DNA from: a virus
DNA length: 44,676 bases
Reading direction: 5' to 3' (one strand)
IMG/VR virus record: IMGVR_UViG_3300029957_000013
Coordinates: 1 to 44,676 of that record
Shown here: positions 1 to 44,676 of the stretch, one piece after another
Layout: the number at the start of each line of letters is the position of its first letter
Position numbering within the stretch: the stretch's first letter is position 1
Position numbers and translations under genes: made by a program
Notes under the pieces: generated by a model
Seen by the model: the letters and a program-made list of their open reading frames with translations, nothing else
Told to the model about the DNA's origin: nothing
Database searches by the model: none

Positions 1-2
1 CT

Positions 3-536
3 GAACCGGAGCGCTGGCTGTCGCCAGGGCAAGTGGCGTACCGGCTCGGCACGGCCCAAGCGCGATTCATGCGGTCGGTCTTCGCGCAGTCGCTGCCGTG
101 GGTGAAGCTCGGCAGCTGGCGGCGTGATTGGCGGATTCGTGAGGGCGCACTAGAAGACGCCCTTCGCCAACGGGAGGAGTCACGGGATGGGCGTGTATCA
201 GGACACGCGCACAAACCTGTGGCGGTACGATTTCCGAAGGGGCGGGCGGCGGTGGACGAAGAAGGGGTTCGGATCGGCCGCCAAGGCGCGCAAAGCGGAA
301 CACGACAGAAGGCACGAGCTCGACCAGGGCCTTACGGACTCCTTCTCAACCTTCCAAGCGCTCGCCGACGCGTGGCTGGACGCCGGGGCGATGACCAAGC
401 AGGCGAAGTATCTGACCGAGGTTCGCTACCGACTGAACCGAGTCTGGTCGCACCTCTCGATGCTTCCGCCGCGCCAAGTGACCCGCGCACACATCGAACC
501 GGTGCTGGTGCGGCTGGCGAAAACGAAGATGCCTGA
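3..536 (+). CDS. Partial excisionase-like helix-turn-helix protein (5' end outside window)
   Basis: The frame is open from the left edge. Its first ~60 visible residues resemble a MerR/excisionase-type DNA-binding domain: a start like WLSPGQVAYRLG, then a wing with VKLGSW and WRIRE, then an acidic helix (ALEDAL). Such proteins direct integrase toward excision or act as small repressors, and the position immediately before the integrase fits that role. The frame has no stop until 536 and so overlaps the integrase by about 350 bases. The residues after roughly base 190 look like a shadow of the integrase frame. I trust the HTH part, not the 3' extent. A point change or sequencing error that removed a stop is possible. 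Confidence 0.4.
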   Translation, partial: EPERWLSPGQVAYRLGTAQARFMRSVFAQSLPWVKLGSWRRDWRIREGALEDALRQREESRDGRVSGHAHKPVAVRFPKGRAAVDEEGVRIGRQGAQSGTRQKARARPGPYGLLLNLPSARRRVAGRRGDDQAGEVSDRGSLPTEPSLVAPLDASAAPSDPRTHRTGAGAAGENEDA

Positions 537-1269
537 GACGGTCAACGGATACCGGCGCGACATGGCGGCGATTTGCAACTACGGCGTCAACCTCGGCGTG
601 CTGCCGTTCAGTCCAGTGCGTGGCATCCCGCGCGTTCCCGACCACGGCAACAAGCGCAAGCCGGTTCCGACCGCCGCGTTGAAATCGCTGATCCTCGCCG
701 CGGACCCTGATCTGCGCGCTCGCCTATTGTTCTGCGCCTACACCGGCTGTCGCTGGATTGAGATGGCGCGGCTCACCTGGCCCGAGGTCCTCTTGGGCGA
801 CTTGCCGGTTGCGCTGCTGACCACGCGCAAGCGCCGCGGCGGGCACGTCGGCAAGCGCTCACAACCGCTCACACCGGCCGCCGTTGAGGCGATTGAGTCG
901 ATGCGGGGCAAACATCACCTGTACGTCTTCCCGCGCGCCTACAACCGCGGACAGGCGATCTACGGCACCGACAAGCTGCATCTTGACCAGCTCTGCACAC
1001 GGGTCGGCGTCGGCCGCTGGAGCTGGCATCAAATTCGCCATTGGGTGGGCATGACGGCGGCGCGCGCCGGCAAGAATCGCCGCGCCATCGCCGACCTGCT
1101 TGGCCAGCAATCCGTGAGCGCGACGGACCGCTACATCCACGCCGCCTCGGAAGAGGTCTGGCAGATGGCCGGCGGCCTGGTCGACGCACTCAATCTCGAG
1201 CCCAGGGCCCCGACCGGAAAGGGTGTGCGCGAGGATGGGTGTGCATCTGAAAACCTGGGGTCGAAATGA
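187..1269 (+). CDS. int: Tyrosine recombinase / phage integrase
   Basis: This 360-residue site-specific recombinase should integrate and excise the phage genome. Residues 1-50 look like an arm-type DNA-binding domain (MGVYQDTRTNLWRYDFRRGG), residues ~54-150 like a SAM-like core-binding domain, and ~160-330 like the catalytic domain. Visible catalytic residues are Arg189 (TGCRW), a likely Lys215, His281 and Arg284 (HQIRH) and the nucleophile Tyr316 (TDRYIH). The usual second His (LGH) is replaced by Gln307 in LLGQQS. The ATG is preceded by GGGAGGAG at 172-179 with good spacing. The stop overlaps the next ATG by 4 bases. Family assignment is firm; the attachment site is not visible. Confidence 0.93.
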   Translation: MGVYQDTRTNLWRYDFRRGGRRWTKKGFGSAAKARKAEHDRRHELDQGLTDSFSTFQALADAWLDAGAMTKQAKYLTEVRYRLNRVWSHLSMLPPRQVTRAHIEPVLVRLAKTKMPETVNGYRRDMAAICNYGVNLGVLPFSPVRGIPRVPDHGNKRKPVPTAALKSLILAADPDLRARLLFCAYTGCRWIEMARLTWPEVLLGDLPVALLTTRKRRGGHVGKRSQPLTPAAVEAIESMRGKHHLYVFPRAYNRGQAIYGTDKLHLDQLCTRVGVGRWSWHQIRHWVGMTAARAGKNRRAIADLLGQQSVSATDRYIHAASEEVWQMAGGLVDALNLEPRAPTGKGVREDGCASENLGSK

Positions 1270-1973
1270 ACGTACCTGACCTGAAAATGCCTATCTTTTC
1301 GCGGGTTGATGGCTTCTGGCATGGTCCGACGGATGCCGAAGTAGCGTGTGGAGAACGCGCTGATTCCGTAAGCCCGCCCTCACGCTTCGGCGATCGAGGA
1401 TGCGCGCCGGGATGTGACTTGCCGGCAAACCCGCCGGCGGATTGGCCGGTTGCCGTCTATCCGGCGAAGGCGACCGCCTTCCGTCGCGACCAGAACGGCA
1501 ACCCGTGCGTCCGGCTGTATGGGCGCTGGCGGAAGCTCAGCGCCCCGGCCGTCTGCGCGATGTGCCGGCGGACCTACTTCTACGCGTTCGGCAAGCAGGC
1601 GGGCGTCGCGTGTAGCAAGCGATGCGCTGCTGCCTTCACCTCAGAGCGCAACGCCGCGTCGGTCGGCTCTGCGAATCCGCACTGGAAGGGCGGTGTCAGC
1701 ACCGATCGCATGCGCTACCGCCGCCGGCAGGCGGAGAAGAACCCCGAGAAGGAACGCGCCCGCCGCCTCACGCGAGCAGCGATCCTGTCGGGCAGGTTGG
1801 TTCAGAAGCCGTGCGAGAAGTGCGGCGAGCCGAAGACGCAGGCGCATCACGACGATTATAGCCAGCCGCTGAAGGTTCGCTGGTTGTGCGTAATTCACCA
1901 TCGCCAGCATCACGGCGGGCACGCCACCGGCCGCGTTGAGCGCCCCGCCCACCTCCCCGGCGAGGCCGCGTGA
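1266..1973 (+). CDS. HNH-nuclease-like protein with two zinc ribbons
   Basis: This 235-residue protein has two Cys/His clusters. The first is C97-x2-C100 with C116-x3-C120, followed by NPHWKGG (137-143), a motif common in phage HNH-type proteins. The second is C183-x2-C186 with paired His 194-195, C208 and the HH residues at 211-212 and 215-216. The segment between them is very rich in Arg, Lys and Glu. Phage proteins of this type are annotated as HNH endonucleases or zinc-binding DNA proteins. I cannot assign the metal and catalytic His with confidence, so nuclease activity is inferred. The ATG overlaps the integrase stop (ATGA), so the gene is coupled to it. Confidence 0.7.
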   Translation: MNVPDLKMPIFSRVDGFWHGPTDAEVACGERADSVSPPSRFGDRGCAPGCDLPANPPADWPVAVYPAKATAFRRDQNGNPCVRLYGRWRKLSAPAVCAMCRRTYFYAFGKQAGVACSKRCAAAFTSERNAASVGSANPHWKGGVSTDRMRYRRRQAEKNPEKERARRLTRAAILSGRLVQKPCEKCGEPKTQAHHDDYSQPLKVRWLCVIHHRQHHGGHATGRVERPAHLPGEAA

Positions 1974-2032
1974 TGCGCGCGCCGGACCTGTTCAGCGCCG
2001 CGGCAGCTCGGCGGGAGGGCCGCGCCGCATGA
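1973..2032 (+). CDS. Possible 19-residue coupled small ORF
   Basis: The ATG overlaps the stop of the preceding gene, and its TGA overlaps the ATG of the next one, giving ATGA-type junctions at both ends. The peptide (MRAPDLFSAAAARREGRAA) has no recognisable domain. It may simply be a coupling leader that carries ribosomes to the next gene. It is short enough to be chance. Confidence 0.25.
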   Translation: MRAPDLFSAAAARREGRAA

Positions 2033-2358
2033 CCCTCGTCGACCTCGAATCCCCCTTCGTCGGCGACGTGGAAGCGATTCTCACCTACGCCCGCCGCTGC
2101 ATGGCGGACAGCCTCGCCCGCGGCGAAGCGCCGATCGCCTCGCATCTGCTCTACACGCAGCCGGGCATTCTCGACGACGCGGTACCGGCTGAGCGCCAGC
2201 AGGGCATCGCCGCCGGCAAGGCATGGGCCGCGCACGCGGACCTGACGGCGGTCTACTGCGACCGCGGGATCAGCGACGGGATGCGCGTTGGGATTGCGGA
2301 TGCGGAGCGCGCTGGGCGGCGGGTTGAGTATCGCTGGCTTGATCGGAGCGCCGCATGA
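2029..2358 (+). CDS. DUF7768 / nucleoside 2-deoxyribosyltransferase-like protein
   Basis: The 109-residue protein begins MTLVDLESPFVGDVE and contains ARRCMADSLARGEAPIASHL and LYTQPGILDD. It ends with a Rossmann-like DLTAVYCDRGISDGM followed by AGRRVEYR. This pattern matches small phage and bacterial proteins related to nucleoside 2-deoxyribosyltransferases (DUF4406/DUF7768 type), which have a flavodoxin-like fold. The true substrate is unknown; a role in nucleotide salvage or base modification is inferred. I chose the ATG at 2029 because the family begins there; the frame stays open 31 codons upstream without family-like sequence. It overlaps the next gene by 4 bases. Confidence 0.7.
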   Translation: MTLVDLESPFVGDVEAILTYARRCMADSLARGEAPIASHLLYTQPGILDDAVPAERQQGIAAGKAWAAHADLTAVYCDRGISDGMRVGIADAERAGRRVEYRWLDRSAA

Positions 2359-2591
2359 CCCGCCCACCCGAACAATCCCTCGCCGCTCGGGTGGGCGTGT
2401 GCCCGGCGCCCATGACCGAGGCTAACAACAACTTTCAACCCGACACCTGGGCAACGCTCGAAGAGATCGGCGCGGTGCTGGGCATCTCGAATCAGCGCGC
2501 GGACCAGATCATTCGCGCCACGGCGCGCAAGCTGTGGCGGGGGAGTCCGGTGGTGCGGCGGGAGAAGTCGCGGAGGACAGGCGCCGTGTAG
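2355..2591 (+). CDS. Small HTH protein, sigma-70 region 4-like
   Basis: In this 78-residue protein the segment TLEEIGAVLGISNQRADQII resembles the helix-turn-helix of sigma-70 region 4, which binds -35 elements. The C-terminal basic tail (RREKSRR) could contact DNA. The ATG at 2355 overlaps the previous stop; a second in-frame ATG at 2412 would give a 59-residue protein that still holds the whole HTH. Phage proteins of this size act as transcription regulators, but the target is unknown. A hairpin follows 22 bases after the stop. Confidence 0.6.
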   Translation: MTRPPEQSLAARVGVCPAPMTEANNNFQPDTWATLEEIGAVLGISNQRADQIIRATARKLWRGSPVVRREKSRRTGAV

Positions 2592-2612
2592 CGCGCCACC
2601 CTATTCGCACAA

Positions 2613-2638
2613 AAGGCCGGGGCGCTAACCCCGGCCTT
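2613..2638 (+). terminator. Perfect 10-bp hairpin, possible terminator
   Basis: AAGGCCGGGG at 2613-2622 pairs perfectly with CCCCGGCCTT at 2629-2638 across a 6-base loop. It lies in the 95-base gap between two coding regions. There is no T-run after it on the + strand, but the AAAA start gives a short T-run for reverse-strand transcripts. It could be a weak or Rho-assisted terminator, or an RNA-stability hairpin that protects upstream mRNA. Confidence 0.45.
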
Positions 2639-2686
2639 CGAGTGCTGAACCCGCTGCGCGAACACGCAGCAGAAAGACGAAGTGAC

Positions 2687-3004
2687 ATGACAAGTCTACA
2701 CGAAGAAGAGGGGTCCGCAAGTACCCAAGTACGCGAATCCCTCAGGCGGCTGGATGGCGGCGGTGAGGAGCGGCGGATGGCGGATGTCGTGGTGGAGCAA
2801 GGCGTCAAGCGGCGGTGCGGGCTGTGTCGAGCCTACCGCGCCGCCACGGGCGAGTGCCGGCGGAACGCGCCGACGCCCCTCATGGCCTGGGTCGAGACCG
2901 ACGAAGGCGAGCCGACCTGGAAGCTCGGCAGCTTCTGGCCCCTCCCGCCCCTCGGCCCCTCCGACGAGTGCGACGCCTTCGTGGCGAGGGAGGAATTGCG
3001 ATGA
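2687..3004 (+). CDS. Small Cys-rich phage protein
   Basis: The protein has 105 residues. The C-terminal half carries C-x2-C (RCGLCRAY), then GECRRNAP and a final DECDAF. This four-cysteine layout with a conserved Trp/Pro stretch (FWPLPPLGPSDEC) is common among unnamed phage early proteins and likely binds one zinc or an Fe-S cluster. No function is known. I took the ATG at 2687, after the hairpin, because the longer upstream frame reads through that hairpin. Its TGA overlaps the next ATG. Confidence 0.65.
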   Translation: MTSLHEEEGSASTQVRESLRRLDGGGEERRMADVVVEQGVKRRCGLCRAYRAATGECRRNAPTPLMAWVETDEGEPTWKLGSFWPLPPLGPSDECDAFVAREELR

Positions 3005-3252
3005 GCACTCCAGTCAAGGTTTCCGCCCGCGTGCAGCTCACCGTCGAGATCGATGTCTCGGACACGTGGGGCGGCAACTGCGCGATGGATCAAGTTTACG
3101 ATCAGGCCGTTGAGGCCGCGCGCAGCGCACTCGCCCACGGCATAAAGATCGACGGCCGCTACAGGAGCGACGCGATCCCATCCAAGCTTCGCTCCGCCCG
3201 CACTATCGGCGAGCCGAAGGTGTCCGCCGTCATCGTCGAGGAAACTCGATGA
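3001..3252 (+). CDS. Hypothetical small protein
   Basis: The 83-residue product starts MSTPVKVSARVQLTVEIDV, which predicts a beta-strand pair, followed by a helix (QVYDQAVEAARSALAHG) and a basic stretch ending in KVSAVIVEETR. This alpha/beta layout resembles small phage early proteins that I cannot name. The start overlaps the previous stop by 4 bases. The frame is well matched to the GC-rich codon use of its neighbours, so it is probably real. Confidence 0.6.
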   Translation: MSTPVKVSARVQLTVEIDVSDTWGGNCAMDQVYDQAVEAARSALAHGIKIDGRYRSDAIPSKLRSARTIGEPKVSAVIVEETR

Positions 3253-3291
3253 CGCCCCGCCCGTTTCTCACCGAGGCGAAGGAGAACAACC

Positions 3292-3639
3292 ATGGCTGAG
3301 TTCGACGAAGCCGTGGCGCTCGCCAACCGCGTCTTGGGTAGACCGGGCGGTGATCCCGACGACGATCTCGCGGTGCTCGCGCGGCAATTCTTGCGGGCTG
3401 TTGAGCGTGCTGGTCCGCAGGCCGAGTCGAAGATTGGACCGTGCCGGACTTGTAACGGCTCTGGGTTGGTCGACCGCAAGCAGGACGGGAACCGCATGTC
3501 GGCGCGTCTGTGTCCGACGTGTAGGCCTATCGAGTCACCCCAGCCGACGCGGGAGGCGCTGGTCGCGGAGGTGGAGCGGCTGCGCAAAGCCCTACAAAGT
3601 ATCGCGAGCCCGGTCATGCGTCGTCGGAGCGAGTCGTGA
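3292..3639 (+). CDS. Small zinc-finger protein (DnaJ-type CxxCxGxG)
   Basis: This 115-residue protein has an N-terminal helical region rich in Ala, Glu and Leu. It then has CRTCNGSG near residue 50 and CPTC about 30 residues later, which together form one four-cysteine zinc site like half of a DnaJ zinc finger. A C-terminal helix (REALVAEVERLRKAL) may form a short coiled coil. GGAGAAC sits 5-7 bases before the ATG. The specific role is unknown; such proteins occur among phage early genes as nucleic-acid or protein adaptors. Confidence 0.65.
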   Translation: MAEFDEAVALANRVLGRPGGDPDDDLAVLARQFLRAVERAGPQAESKIGPCRTCNGSGLVDRKQDGNRMSARLCPTCRPIESPQPTREALVAEVERLRKALQSIASPVMRRRSES

Positions 3640-3679
3640 GCCGGGGCGTGCTGGTGGGGGCGGGACGGAGGAGGGCGGC

Positions 3680-4024
3680 GTGAGAACCTCCAGCCTAGAG
3701 ACGCAATTCGACTTCCTGTGGCTGCGCCTGCGCCCCAAAGAGCTGCCACTGCCCGTGGCGGAGTATCGGTTCGCCCCGCCACGGCGCTGGCGATTTGACC
3801 GGGCATTCGTCGAGCTGAAGGTCGGCATCGAGCTCGAAGGTGGCGTGTACGTGCGCGGACGTCACCAGCGGCCGGAAGGGTTCAAGGCCGACGTCGAGAA
3901 GTACAACGCCGCGGCGCTCGCGGGCTGGCTCGTGCTGCGCTTCACGGCGGACGACTTGAAGCAGGAGCCGGACCGGGTTGTGGCGCAGGTGGTCGCGGCG
4001 ATTGGGATGCGGAGGGCGGCGTAG
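3680..4024 (+). CDS. Vsr-like / DUF559-like PD-(D/E)XK endonuclease
   Basis: The 114-residue protein has the nuclease core of small phage Vsr-like proteins. FAPPRRWRFD places an acidic residue at D40, IELEGG gives E51 and E53, and His62 (GRHQR) follows. A helix with a DVEKYNAAA pattern and a strand (GWLVLRFT) complete the core. Relatives act on mismatched or branched DNA or as resolvase-like nucleases; which applies here is not visible. The GTG at 3680 is chosen because GGAGGAGGG lies just upstream and the homologous start is short. It ends directly before the ATG of the CoiA-like gene, so the two nucleases form a pair. Confidence 0.75.
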   Translation: MRTSSLETQFDFLWLRLRPKELPLPVAEYRFAPPRRWRFDRAFVELKVGIELEGGVYVRGRHQRPEGFKADVEKYNAAALAGWLVLRFTADDLKQEPDRVVAQVVAAIGMRRAA

Positions 4025-4666
4025 ATGCTGTTCGCAGACCGAAACGGCGAACGCGTCCGCGCAACACTGAGCGGAGACCGCGGCACCTGCCTAAGCTGCG
4101 GTGCCGACATGATCGCCAAGTGCGGGGCGCTCGTGGTCTGGCATTGGGCGCATGCGAGCACCGCCGAGTGCGATACCTGGGCGGAAGAATCTGCGTGGCA
4201 CCTACGCTGGAAACTCGCGCTTGAAGCACGCGGCGCACAGATCGAAGTGCCGATGGGACCGCATCGCGCTGATGCAGTTCTACCCGACGGCCGCATCGTT
4301 GAGCTGCAACATTCGCAGCTAAGCCCCGGCGCCATCGCCGAGCGCGAGGCGTTCTATGGCGAGCAGCTGGTGTGGCTGTGGGACGCGGAGCGGTGGATGG
4401 ATCGGCTCCACTTCGGCCGGCACGGCTTCTGGTGGAAGCGCGGATCACCGGCGATGGCACGCAGTCGGCGGCCGGTCTGGTGGGACACGGGCGACGAGTT
4501 GTGGCGCGTCTCGATTGACCACATCGAGCGGAAGGAGTCGGGCTACGGATTTGCGCTCGATGCGCAGGGGGAGCCGACCGGAACTCCACACGTGCGCGAA
4601 TTCGTCGTTGGGCGGCGCGTTGTCGGGAAAATCCTCGAACGTCGAGCGCCGGCGGTGTGGCCATGA
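4025..4666 (+). CDS. CoiA-like nuclease
   Basis: The 213-residue protein starts with a zinc ribbon (C22-x2-C25) and a WHWAH motif at 39-43, both characteristic of CoiA-family proteins. The PD-(D/E)XK-like nuclease core follows: E55, HRAD at 80-83 with D83, and ELQHS at 93-97 with E93 and Q95. Next come a helix with AEREAFY and the strand VWLWD. CoiA of Gram-positive bacteria acts in transformation; phage relatives probably cut or process DNA. The C-terminal 90 residues are Trp- and Arg-rich and not recognised. The gene follows the Vsr-like gene without a gap. Confidence 0.8.
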   Translation: MLFADRNGERVRATLSGDRGTCLSCGADMIAKCGALVVWHWAHASTAECDTWAEESAWHLRWKLALEARGAQIEVPMGPHRADAVLPDGRIVELQHSQLSPGAIAEREAFYGEQLVWLWDAERWMDRLHFGRHGFWWKRGSPAMARSRRPVWWDTGDELWRVSIDHIERKESGYGFALDAQGEPTGTPHVREFVVGRRVVGKILERRAPAVWP

Positions 4667-4797
4667 GCTGGCACCGCTTCTGGCTCGAGATCGACGCCGC
4701 GTGTCGGGCGGCGCGGGTACACAATGCAATTGCCGCGTTCAAGCCGAAGGAGAATTGGCGACGGAAGCGGAAGTTGTACGGGGAGGATGTGGCGTGA
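4663..4797 (+). CDS. Small basic protein
   Basis: This 44-residue ORF has an ATG overlapping the previous stop and a TGA overlapping the next GTG. It encodes MSWHRFWLEIDAACRAARV followed by a Lys/Arg/Trp-rich tail. There is no known domain. The coupling at both ends argues that it is translated. Confidence 0.45.
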   Translation: MSWHRFWLEIDAACRAARVHNAIAAFKPKENWRRKRKLYGEDVA

Positions 4798-5117
4798 GCG
4801 ATACGAACAAATGGGGGCAATATTATTGGTGCATTAAGGTTCCCACGGGCCTCTCATTGACCGACGAGATATACGTGTGCGCCGATCGCCTTGAAGTCCT
4901 CGAAGATGGCTCACTGATATGTTGGGGTAAGCAATCTGGCGGAGATCCACTCATCACACTTGGCCTCGCCGCGACGAAATGGAATTCGTTTTATGCGGCA
5001 AGCTGCATAGACGGCTCGCCCGTGTCGGTCGAGCATTGGGTTGGTGAAGTGGCCAGGACCTCAGGGGACGCCGAACTAGCCCGTACACTCAAGGCTAAGA
5101 CCTCGGGCAGAAAATAG
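4794..5117 (+). CDS. Hypothetical protein, low-GC insert
   Basis: The 107-residue protein starts with GTG at 4794. It is rich in aromatics near the N-terminus (KWGQYYWCIKVP) and has a beta-rich middle (EIYVCADRLEVLEDG, SLICWG). I do not recognise it. Codon use is visibly more AT-rich than in the flanking genes (for example TAT, ATA, AAA and CAA codons), so it was probably acquired with the next gene. It ends one base before the ATG of the arm-domain protein. Confidence 0.6.
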   Translation: MSDTNKWGQYYWCIKVPTGLSLTDEIYVCADRLEVLEDGSLICWGKQSGGDPLITLGLAATKWNSFYAASCIDGSPVSVEHWVGEVARTSGDAELARTLKAKTSGRK

Positions 5118-5118
5118 G

Positions 5119-5679
5119 ATGCACGCCGCACGCATTGCGCTGCCGGCCCGCCCCGCGCGTTCGCGGCACGATGGGTCGCTATATCGGCGCGGTGCACTCT
5201 GGTGGATGAAGCTCTATCGAGATGGGGTCATCATTCGAGAGTCGACCGGAACAGACGACATAGATCTGGCACGTAAGATGTTAGTAAAGCGCGCGCGAGA
5301 GACCCGCCTGCGCCTTGTGGCTGAATCATATGGAGGGGCAATGGTTAAATATTATCGCGAAACGATACAGGGGCGCACGGAAGTGTGTGTTGAGACCGAT
5401 GCAGCCGATGAACGCGAATTCCTAACGTCCGTTGCAACAAGTTTGCCGTCCGTCCTAGTCGATGCCGGGGGCGACAGTGAAGTGCGCGACTGGCTGCGCC
5501 GCGTCGTGGATGTGTGTTGCAAGATGCGCGGCTACAAGGCTGATGTCCTTGAGCGGCGCGTCATTCAGGCCGGAGCGCTAGCTCCGTCAGAATCGGCCCG
5601 CATTGCTGGCTCAAATCGCGATCTCGACAGCACGGACAATACCGATCCCCCGCTAGCTGAAGAGCGGTCAGCACTGTAG
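5119..5679 (+). CDS. Integrase arm-type DNA-binding domain protein without catalytic domain
   Basis: Residues ~19-60 (GSLYRRGALWWMKLYRDG, then RESTGTDDIDLARKML) match the three-stranded arm-binding domain that starts many tyrosine recombinases. The remaining ~125 residues contain no core-binding or catalytic motif (no R...HxxR...Y), only an unrecognised helical tail ending in a polar, acidic stretch. It may bind DNA as a decoy, a directionality factor or a regulator, or it may be the remnant of a second integrase. Base composition is lower in GC than its neighbours. The frame is intact, which argues against simple decay. Confidence 0.65.
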   Translation: MHAARIALPARPARSRHDGSLYRRGALWWMKLYRDGVIIRESTGTDDIDLARKMLVKRARETRLRLVAESYGGAMVKYYRETIQGRTEVCVETDAADEREFLTSVATSLPSVLVDAGGDSEVRDWLRRVVDVCCKMRGYKADVLERRVIQAGALAPSESARIAGSNRDLDSTDNTDPPLAEERSAL

Positions 5680-5683
5680 CCGC

Positions 5684-6253
5684 ATGACCCCGCGCCTCAA
5701 CCTGCCCGCCCTGCGCGACCGCCTCACGATCGCCACGGTGCTCCGCGCCCACGGCCTCGAGCCCAAGCACGGCCGCATGCCGTGTCCGCTCCATCGCGGC
5801 GAGAATCCGCAGGCGTTCTCGATCGCGTCATCCGGCAAGTTCGCGCGCTGCTGGGCGTGTGAGTTTGCCGGCGATGGGATCAGTCTGCAGCAGCAACTGA
5901 CCGGCGCGGACTTCCTGACGGCAGCGAGCGCCTGTGCGGCGATGGTGGGCATCGGGCCGGCGCCGAAGCTGCATCGCGAAACGCTCAGACGACTCCAGGC
6001 CGAGCGCGAGGCGGCGGCGCTCAGGGCTGAGCAGCAACACAACGCCGACCGTGCGCTGTTCGATGACCTGGCCAAGCGGCAGGTCGCAATCGAACACGAC
6101 ATGGACGCTCTCGGCGCGACCATGAAGCGCGCCCGGCGCGAGGGCTGGACCGACATCGAAGACGACGCGTGGACGCTCCTGGGCGAGCTGACCATGCGTC
6201 GAGACGTGGTGGATGAGGCGGTGGATCAATGGCGAGTCTGGATGAGCCGGTAA
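5684..6253 (+). CDS. CHC2 zinc-finger primase-like protein (zinc domain only)
   Basis: In this 189-residue protein C34-x2-H37 and C56-x2-C59, with the strand pair QAFSIASSGKFARCWAC, form the CHC2 zinc-binding domain of DnaG-type primases. No TOPRIM domain follows; residues ~95-189 are a charged helical region (many Glu, Arg and Ala). It likely recognises single-stranded DNA for primer synthesis together with the ATPase encoded next, which overlaps it by 25 bases. The split layout, with zinc finger and helicase on separate chains, is seen in several phage replication modules. Confidence 0.8.
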   Translation: MTPRLNLPALRDRLTIATVLRAHGLEPKHGRMPCPLHRGENPQAFSIASSGKFARCWACEFAGDGISLQQQLTGADFLTAASACAAMVGIGPAPKLHRETLRRLQAEREAAALRAEQQHNADRALFDDLAKRQVAIEHDMDALGATMKRARREGWTDIEDDAWTLLGELTMRRDVVDEAVDQWRVWMSR

Positions 6254-7476
6254 ACGGGCACACAAACGGCGTCGCCGCTTTGGCCACGCTGCCCGACCTA
6301 CCGGAGGAAGCCTGGGCGCCGCCGCTCGACCGCTACCGGGACTTGGTCTGTCGCGACTCTGAGGCGCCCGAAGCCTACCACTGGGCGTCGGCGGTGGTGC
6401 TAATCGGGCAGCTCTTCGGGCGGCGGGTATGCCAATACTACGCCGGCGACATCTTCCTGAACTTTCAGTTTGTCCTGATCGGTGCCACGGGCATCAAGAA
6501 GTCGACGCCGATCAACCTTGCACCGCGGCTCTTTCGCGAAATCTGCGACCGCGAAGGGGTTGGCACGCTCTGGGGCGTGTCGACCGGCGAGGGGCTACTC
6601 AGCAAATTCGCCGAGAACGAGGACACGCGGCTTGTCGTCTGCCTAAACGAACTGCGGGCGCTCTTTGTCCGGGCCAAGCGCGACGGCAATCAGCAACTGG
6701 GGTCGATCCTGATCGAGCTGATGGACGCCGGCGACAAGGTCGACAACCCGACCAAGTCCAACCCGATTACGGCGGTGCGGCCGTTCATGTCGCTGCTGTC
6801 GGCCGCCACACCTGAGAGCCTGGAGGACGCGATCAACGACAACGACGTCTATGGCGGGCTCCTAAACCGCATCCTACCCATCGGTGGCGTGCCTGGTGGC
6901 GCGCAGCCGTTTCCCGAGAAGCCCGACAGTATCGCGGTCAATGCCCTAGTCGGCGTCATCGACGACCTCGTGACGCGCTACGGGGGCCCGACGGAGATCC
7001 GGCTGGAGAAGAACAGTGACGCCGGCGAGCTGTGGGCAAGCTGGTATCAGCGCTATTACGAGCGGCAGACTGGCGGCGCGCAGCAAGACGGCCTGACGGC
7101 ACTCAGCCAACGCCAACACACGCACGTGCGGCGTCTGGCGCTGCTTTTCGCCGCACTCCGGGGCGCCACTAGGATCGACGTGGAGGACCTCCAGCGCGCG
7201 CTGACGCTGGTGCTGACCTACTTCCATCCGATTCTCGAGCGCGTCCTGCAGCCGATCACGGTCGATGCGCATAGGCGGTTGGATGTGAAGATCGAGCGGA
7301 TCTTGCGGGAGAAGCCGATGACGAAACGGCGGCTCCACCAGAAGCTGTCCGGGCGCATTAAGGGCGGCGACTTTCAGCGCGCGCTGTCCATCTTGATCGA
7401 CCTACAGAGCGTGGTCGAAGTGACCGACGGAATGGGCGGCAAGGTGATGCTCAAATGGTCGGACTCCGATGACTGA
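6229..7476 (+). CDS. DUF3987-like replicative helicase/primase-associated ATPase
   Basis: The 415-residue protein has a P-loop-like GATGIKKST at residues 85-93; Lys91 and Ser92 take the Walker A positions, with Lys in place of the usual second Gly. A strand ending in LVVCLNEL may be Walker B. The order DRYRD, WASAVVLIGQLFGR, P-loop, then FMSLLSAATPESL and NRILPIGG is that of DUF3987-type ATPases, which accompany primases in phage and plasmid replication. The C-terminal ~80 residues look like a winged helix (MTKRRLHQKLSGR, FQRALSILIDLQSVVEV). It sits between the CHC2 protein and the candidate origin, which supports a replication role. Confidence 0.75.
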   Translation: MASLDEPVNGHTNGVAALATLPDLPEEAWAPPLDRYRDLVCRDSEAPEAYHWASAVVLIGQLFGRRVCQYYAGDIFLNFQFVLIGATGIKKSTPINLAPRLFREICDREGVGTLWGVSTGEGLLSKFAENEDTRLVVCLNELRALFVRAKRDGNQQLGSILIELMDAGDKVDNPTKSNPITAVRPFMSLLSAATPESLEDAINDNDVYGGLLNRILPIGGVPGGAQPFPEKPDSIAVNALVGVIDDLVTRYGGPTEIRLEKNSDAGELWASWYQRYYERQTGGAQQDGLTALSQRQHTHVRRLALLFAALRGATRIDVEDLQRALTLVLTYFHPILERVLQPITVDAHRRLDVKIERILREKPMTKRRLHQKLSGRIKGGDFQRALSILIDLQSVVEVTDGMGGKVMLKWSDSDD

Positions 7477-7664
7477 TTTCACCCCGTCAACAATGGCGTC
7501 AACGGGGCGTCAACACGTGTTCAACTTGTTGACGGTGGTGACGCGAGTTGACGCGGGTTGTGTCAACCGAATTTCCACAATCCGGAATCCGGAATTTCCC
7601 TTTATATATATACACATACACACTCTCACACACACATAAGGGAGAGAAAGGTTGACGTGTTGAC
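7477..7664. other. Candidate replication origin: GTCAAC/GTTGAC motif cluster beside an AT-rich tract
   Basis: The hexamer GTCAAC or its complement GTTGAC occurs at 7486, 7498, 7509, 7528, 7547, 7562, 7651 and 7659, eight times in about 180 bases and in both orientations. Two TCCGGA palindromes 7 bases apart (7581, 7588) and two GAATTTCC copies (7569, 7592) follow. Then comes an AT- and CA-rich tract at 7600-7640 (TTTATATATATACACATACA), an obvious weak point in an otherwise GC-rich genome. Iterons plus a melting region next to a helicase gene are the classic form of a replication origin. An operator array is the alternative. Confidence 0.5.
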
Positions 7665-7757
7665 ATGGGGGTAGGCACCAATAGCGATTTAGGGGAAGAA
7701 TTGGCGATTCTGGCCCTTTTCTCTCTCCCTAGGGGCGACAACCGCCAACACGTCAAC
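7651..7757. repeat. 12-bp inverted repeat pair
   Basis: GTTGACGTGTTG at 7651-7662 is exactly repeated in reverse complement as CAACACGTCAAC at 7746-7757. Between them lies a second imperfect pair, AGGGAGAGAAAGG near 7638-7651 and CCTTTTCTCTCTCCCT at 7715-7730. The repeats extend the motif cluster into the start of the next ORF and may be protein-binding sites. Confidence 0.55.
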
Positions 7758-7982
7758 TCGGCGGTCCCCGAGCCGCCGACGGAGCCTGCGGTTGAGACAC
7801 CTCCGCCACTATCAATCGGGCGCAGCTTGACTGCCGACTTGCCCGCCACCTTCCCCGGCATCGCCGTCGCCCTCGACTACCGCCGCACCACCACCACCCC
7901 CGGCGGCATGGGGGCGTGGCGCTGCATGACGGACGAGGAACCGCCGGCGCTGCACGAGCAGGAGGAAACGCATGGCGAGTGA
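7665..7982 (+). CDS. Hypothetical protein of doubtful start
   Basis: A 105-residue frame begins inside the motif cluster without a visible ribosome site. Its middle is Pro- and Thr-rich and its end is acidic (EEPPALHEQEETHGE). No domain is recognised. Its 3' part overlaps the next gene by 11 bases and has coding-like composition. The real start could lie further in, leaving the first ~85 bases as part of the regulatory region. Confidence 0.4.
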   Translation: MGVGTNSDLGEELAILALFSLPRGDNRQHVNSAVPEPPTEPAVETPPPLSIGRSLTADLPATFPGIAVALDYRRTTTTPGGMGAWRCMTDEEPPALHEQEETHGE

Positions 7983-8358
7983 ACGACTGCCGTTTTTCAC
8001 CGATCCGAACGATTATCACGACGCGCGACACCACCTGCGCAGTGCATACTGGACCAGTGAGCAGCGCCTGGCGGCCGCCGTCCTTGCGACCGCCGTCGAC
8101 GACCTAACGCGCTGGACCACCAACGGTCAGACGCTTGAGTCGATGCGCGAGCTGCCCCGGCTGCAGGTGTGGATCTGGAGCCGTGAGGCGACCACGCCAT
8201 TCGGCTCACTCGGCGCGGTCTGCGTGCTCCTCGGGCTAGACCTCGGATATGTGCGTAGGCGGTTAGCGGAGGCGCAGGGAACGGCTGAGATTGCGCGCGG
8301 GGCGATGGACCCTGGAGTAGGGACGCCGGAGGTGCTGCGTGCAGCAGCGGGGCTCTGA
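7972..8358 (+). CDS. Hypothetical early phage protein
   Basis: The 128-residue, mostly helical protein contains SEQRLAAAVLATAVDDL, a middle with WIWSREATTPFGS, and VLLGLDLGYVRRRL near the C-terminus. This layout recurs in small phage and plasmid proteins near replication genes in GC-rich proteobacterial-type genomes, but has no assigned function. GAGGAAACGC before the ATG is a good ribosome site. It is the last well-supported gene before the exported block. Confidence 0.65.
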   Translation: MASERLPFFTDPNDYHDARHHLRSAYWTSEQRLAAAVLATAVDDLTRWTTNGQTLESMRELPRLQVWIWSREATTPFGSLGAVCVLLGLDLGYVRRRLAEAQGTAEIARGAMDPGVGTPEVLRAAAGL

Positions 8359-8374
8359 GCGCGTTGTGGGGGCC

Positions 8375-8533
8375 ATGACGTCACCCGACGCCGCCCCCCA
8401 TGACCCGGCTATCGAACACACCACCGGCGCTCGCCGGGCGATCCAGCGCAACGATCTAGGCGCGCTGATTCGACACGTGATCGGCTGGCTGCACGCGATT
8501 ACGAGTGAGGGAACGACGACCCGCGCACCTTAG
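8375..8533 (+). CDS. Small hypothetical protein
   Basis: The 52-residue ORF (MTSPDAAPHDPAIEH, then a helix with GALIRHVIGWLHAI) starts 16 bases after the previous stop. A GTG at 8339 in the same frame is an alternative start that would overlap the previous gene. No domain is recognised. The amphipathic helix could be a protein contact. Confidence 0.4.
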   Translation: MTSPDAAPHDPAIEHTTGARRAIQRNDLGALIRHVIGWLHAITSEGTTTRAP

Positions 8534-8536
8534 CAC

Positions 8537-8565
8537 TTAACCGACGCCGTGGAGTGTGCTACACG
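8537..8565 (+). promoter_or_regulatory. Possible sigma-70-type promoter before the exported block
   Basis: TTAACC at 8537-8542 and TACACG at 8560-8565 are 17 bases apart, with a TG one base upstream of the -10-like hexamer. Matches are partial (about 4/6 and 3/6). The position, in the 110-base gap between the early genes and the first exported protein, is what makes it worth listing. Confidence 0.25.
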
Positions 8566-8643
8566 GCGCGCAGACGGTTGCCGCCAACCGGGCCACGATT
8601 CGATCGTCGCCCGACCGTGCCGCAGCGAACTCTCGGAGGTTCG

Positions 8644-9021
8644 ATGCGGCAACTCGGCAATATCTTCCTGGCCCTGGCGCTCTGTGCGCTGGCCGCTCTC
8701 ATTTCCCCTGCCGGTGCTGAGTCCTCAGCGCCGCCGCAGACGGTCGCCGCCGCTTCCCCCGATGCGGCGGCGACCGTCCCCCCCACGGCTGAGCCGAGCC
8801 CGACGGCCACCGCCGTCCTGATCGCCGGCGAGACGCTGCAGGCGCAGCTTGCGGGCTACGAGCAGCAGCTCGGCAAGCTCGGCCAGCAGCAGGCGCAGCT
8901 CGAGAAGCAGCGCGATCAGGTGAAGGCGCAGCTTGAGGCGGTCGACAAACAGCTCCTGCTTCTGCGCGGCGCACGCATCGGGGCGCGGATTGCGCTGGGG
9001 CTTGGGGACGACGGGCGATGA
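8644..9021 (+). CDS. Exported coiled-coil protein (possible lysis or spanin-type role)
   Basis: The 125-residue protein has a signal peptide (residues 1-25, hydrophobic FLALALCALAALISP, AGA cleavage site) and a Pro/Thr/Ala linker to about 58. A coiled coil then runs from ~62 to 108, rich in Gln, Leu, Glu and Lys with clear heptads. TCTCGGAGG is placed well before the ATG at 8644; an upstream extension in the same frame lacks a signal and was rejected. Periplasmic coiled coils are found among phage spanins, but there is no lipobox or partner to prove that. The TGA overlaps the next ATG. Confidence 0.65.
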   Translation: MRQLGNIFLALALCALAALISPAGAESSAPPQTVAAASPDAAATVPPTAEPSPTATAVLIAGETLQAQLAGYEQQLGKLGQQQAQLEKQRDQVKAQLEAVDKQLLLLRGARIGARIALGLGDDGR

Positions 9022-10370
9022 AGCGCGTCGCCGCGGCAACAGAAACCCTCGGCCTTGGAGACTTCGGGCCGGTGCGCCCCCGTGGACTGGCGGGGTTTGG
9101 CCTCGCGCTGCTCTGCCTGCTCGCCTGCCCGCTGGGGGCGCGCGCGCAAACCTCCGCCGTCGTCATCGGCTGGGCGGACGGGTGTGTCGCGCAGACCGGC
9201 CGCGATGCGGCAATCCAGCCCTGGCAAATCGTCGCCAACGCCGGCGCGCTGCTGTTCACGCAGCCGGGCAAGTATTCGGTCTGCCGCTGGCAGCTCCACG
9301 GCGAGCTGACGCGGTACGCCGGCAACTCAAAGCAGGCCACCACGCCAGGACAAGGCGACGGCGGCATGGCACCCGACGCCTTGCTGTTCGGCCCGATCGG
9401 CATCGAGACGCAGGCGACCGATACCTACATCTCCGACGTCAACACGATCCGCGTCGTGCAAGACGGCGGCACGATCACCACCGCCGTCAACACGGGCCTC
9501 TACAACCCATACGGCATGGCGAAAAGCCGCGACGGTTCCCGGCTCTACGTCGCCGACCAGCAGCACCAGCAGCTCGTGAGCTACGCGCTGCCCTGCTACG
9601 GCGCCGCCACCTGTGGGCCTCGTGTGGTGGTCGCAGGGACCGGGATGCAGGGATCGGCCGGGGACGGGGGTTCGGCGCTGTCGGCCCAGCTGTTCAACCC
9701 GGACGACGTCGCAGTCTGTCCCGACGGCGCGATCTACATCGCGACCGAAGACAACCGCATCCGCCGGATCGATCCGGTCACCGGCAAGATCAGCACCTAT
9801 GCCGGTGGTGGCGCGCCCGCATCGGGCATCGGCGACGGCGGCCCGGCGACCTCCGCCAAGCTGAATTACTCGCCCGGCATCGCCTGCGACGATCACGGAA
9901 ACCTCTTCATCGCCGACCAGAAGAACAACCGCGCGCGCCGCGTCGACGCGGTCACCAAGATCATCACCACCGTGGCGGGCGACGGGACCACCGGGACCGC
10001 CAAGCACGTCGAGACGGGCAATGCGACGACGCAGCCGTGCGGGGGACCGACCGATGTGACGGTCGATGGCGACCTGCTGTTCGTCGCCTGCAGCCAGCCG
10101 CCCAACGCGATGATCCTCGAGGTGCAGATGGGCGCGGCGCCGCCGACGGCGACGATGGTGGCCGCGACCTCGACCATTCCCCCGACCAACAGCCCCGCGC
10201 CCGCGCTGACCGCGACACGGACGTTCGCCTCGACCAACACGCCGGCGCCGACATCCACGCGGACGTTGCCGCCGACGATGACGGCAAGTGCCACGGTAAC
10301 CGCAACGGCCACTGCGACGCGCACCATCCGGAAATGCGGAACGGGCGAGACGCCGGAGTGCGTGCTGTGA
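9018..10370 (+). CDS. Secreted NHL-repeat beta-propeller protein with PT-rich tail
   Basis: The 450-residue protein has a signal peptide with hydrophobic core ~25-41 ending at ARA. Several NHL-type blades follow, each with a Gly-Asp-Gly-Gly turn (GQGDGGMAPDALLFGP, GSAGDGGSALSAQLFNP, GIGDGGPATSAKLNY) followed by GAIYIATEDNRIRRI or GNLFIADQKNNRARRV. The last ~80 residues are a Thr/Pro/Ala linker (TATRTFASTNTPAPTSTRT) and a short Cys-containing end. NHL propellers bind proteins, RNA or carbohydrate; in bacteria this type is usually extracellular. It is unusual in a phage genome and may be a host gene captured as cargo or a receptor-like fibre part. Confidence 0.8.
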   Translation: MKRVAAATETLGLGDFGPVRPRGLAGFGLALLCLLACPLGARAQTSAVVIGWADGCVAQTGRDAAIQPWQIVANAGALLFTQPGKYSVCRWQLHGELTRYAGNSKQATTPGQGDGGMAPDALLFGPIGIETQATDTYISDVNTIRVVQDGGTITTAVNTGLYNPYGMAKSRDGSRLYVADQQHQQLVSYALPCYGAATCGPRVVVAGTGMQGSAGDGGSALSAQLFNPDDVAVCPDGAIYIATEDNRIRRIDPVTGKISTYAGGGAPASGIGDGGPATSAKLNYSPGIACDDHGNLFIADQKNNRARRVDAVTKIITTVAGDGTTGTAKHVETGNATTQPCGGPTDVTVDGDLLFVACSQPPNAMILEVQMGAAPPTATMVAATSTIPPTNSPAPALTATRTFASTNTPAPTSTRTLPPTMTASATVTATATATRTIRKCGTGETPECVL

Positions 10371-10663
10371 AACCCGGCGACATCATCCGCATCGAGTGGG
10401 ACAAGATCCCCGGGCCGCGCTGCATCACCGTCAACGATGAACCGTTGAACCTCGTCGCGTCTGCCAAGATCGAATGGCCGGGGGAAGTCGGCAACTACGG
10501 CCCCGCGCTGCTGACAATCCAGCAGCACATCCTCGGAGCGGACCGCCGTAGCGTCGAGCCCGCGCAGCACGTGACGCAGGGCTATCTCGTCCCGAAAGAA
10601 CGCTACGACGCATTCGCGCGCTGGGAGCTCGAACAGCGGCGCGCCGCCGGGAGCGAGTCGTGA
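10367..10663 (+). CDS. Hypothetical protein
   Basis: The 98-residue protein begins with GTG overlapping the previous stop. A beta-rich N-terminus (KPGDIIRIEWDKIPGPRCI) leads to a helical end with YDAFARWELEQRR. No family is recognised and no signal peptide is present, unlike its neighbours. It overlaps the following small membrane protein by 4 bases. Confidence 0.55.
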   Translation: MKPGDIIRIEWDKIPGPRCITVNDEPLNLVASAKIEWPGEVGNYGPALLTIQQHILGADRRSVEPAQHVTQGYLVPKERYDAFARWELEQRRAAGSES

Positions 10664-10857
10664 CGCTCGCGCAGATCATCACCCAGGGCGCGTTCTACTT
10701 CGGCGGCTTGTTCATCGGCTTCCTGGCCGGCCGCTCCACCAAACGCGCCGACGTGCCGCAGGCGTTCCTCGACCGCATCAACACGCTCGACGCGCAGCTG
10801 AAAGCTCGTACCGCCGAGCTGGAGAAGGTCACCAAGGCGAACACGCCGAAACCCTAA
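10660..10857 (+). CDS. Small single-span membrane protein (holin-like or spanin-like)
   Basis: The 65-residue protein has one transmembrane segment (residues ~5-24, IITQGAFYFGGLFIGFLAG) followed by a basic RSTKR and a short coiled coil (FLDRINTLDAQLKARTAEL). This N-in topology with a charged helical tail resembles inner-membrane phage lysis proteins of the spanin or holin group. No lysozyme gene lies next to it, so lysis is only a suggestion. Its GTG start overlaps the previous gene. Confidence 0.55.
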   Translation: MTLAQIITQGAFYFGGLFIGFLAGRSTKRADVPQAFLDRINTLDAQLKARTAELEKVTKANTPKP

Positions 10858-10861
10858 CCGT

Positions 10862-10877
10862 GTGCGCCGCGGCGCAC
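10862..10877. repeat. Perfect 16-bp palindrome in intergenic gap
   Basis: GTGCGCCGCGGCGCAC equals its own reverse complement. It lies between the stop at 10857 and the next ATG at 10902. It may form a stem with a CGCG loop in mRNA or be a protein-binding site. No T-run follows. Confidence 0.5.
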
Positions 10878-10901
10878 CCTCAACCGAACAGGAGAACCAC
10901 C

Positions 10902-11159
10902 ATGCCTACGCAAGACGATCTCAATGCCGCAGTCGCCAAGCTCGAAGCCGACGTCACGCCGCTGACCAGCGCCGAAGACGGCGTTGTGCAGACGCTGGTG
11001 ACCGTCAAGGGCCTGTACGACGCAGCCGTTGCGGCCGGCGGCACGCCGCAAGAAATCATCGACCGCGTCAACGCCGTGTCGGCGACGCTCGAAGCGCGCG
11101 CGCAGACCATGGCGGCGGCGGCCGTAGCCAACACGCCGGCGCAGGCGCCCGCGGCCTAA
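10902..11159 (+). CDS. Small Ala-rich helical protein
   Basis: The 85-residue protein MPTQDDLNAAVAKLEADV continues with EDGVVQTLVTVKGLYDAAVAAGG and TPQEIIDRVNAVSATLEARA, predicting helices that can pair as coiled coils. Proteins of this form are common in phage tail and fibre regions, but none has a firm function known to me. CAGGAGAACCACC before the ATG is a strong ribosome site. It precedes the large fibre gene. Confidence 0.6.
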   Translation: MPTQDDLNAAVAKLEADVTPLTSAEDGVVQTLVTVKGLYDAAVAAGGTPQEIIDRVNAVSATLEARAQTMAAAAVANTPAQAPAA

Positions 11160-11197
11160 GCAAGCACCACAGCACCACGGTGGCGGAGGGGATGGGT

Positions 11198-14113
11198 ATG
11201 GCGCGGCGGCAGGTCTGGTGGCTTGTCGCCGCGCTGCTGGTGGCGGGGCGCGCGTTCGCGTCCACGCCGACCGACGTCGGCGCGAGCTTCACGAGCAGCG
11301 GCGCCACGGGACAGCTTGCGGCCGACACCATCGCGGCGCGCGACCAAAACGCCAACGGACTGCCCAACTTCATCCGCCTCGACCACAACGCAACCGATGT
11401 CACGCCGAACCCGACCTGTGCCGCCTCGTGCAACACCGGGCAAGCCTGCCTGATCGACATCGACGAGTCGGCAACCGACACGTGGGTGCTGTGCGTCGGG
11501 ACGTCGGACTTCTTTCACATTCCGAACACCGGCACGTCGGTCATCGGCGATGCGAAGCTGCTCGTCGGCACCGGCGCGAATACGGGCGCGTATGTCGCGG
11601 TCACGGGCGATGTCACGATCAACGATTCCGGCGTCACCGCAATCGGCAGCGACAAGGTCACCGCGCCCATGGTCGCCTTCAACTACGCCGGCTCGGCGAG
11701 CGAAGGCGGACCCGCAACGACCGCACTCGCGCTGAATGCGAACCCGACCGACTGCTCGGCGACGCAGTACGCCACAGCGATCGCCGCCTCCGGCAATCTC
11801 ACGTGTGCGCAGCCGGCATTTTCCGATCTCTCGGGCAGCGCGACCGACGCGCAGATTCCGAACAGCATCACCGTCGACCTGGCGACCGCTGCAACCGCCT
11901 TGGCGGCCAATCCGACCGACTGTAGCGCGAGCCAATTCGCGACCACCATTGCCGCGAACGGCAACCTGACCTGCGCACAGCCCGCGTTCTCCGACCTGTC
12001 GGGCGCGGCCACCGCAGCGCAGATGCCGAGCGGCACGAATACCACCACGTGGACGATCGACGCGGACGCGACTGGCACCGAGCCGGCCAACGGCGCGGGC
12101 CTGAAGATCGAAGGCGGCTCGGGTGACATCACGATCACCTACGACGCAACCGGCAACGATCTGGAATTCACCGGCGCAACTGGCGGCTACACGTTTGACG
12201 CCACGATCACCGGCAACCTGACGGGAGCCGTGACGGGCAACGCCTCGACGGCGACGGCCTTGGCGGCAAATCCCACGGATTGCTCAGCCAACCAGTTCGC
12301 CACGACGATTGCGGCAAGCGGCAATTTGACCTGCGCGCAGGTGGCGTTCAGCAACCTCTCTGGCTCAGCCACTGACGCGCAAATCCCCGACAACATCACG
12401 GTCACGCTCGCCGCGACCGCCACCGCGCTTGCCGCCAACGGCACCAACTGCTCCGCCGGGCAATATCCGCTCGGCGTCGATGCGTCTGGCAATGTCGAGG
12501 GCTGCACGGCGGACCAGACCGGCGGCCCGTTCTCGTCGCTCACCAGCGGCACCAACACCGCCGCCGCCATGCTGGTCGGCTCGGGCGCCTCCCTCGGCAC
12601 CACGGGTACCGGCACCATCACCGCAAGCGAGGTGACCTGCACGGGCTGCGTATCCACGACCGAAGTGGCAAGCGGCGTCACGATCGACACGAAGTGGGAC
12701 ACCGCAGCGGAGATCAACGCGGCGACCACCGACGACGACTTCGTCACCCTGACCGGCACGCAGTCGATCAGCGGCAACAAGACCTTCAGTGGAACCGAGG
12801 TCTTCACCGCGGCCACGCTGCGCCCCCCGAATGGTTCGAGCGTGCCCGGCACCTGCACGGCTGGTGATGTCTACAACCTCCCAGCCGGCGGCCTCGGCGC
12901 GCGCCAGTACCTGTGCGTGGCGACCAACACATGGGCGGCCACAGACAACGCCTTCGGCTCGGAGATCGACGCAACCGAGATGGCGAACACGCTCACGTTC
13001 TCCGGCGCGCAGGTCATTGACCTGAACACGAACAGCGCGGCGATCAAGCTGCCGATCACGGCCAGTAGTCCGGCAAGTAACGGCGTCTTCGCCATCGATT
13101 CCACGTCTCCCTACGAGCTGAAGTGGTACGCGGGTGGCGCGGTGCAGCGCCCCTATCCGCTCCTGGCCGGCCGCAGTAGCGGCCAGACCCTTGCCGGCGG
13201 CAACACCAGCGACGGGAGCGACAACCAAGCCCTCAACACCTGCGCGGCGGGCGCCGTCAGCGACACACGCGGTGGCTGCATCCAGCACGAGGGGAACGAG
13301 GTCACCACCATCGGCGGCAGCCTGCTCCTGACCGCTGGTGACATCACGACTGGCGCCTTCAACGGCGACATCCTGCTCTACACCAACAACGGCGCGCTGT
13401 CGGTCTTCGGCGTGCCGGACTTCGGCGTCTACAACAACAATCGCGCCGGTTTCCAGGTCGCCTCGGGCGCGCTGCCGTCGTTCGATGTGTCGATCGGCGG
13501 CCAAGCGGCGCGCACGATCGGGCTCGAACGCCAGACGACGAGCAACACGGCTGGCAACGGTCTCACGATCAGTGCCAGCGCAGCGACCACGGGCGCCACC
13601 GACAAGAACGGCGGCACGCTGACGCTGCAGCCGGGTGTCCCGACCGGCCAGGGCAAGAGCCTCATCTCGCTGCAGACGCCGACCCGCGCGACCGCATCCG
13701 GCACGAGCGATCAGACGATGGTCGATCGGCTGGTGCTGGGCGGCAAGCGCATCCTGACCAACAACTCGGCGACCGCAGTGCTGAACGCGACGGCGGCAAG
13801 CGGGTCAACGGTTGCGGGCATCATCCACTACTCGGTGATCGTCACCAACGGCACCGATTACCAGGTCGAATCGGGGCAGGTGCATTACACCGGCGTCAAC
13901 AAGGCCGGCACGGTCACCTCGACAGTCACCGAGACGGCCGCGAGCACGCAGACGCTCTCGACGGGGACGCTCACCAGCGCCTGGACGATCGGCACCGCCA
14001 ATCCGGTGGTCGTGAGCGTCAATGCGAACTCCTCCCTGACCCCATCGACCGGCTATCCACTGCTGACGTTTTGGGTCGAGAACCTGGCTGACCAAGCGGT
14101 CGCTCTGCAGTGA
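11198..14113 (+). CDS. Large fibre-like repeat protein with signal peptide
   Basis: The 971-residue protein starts with a signal peptide (RQVWWLVAALLVAGRAFAS). A beta-rich body of Ala, Thr, Asn and Gly follows, typical of tail-fibre or adhesin shafts. Four related units start near 11741, 11909, 12269 and 12437, each beginning NPTDCSA or NGTNCSA and continuing with ASGNLTCAQ and FSDLSGSATDAQIP. The C-terminal third has GTLTLQPG- and SQTLSTGTL-like strands. The start at 11198 has GGAGG with 8-base spacing; the ATG at 11192 is too close to it. A signal peptide on a fibre is odd for a phage. Function is inferred as host binding. Confidence 0.7.
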   Translation: MARRQVWWLVAALLVAGRAFASTPTDVGASFTSSGATGQLAADTIAARDQNANGLPNFIRLDHNATDVTPNPTCAASCNTGQACLIDIDESATDTWVLCVGTSDFFHIPNTGTSVIGDAKLLVGTGANTGAYVAVTGDVTINDSGVTAIGSDKVTAPMVAFNYAGSASEGGPATTALALNANPTDCSATQYATAIAASGNLTCAQPAFSDLSGSATDAQIPNSITVDLATAATALAANPTDCSASQFATTIAANGNLTCAQPAFSDLSGAATAAQMPSGTNTTTWTIDADATGTEPANGAGLKIEGGSGDITITYDATGNDLEFTGATGGYTFDATITGNLTGAVTGNASTATALAANPTDCSANQFATTIAASGNLTCAQVAFSNLSGSATDAQIPDNITVTLAATATALAANGTNCSAGQYPLGVDASGNVEGCTADQTGGPFSSLTSGTNTAAAMLVGSGASLGTTGTGTITASEVTCTGCVSTTEVASGVTIDTKWDTAAEINAATTDDDFVTLTGTQSISGNKTFSGTEVFTAATLRPPNGSSVPGTCTAGDVYNLPAGGLGARQYLCVATNTWAATDNAFGSEIDATEMANTLTFSGAQVIDLNTNSAAIKLPITASSPASNGVFAIDSTSPYELKWYAGGAVQRPYPLLAGRSSGQTLAGGNTSDGSDNQALNTCAAGAVSDTRGGCIQHEGNEVTTIGGSLLLTAGDITTGAFNGDILLYTNNGALSVFGVPDFGVYNNNRAGFQVASGALPSFDVSIGGQAARTIGLERQTTSNTAGNGLTISASAATTGATDKNGGTLTLQPGVPTGQGKSLISLQTPTRATASGTSDQTMVDRLVLGGKRILTNNSATAVLNATAASGSTVAGIIHYSVIVTNGTDYQVESGQVHYTGVNKAGTVTSTVTETAASTQTLSTGTLTSAWTIGTANPVVVSVNANSSLTPSTGYPLLTFWVENLADQAVALQ
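11741..12478 (+). repeat. Degenerate 168-base (56-residue) repeats in the fibre gene
   Basis: Units begin at 11741, 11909, 12269 and 12437. The first-to-second and third-to-fourth offsets are exactly 168 bases; a 360-base gap between the second and third holds unrelated sequence. Each unit encodes the NPTDCSA...GNLTCAQ...SDLSGSATDAQ pattern with two Cys. Confidence 0.7.
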
Positions 14114-17100
14114 TGCGCGCCGTCGTTCTCATCGCTGCGCTGCTCATCTCGACCACCGCGCACGCCGTCACTACCAACCCGCCGAACTATCCATCCACCT
14201 GCGTCACCTACAACACGTGCACGACCTCTGCGGATTGCCCCTCGTCGGCGACCTGCACCAGCGGCGCCTGCGTCGGTCGCACAGCCTGGACCAGCGCCAG
14301 TAACGCGCAGGCGTCCGACGACGCGCGTGCCTCCGCGAGTCTCGCCGCCTCCGCGCAGTCGCAGTGGCTGAAGTGCACGGGCTTCGGCTTCACCACCACC
14401 CCGCTCGACGATGCGAAGGTCATCCAGGGCATCACCGCCGAGCTGGAGGTGCAGCAGGGCGGGCCGACCATCATCGTGCAGGACATTCGCGCGATCAAAT
14501 CCGACGGCACGATCGCGTCGACCAGTCGCGCGACCGGCACGGGCTGTGTCGGCGCATGGACCGGCGCGGACACGTTCAAGAGCTGCGGCGGCTCGTTCGA
14601 TCTCTGGGGCGTGTCGTGGACGCCCGCCGACATTCGCGACACGGACTTCGGCATCGCCGTCAGTGTGCTGAACACCAACGCGACCACCACACGCGCCGCG
14701 CTGGTCGATGCGCTCCGCGTCTCGATTTCCTACAGCCCGCCGGCCGGCCGCGTCTTCGTCACTGGCTGGGACACGCAGACCGCGGAGGACGGGGTAGAAG
14801 TCGGCTCGCCGGAATACACCAGCGCGGCGGCCGTGCACGGCGCGGCGGGGCTGCACCTCAGCACCACGGCCAACACCGCCGAATCATGGAGCACGCCGGC
14901 AACGCTCGATGCGGATCTGTCTGACCGCGCCTATGCGCGCCTGTACTGGAAGACGACGCCGACCATCCCCGCCGGGCAGTCGGTGGTCGCGCTCACCATC
15001 AAGCAAGACAGCGAGATTGGCTGCTATCTCACGGTCGCCGTCGATAGCGCCGGGTGCTTCAGCTACCACCCGCAGTATCACGGCAAGGAGCCGGGCGATC
15101 TGGATTTCTCCAGTTACCCCGCCACCAATTCAGCGACGGTCAACTGCGCCAGCACACTCGCTGGCCATGCCGTCGAGATGGGGCAGATTCTCACGGCCGA
15201 TACGGTCGCGTGCTCCCTGTATGTCGACGGCACACCGACCGAGACGTTCAGCCTGGATCTGAACGCGCCCGATAGCTGCGCCGGGAACGCCTGCGATATT
15301 GCGGGCGCCGGCATTGGCTCGCCCGCAACCGGCGCGGTAGCCAACTACGCGAGCTTTCCCGCCTACACCCTCGACGTCGACGATTTCGTGGTCGACAACC
15401 TGCACCCGATCGGCGTCGGCTATCTCGAAGCGCTCTTCCCAAACGCCAACGGCAACACGATCAGCAACTGGTCGAACACCTGCGCGCCGAGCAGCACCGC
15501 CTGGGACTGCCTGAACGACTGGTCCGGCGGCGGAACGGCTACCAGCTGCACTGCCGGCGACACGCGCCAGAAGAGTGCCAGCACCGGCATCGACCAGTTC
15601 GGCCTGACGGACCTGACGCCACTGGCCACCTCCGCGTCGGTCGCCTCGGTGCGCGGCGTGGTCAACTGCTGCGGCACGTCCTCGAGCGATAATATCCGGC
15701 TCTCGTGGCGCTCGAACGGCACCGACACGGTAGGGCCCAACGGGACCGTGGTGAGTAGCAGCGCCGGCACGATCCTCTCGCAGACGCTCGCCACCGACTT
15801 CGGCAGCGGGGATGTCGCGTGGACCGAGTCGACCATTGACGCGTTGCAGCTCGGCTATGACCGCTGGTCGGCGGGCGCAAGCAACGTGCGCTGCACCGCC
15901 GCCATGGCGTACATCGATGTCACCACGCCAAGCCCGCAGGCCGACCGCAATGTGCAGGATCTCAACGGCGACGGCGTCGTGACCGTGGTCACCGGCTGCG
16001 ACTCGATTACGCGCGGCACCAAGACGGGGACGTGTCTGTCAATCGACGGCACGAGTGCATGTACGGCCGCGTGCACCTCCGATGCGGACTGCGACGGCGG
16101 CGCCTGCGTCAGTGGCACCTGCTCGATGCAGTGCGAAACTTCCGCCGATTGCACCTGCGGCACCACGGCGCTGTGCCTGACCGCGCTCAACTGGGTCAAT
16201 CAATTCTCAGTCAAGGCGCCACAGGTTACCAACCTGATCAACTGCGGGCGCGACACCATGCCCGCGCAGTGGTGGGGCTCGGTGCTGCCGGCAATCATCG
16301 CCGACCCGCATAGCCATGCGCCGCCCTGCCGCCTGATCCGTGGCGACTGGGGGCACTGCTCGGCGACCACCACGCAGTCCTGTGAGCTCGACGGCGATTG
16401 CCCGACCGGACAGACGTGCACGCGGTACGCGGCCGACTACGTCATCGACATCTGCGGGCTGAACGAGGCGATCGGTTACGGCATCGCGGAATGCACCGCG
16501 TCATCGAACATCTTCGGTCTGCAGGTGCCGGTCTTGAACGACCGCTGGTATCGCCAAGCCTGCCCCCTGGCGGCGACCACGCCGACCACCTACCAGGTGA
16601 CGCGCAAGACGTGCACGGCCGACGCGGACTGCACTGGCGATAGCCACTACGGCACAGGCTCGAAATGCACCGGCTACTGCAGTGGGCATCAAGATCCAGT
16701 GTGGCCGTGCCAGTACGACGACCAATGCGGCCAGTGCACAAGCCCCTCGACGCAGAGCTGCTATCACCAGGGCACGTGCGTGAGCGGCGGCATCAACGTG
16801 GTGCAGTCGGGCCAGCACTACGAGCGGTGCAACGCGGACGGCGATTGCCCCTCGGGCACGTGCGTCTCGTACGAGTCGACCGACGGCACCTGGGACGATG
16901 CCTACGGCACGTGCGGGAATTGCCAGCACAATAACTGCGTCAGCGGCGGCACGAAGTACTGCACGCCGACCTGCGCCTCGATCACCTGCGCAACCGACGC
17001 GGACTGCTCGCCTGCCGGCGCCATGGGCGGTCTCTGCAACACGGGCACGGGCACCTGCTACGCCTGCGGGACCGGCTTCAACTACGCGATCGACACGAGC

Positions 17101-18090
17101 GCGGCGACGCAGCTCCTCGACGCCAAGCGGCTGGCAAGTTCACCCGGCGGGCTGCGCTCGGATCTGGAGGTCGCGCGCCAGCAGTCGATTACCGCAACCG
17201 TGCTCGCCGCCGGCGCGCACCGCATGCAGATGCCCTACGTCGAGTCATTCCAGATGGGCGCCGATGAGGAGATGGCGAACTATACGGTGCGGCTCGCCAA
17301 GGACATCCTGCGCACGGCGCCGATCGTCGCCGATACGCACTTCGCCTCGAAGTACGCCGATGACCGCATTGCGGGCGCGACCTTCGGCTCGCTGGTGTTC
17401 GACGGCATTCACAACTTCATCGGCGGCGCGACCGAGACGAGCCGCATTGCCGCCGCGTCGTTCAATCGCCTCTATCCGGTCTGTTCGGGGGATACCTCGG
17501 ACGTCTGCGGCTTCTGTGACGTCGCGTGCACGACGAACGCGGATTGCACCAAGCCGACGCCGGTGCCGACGGTCATCGGTGCCAGCCCGTCGCCAACGCC
17601 CGCGCCAACCTACACCGCGCGAGCGGGTGCTTGCGGGACGCGCACGCCGGGTGTGAACGCCTGCGGCTGCTCGGTCGATAGCGATTGTGCGGCCGGTTTC
17701 ACCTGCGAGGACATCGACCCCGGCGCCGGCACCGACAAGCGCTGCGTCGGGGAGCAGCTGAGCCTCTGCCCCGCAGGCGACAACACCCGCGCCCGCAAGC
17801 GGCCGGCCAAGGATTCGCTGTGCGCATCGGGCACCTGCTCGCGCGAGATGGTGCCGCCGCTCTGCACGCGGCAGAAGACGCCCTGCAACACGACGGCGGA
17901 CTGCCTCGGCTACGACCACGGCGACGTGTGTGCCGCCGATGGCGTCTGGCAGGCGTGCGAGATCGATGCGGACTGCACCAGGGACGGCGGCCGGTATGCG
18001 GATCCTGTCTGCGCTGCGGCCACCCCCATCATCGGCACGTCACCGACCGCCAAGAGTCGCGTGTGTCAGCAGCCGACGCCGACGCCATGA
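14113..18090 (+). CDS. Giant secreted Cys-rich protein with embedded SGNH/GDSL-hydrolase-like domain
   Basis: The 1325-residue protein begins with a signal peptide (RAVVLIAALLISTTAHA) and a Cys-knot-like repeat (CTTSADCPSSATCTSGAC). Beta-rich regions that look like carbohydrate-binding domains extend to ~610. Next come the blocks of an SGNH hydrolase: DS at 630-631 (VVTGCDSIT), a Gly at 712 (NCGRDT), GLN at 782-784 (DICGLNEA) and D1097-x2-H1100 (FDGIHNF). Cys-rich repeats (ADCDGG, DGDCPTG, DADCTGD types) are inserted between these blocks. SGNH enzymes remove acetyl or acyl groups from polysaccharides. The start overlaps the previous stop. Secretion is clear; activity is inferred. Confidence 0.7.
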   Translation: MRAVVLIAALLISTTAHAVTTNPPNYPSTCVTYNTCTTSADCPSSATCTSGACVGRTAWTSASNAQASDDARASASLAASAQSQWLKCTGFGFTTTPLDDAKVIQGITAELEVQQGGPTIIVQDIRAIKSDGTIASTSRATGTGCVGAWTGADTFKSCGGSFDLWGVSWTPADIRDTDFGIAVSVLNTNATTTRAALVDALRVSISYSPPAGRVFVTGWDTQTAEDGVEVGSPEYTSAAAVHGAAGLHLSTTANTAESWSTPATLDADLSDRAYARLYWKTTPTIPAGQSVVALTIKQDSEIGCYLTVAVDSAGCFSYHPQYHGKEPGDLDFSSYPATNSATVNCASTLAGHAVEMGQILTADTVACSLYVDGTPTETFSLDLNAPDSCAGNACDIAGAGIGSPATGAVANYASFPAYTLDVDDFVVDNLHPIGVGYLEALFPNANGNTISNWSNTCAPSSTAWDCLNDWSGGGTATSCTAGDTRQKSASTGIDQFGLTDLTPLATSASVASVRGVVNCCGTSSSDNIRLSWRSNGTDTVGPNGTVVSSSAGTILSQTLATDFGSGDVAWTESTIDALQLGYDRWSAGASNVRCTAAMAYIDVTTPSPQADRNVQDLNGDGVVTVVTGCDSITRGTKTGTCLSIDGTSACTAACTSDADCDGGACVSGTCSMQCETSADCTCGTTALCLTALNWVNQFSVKAPQVTNLINCGRDTMPAQWWGSVLPAIIADPHSHAPPCRLIRGDWGHCSATTTQSCELDGDCPTGQTCTRYAADYVIDICGLNEAIGYGIAECTASSNIFGLQVPVLNDRWYRQACPLAATTPTTYQVTRKTCTADADCTGDSHYGTGSKCTGYCSGHQDPVWPCQYDDQCGQCTSPSTQSCYHQGTCVSGGINVVQSGQHYERCNADGDCPSGTCVSYESTDGTWDDAYGTCGNCQHNNCVSGGTKYCTPTCASITCATDADCSPAGAMGGLCNTGTGTCYACGTGFNYAIDTSAATQLLDAKRLASSPGGLRSDLEVARQQSITATVLAAGAHRMQMPYVESFQMGADEEMANYTVRLAKDILRTAPIVADTHFASKYADDRIAGATFGSLVFDGIHNFIGGATETSRIAAASFNRLYPVCSGDTSDVCGFCDVACTTNADCTKPTPVPTVIGASPSPTPAPTYTARAGACGTRTPGVNACGCSVDSDCAAGFTCEDIDPGAGTDKRCVGEQLSLCPAGDNTRARKRPAKDSLCASGTCSREMVPPLCTRQKTPCNTTADCLGYDHGDVCAADGVWQACEIDADCTRDGGRYADPVCAAATPIIGTSPTAKSRVCQQPTPTP

Positions 18091-18098
18091 GGTCATGA

Positions 18099-18743
18099 GT
18101 GTGGCGCTTCTCCGATATCAAGCTCCTGATCGCGACACTCTTCTTGCTGTCGCTCTTCGTTGCGATGCGCGCGCATGGCTTTTCGGGGCAGGGGTTCGAT
18201 TGTCAGGGCTGCGACAGCGGCGACCTATTGCCGACCCATACCGTCACGGACACCCCAACCGCGACCTTGACCCCCACGGCAACCGACACGCCGCCGGTGG
18301 GCTCGACCGCGACCAACACGGGGACGGTCACCAACACGCCGACCGATACCGGCACCGTGACCAACACCCCAACGCGCACCTTCACCAAAACGCCGACGCC
18401 GACGGCAACCAATACGAACACGCCGGTCGATACGAATACGGCGACGGCGACGTGGACCTATACGCGGACCGAGACACAGACGGTCACGGATACGCCGACC
18501 AGGACCGCGACGGCGACGTTCACGCCGCTACCGACCAACACGCCGACGCCGACGCCGCTTGCCAGCAATACGCCGACCGTGGGGACGCCCGGTATCACGC
18601 CGCGGCTCCTCTTCGGCATGGAGCGCTCGCGGCGCTTCGAGGTCGATCGGCGACGTGTATGGGATCGCGCCCAACCCGATCGGCAATTTTATGCGGAACG
18701 ACGGCACTGGTGGGAGTTCTCGCGACGGAGGTGGTTTGAATGA
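18099..18743 (+). CDS. Exported PT-repeat protein
   Basis: The 214-residue protein has an N-terminal hydrophobic segment ([20 protein letters not shown]) and a short Cys pair (DCQGCDSG). About 130 residues of Thr-rich PT/TNT/TAT repeats follow, like linkers in environmental-bacterial surface proteins. The last ~45 residues are Arg- and Trp-rich and look unlike the rest. In the +1 frame the same bases encode a better-looking end (see findings). GAGGTCATGA before the GTG is a good ribosome site. It may be a wall or surface anchor; function is unknown. Confidence 0.6.
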
Positions 18744-19168
18744 CGCGTATACTCTGGGTCGCGCTGCTGGTGCCAGCGCTTGCGGTTGCACAGCCGGCGC
18801 CACCGCAAAAGCCGACCAACGGCATCGTGATGGACCCGGTCGAGATTGACAGTTTCGGCTGCCGATTTGTTGCGCGCTCGCTCGTCGACACCGGCTCGCA
18901 GCCGGCGAACTGGATCACGGTGACTGAGACCGGCACGCCGCGAAACGACGGGGCGCCGAGTGCGATCTTGACCGCCTCGAGCACAAGCGGCACCGACGCC
19001 GCCTTTACGCTCTCCCCCGATCAGGGCTGCGCCGTCAGCGGCTGCCGCACCGGGAAGAGTTACGAGATTCGCATCCGCCCGCTCGATAGCGACGGCAACC
19101 GCCCGCTGTGCGTGGTTGGTCTGCATGTGCAGCGCGGGGCGGTGGTTGGAGGAGGAACGACGCCATGA
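18740..19168 (+). CDS. Small secreted beta-sandwich-like protein
   Basis: The 142-residue protein has a signal peptide ([16 protein letters not shown]), then beta-strands with two Cys pairs ([16 protein letters not shown]) and a C-terminal half ([19 protein letters not shown]) that looks like a fibronectin-III-type or other immunoglobulin-like sandwich. The ATG overlaps the previous TGA and the TGA overlaps the next ATG. Such modules mediate binding. Confidence 0.65.
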
Positions 19169-19545
19169 GCGTTAACGATGCACTACGCGCCACTGTGACC
19201 ACGACTCCCGATAGCGGCGTCGTGGTGTCGACAACCGGCGTCACTATCGCACCGGCCGACTATCCGCTCGTCATCCAAGCCGGACAGAGCTGGGCGTTCT
19301 ATCTCGGCTGGAACCGGGAAGGGCAGCCGGTCGACACCAGCGCCGGCACGCCGACGTTCACCATGGCCGCGGTCGCCGGCACGGTGGTGGTCACCGGGAC
19401 TGGTGGCGCGGCCTACATGGCGTTCGCACGCACCCCGACGCAGTCTGCGGCGCTGCCGTTTGTGCGGGCCGCATACACGCTCGACTACAGTGAAGGCGGC
19501 ACGGTGACGCGACTCCTCGCGTCCGTGGTGGATGTGGAGCGATGA
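19165..19545 (+). CDS. Hypothetical phage structural-type protein
   Basis: The 126-residue protein has no signal peptide. It is beta-rich: APADYPLVIQAGQSWAFYLGW, FTMAAVAGTVVVTGTG, YTLDYSEGGTVTRLLASVV. The pattern of short strands around a Trp and a late GGTVTRLL strand is like small phage receptor-binding or baseplate-associated domains of the BppU/DUF2479 kind, though I cannot prove it. It is coupled to the terminase small subunit. Confidence 0.55.
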   Translation: MSVNDALRATVTTTPDSGVVVSTTGVTIAPADYPLVIQAGQSWAFYLGWNREGQPVDTSAGTPTFTMAAVAGTVVVTGTGGAAYMAFARTPTQSAALPFVRAAYTLDYSEGGTVTRLLASVVDVER

Positions 19546-20030
19546 AATCCCCATCATACAAGCGCGGACGTGCTCGGGGTGAGCCTCGCCTCTCCGCACG
19601 ATGCATCCAAGCAAAGCTCGACGCGCATAAGGCGATGGAGCTGAAACTTGCCGGGAAGACGTGGCGCGCCATTGGCCGTGAGCTCAACCGCACCGCCGGT
19701 GCTGTCTTTAAGGCCGTCGACAACCTGTTGCGCGAAATGGACCAGGAGAAGCGCGAGATCCTGCGGGCGATCGAGAATGAACGACTGGACCGGATGCACG
19801 AGGCCATCTGGGAGCGCGTCGTCGCCGGCGAGGATGATGCGATTGAAATTGCCGTGAAGATCAGTGCGCGCCGCGCGCGCATGAACGGGCTCGATGCACC
19901 GGCGGTGCACGAGTTGAGCGGGCCGGGTGGCGGTCCGCTTGAGGTGGCGGAGGCGGATGCAACGCGACAAAAACTCGTTGATCGAATCGCTCGCGTCTCT
20001 GGACGCGACGACTCGACACGCGATCATTGA
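19542..20030 (+). CDS. terS: Terminase small subunit
   Basis: The 162-residue protein has a basic N-terminal region with a helix-turn-helix (LKLAGKTWRAIGRELNRTAG). A long coiled coil (DNLLREMDQEKREILRAIENERLDRMHEAIWERV) follows, then a segment like those in small terminases (AVKISARRARMNGLDAPA). Small terminases bind the pac or cos site and regulate the large subunit. The start overlaps the previous stop, and the gene overlaps the large terminase by 74 bases. Assignment comes from domain order and position. Confidence 0.8.
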   Translation: MKSPSYKRGRARGEPRLSARCIQAKLDAHKAMELKLAGKTWRAIGRELNRTAGAVFKAVDNLLREMDQEKREILRAIENERLDRMHEAIWERVVAGEDDAIEIAVKISARRARMNGLDAPAVHELSGPGGGPLEVAEADATRQKLVDRIARVSGRDDSTRDH

Positions 20031-21327
20031 CGAGCTGACCCCCGCCGAAGTCCGGTCGATCGCATTCGACTGGCACGCGTGGGCACGGCCAAAGCAGCTC
20101 GCGCCGGCGGGCGACTGGCGGATTTGGCTTCTGCTCGCCGGTCGCGGGTTCGGTAAGACGCGCTGCGGCGCCGAGCGGATTCGGTCGAAGATCGAAGCCA
20201 GCTTGTCGGGCCGCGTGGCGCTTGTCGCGCCGACCGCCGCCGATGCCCGCGATGTGATGGTCGAGGGCGAGTCTGGGTTGATGGCGATCTGCCCGCCATG
20301 GAATCGTCCGGTCTATGAGCCATCGAAGCGCCGGTTGACCTGGCCCAATGGCGCGACGGCCACCACCTATAGCGCCGATGAGCCTGAGCGCTTGCGTGGT
20401 CCGCAGCATGACGACGCGTGGGCCGATGAGCTTGCGTCGTGGCGCTATCCCGAGTCGTGGGACATGCTCATGTTCGGGTTGCGTCTGGGCGACAACCCGC
20501 AGTGTGTCGTCACCACCACGCCGAAGCCGGTGGCGCTGGTGCGCGATCTGGTGAAGCGTGAAGGCATCGACGTCGCGATCACGCGCGGGTCGACCTATGA
20601 GAACCGGTGCAACCTGGCGCCGGCGTTCTTTACGCAGATCGTCAGCCGATACGAAGGCACGCGACTTGGGCGGCAGGAGATTCATGCCGATGTGCTCGAC
20701 CAGGCGGAGGGGGCGCTGTGGAAACGTGAATGGTTCGATGCGCACCGCGTGACAGTTGCGCCCCCCTTGCGGCGCATCACAGTGAACATCGACCCGGCGG
20801 CCAGCAACACGACCGCGAGCGACGAGACGGGCATCACGGCAACGGGCGTCGGGGAAGATGGCCGCGGCTATCTGCTCGCTGACCGCAGCGGCCGCTATTC
20901 GCCTGACGGGTGGGCGCGAGCCGCGATCAGCCTCTGGGGCGAGCTCCGCGCCAACGTGATCATCGCCGAGAAAAACAACGGCGGGGACATGGTGACGAAC
21001 ACCATCACTATGACCGCCCGCGAACTCGCGCGCGAAGGCGTCATCTCAACCGCGTTCGTTCCCGTCGAAACCGTTTGGGCCTCGCAAGGTAAATTCGCGC
21101 GCGCCGAGCCCGTGTCGGCGCTGTACGAACAGGGACGTATCTCGCACGTCGGGACGTTCGCGCAGCTCGAGGACCAGTGTTGCACCTGGGAGCCGAACGG
21201 CGGCGAGCGGTCACCGGATCGGCTCGATTCGCTCGTGTGGGGCTTCACGGAGTTGATGGTCGAATCCATCGGGCCGACCGTTTCCCCCGACATTAGCATG
21301 ACCCGAACCAGTCCGTGGAGTTTCTGA
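19957..21327 (+). CDS. terL: Terminase large subunit
   Basis: The 456-residue DNA-packaging motor has a Walker A GRGFGKT at 62-68 and Walker B acidic residues at 157-158 (DDAWADE). A motif-III-like coupling segment (CVVTTTPKP) follows. The RNase-H-like nuclease has Asp279 (NIDPAAS), Glu338 (IIAEKNNGGD) and Asp424 (DRLDSLVWGF). It cleaves concatemers and pumps DNA into proheads. The ATG at 19957 is preceded by GGCGGAGGC; a GTG at 19927 is possible. The gene is complete and intact. Confidence 0.93.
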   Translation: MQRDKNSLIESLASLDATTRHAIIDELTPAEVRSIAFDWHAWARPKQLAPAGDWRIWLLLAGRGFGKTRCGAERIRSKIEASLSGRVALVAPTAADARDVMVEGESGLMAICPPWNRPVYEPSKRRLTWPNGATATTYSADEPERLRGPQHDDAWADELASWRYPESWDMLMFGLRLGDNPQCVVTTTPKPVALVRDLVKREGIDVAITRGSTYENRCNLAPAFFTQIVSRYEGTRLGRQEIHADVLDQAEGALWKREWFDAHRVTVAPPLRRITVNIDPAASNTTASDETGITATGVGEDGRGYLLADRSGRYSPDGWARAAISLWGELRANVIIAEKNNGGDMVTNTITMTARELAREGVISTAFVPVETVWASQGKFARAEPVSALYEQGRISHVGTFAQLEDQCCTWEPNGGERSPDRLDSLVWGFTELMVESIGPTVSPDISMTRTSPWSF

Positions 21328-21337
21328 GGAGGCGGTG

Positions 21338-22609
21338 ATGGCACGACGCAAGGCAGTGGAGAAGGCCGACGCCTTCACGGAACTCGGCGCAACGGGGCTC
21401 AAGCAGTTCTCGGGCATCATCGATGATGACTTCGTGCCCGAACTGCGCAGCCCGGTGCAGCGCCACAAGCTCTATCGCGAGATCCGCGACAACTCGGCGG
21501 TCATCGGCGGCGCACTGCTCGCAACCGAGCTGCTGCTGCGCCGGGTGACCATCACGGCGAAGGCGGCCAGCGATTCGCCGCAGGACCAGGACCGCGCGGC
21601 GTTCCTGCAGGAGAATATCGAGCAGCTTGAGCAGCCGTGGGGCGCCACACTCTCGCAGGCGCTCACGATGCAAGAGCACGGCTGGTCGCTGCTGGAGAGT
21701 GTCTATAAACGTCGCGATGACGGACGCGTTGGCTGGTCGAAGTTCGTCATCCGCTCACAGGAATCGCTCGACCACTGGGAGTTCGACGACAACACGGGCG
21801 CGCTCATCGCGTTCTGGCAGCGCCCGGCGCCGAAATACAGCTTGATCCGCATTCCGGCGGAGAAGTTCCTGCTGTTTCGATTGCTCGACAACAAGGCGTC
21901 GCCGGAGGGGCGCTCACTGCTGCGCAACTGCGTGATCGCCTGGAAGTTCGTCAAGCGCATTCAATCGCTGGAGGCGATCGGCATCGAGCGCGACCTGGCG
22001 GGGTTGCCGGTGGTCTGGGCGCCGCCCGAAGTGGTCGCAGCAACAAGCGGCCAACAGCTCACCTCGCAGCAGGCCTTCAAGAAGCTCGTCACCAACATTC
22101 GTCGCGACGAGCAAGAGGGCATTCTGATGCCGCTCGCCTATAACCAGAAGGGCGAGAAGCAGTACGACCTGACACTCCTGACCTCTGGCGGGTCGCGCCA
22201 ATTCGATACGTCCCAAATCATCCAGCGCTATGAGCAGCGGATGCTGCAGGCGCTGCTCTCGGATTTCATCCTACTCGGACACGAGACGGTCGGCAGCTTC
22301 AGCCTCTCGGCCGACAAGACCGACCTGCACGTGACGGCGATTGCCTCACTGCTCAGCACGGTGCTGGAGCAGTTCAACCGCTTCGCTATCCCGCGGCTCA
22401 TGAAGCTCAACGGCTGGCCGCCGCCGTATCCGCAGCTGCAGCATGCCGAGATCGAGAAACCAGACCTCGCCGGGCTCGCCGACTACGTTCAGAAGCTCTC
22501 GGCGGCCGGAATGCTCACCCCCGACGCCGATGGCGCCACCGAGCGCTACCTGCGCGATGCGGCCGATCTGCCGGTCGAGGAGCAGGACAGCGAGGCGGTC
22601 AATCAGTGA
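21338..22609 (+). CDS. Portal protein (DUF935/Gp29-like)
   Basis: The 423-residue protein forms the dodecameric vertex that joins packaging motor, head and tail. Features typical of DUF935-type portals are FVPELRSPVQRHKLYREIRDN, GGALLATELLLRRV, the strand DHWEFDDNTGALIAFWQR, and a long clip/crown region ending in LSTVLEQFNRFAIPRLMKLNG. AGGAGG lies 5 bases before the ATG at 21338. Order (terL, portal, minor head protein) supports the call. No truncation is seen. Confidence 0.88.
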   Translation: MARRKAVEKADAFTELGATGLKQFSGIIDDDFVPELRSPVQRHKLYREIRDNSAVIGGALLATELLLRRVTITAKAASDSPQDQDRAAFLQENIEQLEQPWGATLSQALTMQEHGWSLLESVYKRRDDGRVGWSKFVIRSQESLDHWEFDDNTGALIAFWQRPAPKYSLIRIPAEKFLLFRLLDNKASPEGRSLLRNCVIAWKFVKRIQSLEAIGIERDLAGLPVVWAPPEVVAATSGQQLTSQQAFKKLVTNIRRDEQEGILMPLAYNQKGEKQYDLTLLTSGGSRQFDTSQIIQRYEQRMLQALLSDFILLGHETVGSFSLSADKTDLHVTAIASLLSTVLEQFNRFAIPRLMKLNGWPPPYPQLQHAEIEKPDLAGLADYVQKLSAAGMLTPDADGATERYLRDAADLPVEEQDSEAVNQ

Positions 22610-23484
22610 ACGCACGGCGAACCATCGCCAAGTTCGCGCGTGCGCAGCGGCTTGAGACCATCGCACAGCGCCGCGTGCTGGTGGCGTTCGTTGCACTCCG
22701 TGCCGCGATCAACCAGGCGGCACTCGGCCGCGCGGTACTCGCCGGCAACGTCATCACCGTGCTGCCGCTTGAGATCCTGACCCAGCGCTTCAGGACCGAG
22801 CTGCTACGCCTGATGCGCAACGCCTACGAGGACGCCGGCGACGAGGCCGCGCGGAAGCTGAAGGCGAAGCTCGTCCGCAAGGACATCACCTTCGAGACAC
22901 GGGTCAACGAATTTCAATTCAACGTCGTCAACGACCGCGGCCTTCGCTTCCTGCAGCAGCGCGCCGCCACACAGATCACGGGCATTATCGAGGAGACGCG
23001 CGATGCGATGCGCCAACTCCTCTCGACGATGTACGCAAGCGGCGTTCCGGTCACACAGCAGGTCGATCGCATTCAGGAGCAGGTTGGGCTGACCAGTGGA
23101 CAGAGCGCGGCCGTCGAGAATCTTCGCGAGACGCTGACCGACCAGGGCGTGGCGCCGGTGCGCATCGATGTGCTGACCGCGCGAAAGGCGGACGAGCTGT
23201 TGCGACTACGGGCCTTGACGATTGCCCGCACCGAACTTGCGACTGCGCTGGCGGCTGGTCGCCGCGAGTCGTGGGAACAGGCCGCCGACCAAGGGCTGTT
23301 TACGAAGACCGAGGCGGAACGCGTCTGGTCGACGGCGGAAGATGAGGCAACGTGTCCAACCTGCGAGCCGATGGACGGCCAGCGTGTGCCGTATGATGGG
23401 CTGTTCACCACCGGTGACGGCGATCAGATCGACGACGCGCCCGCGCACGTAAATTGCCGGTGCGGCGTCGACCTTGTGTTGTGA
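22606..23484 (+). CDS. Minor head / head morphogenesis protein (SPP1 gp7 / Mu gpF-like)
   Basis: The 292-residue protein ends with the hallmark of this family. A helix (LRLRALTIARTELATALAAGRRES) leads to ERVWSTAEDEATCPTCEPMDGQ and then HVNCRCGVDL, whose Cys residues may bind zinc. The N-terminal part is helical and basic. The family takes part in head assembly and may stay inside the head. The GTG overlaps the portal stop. The next gene starts after GAGGAGGAGGGG and begins the modification cassette. Confidence 0.85.
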   Translation: MNARRTIAKFARAQRLETIAQRRVLVAFVALRAAINQAALGRAVLAGNVITVLPLEILTQRFRTELLRLMRNAYEDAGDEAARKLKAKLVRKDITFETRVNEFQFNVVNDRGLRFLQQRAATQITGIIEETRDAMRQLLSTMYASGVPVTQQVDRIQEQVGLTSGQSAAVENLRETLTDQGVAPVRIDVLTARKADELLRLRALTIARTELATALAAGRRESWEQAADQGLFTKTEAERVWSTAEDEATCPTCEPMDGQRVPYDGLFTTGDGDQIDDAPAHVNCRCGVDLVL

Positions 23485-23497
23485 GGAGGAGGGGAAT

Positions 23498-24700
23498 GTG
23501 TCGCTGCGGTTGATGTGGTGCTCTAATAGCCCGCTTGCGAGCACGGGCTACGGCAACCAAACCAAACTCTTCGCGCCGCGCTTCGTGCGTGCCGGGCATC
23601 CGTCGGCCGTGCTGGGCTTCTACGGCGTCGAAGGCTCGATGCTGAATTGGGAAGGCATCCAGCTCTACCCGAAGCATCTCGAGCCGTTCGGCCAAGACGT
23701 CGTCGGCGCACACGCGAAGCACTTCAACGCCGACGCGATCATGACGCTGATCGATGCGTGGGTGATGAAGCCCGAGCACTACGACGGCGTGCCGTGGATT
23801 GCCTGGGCACCGATCGACATGGAGCCCAACGGTGATCCGCGCACCATGAAGGTGGTCGACAAGCTGCACCAGGCCGCGGTGCCGATCGCCTACAGCAAGT
23901 TCGGACTCGATGTGATGCGCGCCGGCGGTCTTGATGCGCTCTACGTGCCGCACGGCGTCGACTGCGCGGAGTTCTCGCCGATGCCGCAAGCCGAAGCACG
24001 CCAATCGCTCGGCTTCCCGCTCGATCGCTATGTCGTCGGCATGGTCGCCGCGAACAAGGGCTGGCCGTCGCGCAAGGCGCTGCCCGAGCACATGGCGGCG
24101 TTCGCGGCGTTCAAGTCGCAGCACCCCGACGCGCTCCTCTACGTGCACACCTCGCTTGGCGAGCACGGCGAATACGGTGGGGTGCCGCTGGTGACGATTG
24201 CGGCAGGGCTCGGGCTCGAGCATGGGCGCGACTGGGTCGCCTGCGATCAGTACGCGAACCTCCTCGGCTTCAGTACCGAGCACATGCGCCGCGTCTACAA
24301 CGCGATGGACGTGTTCATGAACGTCAGTTGCGGCGAGGGCTTCGGTATCCCGGCGCTCGAGGCGCAGGCGTGCGGCGTGCCGGTCATCGTTGGCAACTGG
24401 ACTGCGTGCCCCGAGCTGTGTTTCAGCGGGTTCCTCGTCGACAAGTGCGACGCGCAGCGCGAATGGAATCCGCTCAACTCCTGGTGGTTCCGGCCGCGGG
24501 CAGAAGCCATCGCGGCGAAACTCGACGAAGCCTACCGCGCAACCGACATGGCCGCTCGTCGAGAGCAGGCGCGGACCGGCGCGCTCGCCTACGACGCAGA
24601 CAAGGTGATGGCCGAGCAGTGGCTGCCGGCGTTGGCCGAGTGCGAGGAGCGGATCAACGCGCCGGTGGAAGTGGCGCCGGCGCTTAGGAGGGCGGCATGA
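23498..24700 (+). CDS. Glycosyltransferase, GT4-like (GT-B fold)
   Basis: The 400-residue protein shows two Rossmann-like halves and the retaining GT4 signature: Glu280-x7-Glu288 in GEGFGIPALEAQACG, followed by VPVIVGNW. The N-terminal part (NSPLASTGYGNQTKLFAPRF) and the middle (YVVGMVAANKGWPSRKALPEH) match nucleotide-sugar-dependent enzymes that add mannose, glucose or similar residues. The substrate is unknown. I chose GTG at 23498 because GAGGAGGAGGGG lies 5-6 bases before it; ATG 23513 is an alternative. It opens a run of sugar and radical enzymes placed inside the head module. Confidence 0.88.
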   Translation: MSLRLMWCSNSPLASTGYGNQTKLFAPRFVRAGHPSAVLGFYGVEGSMLNWEGIQLYPKHLEPFGQDVVGAHAKHFNADAIMTLIDAWVMKPEHYDGVPWIAWAPIDMEPNGDPRTMKVVDKLHQAAVPIAYSKFGLDVMRAGGLDALYVPHGVDCAEFSPMPQAEARQSLGFPLDRYVVGMVAANKGWPSRKALPEHMAAFAAFKSQHPDALLYVHTSLGEHGEYGGVPLVTIAAGLGLEHGRDWVACDQYANLLGFSTEHMRRVYNAMDVFMNVSCGEGFGIPALEAQACGVPVIVGNWTACPELCFSGFLVDKCDAQREWNPLNSWWFRPRAEAIAAKLDEAYRATDMAARREQARTGALAYDADKVMAEQWLPALAECEERINAPVEVAPALRRAA

Positions 24701-24942
24701 CCACGATGCTTGAAAGTGTCACTGCCTACCAATTGGAAGATCCACAGTCCGCCACTACCGTCCGATGTCCAGAACGAGTGGGGCATATCAGCGGTTGGCA
24801 TCAATGGACCTATGGCATCAGCGTACATGGCTTCACCACGGAGGCTACCGAGCATATACGACAATGCCGATGGTGTAGGCTCACTGAACGTATGGGGCTC
24901 GACACCGGCTGGCATCAAATTGAGGCGGGGGTGACGGCGTGA
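24697..24942 (+). CDS. Small protein with CxxC-type motif, lower GC
   Basis: The 81-residue frame overlaps both neighbours by 4 bases (ATGA at the start, GTGA at the end). It carries His/Cys residues spaced like a zinc finger (RCPERVGHISGWHQW, then RQCRWCRL) and a second GWHQ near the end. Codons are more AT-rich than in the flanking enzymes. The +1 frame (24710-24934) is also open with plausible sequence, so the identity of the real frame is uncertain; the overlaps favour this one. Confidence 0.45.
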   Translation: MTTMLESVTAYQLEDPQSATTVRCPERVGHISGWHQWTYGISVHGFTTEATEHIRQCRWCRLTERMGLDTGWHQIEAGVTA

Positions 24943-25622
24943 AAATCCTCTGCGCGACCACCGGCGAACGCTGTCCGCGGGGGCTAGAACATGCAGAATC
25001 TCTGGATTGGCATGAACGCAACGGCTACCTCACCGACTCTCGTTTCGGCTGGGCCAACGCCGCGAACGCGCTACTCGACCAAGCCAACGACGACGCGCTG
25101 TTTCTGGACGACGACATCACGCTGACTCCGTCGACCTTTCACACATTCCCCGAGGTCGACCAGCACGCCGACGTCATCGGCTTTACCCTCTTCACCCGCG
25201 GCAACATCACCAGCGCCGGCTTTCACGCGCTACCCAACGGCGACTTGCGGCCGCAGGGCAACCTGATTGACCTCTTCCGCCCGAGCTATGTCGCGCACGT
25301 CACGGCCTCATGTATGTGGATCAGCCGGCAGGTTATTGATGCCGGCATCCGCTTCCCGGTCTGGCCGGGGCAGCATCACGAGGACGTCGCGTTTACCTAC
25401 GAGTGTTGGCTCAAGGGCTTCCGCGTCGCCTACGTGCCGGGCGTCGTCCTGCACGATCTCGACGCCAGCATGGGCGTTGGCGCGACCAAGGCGAAGCTGG
25501 CGGACTTCAACCAACAGCGGGCGGTCAATGCGCAATGCCTGCGACAGTGGATCGCGGACAACGACGTGGCGGGCGCGGTGAAAGATGGGCGGATTCCGAC
25601 GGCGTTTCGGGGGCTGGAATGA
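24939..25622 (+). CDS. GT-A-type glycosyltransferase-like protein
   Basis: The 227-residue protein contains a metal-binding triad DDD at 57-59 (LFLDDDITL) in the position of the GT-A DxD motif. Later WPGQHHEDVAFTYECWLKG provides the acidic ED that acts as catalytic base in GT2-like enzymes, and VPGVVLHDL carries a late His. The shape fits a compact inverting glycosyltransferase. The N-terminus (MKILCATTGERCPRGLEH) is unusual, with a Cys pair. Donor and acceptor are unknown. It overlaps the methyltransferase by 4 bases. Confidence 0.75.
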   Translation: MKILCATTGERCPRGLEHAESLDWHERNGYLTDSRFGWANAANALLDQANDDALFLDDDITLTPSTFHTFPEVDQHADVIGFTLFTRGNITSAGFHALPNGDLRPQGNLIDLFRPSYVAHVTASCMWISRQVIDAGIRFPVWPGQHHEDVAFTYECWLKGFRVAYVPGVVLHDLDASMGVGATKAKLADFNQQRAVNAQCLRQWIADNDVAGAVKDGRIPTAFRGLE

Positions 25623-26230
25623 CGCCGCTCGCTACTGAACTGGTCGCGCGCGGCTTCACCAGGTTCATCCCTGAACTGTTCGACCAGCAATGCGCGCTGA
25701 TGCGGGCGCATGTCGACTTCACCGATCTCGCAACGCTCGAGATTGGCGCCCGCGATGGGCGGCACAGTGAGGCAGCGCTGGCCATGGGTGCATCGCAGGC
25801 AACGGCGCTGGAGCTACGACCTGGCGCTTCGCGTCGCATCGAGCGCACACGGCCCGTGCAGTTCGTCTACGGCGATTGCCGGCTGATCCATCTGCCCGGC
25901 ACGTACGATGTCGTGATGGCGTACGGCATCGTGTACCACGTGCCGGACCCTGCAGCCTTGATCCGGCGGCTCCTCGGATGGTCACACGGGTGGGTGTTCC
26001 TGTCGACGCACTGTGGCGATCACGACCGAGACGCCGCTGGCGGTTATCGTGGCGAATTCCGACAGGAAGGCACCGACGACATAGACGCCGCCAACCCGGT
26101 GCCGTCACTCTGGCTGGAGCGCTCGGAGTTGCGGCGCGCGATCACCGATGCGGGTGGCCAGATCGTGCAGGAACTCGACTACATGGTCGGCGCGGTGCCG
26201 GCGGTGTGGATAGCGGTGCGGCATGAGTGA
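25619..26230 (+). CDS. SAM-dependent methyltransferase
   Basis: The 203-residue class I methyltransferase has motif I LEIGARDGRHS at 40-50, an acidic end of strand 2 (LELR, Glu65), Asp86 in YGDCRLIHL and a motif-IV-like GIVYHVPDP at 103-111. The C-terminal part (WLERSELRRAITDAGG) is the usual last helix. It may methylate a sugar (O-methylation) because it sits between glycosyltransferases. A small-molecule or protein target is equally possible. It overlaps the radical SAM gene by 8 bases. Confidence 0.82.
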   Translation: MTPLATELVARGFTRFIPELFDQQCALMRAHVDFTDLATLEIGARDGRHSEAALAMGASQATALELRPGASRRIERTRPVQFVYGDCRLIHLPGTYDVVMAYGIVYHVPDPAALIRRLLGWSHGWVFLSTHCGDHDRDAAGGYRGEFRQEGTDDIDAANPVPSLWLERSELRRAITDAGGQIVQELDYMVGAVPAVWIAVRHE

Positions 26231-27266
26231 CTATCATCGCTTCAACGGCTTCAAGATTCTCGCGCATGCCGACAAGCTGAAGCAGATCGCCGCCGGCGAG
26301 ATCCCCTATCCGGTCGACCTGCATATCTACCCGAGTAATCTCTGCAACCATAGCTGCGAGTTCTGCCTCTTCATCCACAACGGCGAGCAGGACAAGCGTG
26401 AACAGCTGCCGCGCGAGCTGCTGCTGCGTGCGGTCGAGGACGCAGCGCGGGTTGGCGTGCGCCTCGTTCATTTCAGCGGCGGCGGCGAGCCGCTGATGAA
26501 CAAGCACACGCTCGAGGCGATGCTGCTGGCGAACCGGCGCGGGCTCAAGGTGGCGCTGTCGACCAATGGCCGGTTGCTGATTCCCGAGGTGGCGGCCGCC
26601 GTCGACTACGTGCGTGTTTCACTGAACGCTGGGACCGCAGCGACGCACGACAAGGTCAACCACCACTTCCGTCAGGGGTCGGATTGGGCCGAGATTCTTG
26701 ACGCGATCCGCACCAGCATCCCGCACAAGCGCCAGGACTTCGGCCTCGCCTTTGTGGTGACGCCCGACAACTACCAAGAGATTTACGACTTTTGCCGCGT
26801 CGCCGCAGAGCTCGGCGTGGACTTCGTGCACATCCGCCCGGGCTATTACGCCGACAAGGCGCTCGACGCGGAGACGCGGCGGGTGATGACGGTGGCGCTC
26901 GGGCTGAGCGATGCCGCACGCGCGGCCTTCGGGCACACGGTCAAGGTGTTCGCGATCACGGACAAATTCGAGGGGTTCTGGACGCCTCGAACCTATGACC
27001 GCTGCCGCGCCGTGTGGACTGGAACGTGTTTGACGGCGACGGGCGAGTTCGCGGTCTGCCAGGACCGCACCGACCTGCGCTTCGGCTACGACTACAAGCA
27101 CGGCGCGAGCTTCGAGGACGTGTGGCATGGCGAGGAGCACCGCGCGCTGGTCGACTCGATCATCTCACCCGGCGTGCTCGATGCCTGCCCGCGCTGCGTG
27201 TGGAATCGCCGCAACGAAATCATCGACGCCGTCGAGGAGGACAGCATGAGGTTGGATCTCGTATGA
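26223..27266 (+). CDS. Radical SAM enzyme with SPASM-like C-terminus
   Basis: In this 347-residue protein C41-x3-C45-x2-C48 (CNHSCEFC) binds the [4Fe-4S] cluster that cleaves S-adenosylmethionine. GGGEPL is the SAM-binding glycine motif, and STNG, RVSLNAG and FVVTPDN strands complete the TIM-barrel core. The C-terminal third has further Cys residues (YDRCRAVWTGTC, VCQDR, DACPRCVW) placed like an auxiliary SPASM/twitch cluster. Such enzymes modify peptides, sugars or proteins by radical chemistry. It sits among glycosyltransferases in a head module, where it is unexpected. Confidence 0.88.
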   Translation: MSDYHRFNGFKILAHADKLKQIAAGEIPYPVDLHIYPSNLCNHSCEFCLFIHNGEQDKREQLPRELLLRAVEDAARVGVRLVHFSGGGEPLMNKHTLEAMLLANRRGLKVALSTNGRLLIPEVAAAVDYVRVSLNAGTAATHDKVNHHFRQGSDWAEILDAIRTSIPHKRQDFGLAFVVTPDNYQEIYDFCRVAAELGVDFVHIRPGYYADKALDAETRRVMTVALGLSDAARAAFGHTVKVFAITDKFEGFWTPRTYDRCRAVWTGTCLTATGEFAVCQDRTDLRFGYDYKHGASFEDVWHGEEHRALVDSIISPGVLDACPRCVWNRRNEIIDAVEEDSMRLDLV

Positions 27267-27904
27267 CGCTCTCGATCGTCACTCCCTGGCTCGAGCATCC
27301 CGAGCTGATTCCCGCCTACGAGGCGACCGTCGCCGGCGCCGAGGTCGTCATCGTCGACCAGGCCTCAACGCCCGACGTGGCGCGCGCGCTCGACGAGCTC
27401 GTGGCGCGGCTCGGCAGTGGCTCGCGCGTCATCCACAACGCCGAGAACGTCTATTTTGCCGCGGCGAACAACATCGGGCTTGCGGTGGCAACCGGCGACG
27501 TCGTGGTGATGCTCAACAATGATGTCACCGGCGGCAACGCCTGGCTTAGTCGGGTCGAGAAAGATACGCCCGACCTGGCACTGGTAGGTCCGACCGTGCA
27601 GGGCTTTGATGTCGACGGCGTGCTCGAGCCGTACGTCGAGGGATGGTGCGTCGCCGCCCGACGTTCCACGTGGAACATTCTTGGCGGCTGGGACGCAGAA
27701 ACCTTCCCGCGGGCCTACGCCGAAGATGTCGACCTCTCGTTTCGGGCACGGGTTGCGGGCTGCCGACTCCTGCAGTCGCGCTGGCGCGTGCAGCACCTGG
27801 GAAACGTCACCAATAGCCAGACGGCGGACGGCTATACGTTCGCGGATCGGCAGCGGGAAGTTGCGCGGCAGCGGATTCGCGACTTCAGGCGGCAGGCGGC
27901 ATGA
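27263..27904 (+). CDS. Glycosyltransferase family 2
   Basis: The 213-residue GT-A enzyme starts MTLSIVTPWLEHPELIPAYE. VVIVDQAST is the nucleotide-binding strand, ENVYFAAANNIGLAVATGDVV is the family's core helix and strand, and NND at 85-87 takes the DxD place. AYAEDVDLSFRAR (ED at 154-155) is the catalytic base and VQHLGNVT the late His. It resembles rhamnosyl- or other sugar transferases that build surface glycans. The start overlaps the radical SAM stop. Confidence 0.88.
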   Translation: MTLSIVTPWLEHPELIPAYEATVAGAEVVIVDQASTPDVARALDELVARLGSGSRVIHNAENVYFAAANNIGLAVATGDVVVMLNNDVTGGNAWLSRVEKDTPDLALVGPTVQGFDVDGVLEPYVEGWCVAARRSTWNILGGWDAETFPRAYAEDVDLSFRARVAGCRLLQSRWRVQHLGNVTNSQTADGYTFADRQREVARQRIRDFRRQAA

Positions 27905-28092
27905 CCGCAACGCTGATCACCCCCGGCGGCACAGTCTCGCTCTCCGGTAACGCGGTCGTGTTCTGCGAGTGGATTGCCTCCATGCAGCGCGACATCGAGC
28001 CAATCCGCATTGGCTCGCTGGAGTTTCATTTTGCGGGACAAAAGGTCACGGCGAAGTTGGTCCGCTCTCACTTGCTGCGGCGCGAAGAATAG
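27901..28092 (+). CDS. Small beta-rich protein closing the modification cassette
   Basis: The 63-residue protein (MTATLITPGGTVSLSGNAVV, FCEWIASMQRD, then a basic LVRSHLLRREE) is not recognised. It overlaps the GT2 gene by 4 bases, so it is in the same operon. It may be a small adaptor or a virion protein. The terminator that follows marks the operon end. Confidence 0.5.
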   Translation: MTATLITPGGTVSLSGNAVVFCEWIASMQRDIEPIRIGSLEFHFAGQKVTAKLVRSHLLRREE

Positions 28093-28160
28093 TTCTTGCG
28101 GAGGCCCGAAATCTGTAGTAAGCGTCCGAGCAGAGTTACATAAGCGAGCTTAGCCGAATG

Positions 28161-28198
28161 AGGCCGCTCCCAGATCGCTGGGGCGGCCTTTTTCTTTT
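28161..28198 (+). terminator. Strong rho-independent terminator
   Basis: AGGCCGC plus CCCA (28161-28172, one bulged T at 28168) pairs with TGGGGCGGCCT (28179-28189) over a GATCGC loop and is followed by TTTTTCTTTT. It lies in the 136-base gap between the modification cassette and the head genes. It is the best terminator in the window. No clear promoter was found in the rest of the gap. Confidence 0.85.
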
Positions 28199-28228
28199 CC
28201 AGGCTCCGACTCCGGCGCGCGAGTTGCC

Positions 28229-28627
28229 GTGGAGTGGGAGCGGGAAGTTCAGATCGCCAAAGTCGATGAGGCGCAGCGCCTGGTCTTTGGTGTGCTGTCC
28301 GAGGTCGTCAAGGCCGATGGCAGTGTAGTCGTCGACTCGCAGGGCGACGCGATCTCAACCGCCGAACTCGAGCAGGCGGCCTACGAGCACGTGGTCTGGT
28401 CGCGCCAGGCGGACCAGATGCATGACGAGCAGCCCATCGGGAAGCTCGTCGAGTCGTTCGTCTCGACCCCCGAGAAGCGTGCGGCGATGGGCATCGGCAA
28501 GGCTGATGACCGGTCCGTCTCATGGTGGGTCGGCTACCGCGTCGAGCCTGAGGTCTTCGCGAAAGTGAAGAGTGGCGCGCTTCGCGCGTTCTCCATCGGT
28601 GGCAGCGCCATTCGGGTGCCGGCGTGA
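28229..28627 (+). CDS. XkdF-like putative phage serine protease domain protein
   Basis: The 132-residue protein matches the XkdF family: RLVFGVLSEVVKADG, VVVDSQGDAISTAELEQAAYE, then MHDEQPIGKLVESFVST, AMGIGKADD, SWWVGYRVEPEVF and KSGALRAFSIGGSAIR. Family members are thought to process head proteins during maturation, but the catalytic residues are not certain. The GTG at 28229 gives the usual start. Its stop overlaps the scaffold gene by 4 bases, an order typical of protease-scaffold-capsid modules. Confidence 0.8.
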   Translation: MEWEREVQIAKVDEAQRLVFGVLSEVVKADGSVVVDSQGDAISTAELEQAAYEHVVWSRQADQMHDEQPIGKLVESFVSTPEKRAAMGIGKADDRSVSWWVGYRVEPEVFAKVKSGALRAFSIGGSAIRVPA

Positions 28628-29475
28628 ATCACCTGAAGCAGCTGACTGTGCGCTTCGGCTCGCTGGTCGATGAACCAGCGAACAAGGGCGCGCGTGTGTT
28701 GCTCTTCAAGCGCGACGATGCAGCGCCGGAAGCCGTTGCGGCAGAAGCCGTCGCGAAGGTTGGCCGCAAGATGAGCGGTAGCCGCCTGAGCGCCTTCAAG
28801 GACGCGCTCAACAAGTTGACGTCACTGTTTTCCGAGGTTGATGCGCCCGAGCCGGCGTCGGCCGCGGACCCCAATACCGAGCAATCAAAGGAGGCCCGCA
28901 TGGCCGACAAGGAAGATTCGTCGAAGGTCGGGAAGGCCGACGAGAAGAAGAGCGACGCGGCGGTCGAGGCGAAGCCGATCGAGAAGGTCGATGATGCCGC
29001 GATGGCGGTGGCGCTGCAGAAGCGCCTCGAGGATCTCGAGAAGCGCGCCAACGACGCCGAGACGCGCGCCAAGTCCGCGGAGGACGTGGCCAAGGCCGAG
29101 CGCGACCAGCGTCTGACGGCCGTCTATGTCGCCAAGGCGCAGGCGCTCGCGGGCTTGTCGGTCAAGGCCGACGAGTTCGGCCCCGTGCTGAAGCGCTGCG
29201 CCGAGCTGCTGCCGGCCGAGGACTTCAAGGTGATCGAAACCGTGCTCGCCGGCGCAAGTGAAGTCGCCAAGCAGTCGAAGCTCTACGGGCAGATCGGCGC
29301 AAGCGGCAGCGAGTCGGGCGATAGCGCGACCAGTAAGCTCAACACACTGGCAGCGGAGATGGTCACCAAGAAAGAGGCGACCGACTACTCCGACGCAATC
29401 GCCAAGATCAGCGCCAATCCCGAGCACCGCGCGCTGGTCGACAACTACAGCCGGGAGTCGCGCGCCCGCCACTGA
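28624..29475 (+). CDS. Scaffold protein (long form), with a nested internal start
   Basis: The 283-residue protein has a short head-protease-like N-terminus (TVRFGSLVDEPANKGARVLL) and a low-complexity Ala/Glu/Lys region. A long coiled coil runs through residues ~115-175 (rich in Lys, Glu, Ala and Asp), and the C-terminus is helical. Such coiled-coil, highly charged proteins guide capsid assembly and are then removed. A strong ribosome site (AAAGGAGG at 28887-28894) precedes an in-frame ATG at 28900, so a 191-residue short form is likely too. The GTG at 28624 overlaps XkdF. Confidence 0.7.
   Translation: MNHLKQLTVRFGSLVDEPANKGARVLLFKRDDAAPEAVAAEAVAKVGRKMSGSRLSAFKDALNKLTSLFSEVDAPEPASAADPNTEQSKEARMADKEDSSKVGKADEKKSDAAVEAKPIEKVDDAAMAVALQKRLEDLEKRANDAETRAKSAEDVAKAERDQRLTAVYVAKAQALAGLSVKADEFGPVLKRCAELLPAEDFKVIETVLAGASEVAKQSKLYGQIGASGSESGDSATSKLNTLAAEMVTKKEATDYSDAIAKISANPEHRALVDNYSRESRARH
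28887..28902 (+). promoter_or_regulatory. Internal ribosome site and in-frame start inside the scaffold gene
   Basis: AAAGGAGG at 28887-28894 with 5 bases to ATG 28900 is nearly a full Shine-Dalgarno match and is in the frame of the long scaffold protein. It would yield residues 93-283 as a separate scaffold (191 residues, MADKEDSSKVGKADEKK start), as with Nu3 nested in gene C of lambda. Confidence 0.65.
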
Positions 29476-29500
29476 GCGGTGAGCGCGGTGGAGGTGGCGG

Positions 29501-29896
29501 ATGGCGACTGAAGATCTCGGAAAATGCATGACGTTTACGGCGGGCGAGAGCCTGTCGAGCGATCAGTTCAAGATCGTCAAGCTCGACACGAACGGCGCGG
29601 TCATCAAGGCGACCGCCAAGACCGACGTGCCGGTCGGTATTCTGCAGAACAATCCGCCCAGCGGTGGCGCGGCCAGTGTCTGCATTGAGGGTAAGTCCAA
29701 ACTGATCGGTGGCGCCGCGCTGACGATCGGCGCCGAGGTTGGTGCCGATTCGCTCGGCATGGGCACGGCGATTACCGTGGCGGCAGGCGGCACGGTCTAC
29801 AACTACGCCGCAGCGCGCGTCCTGGTCGCGAGCGGTGGCTCGGCGGGCGTTACTTCGGTGCTCGTCTACAACGGCGGACGTCCCCTGCTCGTCTGA
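29501..29896 (+). CDS. Capsid decoration protein (DUF2190-like)
   Basis: The 131-residue beta-rich protein has KIVKLDTNGAVIKATAKTD, PVGILQNNPPSGGAASVCIEGKSKL and VLVASGGSAGV motifs. These match small capsid-stabilising proteins placed just before the major capsid gene. They bind the outside of the mature shell. GGAGGTGGCGG before the ATG is a good ribosome site. It lies between scaffold and capsid as expected. Confidence 0.8.
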   Translation: MATEDLGKCMTFTAGESLSSDQFKIVKLDTNGAVIKATAKTDVPVGILQNNPPSGGAASVCIEGKSKLIGGAALTIGAEVGADSLGMGTAITVAAGGTVYNYAAARVLVASGGSAGVTSVLVYNGGRPLLV

Positions 29897-29922
29897 GCAG
29901 TGCGGTGGTGGTGGAGGCGTAG

Positions 29923-30891
29923 ATGGCTCAGCCGACGCAAACAGATGTGCATGTAGATCAAATCCTGACGAACATGTCGGTCGCGTATATTCAGAACGCG
30001 AGCATGTTCGTGGCGACCAAGGTGTTCCCGGTCGTCACCGTGCAGAAGCAATCCGACAAGTATTACACGTACCCGAAGGGGGCGTGGTTCCGCGACGAGG
30101 CGGAAGTCCGCGCCGACGGCACCGAGGCGTCAGGCTCGGGCTACGGGCAGTCGACCGACAACTACTCGTGCGATGTATATGCGCACAAGAAGGACATAGG
30201 CGACCAGGTGCGCGCCAATGCGGACGCGCCGCTCAGCCCGGATCTCGATGCGGTCACCTTCGTGTCTCAGCGCCTGATGCTGCGCCAAGAGGTGCAGTGG
30301 GTCACCGACACATTCGCGACCGGCAAGTGGGGTACGGATGCGTCGTTTACCACCCCGACGCAGTGGTCGACGTACACCAGCTCAGACCCGATCACCGACA
30401 TCGAGACTGGCAAAACTACGATCCTAAAAAACACCGGTTTCCTGCCGAACAAGCTGGTGCTCGGATACGAGGTATACACGAAGTTGAAGCACCACCCGGA
30501 CATCGTCGACCGCATCTCCGGCGGCGCGACGGCCGCGAATCCGGCGCTCGGAAGCGACGCGCTCCTGGCTCGCATCTTCGGCGTGGACGAAGTCATCATC
30601 CCGATGGCGATCAAGAACACCGGCAAAGAGGGCGAGGCGGATTCATTCGGCTTCACGCACGGCAAGCACGCACTCCTTTGCTACACGACCTCGACGCCTG
30701 GGCTGCTCTCGCCAACCGCTGGCTACACCTTCCAGTGGCAGGGCGTAAGTCAGGGGCTCGGCACGGCGGTCGGCATCAAGAAGTTCCGCATGGAGGCTCT
30801 CGCCTCGGACCGCGTCGAGGGGCAGATCGCATTCGACAACAAGATCGTGTCCACCGACCTCGGCTACTTCTTCAACTCCGTGGTGGCCTAA
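29923..30891 (+). CDS. Major capsid protein
   Basis: The 322-residue protein lies after scaffold and decoration genes. Recognisable parts are KVFPVVTVQKQSDKYYTYPKG and FRDEAEVRADGTEASGSGYG, then YSCDVYAHKKDIGDQVRANAD, a pattern of the HK97-fold capsid family that follows XkdF/scaffold genes. The C-terminal half contains GIKKFRMEALASDRVEGQIA. No N-terminal delta domain is fused; the scaffold is separate. The ATG has GGAGGCG upstream. Confidence 0.9.
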   Translation: MAQPTQTDVHVDQILTNMSVAYIQNASMFVATKVFPVVTVQKQSDKYYTYPKGAWFRDEAEVRADGTEASGSGYGQSTDNYSCDVYAHKKDIGDQVRANADAPLSPDLDAVTFVSQRLMLRQEVQWVTDTFATGKWGTDASFTTPTQWSTYTSSDPITDIETGKTTILKNTGFLPNKLVLGYEVYTKLKHHPDIVDRISGGATAANPALGSDALLARIFGVDEVIIPMAIKNTGKEGEADSFGFTHGKHALLCYTTSTPGLLSPTAGYTFQWQGVSQGLGTAVGIKKFRMEALASDRVEGQIAFDNKIVSTDLGYFFNSVVA

Positions 30892-30893
30892 CC

Positions 30894-31073
30894 ATGATGG
30901 TGCAGGTGCTCCGGTCGATCAGCGGACTCAATGCCCGTCCTGGCGACCTCGTGGACGCCAGCGATTGGGCACCGAACCGCGTGCACATGCTGACCAAGCA
31001 ACGCCGTATCCTGCCGGTGGCGCTGGTCGGCGAGAAGAAGGGGCGGCCCGATGCGCAAGCTCTCGGACGGTAG
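30894..31073 (+). CDS. Small head-region protein
   Basis: The 59-residue protein (MMVQVLRSISGLNARPGDLV, then DWAPNRVHMLTKQRRILPV) resembles the short proteins with a DxxxWxNxxxLxxxRYL pattern found downstream of capsid genes; they are usually unnamed. Two ATGs (30894, 30897) are possible. It overlaps the next gene by 23 bases. Confidence 0.55.
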   Translation: MMVQVLRSISGLNARPGDLVDASDWAPNRVHMLTKQRRILPVALVGEKKGRPDAQALGR

Positions 31074-31362
31074 GAACTACATCGGCAAGGTTGGTCTGGC
31101 CGGTGTGGCGTCGGGCTCCTTCACCCACGCCGCCGGCACCATCGCCGGCGCAGGCGGGACGGTCTACACGGTGACGTCGGGCGTCGCTGATGTACAGATC
31201 GGCGACATCCTGCAGGTGGCACCGAATTACAACCCCGGCACGGCCACTGTGGAGGCGACGGCGATTGGCGCTGGTACCGTAGTGTACCGGATCTCCAATC
31301 CCGCCGGCACCGTAAGTTGGGGCGCCGGAACCGTTAATTTCTTCGCACTGCGGACCATCTGA
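31051..31362 (+). CDS. Hypothetical head/neck beta-rich protein
   Basis: The 103-residue Gly/Thr/Val-rich protein has repeated short strands (GGTVYTVTSGVADVQIGDIL, GTVVYRISNPAG, GTVNFFALRTI). It could be a head fibre or a small decoration protein. No family is recognised. Position right after the capsid supports a virion role. Confidence 0.55.
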   Translation: MRKLSDGRNYIGKVGLAGVASGSFTHAAGTIAGAGGTVYTVTSGVADVQIGDILQVAPNYNPGTATVEATAIGAGTVVYRISNPAGTVSWGAGTVNFFALRTI

Positions 31363-31370
31363 CGGGGTGA

Positions 31371-31808
31371 GTGGTGGGCTCCCCGACGCGACTCGCTGGC
31401 GGGGTCGTCACCCTGTACAGTGGCACGGTCACCACGGCGGGCACCGTCGTTGGTGGGACCGTTACCGGGCTAGGCGGGGCGCAGTGCCTCGCCGTGCAGG
31501 CGGCGTTTGTCTACGGCTCGAGCGGCACGTCGGCTAAGGCGTATCTGCAGACCTCGCTCGATGGCGCATCGAGCTGGCTCGACATCGCGTCGTTTGCCTT
31601 CGCAACCTCAAGTGCGACGCGCGTGTTCGCCATCGGTATGGGGTCGAGCTCGGGCACCGCGCAGGTGACGCCGGCTGACGGTGCGCTCGCCGACAACACG
31701 CAGGTCGCCGGCATTCTCGGCGACCGCTTCCGCGTCAAGGTGATCTCCACGGGCACGTACGCCGGCAACACCACCGTCACTCTGTCGGCGGCGGTGAAGA
31801 GCGCCTGA
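31371..31808 (+). CDS. Hypothetical virion-type beta-rich protein
   Basis: The 145-residue protein starts with GTG at 31371 (a second GTG at 31374 is possible) and is rich in Thr, Gly, Ala and Ser. Strands AKAYLQTSLDGASSWLDIASF, TRVFAIGMG and DRFRVKVISTGTYAGNTTV form a beta-sandwich-like pattern seen in phage proteins that decorate heads or tails. The stop overlaps the connector ATG by one base. Confidence 0.55.
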   Translation: MVGSPTRLAGGVVTLYSGTVTTAGTVVGGTVTGLGGAQCLAVQAAFVYGSSGTSAKAYLQTSLDGASSWLDIASFAFATSSATRVFAIGMGSSSGTAQVTPADGALADNTQVAGILGDRFRVKVISTGTYAGNTTVTLSAAVKSA

Positions 31809-32275
31809 TGCCGACACTCGCCGAAAAGAATCGTCCGGGCAGCTGGACCTACGATGGCGATCCTGGCGCCTCGAGTCTCAGCTGGGTGCGCTGGCGCGTG
31901 GGCGATGTGTTTCGCGACGATCAGCTGCAGTCCGATCAGGAGATTGCGCAGGCGCTCACGGATGCGTCGAGCAACCAGACGCTGGCCGCGGCGATGGTCT
32001 GTGACCGCATCGCGGCGGACTTCTCGCGCGAAGTGGACCTGACCATCAACGATGGTTCGGGCGCTTCTCGCACACGGTCGCTCTCGCAGCGAGCGCGTGC
32101 CTATGCGGCGCTTGCCAAGCAGCTTCGCGACGATCTTGCCAGCGGCTCCTCACTCGCCGCGCTGTTCCCGGCGCCGTACGCCGGCGGCATCTCGCAGGCC
32201 GACAAGGACACGCAGACCGCCGACGCGGACCGCGTGGCGCCGGCGTTCACCGTCGACATGCAGGACTACCTCTGA
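31808..32275 (+). CDS. Head-tail connector / adaptor protein
   Basis: The 155-residue helical protein has RWRVGDVFRDDQLQSDQEIAQ, then helices with ALTDASSNQTLAAAMVCDRIA and RARAYAALAKQLRDDLASGS. This is the HK97 gp6-like adaptor layout that sits under the portal. Position after capsid genes and before tail-completion genes supports it. The ATG shares a base with the previous stop. Confidence 0.75.
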   Translation: MPTLAEKNRPGSWTYDGDPGASSLSWVRWRVGDVFRDDQLQSDQEIAQALTDASSNQTLAAAMVCDRIAADFSREVDLTINDGSGASRTRSLSQRARAYAALAKQLRDDLASGSSLAALFPAPYAGGISQADKDTQTADADRVAPAFTVDMQDYL

Positions 32276-32811
32276 TGCAGATCGAAGTCCGACAGGAAGG
32301 TGCGGAGCCGGTGATTCGTCACCTGCGGGAAGCGCCGACCACGATTCGCGATGCGCTGGCCAAAGAAGCCTTCGCCATCGGCGCGCGCGCGGTCCGCTAC
32401 ATCAAGGATGTCTACCGCTCGCGCGGCGGCCCGGATTCGACCTGGGTGCGTAGCGCACAGTTGCGCAACAGCTATAGCCAGCGCGTCGATCGCGATGGCG
32501 GCGACGTCGTCCTGAACGTCGGGGCGATCCAGCCGACCGACAACGGACAGGTGCCGATTCAGGCGCGCGTGCAGGAAGGGTTCGACGCCGCCGGCAATCG
32601 CGTCGCGCAATTCGTCATCACGCCGAAGAAGGGCAACTACCTGACCTTCCCAATTCGCGACGGCGGCGGACTGGCCGCATCGAGCATCATCGGCTGGGTG
32701 CGCGTGAAACGCGTGGTCTTGCGGCCGCGCCCGGCGCTTGAGCCGACCTCGCCCGCAATCCTGCAGGCGTTGACCGACCGCGCCGGCCAGGTGGTGGCGG
32801 ATGCGCTCTGA
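32275..32811 (+). CDS. Head-tail joining / tail completion protein (HK97 gp10-like)
   Basis: The 178-residue protein begins MQIEVRQEGAEPVIRHLREA with a helical segment (RDALAKEAFAIGARAVRYIK). It continues as a beta-barrel with RVQEGFDAAGNRVAQFVI, LTFPIRDGGG and WVRVKRVVLRPRP, and ends in a C-terminal helix. This arrangement is that of gp10-type neck proteins, which close the interface between connector and tail. The stop is joined to the next start. Confidence 0.7.
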   Translation: MQIEVRQEGAEPVIRHLREAPTTIRDALAKEAFAIGARAVRYIKDVYRSRGGPDSTWVRSAQLRNSYSQRVDRDGGDVVLNVGAIQPTDNGQVPIQARVQEGFDAAGNRVAQFVITPKKGNYLTFPIRDGGGLAASSIIGWVRVKRVVLRPRPALEPTSPAILQALTDRAGQVVADAL

Positions 32812-33263
32812 TGGCCGACGAATCGATTCGGCAGCAGATCCTGTCGAAGTGGGTCGAGGTGTTTCGCGCGACGAGCAAGCTCAGGCGCGTCGAGGACACC
32901 GAGCCCTACGATTACGACAAGGCGCCGATGCCCACGCTCCATATCATGGAGGGGCAGGAAACCGTCAACTTCGGCAAGTTTCACGGGCTGGCGCTGTGCG
33001 ACCTCATCGTCGTCGGCCAGCTGATCTACAAGTTCAATTCGAGCGATCCGCAGCAGTCGCTGCACCGGCAGGCGCGCGCCTGGCTCGCCTTCATGCAGCA
33101 GACGGTGATGGCGAATCTGCAGTGGGGCGGCCTGGCTATGCTGACGCTCGAGGGCGGCAGCGAACCGGGCAAGCTCGATTCCGACACGCTCTCGGCGGGC
33201 GTGCTCACGACGTGGTGGACGGTTCGGTATCGGCGCAACGCGTTCGATCCCTACCAGCGGTGA
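32811..33263 (+). CDS. Tail terminator protein
   Basis: The 150-residue protein has ESIRQQILSKWVEVFRA, a strand with PMPTLHIMEGQETVNFG, then CDLIVVGQLIYKFNSSD, a helix (LHRQARAWLAFMQQTVM) and TTWWTVRYRRNAFDPYQ. This matches tail terminators, which cap the tail tube and join it to the head. It lies directly before the tail tube gene. Assignment is by fold pattern and position. Confidence 0.7.
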   Translation: MADESIRQQILSKWVEVFRATSKLRRVEDTEPYDYDKAPMPTLHIMEGQETVNFGKFHGLALCDLIVVGQLIYKFNSSDPQQSLHRQARAWLAFMQQTVMANLQWGGLAMLTLEGGSEPGKLDSDTLSAGVLTTWWTVRYRRNAFDPYQR

Positions 33264-33271
33264 GGTGACCA

Positions 33272-34255
33272 ATGGCGTTCAATGAAGTGCTCTCTCAAAT
33301 CAGCCCCACCCTGGTGAAAATTGGCGGTTCCGTCACGCCGACGGGTGGAACCGACGACATCCTGACCTCCGGCAACTCGGTGAAGTTCACGCCGAAGATC
33401 GACATGATCAAGCTGCGCCAGCACTCGTCGAGCTTCACCAAGCGCGTGGGCATTCCGGCCGCACGGCGCTGGCAGGTCGCGCTGCAGTTCTACATGCAGG
33501 GGTCCGGCGGTGGCGGCACGGTGGGCGTCAACGGCTTTGCCGGCATCGATGCACTTCTGCAGGCCGGCGGCATGGCGCGCGCTACCACGGCGGGCACGAT
33601 CACCTACACGCCGATGCCGATCAGCTCGCTCGGCACCGCGTTCGCTGCGACGATCTGGAACGAGCAGGACGGCCTGCTGCACAAGACCTACAACGCCGTC
33701 GGCAATCCCGTGTTCGAGGGCGTGCCGACCGATGGCTTGAAGGTCACCTGGACCGGCCAGGGCGACTACGAAGCACCGACACAGGCGAGCATCTCCGGCT
33801 TTACCGGTGGCACCGACCGCAGTGAGGCGTTCCTAGGTATCCTGGGTACGATCACGCCGTCGGGCGGCTCTGGTTATACGCCGGTCGTCTCCCGCGTCAC
33901 GTTTGACCGCGGCATTCGTATCGCCGAGATGCCCGACTCGAACGCATCGACGGGCATCAAGAAGTCGTTCATCGTCGATGGCAATCCGACCCTCACGTTG
34001 GTCATCGCCGCCGACTCCGACAACTCGGCCAACCTCACCTACAACAAGTTGCACACCGACTGGACGGGCAAGGTGGTGCATTCCGTCGTGTTCACGCAGG
34101 GCACAGCGGTGGGCTCGCGCTGCAAGTACACCCTCTCGCAGTCGCAGATCTCCGACCTCTCGCGCACCGAAGGCGACGGTTACCACCTGATCAATCTTTC
34201 CTACGACATCACGAACACCACCGACGATACGGATTTCTCCATAGCGATCTTCTGA
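33272..34255 (+). CDS. Major tail tube protein
   Basis: The 327-residue protein makes the non-contractile tail tube. Beta-rich segments such as GNSVKFTPKIDMIKLRQHSS, AARRWQVALQFYMQGSG, GLKVTWTGQGDYEAP and HLINLSYDITNT are consistent with the tail-tube fold. Gly-rich loops are present. Position between tail terminator and tail assembly chaperone supports the call. No sheath gene is present, so the tail is siphovirus-like. Confidence 0.8.
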   Translation: MAFNEVLSQISPTLVKIGGSVTPTGGTDDILTSGNSVKFTPKIDMIKLRQHSSSFTKRVGIPAARRWQVALQFYMQGSGGGGTVGVNGFAGIDALLQAGGMARATTAGTITYTPMPISSLGTAFAATIWNEQDGLLHKTYNAVGNPVFEGVPTDGLKVTWTGQGDYEAPTQASISGFTGGTDRSEAFLGILGTITPSGGSGYTPVVSRVTFDRGIRIAEMPDSNASTGIKKSFIVDGNPTLTLVIAADSDNSANLTYNKLHTDWTGKVVHSVVFTQGTAVGSRCKYTLSQSQISDLSRTEGDGYHLINLSYDITNTTDDTDFSIAIF

Positions 34256-34263
34256 GGTGATGC

Positions 34264-34728
34264 GTGGCAATCAAGCTCCTCGATCTCTCAACGCTCAAGC
34301 GCGATCTGGAAATCCACAAGGGGCACGGCACAGCCGACGAGCCGCGGCCGCCGTTTGTGGTGCTAGTGCGCTACCTGTCGCGCCCGACGCTCGTCGCCCT
34401 GCAGCGCGAAACGGCGGCCGAGACGGGCATCTCGGAGGCGGATGCGGCCAAGAAATGGGCCGGTCACTGTATTGCGGGATGGTCTGGCCTCACGCCGCTG
34501 ATCGCCCGCGAGCTGAATGTGCCGGCTGGTGACGAGTCGGCGGCGGCCGATGGGTTCATCCCCTACGATGCCGAGGCGGCGGCGACGCTCTGGCACTACG
34601 CCAACGTCAACCTCTTCTCGGCTCGCATCACCGCCTTTGCGTTCGCGCTCCTCGGCACGATCGAGAAAGAGAAGGACGTCTCAAAAAACGACTCAGGCGC
34701 CTTGTCGGCGCCCAATTCAACCCCCTGA
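34264..34728 (+). CDS. Tail assembly chaperone, short form (G-like)
   Basis: The 154-residue protein starts GTG and is mostly helical (LSTLKRDLEIHKGH, LSRPTLVALQRETAAETGI, AATLWHYANVNLFSARITAF). It lies between tail tube and tape measure and keeps the tape measure soluble. Near its end is a perfect slippery heptamer (34683-34689); ribosomes that slip there make the longer form. Zero-frame reading ends 39 bases later. Confidence 0.78.
   Translation: MAIKLLDLSTLKRDLEIHKGHGTADEPRPPFVVLVRYLSRPTLVALQRETAAETGISEADAAKKWAGHCIAGWSGLTPLIARELNVPAGDESAAADGFIPYDAEAAATLWHYANVNLFSARITAFAFALLGTIEKEKDVSKNDSGALSAPNSTP
34683..34712 (+). promoter_or_regulatory. Programmed -1 ribosomal frameshift signal
   Basis: The slippery heptamer A-AAA-AAC lies at 34683-34689 and the zero frame reads TCA AAA AAC across it. 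After 6 bases a stem-loop follows: GGCGCC (34696-34701), loop TTGTC, GGCGCC (34707-34712). The -1 frame is then open to 35066. This is the arrangement of lambda-type G/GT frameshifts. Confidence 0.88.
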
Positions 34729-35066
34729 TTCCGAAGGACTGCCGGAAATGCGTCAAGCTCCCGGCAGCCGAGCGAGCGCGATGCGTCCCCGTCTGCTTCT
34801 GGAAGCAGTTCGACGAGTTCGAGCACCGCATGCTCGGGCTGTGGACGCTCGTCTCCGCCGGCGAGCAGTGGACCGACGAGGCCAAGCACAAGCGCATCCG
34901 CTTCTGGGTGGATACGGGACTGCTCGGCGAGGCGCGGACGGGTGGGCATCCGGCCTACCTGTCACCATTCGTCGAGCCGTGGGAAGTGTTGGCGCTCCTG
35001 AAGGAAATCGCCGCGGCGCTGAACGCGAACCACGCCGCGCAGCGGCAGATGCTCGAGGCGCGCTAG
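34689..35066 (+). CDS. Frameshift extension of tail assembly chaperone (T part of GT-like product)
   Basis: Read in the -1 frame after slipping at 34683-34689, the product gains 125 residues: CRKCVKLPAAERARCVPVC with Cys pairs, then FDEFEHRMLGLWTLVSAGE, helical EPWEVLALLKEIAAALNA and a short end. The full fusion has about 267 residues. The T part contacts tape measure and tube subunits in lambda. A partial reading from ATG 34830 alone would lack the Cys region. The stop lies in a palindrome shared with the reverse-strand gene. Confidence 0.8.
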   Translation, partial: RLRRLVGAQFNPLIPKDCRKCVKLPAAERARCVPVCFWKQFDEFEHRMLGLWTLVSAGEQWTDEAKHKRIRFWVDTGLLGEARTGGHPAYLSPFVEPWEVLALLKEIAAALNANHAAQRQMLEAR

Positions 35067-35070
35067 CGCG
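35059..35070. repeat. Palindrome containing stops of two convergent genes
   Basis: CGCGCTAGCGCG is its own reverse complement. Its central CTAG supplies TAG to the + strand chaperone (35064-35066) and to the - strand gene (35063-35065), so both genes end in the same six bases. Confidence 0.7.
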
Positions 35071-35617
35071 GCACGAGGCCAACGAAGGCGCCGGAGAACG
35101 AGTCGAAGACACAATCACCGACCAGGAACAGCCCCGGTGGCGATGCGGTGGCGATCTGCAGGCTGCCGTCGAAATCTTGGATAAACGCGAGGTACCCCAA
35201 CGTTCCGACTTGAAGGCCGCTGTCGTAATCGATGCGGACGACGTTCTGTGTGCCATTGGAGCGATCAGGCAGCGAGACGACGAGGGTGAGCTTCGCCGCG
35301 TCCACGCGCAATCGCGCCTCGTGCGGTCCGCCAGCGATCAGCTTGACGGTGATCGGATCGCCGCAGCGCTCGCTGAAGCGACCTTGCCATTCGCAGACCG
35401 GACCCGTTGCGGCGACATCGAAAAATGTGTCCGGGCAACGCACTGCGGGGGCCGGCGTTGGTGTCGGTGCACTGCATCCGTTCAGCGCATTATTGACTGC
35501 CGTAACCAGCTCACTGATCGAGACTTCGCCGTCGCCATTGCAGTCGCCGCAACACTGCGCCGCGCCGCGCTGACCCGCGAGCAGTACCAGCGCGGCGACC
35601 AGGACTCGGAGGGCCAT
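35063..35617 (-). CDS. Reverse-strand secreted dockerin-like cargo protein
   Basis: The 184-residue protein is the only reverse-strand gene. It has a signal peptide (MALRVLVAALVLLAGQRGAA) and a calcium loop of dockerin/EF-hand type at 25-36 (D25, N27, D29, S33, E36) with the helix SISELVTAVNNALNGC. A PTPTPAP linker leads to a beta-rich domain with Cys pairs (VRCPDTFF, GPVCEW, ERCGDP). Proteins of this design are typical of the suspected host group, not of phages. GAGGAG before its ATG is a good ribosome site. It fits a cargo (moron) gene with its own promoter; function is unknown. Confidence 0.75.
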   Translation of the reverse strand: MALRVLVAALVLLAGQRGAAQCCGDCNGDGEVSISELVTAVNNALNGCSAPTPTPAPAVRCPDTFFDVAATGPVCEWQGRFSERCGDPITVKLIAGGPHEARLRVDAAKLTLVVSLPDRSNGTQNVVRIDYDSGLQVGTLGYLAFIQDFDGSLQIATASPPGLFLVGDCVFDSFSGAFVGLVPR

Positions 35618-35647
35618 CTCCTCGCCGCGTAACGCGCGGCGCCTGGA

Positions 35648-38600
35648 GTGTCAAACCTGATGCCTGACCGCGAGATCAAACTCGTCTACCGCATCACCGA
35701 CGACGGCACCATCAAGGTGCTGAACACCGTCGAGCAGTCGGTCGAGAACATTGGCACGAAGGCTAGCGCATCCTCGGCGCAAGCCGGCGCCGCGTTCGGC
35801 TCGCTCGGTGGCAAGGCGCTGGCGCTCGGCGCCGCGGTCGGCGTGGTGACCGGTGCGTTCGCCGCGGCAGAAGGTGCGGCCGCAGGCATCGTCAATAAGA
35901 TCCACGAGCTCGACCATATCGGCGAGACGGCGAAAGCCATCGGCCTCACGACCACCGAGCTGTCCTCGCTGCGCCTGGCCGCACAGCAGGGCGGCGTGCC
36001 GCTCGAAACGCTTGGACGGAGCGCGGCGTTCTTCGCCCGCCAAATGGTCGAGGCGACCGACAAAACATCCAAGCAGGGGCAGATCTTCTCTGCGCTCGGG
36101 ATCGATGTGCATCAAGGTCTTTTGCCGGCCTTGGTGCAGCTCGGTCAGCAGTTCGACAAGCTGCCCGACGGGCCGGTCAAGACGAAGCTCGCCTTCGACC
36201 TCCTGAGCCGCGGCGGCCTCGCCAGTCTGAACGTCATCAACGGGGCGCTCGCCGATCAGATCAAGCTCAACGAACAGCTCGGCGCGACGATCGACGAGAA
36301 GACCGCCGGCGCTATTGGTAATGCGGCCGACGCACTTGATCGTGCCGACCTGGCGCTCGGTGCGGTTGGGGAGACGCTTGCCGCTCGCGTCGCGCCGAGC
36401 ATCGCGGCGGCCGCCGACGGCACCACCAGCTGGGCCACCAGTGTCACCGCCCTGGTCAAGAGCGATCTGGCCGGCTGGGTCGAGGATGTCAGCGGCAAGG
36501 CGCAAACGCTGCTGACGCTTCTCGGGCCGCTCGGGCAGGGCTTCGGCAACCTGGTCGGCGTCAGCGGCAGGCTCTTGGGCTTCGCGATCCGCGTCAACGA
36601 CGGCAACGGCCCCGGCGCCGGCCCCTTCGCGTCCGGTACGCCGTCGTTTCCGCCGACCGAGAATTCCGACGACATTACCGCGGCCGTGCAGCGCGCGCGC
36701 TACAACGAGCAGCTGCGCAAGCTGCTCGGCGACCCGGACAAGCCTCCCAGTGGCGGCAACGGCGGCGCCGGGCATCTCGCGACCCTGACCGACCAGTCGC
36801 TCGTCGGCGCCCAGCAGGCACTCGTCACTAATGCGCAGACCGAGCTCACCGTCGATCAGCAGGCGCTCGACGTCTTCCAGCGCCGCGTCGCGCTCGAGAA
36901 CACGCTTGCGACCACGCAGCAGCAGCGCCTGACGATCCTGAACGAGAACGAGCAGCAGGAGCTTGCGCTTGCCCAAGCGATCGACGCCGCCAAGTCGCGC
37001 GAGCTCGACGCGCAGCTCGCCGTGCTCGAAGCGAAGAAGGAAGACCACGACGTCGTCGAGGCGGCGAGCAAAGGCCTCACGGGACAGCTCGACCTGATCA
37101 ACGCGCAGGAAGACTCGCTGCGCGCGCAGAAAGACATCCTCAACACCACCGGCGGCGAGGCGGCGAAGGTTGCCGATCAGTACGCTCGCGGGCGCGCCGA
37201 GCTGGAAGCGGCGAACAAAGTCGCGATCAACCTAGGCGACACGCTCGACTCCTCGATCGGGCGCGCGGTCGACGGGCTCCTCGCCGGCGGCGGCGCCAAG
37301 ACGATCGGCAACGCGATCGAAGGCACCGGCACCGCGCTCGCCTCGTCGTTCATCGGCGGTCTCGCGAAAGCCGAACTCGCCAAGGGGCAGTTCGACGCCA
37401 AAGTGTCGGACAACTTCACCGTCACGCTGCCGGGATTCATGCAGCAGGGCGCGGATGCGCTTGTCGGGATCTGGGACGAGGCGATGGGCCTGCTCGGTCT
37501 GTCATCGGATCGGGCGGGACAATCGATCGTTAGCACCCTGACCAGTGCGTTCTCGCAAACCAGCCAGGCGGCGCAATCCTCGTCGTCGAATGCGACGAGC
37601 TATCTGCGTAACATTGTCGGCAACCTGCTTGGTGGCAGCAGCGGGGGTGTCGACAGCGCCGCACAGATTGAGGGCGCCCTAGGCTCACAGCCGGTGCTCG
37701 ACAGTTTCGGCAACGTCGCGGGGTTTGAAAGCTCGGCAAGCGGCATCGGGGTGGGTGCGGCGGGGGCTGGTGGTGAAGCCAGCGCCGGTGTTGGCGCCGG
37801 TGCTGGTGCCGGAGCTGGGTTGGCCGCCGGTCTGGCCGGGCTCGGCGCCGGCGCCGTTACCGCGTATCTCGCAACGAATCTGATCACTGGCGTCACCGGC
37901 ACACTGGCGGCAAAGCAGCACATCAGCCTGCAGAACCAGGTCAATTCGCAAAACCTCCGTGAGTCGTCCGGCATCTGGTCGCCGGCGGCGATCGGGTTGG
38001 CCGTTGCCGTCCCGATCGTCGGCCAGTTCTACGCCATCATCGCGGGGCTGCTCGAGGCCGCGGGTATCTTCGATGTGCCATCCAAGGGGACACAGCTGAA
38101 GATCGGTCTCACGAAGTCGCTCCCGTCGTCGTTTCCACGTCAGCGTGATGTCAATATCGGCGGCCAAACCGGTGTGCGTACGCAGTTCATCGAAGCCGCG
38201 CCGACCCCGGAAGATCTTGCCCACTTCCGCGACCTCGGGTTCTTCGACATCACGGGACAGACCATCTCGCGCGTTCCCATTGCGGCGCAGCGTCTGCTGC
38301 CGGGCATCCAAGCTGGCGCCGCGGCCAATCCTGGCGTTGACCAGCTGCGCTACGGTGCGGCGCTGGGCCTCGGCGCCGTGCTGGCGCGTGGTCCGGCACA
38401 AGCCCCGTCGTACGCCAACGTGCTCACCAACGATCTCCTGCTGAGCGGGGTGAGCGAGCATCAGGCGCGGTCGGAGCTGTTGGCCGTCGCGGACAAAAAC
38501 AAGGTGACGCTCGATTCCGGGCTTAACGAACTGCAGCGCCGCTATCTCAAGGGCAAGTTTCGCGACAATCCGTCGACGTCGGACCGTGAAGACATCAAGG

Positions 38601-39709
38601 AATTCACTGCGTCGGTCGCGGGGCTCGCTGATCTGTTCTCGGATAATCTGCCTGCCGGCATCGACATCGCTGCAATCGCGATGAAGGACTTCACCGAAAA
38701 GGGCGGTATCGACCTCGCGCAGTTCACTGACGATCTGAATCGCGCGAAGGACATCTTCGGCCAGCTCCAGGACGCCGAAGAGCAGGGCCTGAAAACCGGG
38801 TTCACTAACGCCTCGGCCGCAATCGACAAGCGCAATGCGCTCATCGCAACCGGCGGCTCGGTCTCCGACATCATCAAGGCGAACAACGATGCGACCAGTG
38901 CACTGCGTGACTCGCTCTCGCAGGCGGTCTCGGACGGGATGAGCACCGCGATTATCTCCGGGGTGTTCGATGCCGTGAAGGACACCGACGCGTGGAAGGC
39001 GCTCACCAACCAGGTCGCGGCGGCGGTCACCGGCGGCGATGTGAGCAAGATTCCGCAGCTGATCGGCAACGTCGTTGGCGCAGCCATGCCGGTGCTGAAC
39101 GCGGCGCTGGCCGCGTTTGATCAGATCCAGCAGAACGCGTCGGTTACACCGACGGCGCTGTTTAGTGATGCCGATACGCTGCAGCAGAAAGCCAAGGATA
39201 CGCGCTTCGGCCAGCTGACGCCGGCACAGCAGCAACAGAGCCTGCGCAACGAACTCGGTGGGATCGATACGCAGATCTCTGCGCTGGAAGCCGGTGGCAT
39301 CACGCCACAAGAGGCCATCCTTCTCGAACCGCTTCTGCAGCGCCGCGGCCAGATCGGCTCGCAGTTCATCGACCAGTCGGGGAACTATGCGGCTGGCTCC
39401 GCGCAGCAGCAGCAGCTGATCCAGTTCGGGCTCGCAATTCTCGATAGCACCTCCGACGACTTCCAAAAGTTCGGCATCTCACAGGAGACGGCGCTCGCCT
39501 CGAATACGACGTCGCTCGACCGCAACACCGATGCACTGAACCGCAACACCGATGCGCATCTGAGCACGCCGAAGGCGCCGATTGCGCTCGTGCACGTCGG
39601 GAAAAGTGAAACCTCGGATCAGTTCGGCACACTGCAGCACCTCCTGACGGCGGGGCTCAAGGACCCGCGGCGCCAGAAGAAGATCAAGGATTTCTCGAGG
39701 ACGCGCTGA
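35648..39709 (+). CDS. Tail tape measure protein
   Basis: The 1353-residue protein (1349 if started at ATG 35660) sets tail length. It has a hydrophobic Gly/Ala segment at ~55-82 and a long helical coiled region at ~390-540 rich in Gln, Leu, Glu and Ala. A Gly/Ala-rich flexible section follows at ~700-740, then a second hydrophobic region at ~772-810 (IGLAVAVPIVGQFYAIIAG) and further helices to the end. It is the longest gene and follows the chaperones, as expected. No muralytic domain is recognised. Confidence 0.88.
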   Translation: MSNLMPDREIKLVYRITDDGTIKVLNTVEQSVENIGTKASASSAQAGAAFGSLGGKALALGAAVGVVTGAFAAAEGAAAGIVNKIHELDHIGETAKAIGLTTTELSSLRLAAQQGGVPLETLGRSAAFFARQMVEATDKTSKQGQIFSALGIDVHQGLLPALVQLGQQFDKLPDGPVKTKLAFDLLSRGGLASLNVINGALADQIKLNEQLGATIDEKTAGAIGNAADALDRADLALGAVGETLAARVAPSIAAAADGTTSWATSVTALVKSDLAGWVEDVSGKAQTLLTLLGPLGQGFGNLVGVSGRLLGFAIRVNDGNGPGAGPFASGTPSFPPTENSDDITAAVQRARYNEQLRKLLGDPDKPPSGGNGGAGHLATLTDQSLVGAQQALVTNAQTELTVDQQALDVFQRRVALENTLATTQQQRLTILNENEQQELALAQAIDAAKSRELDAQLAVLEAKKEDHDVVEAASKGLTGQLDLINAQEDSLRAQKDILNTTGGEAAKVADQYARGRAELEAANKVAINLGDTLDSSIGRAVDGLLAGGGAKTIGNAIEGTGTALASSFIGGLAKAELAKGQFDAKVSDNFTVTLPGFMQQGADALVGIWDEAMGLLGLSSDRAGQSIVSTLTSAFSQTSQAAQSSSSNATSYLRNIVGNLLGGSSGGVDSAAQIEGALGSQPVLDSFGNVAGFESSASGIGVGAAGAGGEASAGVGAGAGAGAGLAAGLAGLGAGAVTAYLATNLITGVTGTLAAKQHISLQNQVNSQNLRESSGIWSPAAIGLAVAVPIVGQFYAIIAGLLEAAGIFDVPSKGTQLKIGLTKSLPSSFPRQRDVNIGGQTGVRTQFIEAAPTPEDLAHFRDLGFFDITGQTISRVPIAAQRLLPGIQAGAAANPGVDQLRYGAALGLGAVLARGPAQAPSYANVLTNDLLLSGVSEHQARSELLAVADKNKVTLDSGLNELQRRYLKGKFRDNPSTSDREDIKEFTASVAGLADLFSDNLPAGIDIAAIAMKDFTEKGGIDLAQFTDDLNRAKDIFGQLQDAEEQGLKTGFTNASAAIDKRNALIATGGSVSDIIKANNDATSALRDSLSQAVSDGMSTAIISGVFDAVKDTDAWKALTNQVAAAVTGGDVSKIPQLIGNVVGAAMPVLNAALAAFDQIQQNASVTPTALFSDADTLQQKAKDTRFGQLTPAQQQQSLRNELGGIDTQISALEAGGITPQEAILLEPLLQRRGQIGSQFIDQSGNYAAGSAQQQQLIQFGLAILDSTSDDFQKFGISQETALASNTTSLDRNTDALNRNTDAHLSTPKAPIALVHVGKSETSDQFGTLQHLLTAGLKDPRRQKKIKDFSRTR

Positions 39710-40491
39710 TGGGCCAGTACATCACCGCCACCTCGTTTGTGATTCCCACGGTGACCGCGACCTCAGCCTCGTCGTCGTGGCCTGTCTCGAACGTCACGAG
39801 CCTCACGCGCCCGCACCGCGTCTATAAATCGTCGTCGGCTGCCGGTACGGCGGAGGCGATCGTGCTCGACATGGGCGCAACGCAGGCGCTGCAGGCCCTG
39901 ATGATCGACCGCTGCAACGTCGCCACCGTTGTCATCCAGGGCAACGCGACCAACGTCTGGACCTCGCCGTCCTACGCCGCGACGGTGGCCGTGAATCAGG
40001 ACACACTCGACGGGCGGCGCAAGCTCTTTCACAACCTAATCGGCAGCACGTTCGAGTCGGTGGGCTACCGCTACGCGCGTATCCGTCCCAACGGCACGGT
40101 GACGCAATACGGCGGCACCGTGTGGGAAGTGGGTGCCGTCGCGTTGATGGGTACCGCCCGCGTCTGGGGCACGAACATGGGCTTCCCGTATGGGCGCGAG
40201 TATCTGCAGGCGTCCGACGAGGGACAGCGCATCGGCGGCGGTGTGGAACCGTCGGCGCTCGGCAACCCCGGCTGCCGCATCACGCTGTCGACCAATGCCA
40301 TGGACGGCACGATGCAGGCGACCATCGACGAGCTGATGCGCGCCGGCGACTGGTCGCCGATCGTCTACTACAACAACGGCACGACGACCGCGGAGACCTA
40401 TCTCTGTCACCGCGTCGGGTCGGTGCGGGTCGATTTTGCCGGTCCCGGCTATCTACAGGTCGCGGCCCTTGTGCTCGAGGAGTTCATCTAG
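39709..40491 (+). CDS. Distal tail-type protein
   Basis: The 260-residue protein lies directly after the tape measure, where distal tail proteins are coded. Strands SLTRPHRVYKSSS, AIVLDMGATQALQALMIDRC, TVVIQGNAT and YRYARIRPNG look like a galactose-binding-like or jelly-roll domain. The second half (CRITLSTNAMDGTMQATIDE, WSPIVYYNNG) may be the tail-ring part. The ATG overlaps the previous stop. Assignment is from order and beta pattern. Confidence 0.6.
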   Translation: MGQYITATSFVIPTVTATSASSSWPVSNVTSLTRPHRVYKSSSAAGTAEAIVLDMGATQALQALMIDRCNVATVVIQGNATNVWTSPSYAATVAVNQDTLDGRRKLFHNLIGSTFESVGYRYARIRPNGTVTQYGGTVWEVGAVALMGTARVWGTNMGFPYGREYLQASDEGQRIGGGVEPSALGNPGCRITLSTNAMDGTMQATIDELMRAGDWSPIVYYNNGTTTAETYLCHRVGSVRVDFAGPGYLQVAALVLEEFI

Positions 40492-40493
40492 CG

Positions 40494-43400
40494 ATGGCCC
40501 GCACCTACGCCAGCGCCTCCTCGCAGGGCCATACGATCGCGAAATCCTATCTCGCGAACAACGCTGGTCCGTTCACCATCTCGCTCTACTTCGCGCCGGC
40601 CAATCTCACCGACACCGTCCGTGGCGTGCTCGCGGCAGGCACGGGCGTGGGCGCGTACTGGCAGCTCCGCATGGACTCCGGTGTCGTCGTCTTCGAGTCG
40701 GCCGGCTACACGGGCACCAACCCCGGCACCTCGTCGAGCGTCACCTACTCGGCCGCATCGGGCTTGTGGATCGCGTGGCGCTATCTGGGTGCTGGGCTGG
40801 AGTGGTCGAAGTGGAAGAGCGGCGTCAAGACCGTGATCAACTCGTCGATCACATTCGCGCTGCCGAATGTCGGCGCGGAATTCGACATCGCGCACAACTG
40901 GTCTGGCGCCTACACCAACGGCACCTACGCCGAGATGGCGATCTGGCAGACCGCACTCTCTGACGATCAGCTGCAGGACATCGCCGCCGGCGTCGCGGCC
41001 GATCAGGTGTGCCCGGCGGGGCTTCTCGCCTACTGGCCGCTCCGGGGCAACTCCAACCCGGAAATGAATTATGTTGTGCCGCTGGACGTGTTGACGCCGG
41101 TCAATAGCTCGACCACGGCCACGCATCCGATCATCGTTCCGCCGCGCTACGCCGACAAGGCTGAGCCGGCGTTTGTGGTCGACATCAATGGCGGCGCGGT
41201 CACTGGAGCGACGACCGATCTCTACACGGAGAAGGATACCGATATACTGGGCGGCGCCTACGTAAAGCGCATCGGTGGCGATATCACGCTGCTTGATGAG
41301 CTACCCGACGGCGGCGCCGGCGTGATGATCCCGTCCAATACGGTGATCACCTTCCGCAACGACGACGACACGTTCTCGGTACTGACCGAATACCGCCAGG
41401 TGCCGATCAAGATTCGCTACTATGACCGCGTGAGCCACGCACTCACTACCGAATTCACTGGCGTCGTCGCGGACGTCAACATCTCCAACAACGAGGCGGT
41501 GTTTACCTGCAGCTCGATGGACGAGTCGGTACTGGATACACTCATACCGCGACAGGTGATCGAGCCGGCCGCGATCAGTAGCGGCATACTGGATGACATC
41601 GACGGCACCACCGTCCGCCACGATGTCGGAGCGCCGATTCCGAAGGCGTTCGGGGTCGGCGGGCACATGATGCCGCCGTACATCGGGCAGAGCGGGACGG
41701 TCGTGACGGCGCAAAATCTCATCGTCAATCATGGCACCGCCTGTACATTGGAACGCGCGTGGGGCAACACCGATCCGAATTCCCCCGGCCTTGAGTTGCT
41801 CACGCTATGGGGCACGTGTGTCGGTACGCCGACCTACCGTTCGACCAACTCGTTTACGGTGAACAGCTTCGGGCTCGGTGTTCTCTACGACATCGGGATG
41901 CCGGTCCGGCGGATCTATGCCGGGGGAACGGTCTTTTCGGATATTGCGAGCACCAACTTCGGCACCGCCGGCGGCGGAACCGTCACCCTGACCGACCCTA
42001 TTCTCGGGACGCCGATTGGGACCGTCTATCTTGCCGGCGACTACACGGTGGACCGCAATCGCTACAAGTACGTCGGCACCGGTGGCACGACGTTCCTCAC
42101 GACGATGCGCATGCCGGCGTCGGTAGACTCCGCGATCGTCTGTCGTGTCAATGAGCCCACCTACGGCAACCCGCTAACCGCGATCTACTGGCTCCTCACC
42201 GACCCCGACCTCGGACTGAACGCCAGCGCTGACGCTACCTCGTTCTTCACCACCGCCGTTGCCGTCTCGGTCACCGGCATGGGCTCGGCGGTCTCCGGCG
42301 TGCTCGGCGGCGATCAGCAGCAGCGGCGCGCGATCGACGTCATCAACGAACTTGCACAAATGCGCGGCATCCGCATCTGGAAAGACGCCGACGACGACAG
42401 CTGGCACGCGACCGCTGACGCGATTCCCGCCGCGTCGACAGTCACCCTCAGCTACGGCCCTGACAGCGGCACGAACCCCTCGCCAAACAATGTGCGGCGC
42501 ATCGTATCGGTCACCACCACGCCGCTGTCCGACGCGGTGTCGGTGCTGAAGCTCCGCTACGGCAAGGGCTGGGTAGACCGTGGCACCAAGCCGCTTTTGA
42601 CCACCGACTACAACTACACCGCGACTATGACCGTGCTCGGCGTCGGCGCCGAGAAGGTCATCACCACGCCGTGGATCAACGATCACAGCGCGGCCGCGCG
42701 GATGCTCTACTACATCGGTAAGCGGCTGCAGCGCGAAGACTTCAAGGTCGTCATTGAGATGGGCAACGAGGCGCGGCGCCTGGCGCTCGGGCAACTCGTC
42801 ACCGTGGATTTCCAGATCTCGCCGACGGTCCGCATCACCACCGATATGCGCATCACCGCCCGCCAGCGCACGCTGACGAGCTTCACGCTCACGCTCGTCG
42901 GCTACAACGACGACATCTTCGAGACCAACCTCGCCACCATCGTCGCGTCGGTGAATCAGCCCGCCGGCGACATCAACCCCGACGAGCGCGGCACGCAGCC
43001 GGGGAATGACGCGAATTTGATCCGCAACGCCGATTGGACTGCCGGCCTGACGAAATCGACATGGAATAACACCGACGAGGACGTGCTGCCCGACTGGACG
43101 CTCTTTCTCGGCGCGCACGTTACTGGACTGCGCACGGCTACCGAGCAGCTGTGCAAGGGCGGCGCATACCTGGAGTTCATCACGGCAACCGATGCCCCGG
43201 ACCACCCGCCATATATCTCAACCGAGGATAGCAGCAATACGCTGAATGCTATCAGCGTGCGGTCGGGCGCGAACTATATTCTGTCCGTATATGTGAGCCG
43301 GCCGGACGCCTGGCGTTTCGCGATCCGGTGGGAGCCTTCGGAGGTCACGCAGTATCCGCAAATCAAAGTCAATCCAGGTGACGTGAACGGACTTGGCTAT

Positions 43401-44003
43401 CAACGATATTATGCCGTGATCACCGCGCCGCCGAACACATCGCGGATCATCGTCGCCCTGCAGATGACCGGGAGCACCAGTGCGGAAACCTTCCGATTCG
43501 ATGCCGTCCAACTCGAGGAACTCACCCGCATTACGCTGCGGCCGTCGCCGTGGAAGCGCAACGCCGCCTACGGCATTCATCCCGACCGGATCACGCCAGG
43601 CGACTTCACGGTGCGCGCAAGCGGTAAACTGGAGCTCGGCACGAAGATCGCGGTGTCGGGCACGGTACCCGTCGCGCTCTCTGGGTCCTCGACGGTGACC
43701 ATCGGCACTGCGCCCGTCGGAATGATTACGGCGATCACGGGCCGGAAAACCGCGACCGTCGCCGGCGTGACGAATTGGAAACTCGCGCTCAATCACGGCG
43801 GCGGAACCATCACCCCGATCGGCACAGCGATCAGTACGTCGACCGGGACGTTCACCACCGACACGATGGCCGGCGCGGTCCTGAGTTTCCCGATCTCGAT
43901 GGGCTCCGCGACGCCGATTGTGGCCATCGGTACGGCGGCGTTTACCGGCGGCAGTGTGTACGCGGCGGCGCACAGTATTCAGCACGTGGTGCCGGAGGCA
44001 TAG
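40494..44003 (+). CDS. Large tail tip protein with lectin-like N-terminal domain
   Basis: The 1169-residue protein has three parts. Residues 1-190 look like a concanavalin/LamG-type sandwich (GPFTISLYFAPANL, WQLRMDSGVVVFESAG, EFDIAHNWSGAY, EMAIWQTALSDDQL). Residues ~220-840 resemble central tail proteins with a hub role (TVITFRNDDDTFSVLTEYRQ, AIDVINELAQMRGIRIWKD, RLALGQLVTVDFQI). Residues ~840-1015 look like a carbohydrate-binding sandwich (NLIRNADWTAGL, YILSVYVSRPDAW, VQLEEL). A fibre-like end follows. The order suggests recognition of a surface glycan. Start ATG 40494 is 2 bases after the previous stop. Confidence 0.65.
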   Translation: MARTYASASSQGHTIAKSYLANNAGPFTISLYFAPANLTDTVRGVLAAGTGVGAYWQLRMDSGVVVFESAGYTGTNPGTSSSVTYSAASGLWIAWRYLGAGLEWSKWKSGVKTVINSSITFALPNVGAEFDIAHNWSGAYTNGTYAEMAIWQTALSDDQLQDIAAGVAADQVCPAGLLAYWPLRGNSNPEMNYVVPLDVLTPVNSSTTATHPIIVPPRYADKAEPAFVVDINGGAVTGATTDLYTEKDTDILGGAYVKRIGGDITLLDELPDGGAGVMIPSNTVITFRNDDDTFSVLTEYRQVPIKIRYYDRVSHALTTEFTGVVADVNISNNEAVFTCSSMDESVLDTLIPRQVIEPAAISSGILDDIDGTTVRHDVGAPIPKAFGVGGHMMPPYIGQSGTVVTAQNLIVNHGTACTLERAWGNTDPNSPGLELLTLWGTCVGTPTYRSTNSFTVNSFGLGVLYDIGMPVRRIYAGGTVFSDIASTNFGTAGGGTVTLTDPILGTPIGTVYLAGDYTVDRNRYKYVGTGGTTFLTTMRMPASVDSAIVCRVNEPTYGNPLTAIYWLLTDPDLGLNASADATSFFTTAVAVSVTGMGSAVSGVLGGDQQQRRAIDVINELAQMRGIRIWKDADDDSWHATADAIPAASTVTLSYGPDSGTNPSPNNVRRIVSVTTTPLSDAVSVLKLRYGKGWVDRGTKPLLTTDYNYTATMTVLGVGAEKVITTPWINDHSAAARMLYYIGKRLQREDFKVVIEMGNEARRLALGQLVTVDFQISPTVRITTDMRITARQRTLTSFTLTLVGYNDDIFETNLATIVASVNQPAGDINPDERGTQPGNDANLIRNADWTAGLTKSTWNNTDEDVLPDWTLFLGAHVTGLRTATEQLCKGGAYLEFITATDAPDHPPYISTEDSSNTLNAISVRSGANYILSVYVSRPDAWRFAIRWEPSEVTQYPQIKVNPGDVNGLGYQRYYAVITAPPNTSRIIVALQMTGSTSAETFRFDAVQLEELTRITLRPSPWKRNAAYGIHPDRITPGDFTVRASGKLELGTKIAVSGTVPVALSGSSTVTIGTAPVGMITAITGRKTATVAGVTNWKLALNHGGGTITPIGTAISTSTGTFTTDTMAGAVLSFPISMGSATPIVAIGTAAFTGGSVYAAAHSIQHVVPEA

Positions 44004-44676
44004 ATGCGCTGGTGTGTGATTCTCCTATGGCTCGTGGGCGGATCGGCGCTTGCGCAAACGACGCTGGTCGAGCGGCTGCCCGGCGGCAAGCCTACCTTCG
44101 TGCAGCAGCCAACCGCATGGACCGCGAACGACCTGGCATGTGTCACCTCAGCCAACGAAATCAGCATCGGCGGCGCCTGCAATGCGCTCGGCGGCGGCGG
44201 TGGCGGCGCACCGACCTCCTCGCAATACCTCACGCTTGCCACCGACGGCACGCTGACCAACGAGCGCGTGTTCACACCCGGCGCAGGCATTGCGGGCGCG
44301 GACGGCGGCGCTGGCGGCACCTATACGCTCACGTGGTCGCCCTCGACACAGGTGAACAACCTGACCGTGTTCAACGGCGCCAATAGCTCGCGCACGATCA
44401 CCTACGACTTGTCGGGGACCGATCCCGTTGTCACGCTGAGTTCGAGTTCGTTCGATGTCAGCACGGGGACGCTGAAGCAGGGCGGCACCGCCGTCGCGCT
44501 GCAGTCGCGCTCGCTCACTGCCGGCGCGGGGCTCTCGGGCGGCGGCGATATCTCGGCCGACCGCACCTTCGCGACCGACTCGACTGAGGCCGGGTTTGTG
44601 GCGAGCAGTACGGCGAGCTGCGGCGCGAGCACGGCCGGCAAGATGGGGGTTGCAAGCGGACTCCTCAGCTACTGCG
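44004..44676 (+). CDS. Partial tail-fibre-like protein with signal peptide (cut by right edge)
   Basis: 224 residues are visible and the frame is open to the end of the window. It begins with a signal peptide (MRWCVILLWLVGGSALAQ), then a Gly-rich hinge (GGGGGGAP) and fibre-type strands (TYDLSGTDPVVTLSSSSFDV, TLKQGGTAVALQSRSLT, GAGLSGGGDISADRTF). The last phrase is common in phage and environmental fibre shafts. It resembles the 971-residue fibre in composition. The 3' end is missing. Confidence 0.7.
   Translation, partial: MRWCVILLWLVGGSALAQTTLVERLPGGKPTFVQQPTAWTANDLACVTSANEISIGGACNALGGGGGGAPTSSQYLTLATDGTLTNERVFTPGAGIAGADGGAGGTYTLTWSPSTQVNNLTVFNGANSSRTITYDLSGTDPVVTLSSSSFDVSTGTLKQGGTAVALQSRSLTAGAGLSGGGDISADRTFATDSTEAGFVASSTASCGASTAGKMGVASGLLSYC

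Follow-up and report, generated by a model that had tools for sequence, protein, structure and literature searches.

Organization of the locus

The window, by which we mean the whole stretch of DNA analyzed here (a virus record of 44.7 kb), carries an integrase at its left end and genes for terminase, portal and head morphogenesis at 19.9–23.5 kb. IMG/VR record 3300028558_000055 is 99.9% identical to it over positions 11198–44676 and reaches 6.4 kb beyond its right end, and the portal region is shared at 100% by two further records (L122 and L123). These matching records in other metagenomes indicate that the phage recurs across metagenomes and that the window is less than the full genome.

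A gene for a CHC2 primase overlaps the start of a DUF3987 helicase gene at position 6229, and a field of GTTGAC/GTCAAC hexamers follows. This is the position given in the original prediction, and its gene calls were right. The locus comprises the following features:

5684–6253, plus strand: CHC2 zinc-finger (DnaG-type) primase protein (PF01807, E = 5.5e-7; PHROG DNA primase families)
6229–7476, plus strand: DUF3987 helicase, candidate initiator (PF13148, E = 9.9e-16; PHROG helicase/primase)
7486–7567, mixed orientation: left iteron cluster, GTCAAC at 7486, 7498 and 7509, GTTGAC at 7528 and 7547, GTCAAC at 7562, one-mismatch copies at 7520 and 7537
7568–7650, no strand: AT-rich tract of lowest stability, a candidate unwinding element that contains the tandem TCCGGA palindromes (7581 and 7588)
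7651–7664, plus strand: right iteron pair GTTGACgtGTTGAC, exact hexamers at 7651 and 7659
7665–7982, plus strand: ORF of 105 aa, probably coding (codon-position GC 0.67/0.54/0.79)
7737–7757, minus strand: outlying iterons GACAAC, GCCAAC and GTCAAC, with 7746–7757 the exact inverted partner of 7651–7662

The field had been described as intergenic over 7477–7760, which holds for 7477–7664 but not beyond. The ORF that begins directly after the right iteron pair has a codon-position GC resembling that of the neighbouring genes, and no family match was obtained for it in Pfam-type and PHROG searches. Because this codon-position pattern is that of real genes, the true intergenic gap is probably just 7477–7664, and the iteron at 7752 therefore likely lies inside coding sequence, which counts against reading the array as an origin.

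The iteron array and the AT-rich tract

All nine exact hexamers that had been reported within about 280 bases are present, spanning 7486–7757 in both orientations (minus strand at 7486, 7498, 7509, 7562 and 7752; plus strand at 7528, 7547, 7651 and 7659). They make up 9 of the 32 GTTGAC/GTCAAC copies of the window in 0.6% of its length, where 0.147 copies are expected from the rate elsewhere in the window (Poisson, 8e-14). Across 200 Markov-1 genomes, no 284-bp segment held more than five. In a window-wide ranking of hexamers only ACGCCG, a common GC-rich word with 156 copies in the window, clusters more tightly. Neither a second GTTGAC array nor a comparable density was found in the rest of the window or in the 6.4 kb by which record 3300028558_000055 extends it, in agreement with the strong local excess that had been expected.

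One-mismatch iterons at 7520, 7537, 7737 and 7744 extend the array. When these are counted, the starts in the left cluster are about 8–15 bp apart, and mostly 9–12 bp, or approximately one helical turn. The predicted 12-bp inverted pair (7651–7662 and 7746–7757) is exact, and the tandem TCCGGA palindromes, likewise noted before, account for two of the three copies that the window has in all. The iteron clusters at 7486–7567 and 7651–7664/7757 flank an AT-rich tract at 7570–7649; by nearest-neighbour energy, no other 80 bp of the window are as unstable. The AT maxima of the window at 40–100 bp also fall within this tract, so that the strongly AT-rich stretch of the original prediction was recovered by both measures. 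A cluster of DnaA boxes was absent; one-mismatch boxes occur at 7571 and 7608, and the window has 15 of these vs 14.9 expected by chance. An Rfam search of the array region matched no family, and we did not find papers naming GTTGAC iterons at a phage origin in the literature.

GC skew had been proposed as a check on the origin. Plotted cumulatively, GC skew is highest in the whole window at 7713, a point within the array, and lowest at 18614, close to where the packaging genes begin. At 7713 the skew turns from G-rich to C-rich, whereas a usual bidirectional origin shows the opposite sign (a minimum). As the major genes run rightward, the sign may come from transcription or coding bias, and the skew is at most mildly against the origin reading.

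Predicted fold of the DUF3987 helicase

The DUF3987 protein was modeled by AlphaFold2 with an alignment of 25 sequences (pLDDT 76.6, pTM 0.73); a single-sequence model was discarded (pLDDT 34.5). At its C-terminus the model shows two helices and a wing made of two strands (395–399 and 406–410); this predicted winged helix covers residues of about 318–410. When the model was compared with the PDB using Foldseek, the top matches were all MCM helicase subunits (E down to 3.4e-11), at low sequence identity and a query TM of about 0.45. A match of the DUF3987 family profile extends to MCM7 as well; it covers the Walker A and C-terminal regions, each segment being weak by itself. We model the protein as an MCM-like AAA+ helicase with a C-terminal winged helix, which would be the expected reader of the iterons.

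Arrays in relatives and in other phages

Comparison with related phages had been suggested as a further check, and the motif does recur, beside primase-helicase genes of unrelated phages and in the neighbourhood of DUF3987 relatives, but most DUF3987 relatives are without the array. Among 23 such relatives GTTGAC ties as the commonest hexamer of mixed arrays (3 loci, vs a mean of 0.05 per hexamer), and these arrays sit 1.4–3.2 kb downstream of the helicase gene, not adjacent to it. The rest of the 23 lack a GTTGAC array, and near the gene it is absent from most DUF3987 relatives, among them Gordonia phage Jumbo, Rhodococcus phage ReqiDocB7 and Aeromonas phage P5. One locus with a DUF3987 gene and four hexamers (L051) was rejected as an array, its hexamers being repeats inside small genes near the helicase. 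No close relative of the early region was found by DUF3987 protein search, by blastn against phages or by an alignment scan of genome contigs. The records with 100% portal identity do not reach the array region, and eight portal-related records had no DUF3987 match.

We scanned contigs for three TGTTGAC words, which returned at least 120 contigs, as did the permuted control word TGATGTC (at least 120). Among the matches listed, 13 of 120 contigs have at least eight GTTGAC copies in an intergenic, mixed-orientation array, vs 0 of 120 for TGATGTC. Several of the 13 arrays stand at the 3′ end of primase-helicase genes of several types: VapE (L118, L192, L221 and L224), PrimPol with AAA_25 (L070) and DUF5906 (L214). 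A second scan added L463 (PrimPol-VapE) and L441 (PrimPol-AAA_25). An earlier triple scan for GTTGAC, whose matches were mostly due to chance or to repeats within genes, gave the array of L076 (VapE).

VapE genes were then chosen regardless of GTTGAC, an array being scored when a hexamer was repeated at least seven times in 480 bp around the stop codon. An array was present at 65 of 77 VapE stops, vs 2 of 883 control windows, and in an independent set of mostly Bacillota genomes at 52 of 76, vs 6 of 785 (the two sets have three identical proteins in common). The usual repeat words are TGTTACA, GTTTAC and GTTGAC, with GT-N(1-2)-AC as the general form, although 21 of the 77 and 28 of the 76 loci lack four copies of any such core. 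Among loci with an assigned core, the array has both orientations (54/54) and is AT-richer than its locus (55/55). At 49 of 55 VapE arrays the right side has the higher GC skew, a trend opposite to that at the DUF3987 array.

In marine-type contigs, mixed GTTGAC arrays occur upstream of terminase small subunit genes (PF03592) and away from primase genes (L414:2225–2374, L436:953–1156, L380:632–781, L452:3242–3583 and L465:4095–4314). These could be displaced origins or packaging sites; displaced origins are suggested by an AAA_25 ATPase encoded elsewhere in 10 of the 30 contigs whose arrays stand away from primase.

Comparison with known replicons

In phage P4 (NC_001609), seven GTTCAC hexamers in both orientations lie within 270 bp in crr, directly 3′ of the alpha primase-helicase gene; the annotated iteron is TGTTCAC(C/A), and the annotated rep_origin is about 4.5 kb from crr. 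The window has in common with crr the GT-NN-AC core, the mixed orientation and the position just 3′ of a primase-helicase gene. The P4 word differs by one base from GTTGAC, the iteron of the array here. P4 has separate ori and crr iteron regions, whereas a single array was found here, the 6.4-kb extension included. Other differences are that crr includes a direct repeat of 120 bp and that P4, a satellite, combines primase and helicase in one protein, alpha; the phage of the window encodes the two in separate genes and has a terminase and a portal of its own.

Origins of PICIs are located immediately 3′ of rep, with two iteron sets around an AT-rich region (PMC6092414). Compared by layout, the window resembles this pri-rep-ori arrangement: the putative origin is right behind the initiator helicase gene (stop at 7476, first iteron at 7486, i.e., 10 bp further), two iteron sets surround an AT-rich region and a primase gene is upstream. 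The C-terminal dsDNA-binding domain of SaPI/PICI initiators would correspond to the winged helix predicted in the DUF3987 model. SaPIs and PICIs are phage satellites, whereas the window encodes a terminase large subunit, portal and head genes, and thus has a putative PICI-like origin without being a PICI. In SCCmec, the helicase Cch2 uses its C-terminal domain to bind direct repeats that lie downstream of its own gene, and the same is described for SaPI Rep (PMC7581432). The architecture predicted here is thus one reported for mobile-element initiators, a likeness in both gene arrangement and proposed mode of binding; the Cch2 iteron is AAGTG in three copies, however, and Cch2 has a Primase_Cterm/D5-type helicase, not DUF3987. 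VapE-type prophage modules share AT-rich, mixed-orientation arrays at the stop codon, often of GTTGAC, but belong to another helicase family and have TGTTACA as their commonest core. In gene order, in the melting-prone tract between clusters and in the predicted C-terminal winged helix, the locus thus matches the P4, SaPI/PICI and SCCmec replicons.

A candidate origin and its alternatives

Region 7477–7760 is probably the replication origin of this phage or, failing that, the main site at which its initiator binds. It is best read as an iteron origin of the P4/SaPI/PICI kind, with a CHC2 primase, a self-recruiting helicase and iterons flanking an AT-rich tract. The comparison with other phages and replicons supports this interpretation. 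That the origin is bound by a phage initiator, as first proposed, gains support from layout, recurrence and the predicted winged helix; from these computed features and the computed weak duplex we infer binding, melting and initiation.

The simplest mechanism follows that of P4, SaPI/PICI and SCCmec. The DUF3987 protein would be a self-recruiting, MCM-like hexameric helicase, whose C-terminal winged helix would read the GTTGAC iterons just behind its own gene. Helicases assembled on both flanking clusters could melt the AT-rich tract, and the CHC2 primase, encoded just upstream, would prime the exposed strands. The comparison supports a known kind of origin, found here in a full phage rather than in a satellite, and with a putative MCM-like DUF3987 initiator. 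For this phage, in which the replication genes had carried just DUF and zinc-finger labels, there is now a specific candidate origin that can be tested.

The array might instead play an accessory part, as a site that binds the initiator in the manner of P4 crr or that controls copy number, with unwinding at another site. The P4 iterons 3′ of alpha do form crr, at a distance from the annotated rep_origin, and the sign of the GC skew at the array is unlike that of a classical origin. Since a single array was found in the window and in the 6.4 kb that record 3300028558_000055 adds, and the least stable DNA of the window is within that array, we regard this explanation as unlikely. The arrays upstream of PF03592 genes in several marine-type contigs bring to mind recognition of a packaging site (pac/cos) by the terminase small subunit, but these arrays may themselves be displaced origins, given the AAA_25 ATPases noted above. 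In the window the terminase large subunit gene (19927–21327) is 12 kb from the array and has none beside it, which makes a packaging role very improbable.

Even less credence is due to an operator or promoter, in which TTGAC words would serve as -35 boxes, or as repressor sites controlling the genes from 7665 on. GTTGACA does contain the sigma-70 -35 hexamer, and the ORF starts right after the right iteron pair; yet no sigma-70-like promoter was found in 7300–8000, an operator would not need as many as nine sites, in both orientations, flanking an AT tract, and the placement of arrays follows primase-helicase genes across phages.

Iteron type and the VapE C-terminal domain

Within VapE proteins, the variable position x of a C-terminal YGxQ[RK]G motif (residue 786 of L472) was the most iteron-associated of 597 columns in the first set (4.9 sd, overall identity allowed for). 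In the independent set the rank of this column fell to 20 of 590; with the sets pooled, it was first again. Covariation of the whole VapE C-terminal domain with iteron type was also tested, with a negative result. The residue at x is V or L with TGTTACA, T or I with GTTTAC, and R, K or Q with GTTGAC (L472–L551 and L577–L656). R/K/Q accompanied GTTGAC in 5 of 10 loci vs 0 of 36 for the other cores, and then in 5 of 9 vs 0 of 34 (Fisher, 2e-4 and 1e-4, uncorrected for relatedness). In each set, R/K/Q was confined to GTTGAC when the three common cores were compared, as had been predicted. These alignments are suggestive of a position that tracks iteron type in VapE. The R/K/Q pattern supports the C-terminal domain as the reader of the iterons, and it concerns VapE, not DUF3987.

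More speculatively, phage initiator helicases of unrelated fold (P4 alpha and VapE-type, PrimPol/AAA_25 and MCM-like DUF3987) may share mixed-orientation GT-N(1-2)-AC iterons that surround a melting tract and are recognized through a C-terminal winged helix, with x of the YGxQ[RK]G motif tuning the core in VapE; we put this forward as a tentative idea. An iteron pattern common to several phage helicase types is more interesting than a single new origin. An iteron that can be recognized beside a helicase gene would allow origins to be called by sequence in many uncultured phages, and would make origin choice by self-loading helicases directly testable.

GTTGAC arrays were also seen in two other settings. 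One (L386:902–1295) is directly upstream of a gene in which the N-terminal domain of ParB is fused to a DNA methylase and, on a weak match, to a possible intein. The other, in a virus record of 93 kb (L460:119–524), packs 18 copies of GTTGAC into 406 bp, alternating with related words, and looks unlike the other arrays.
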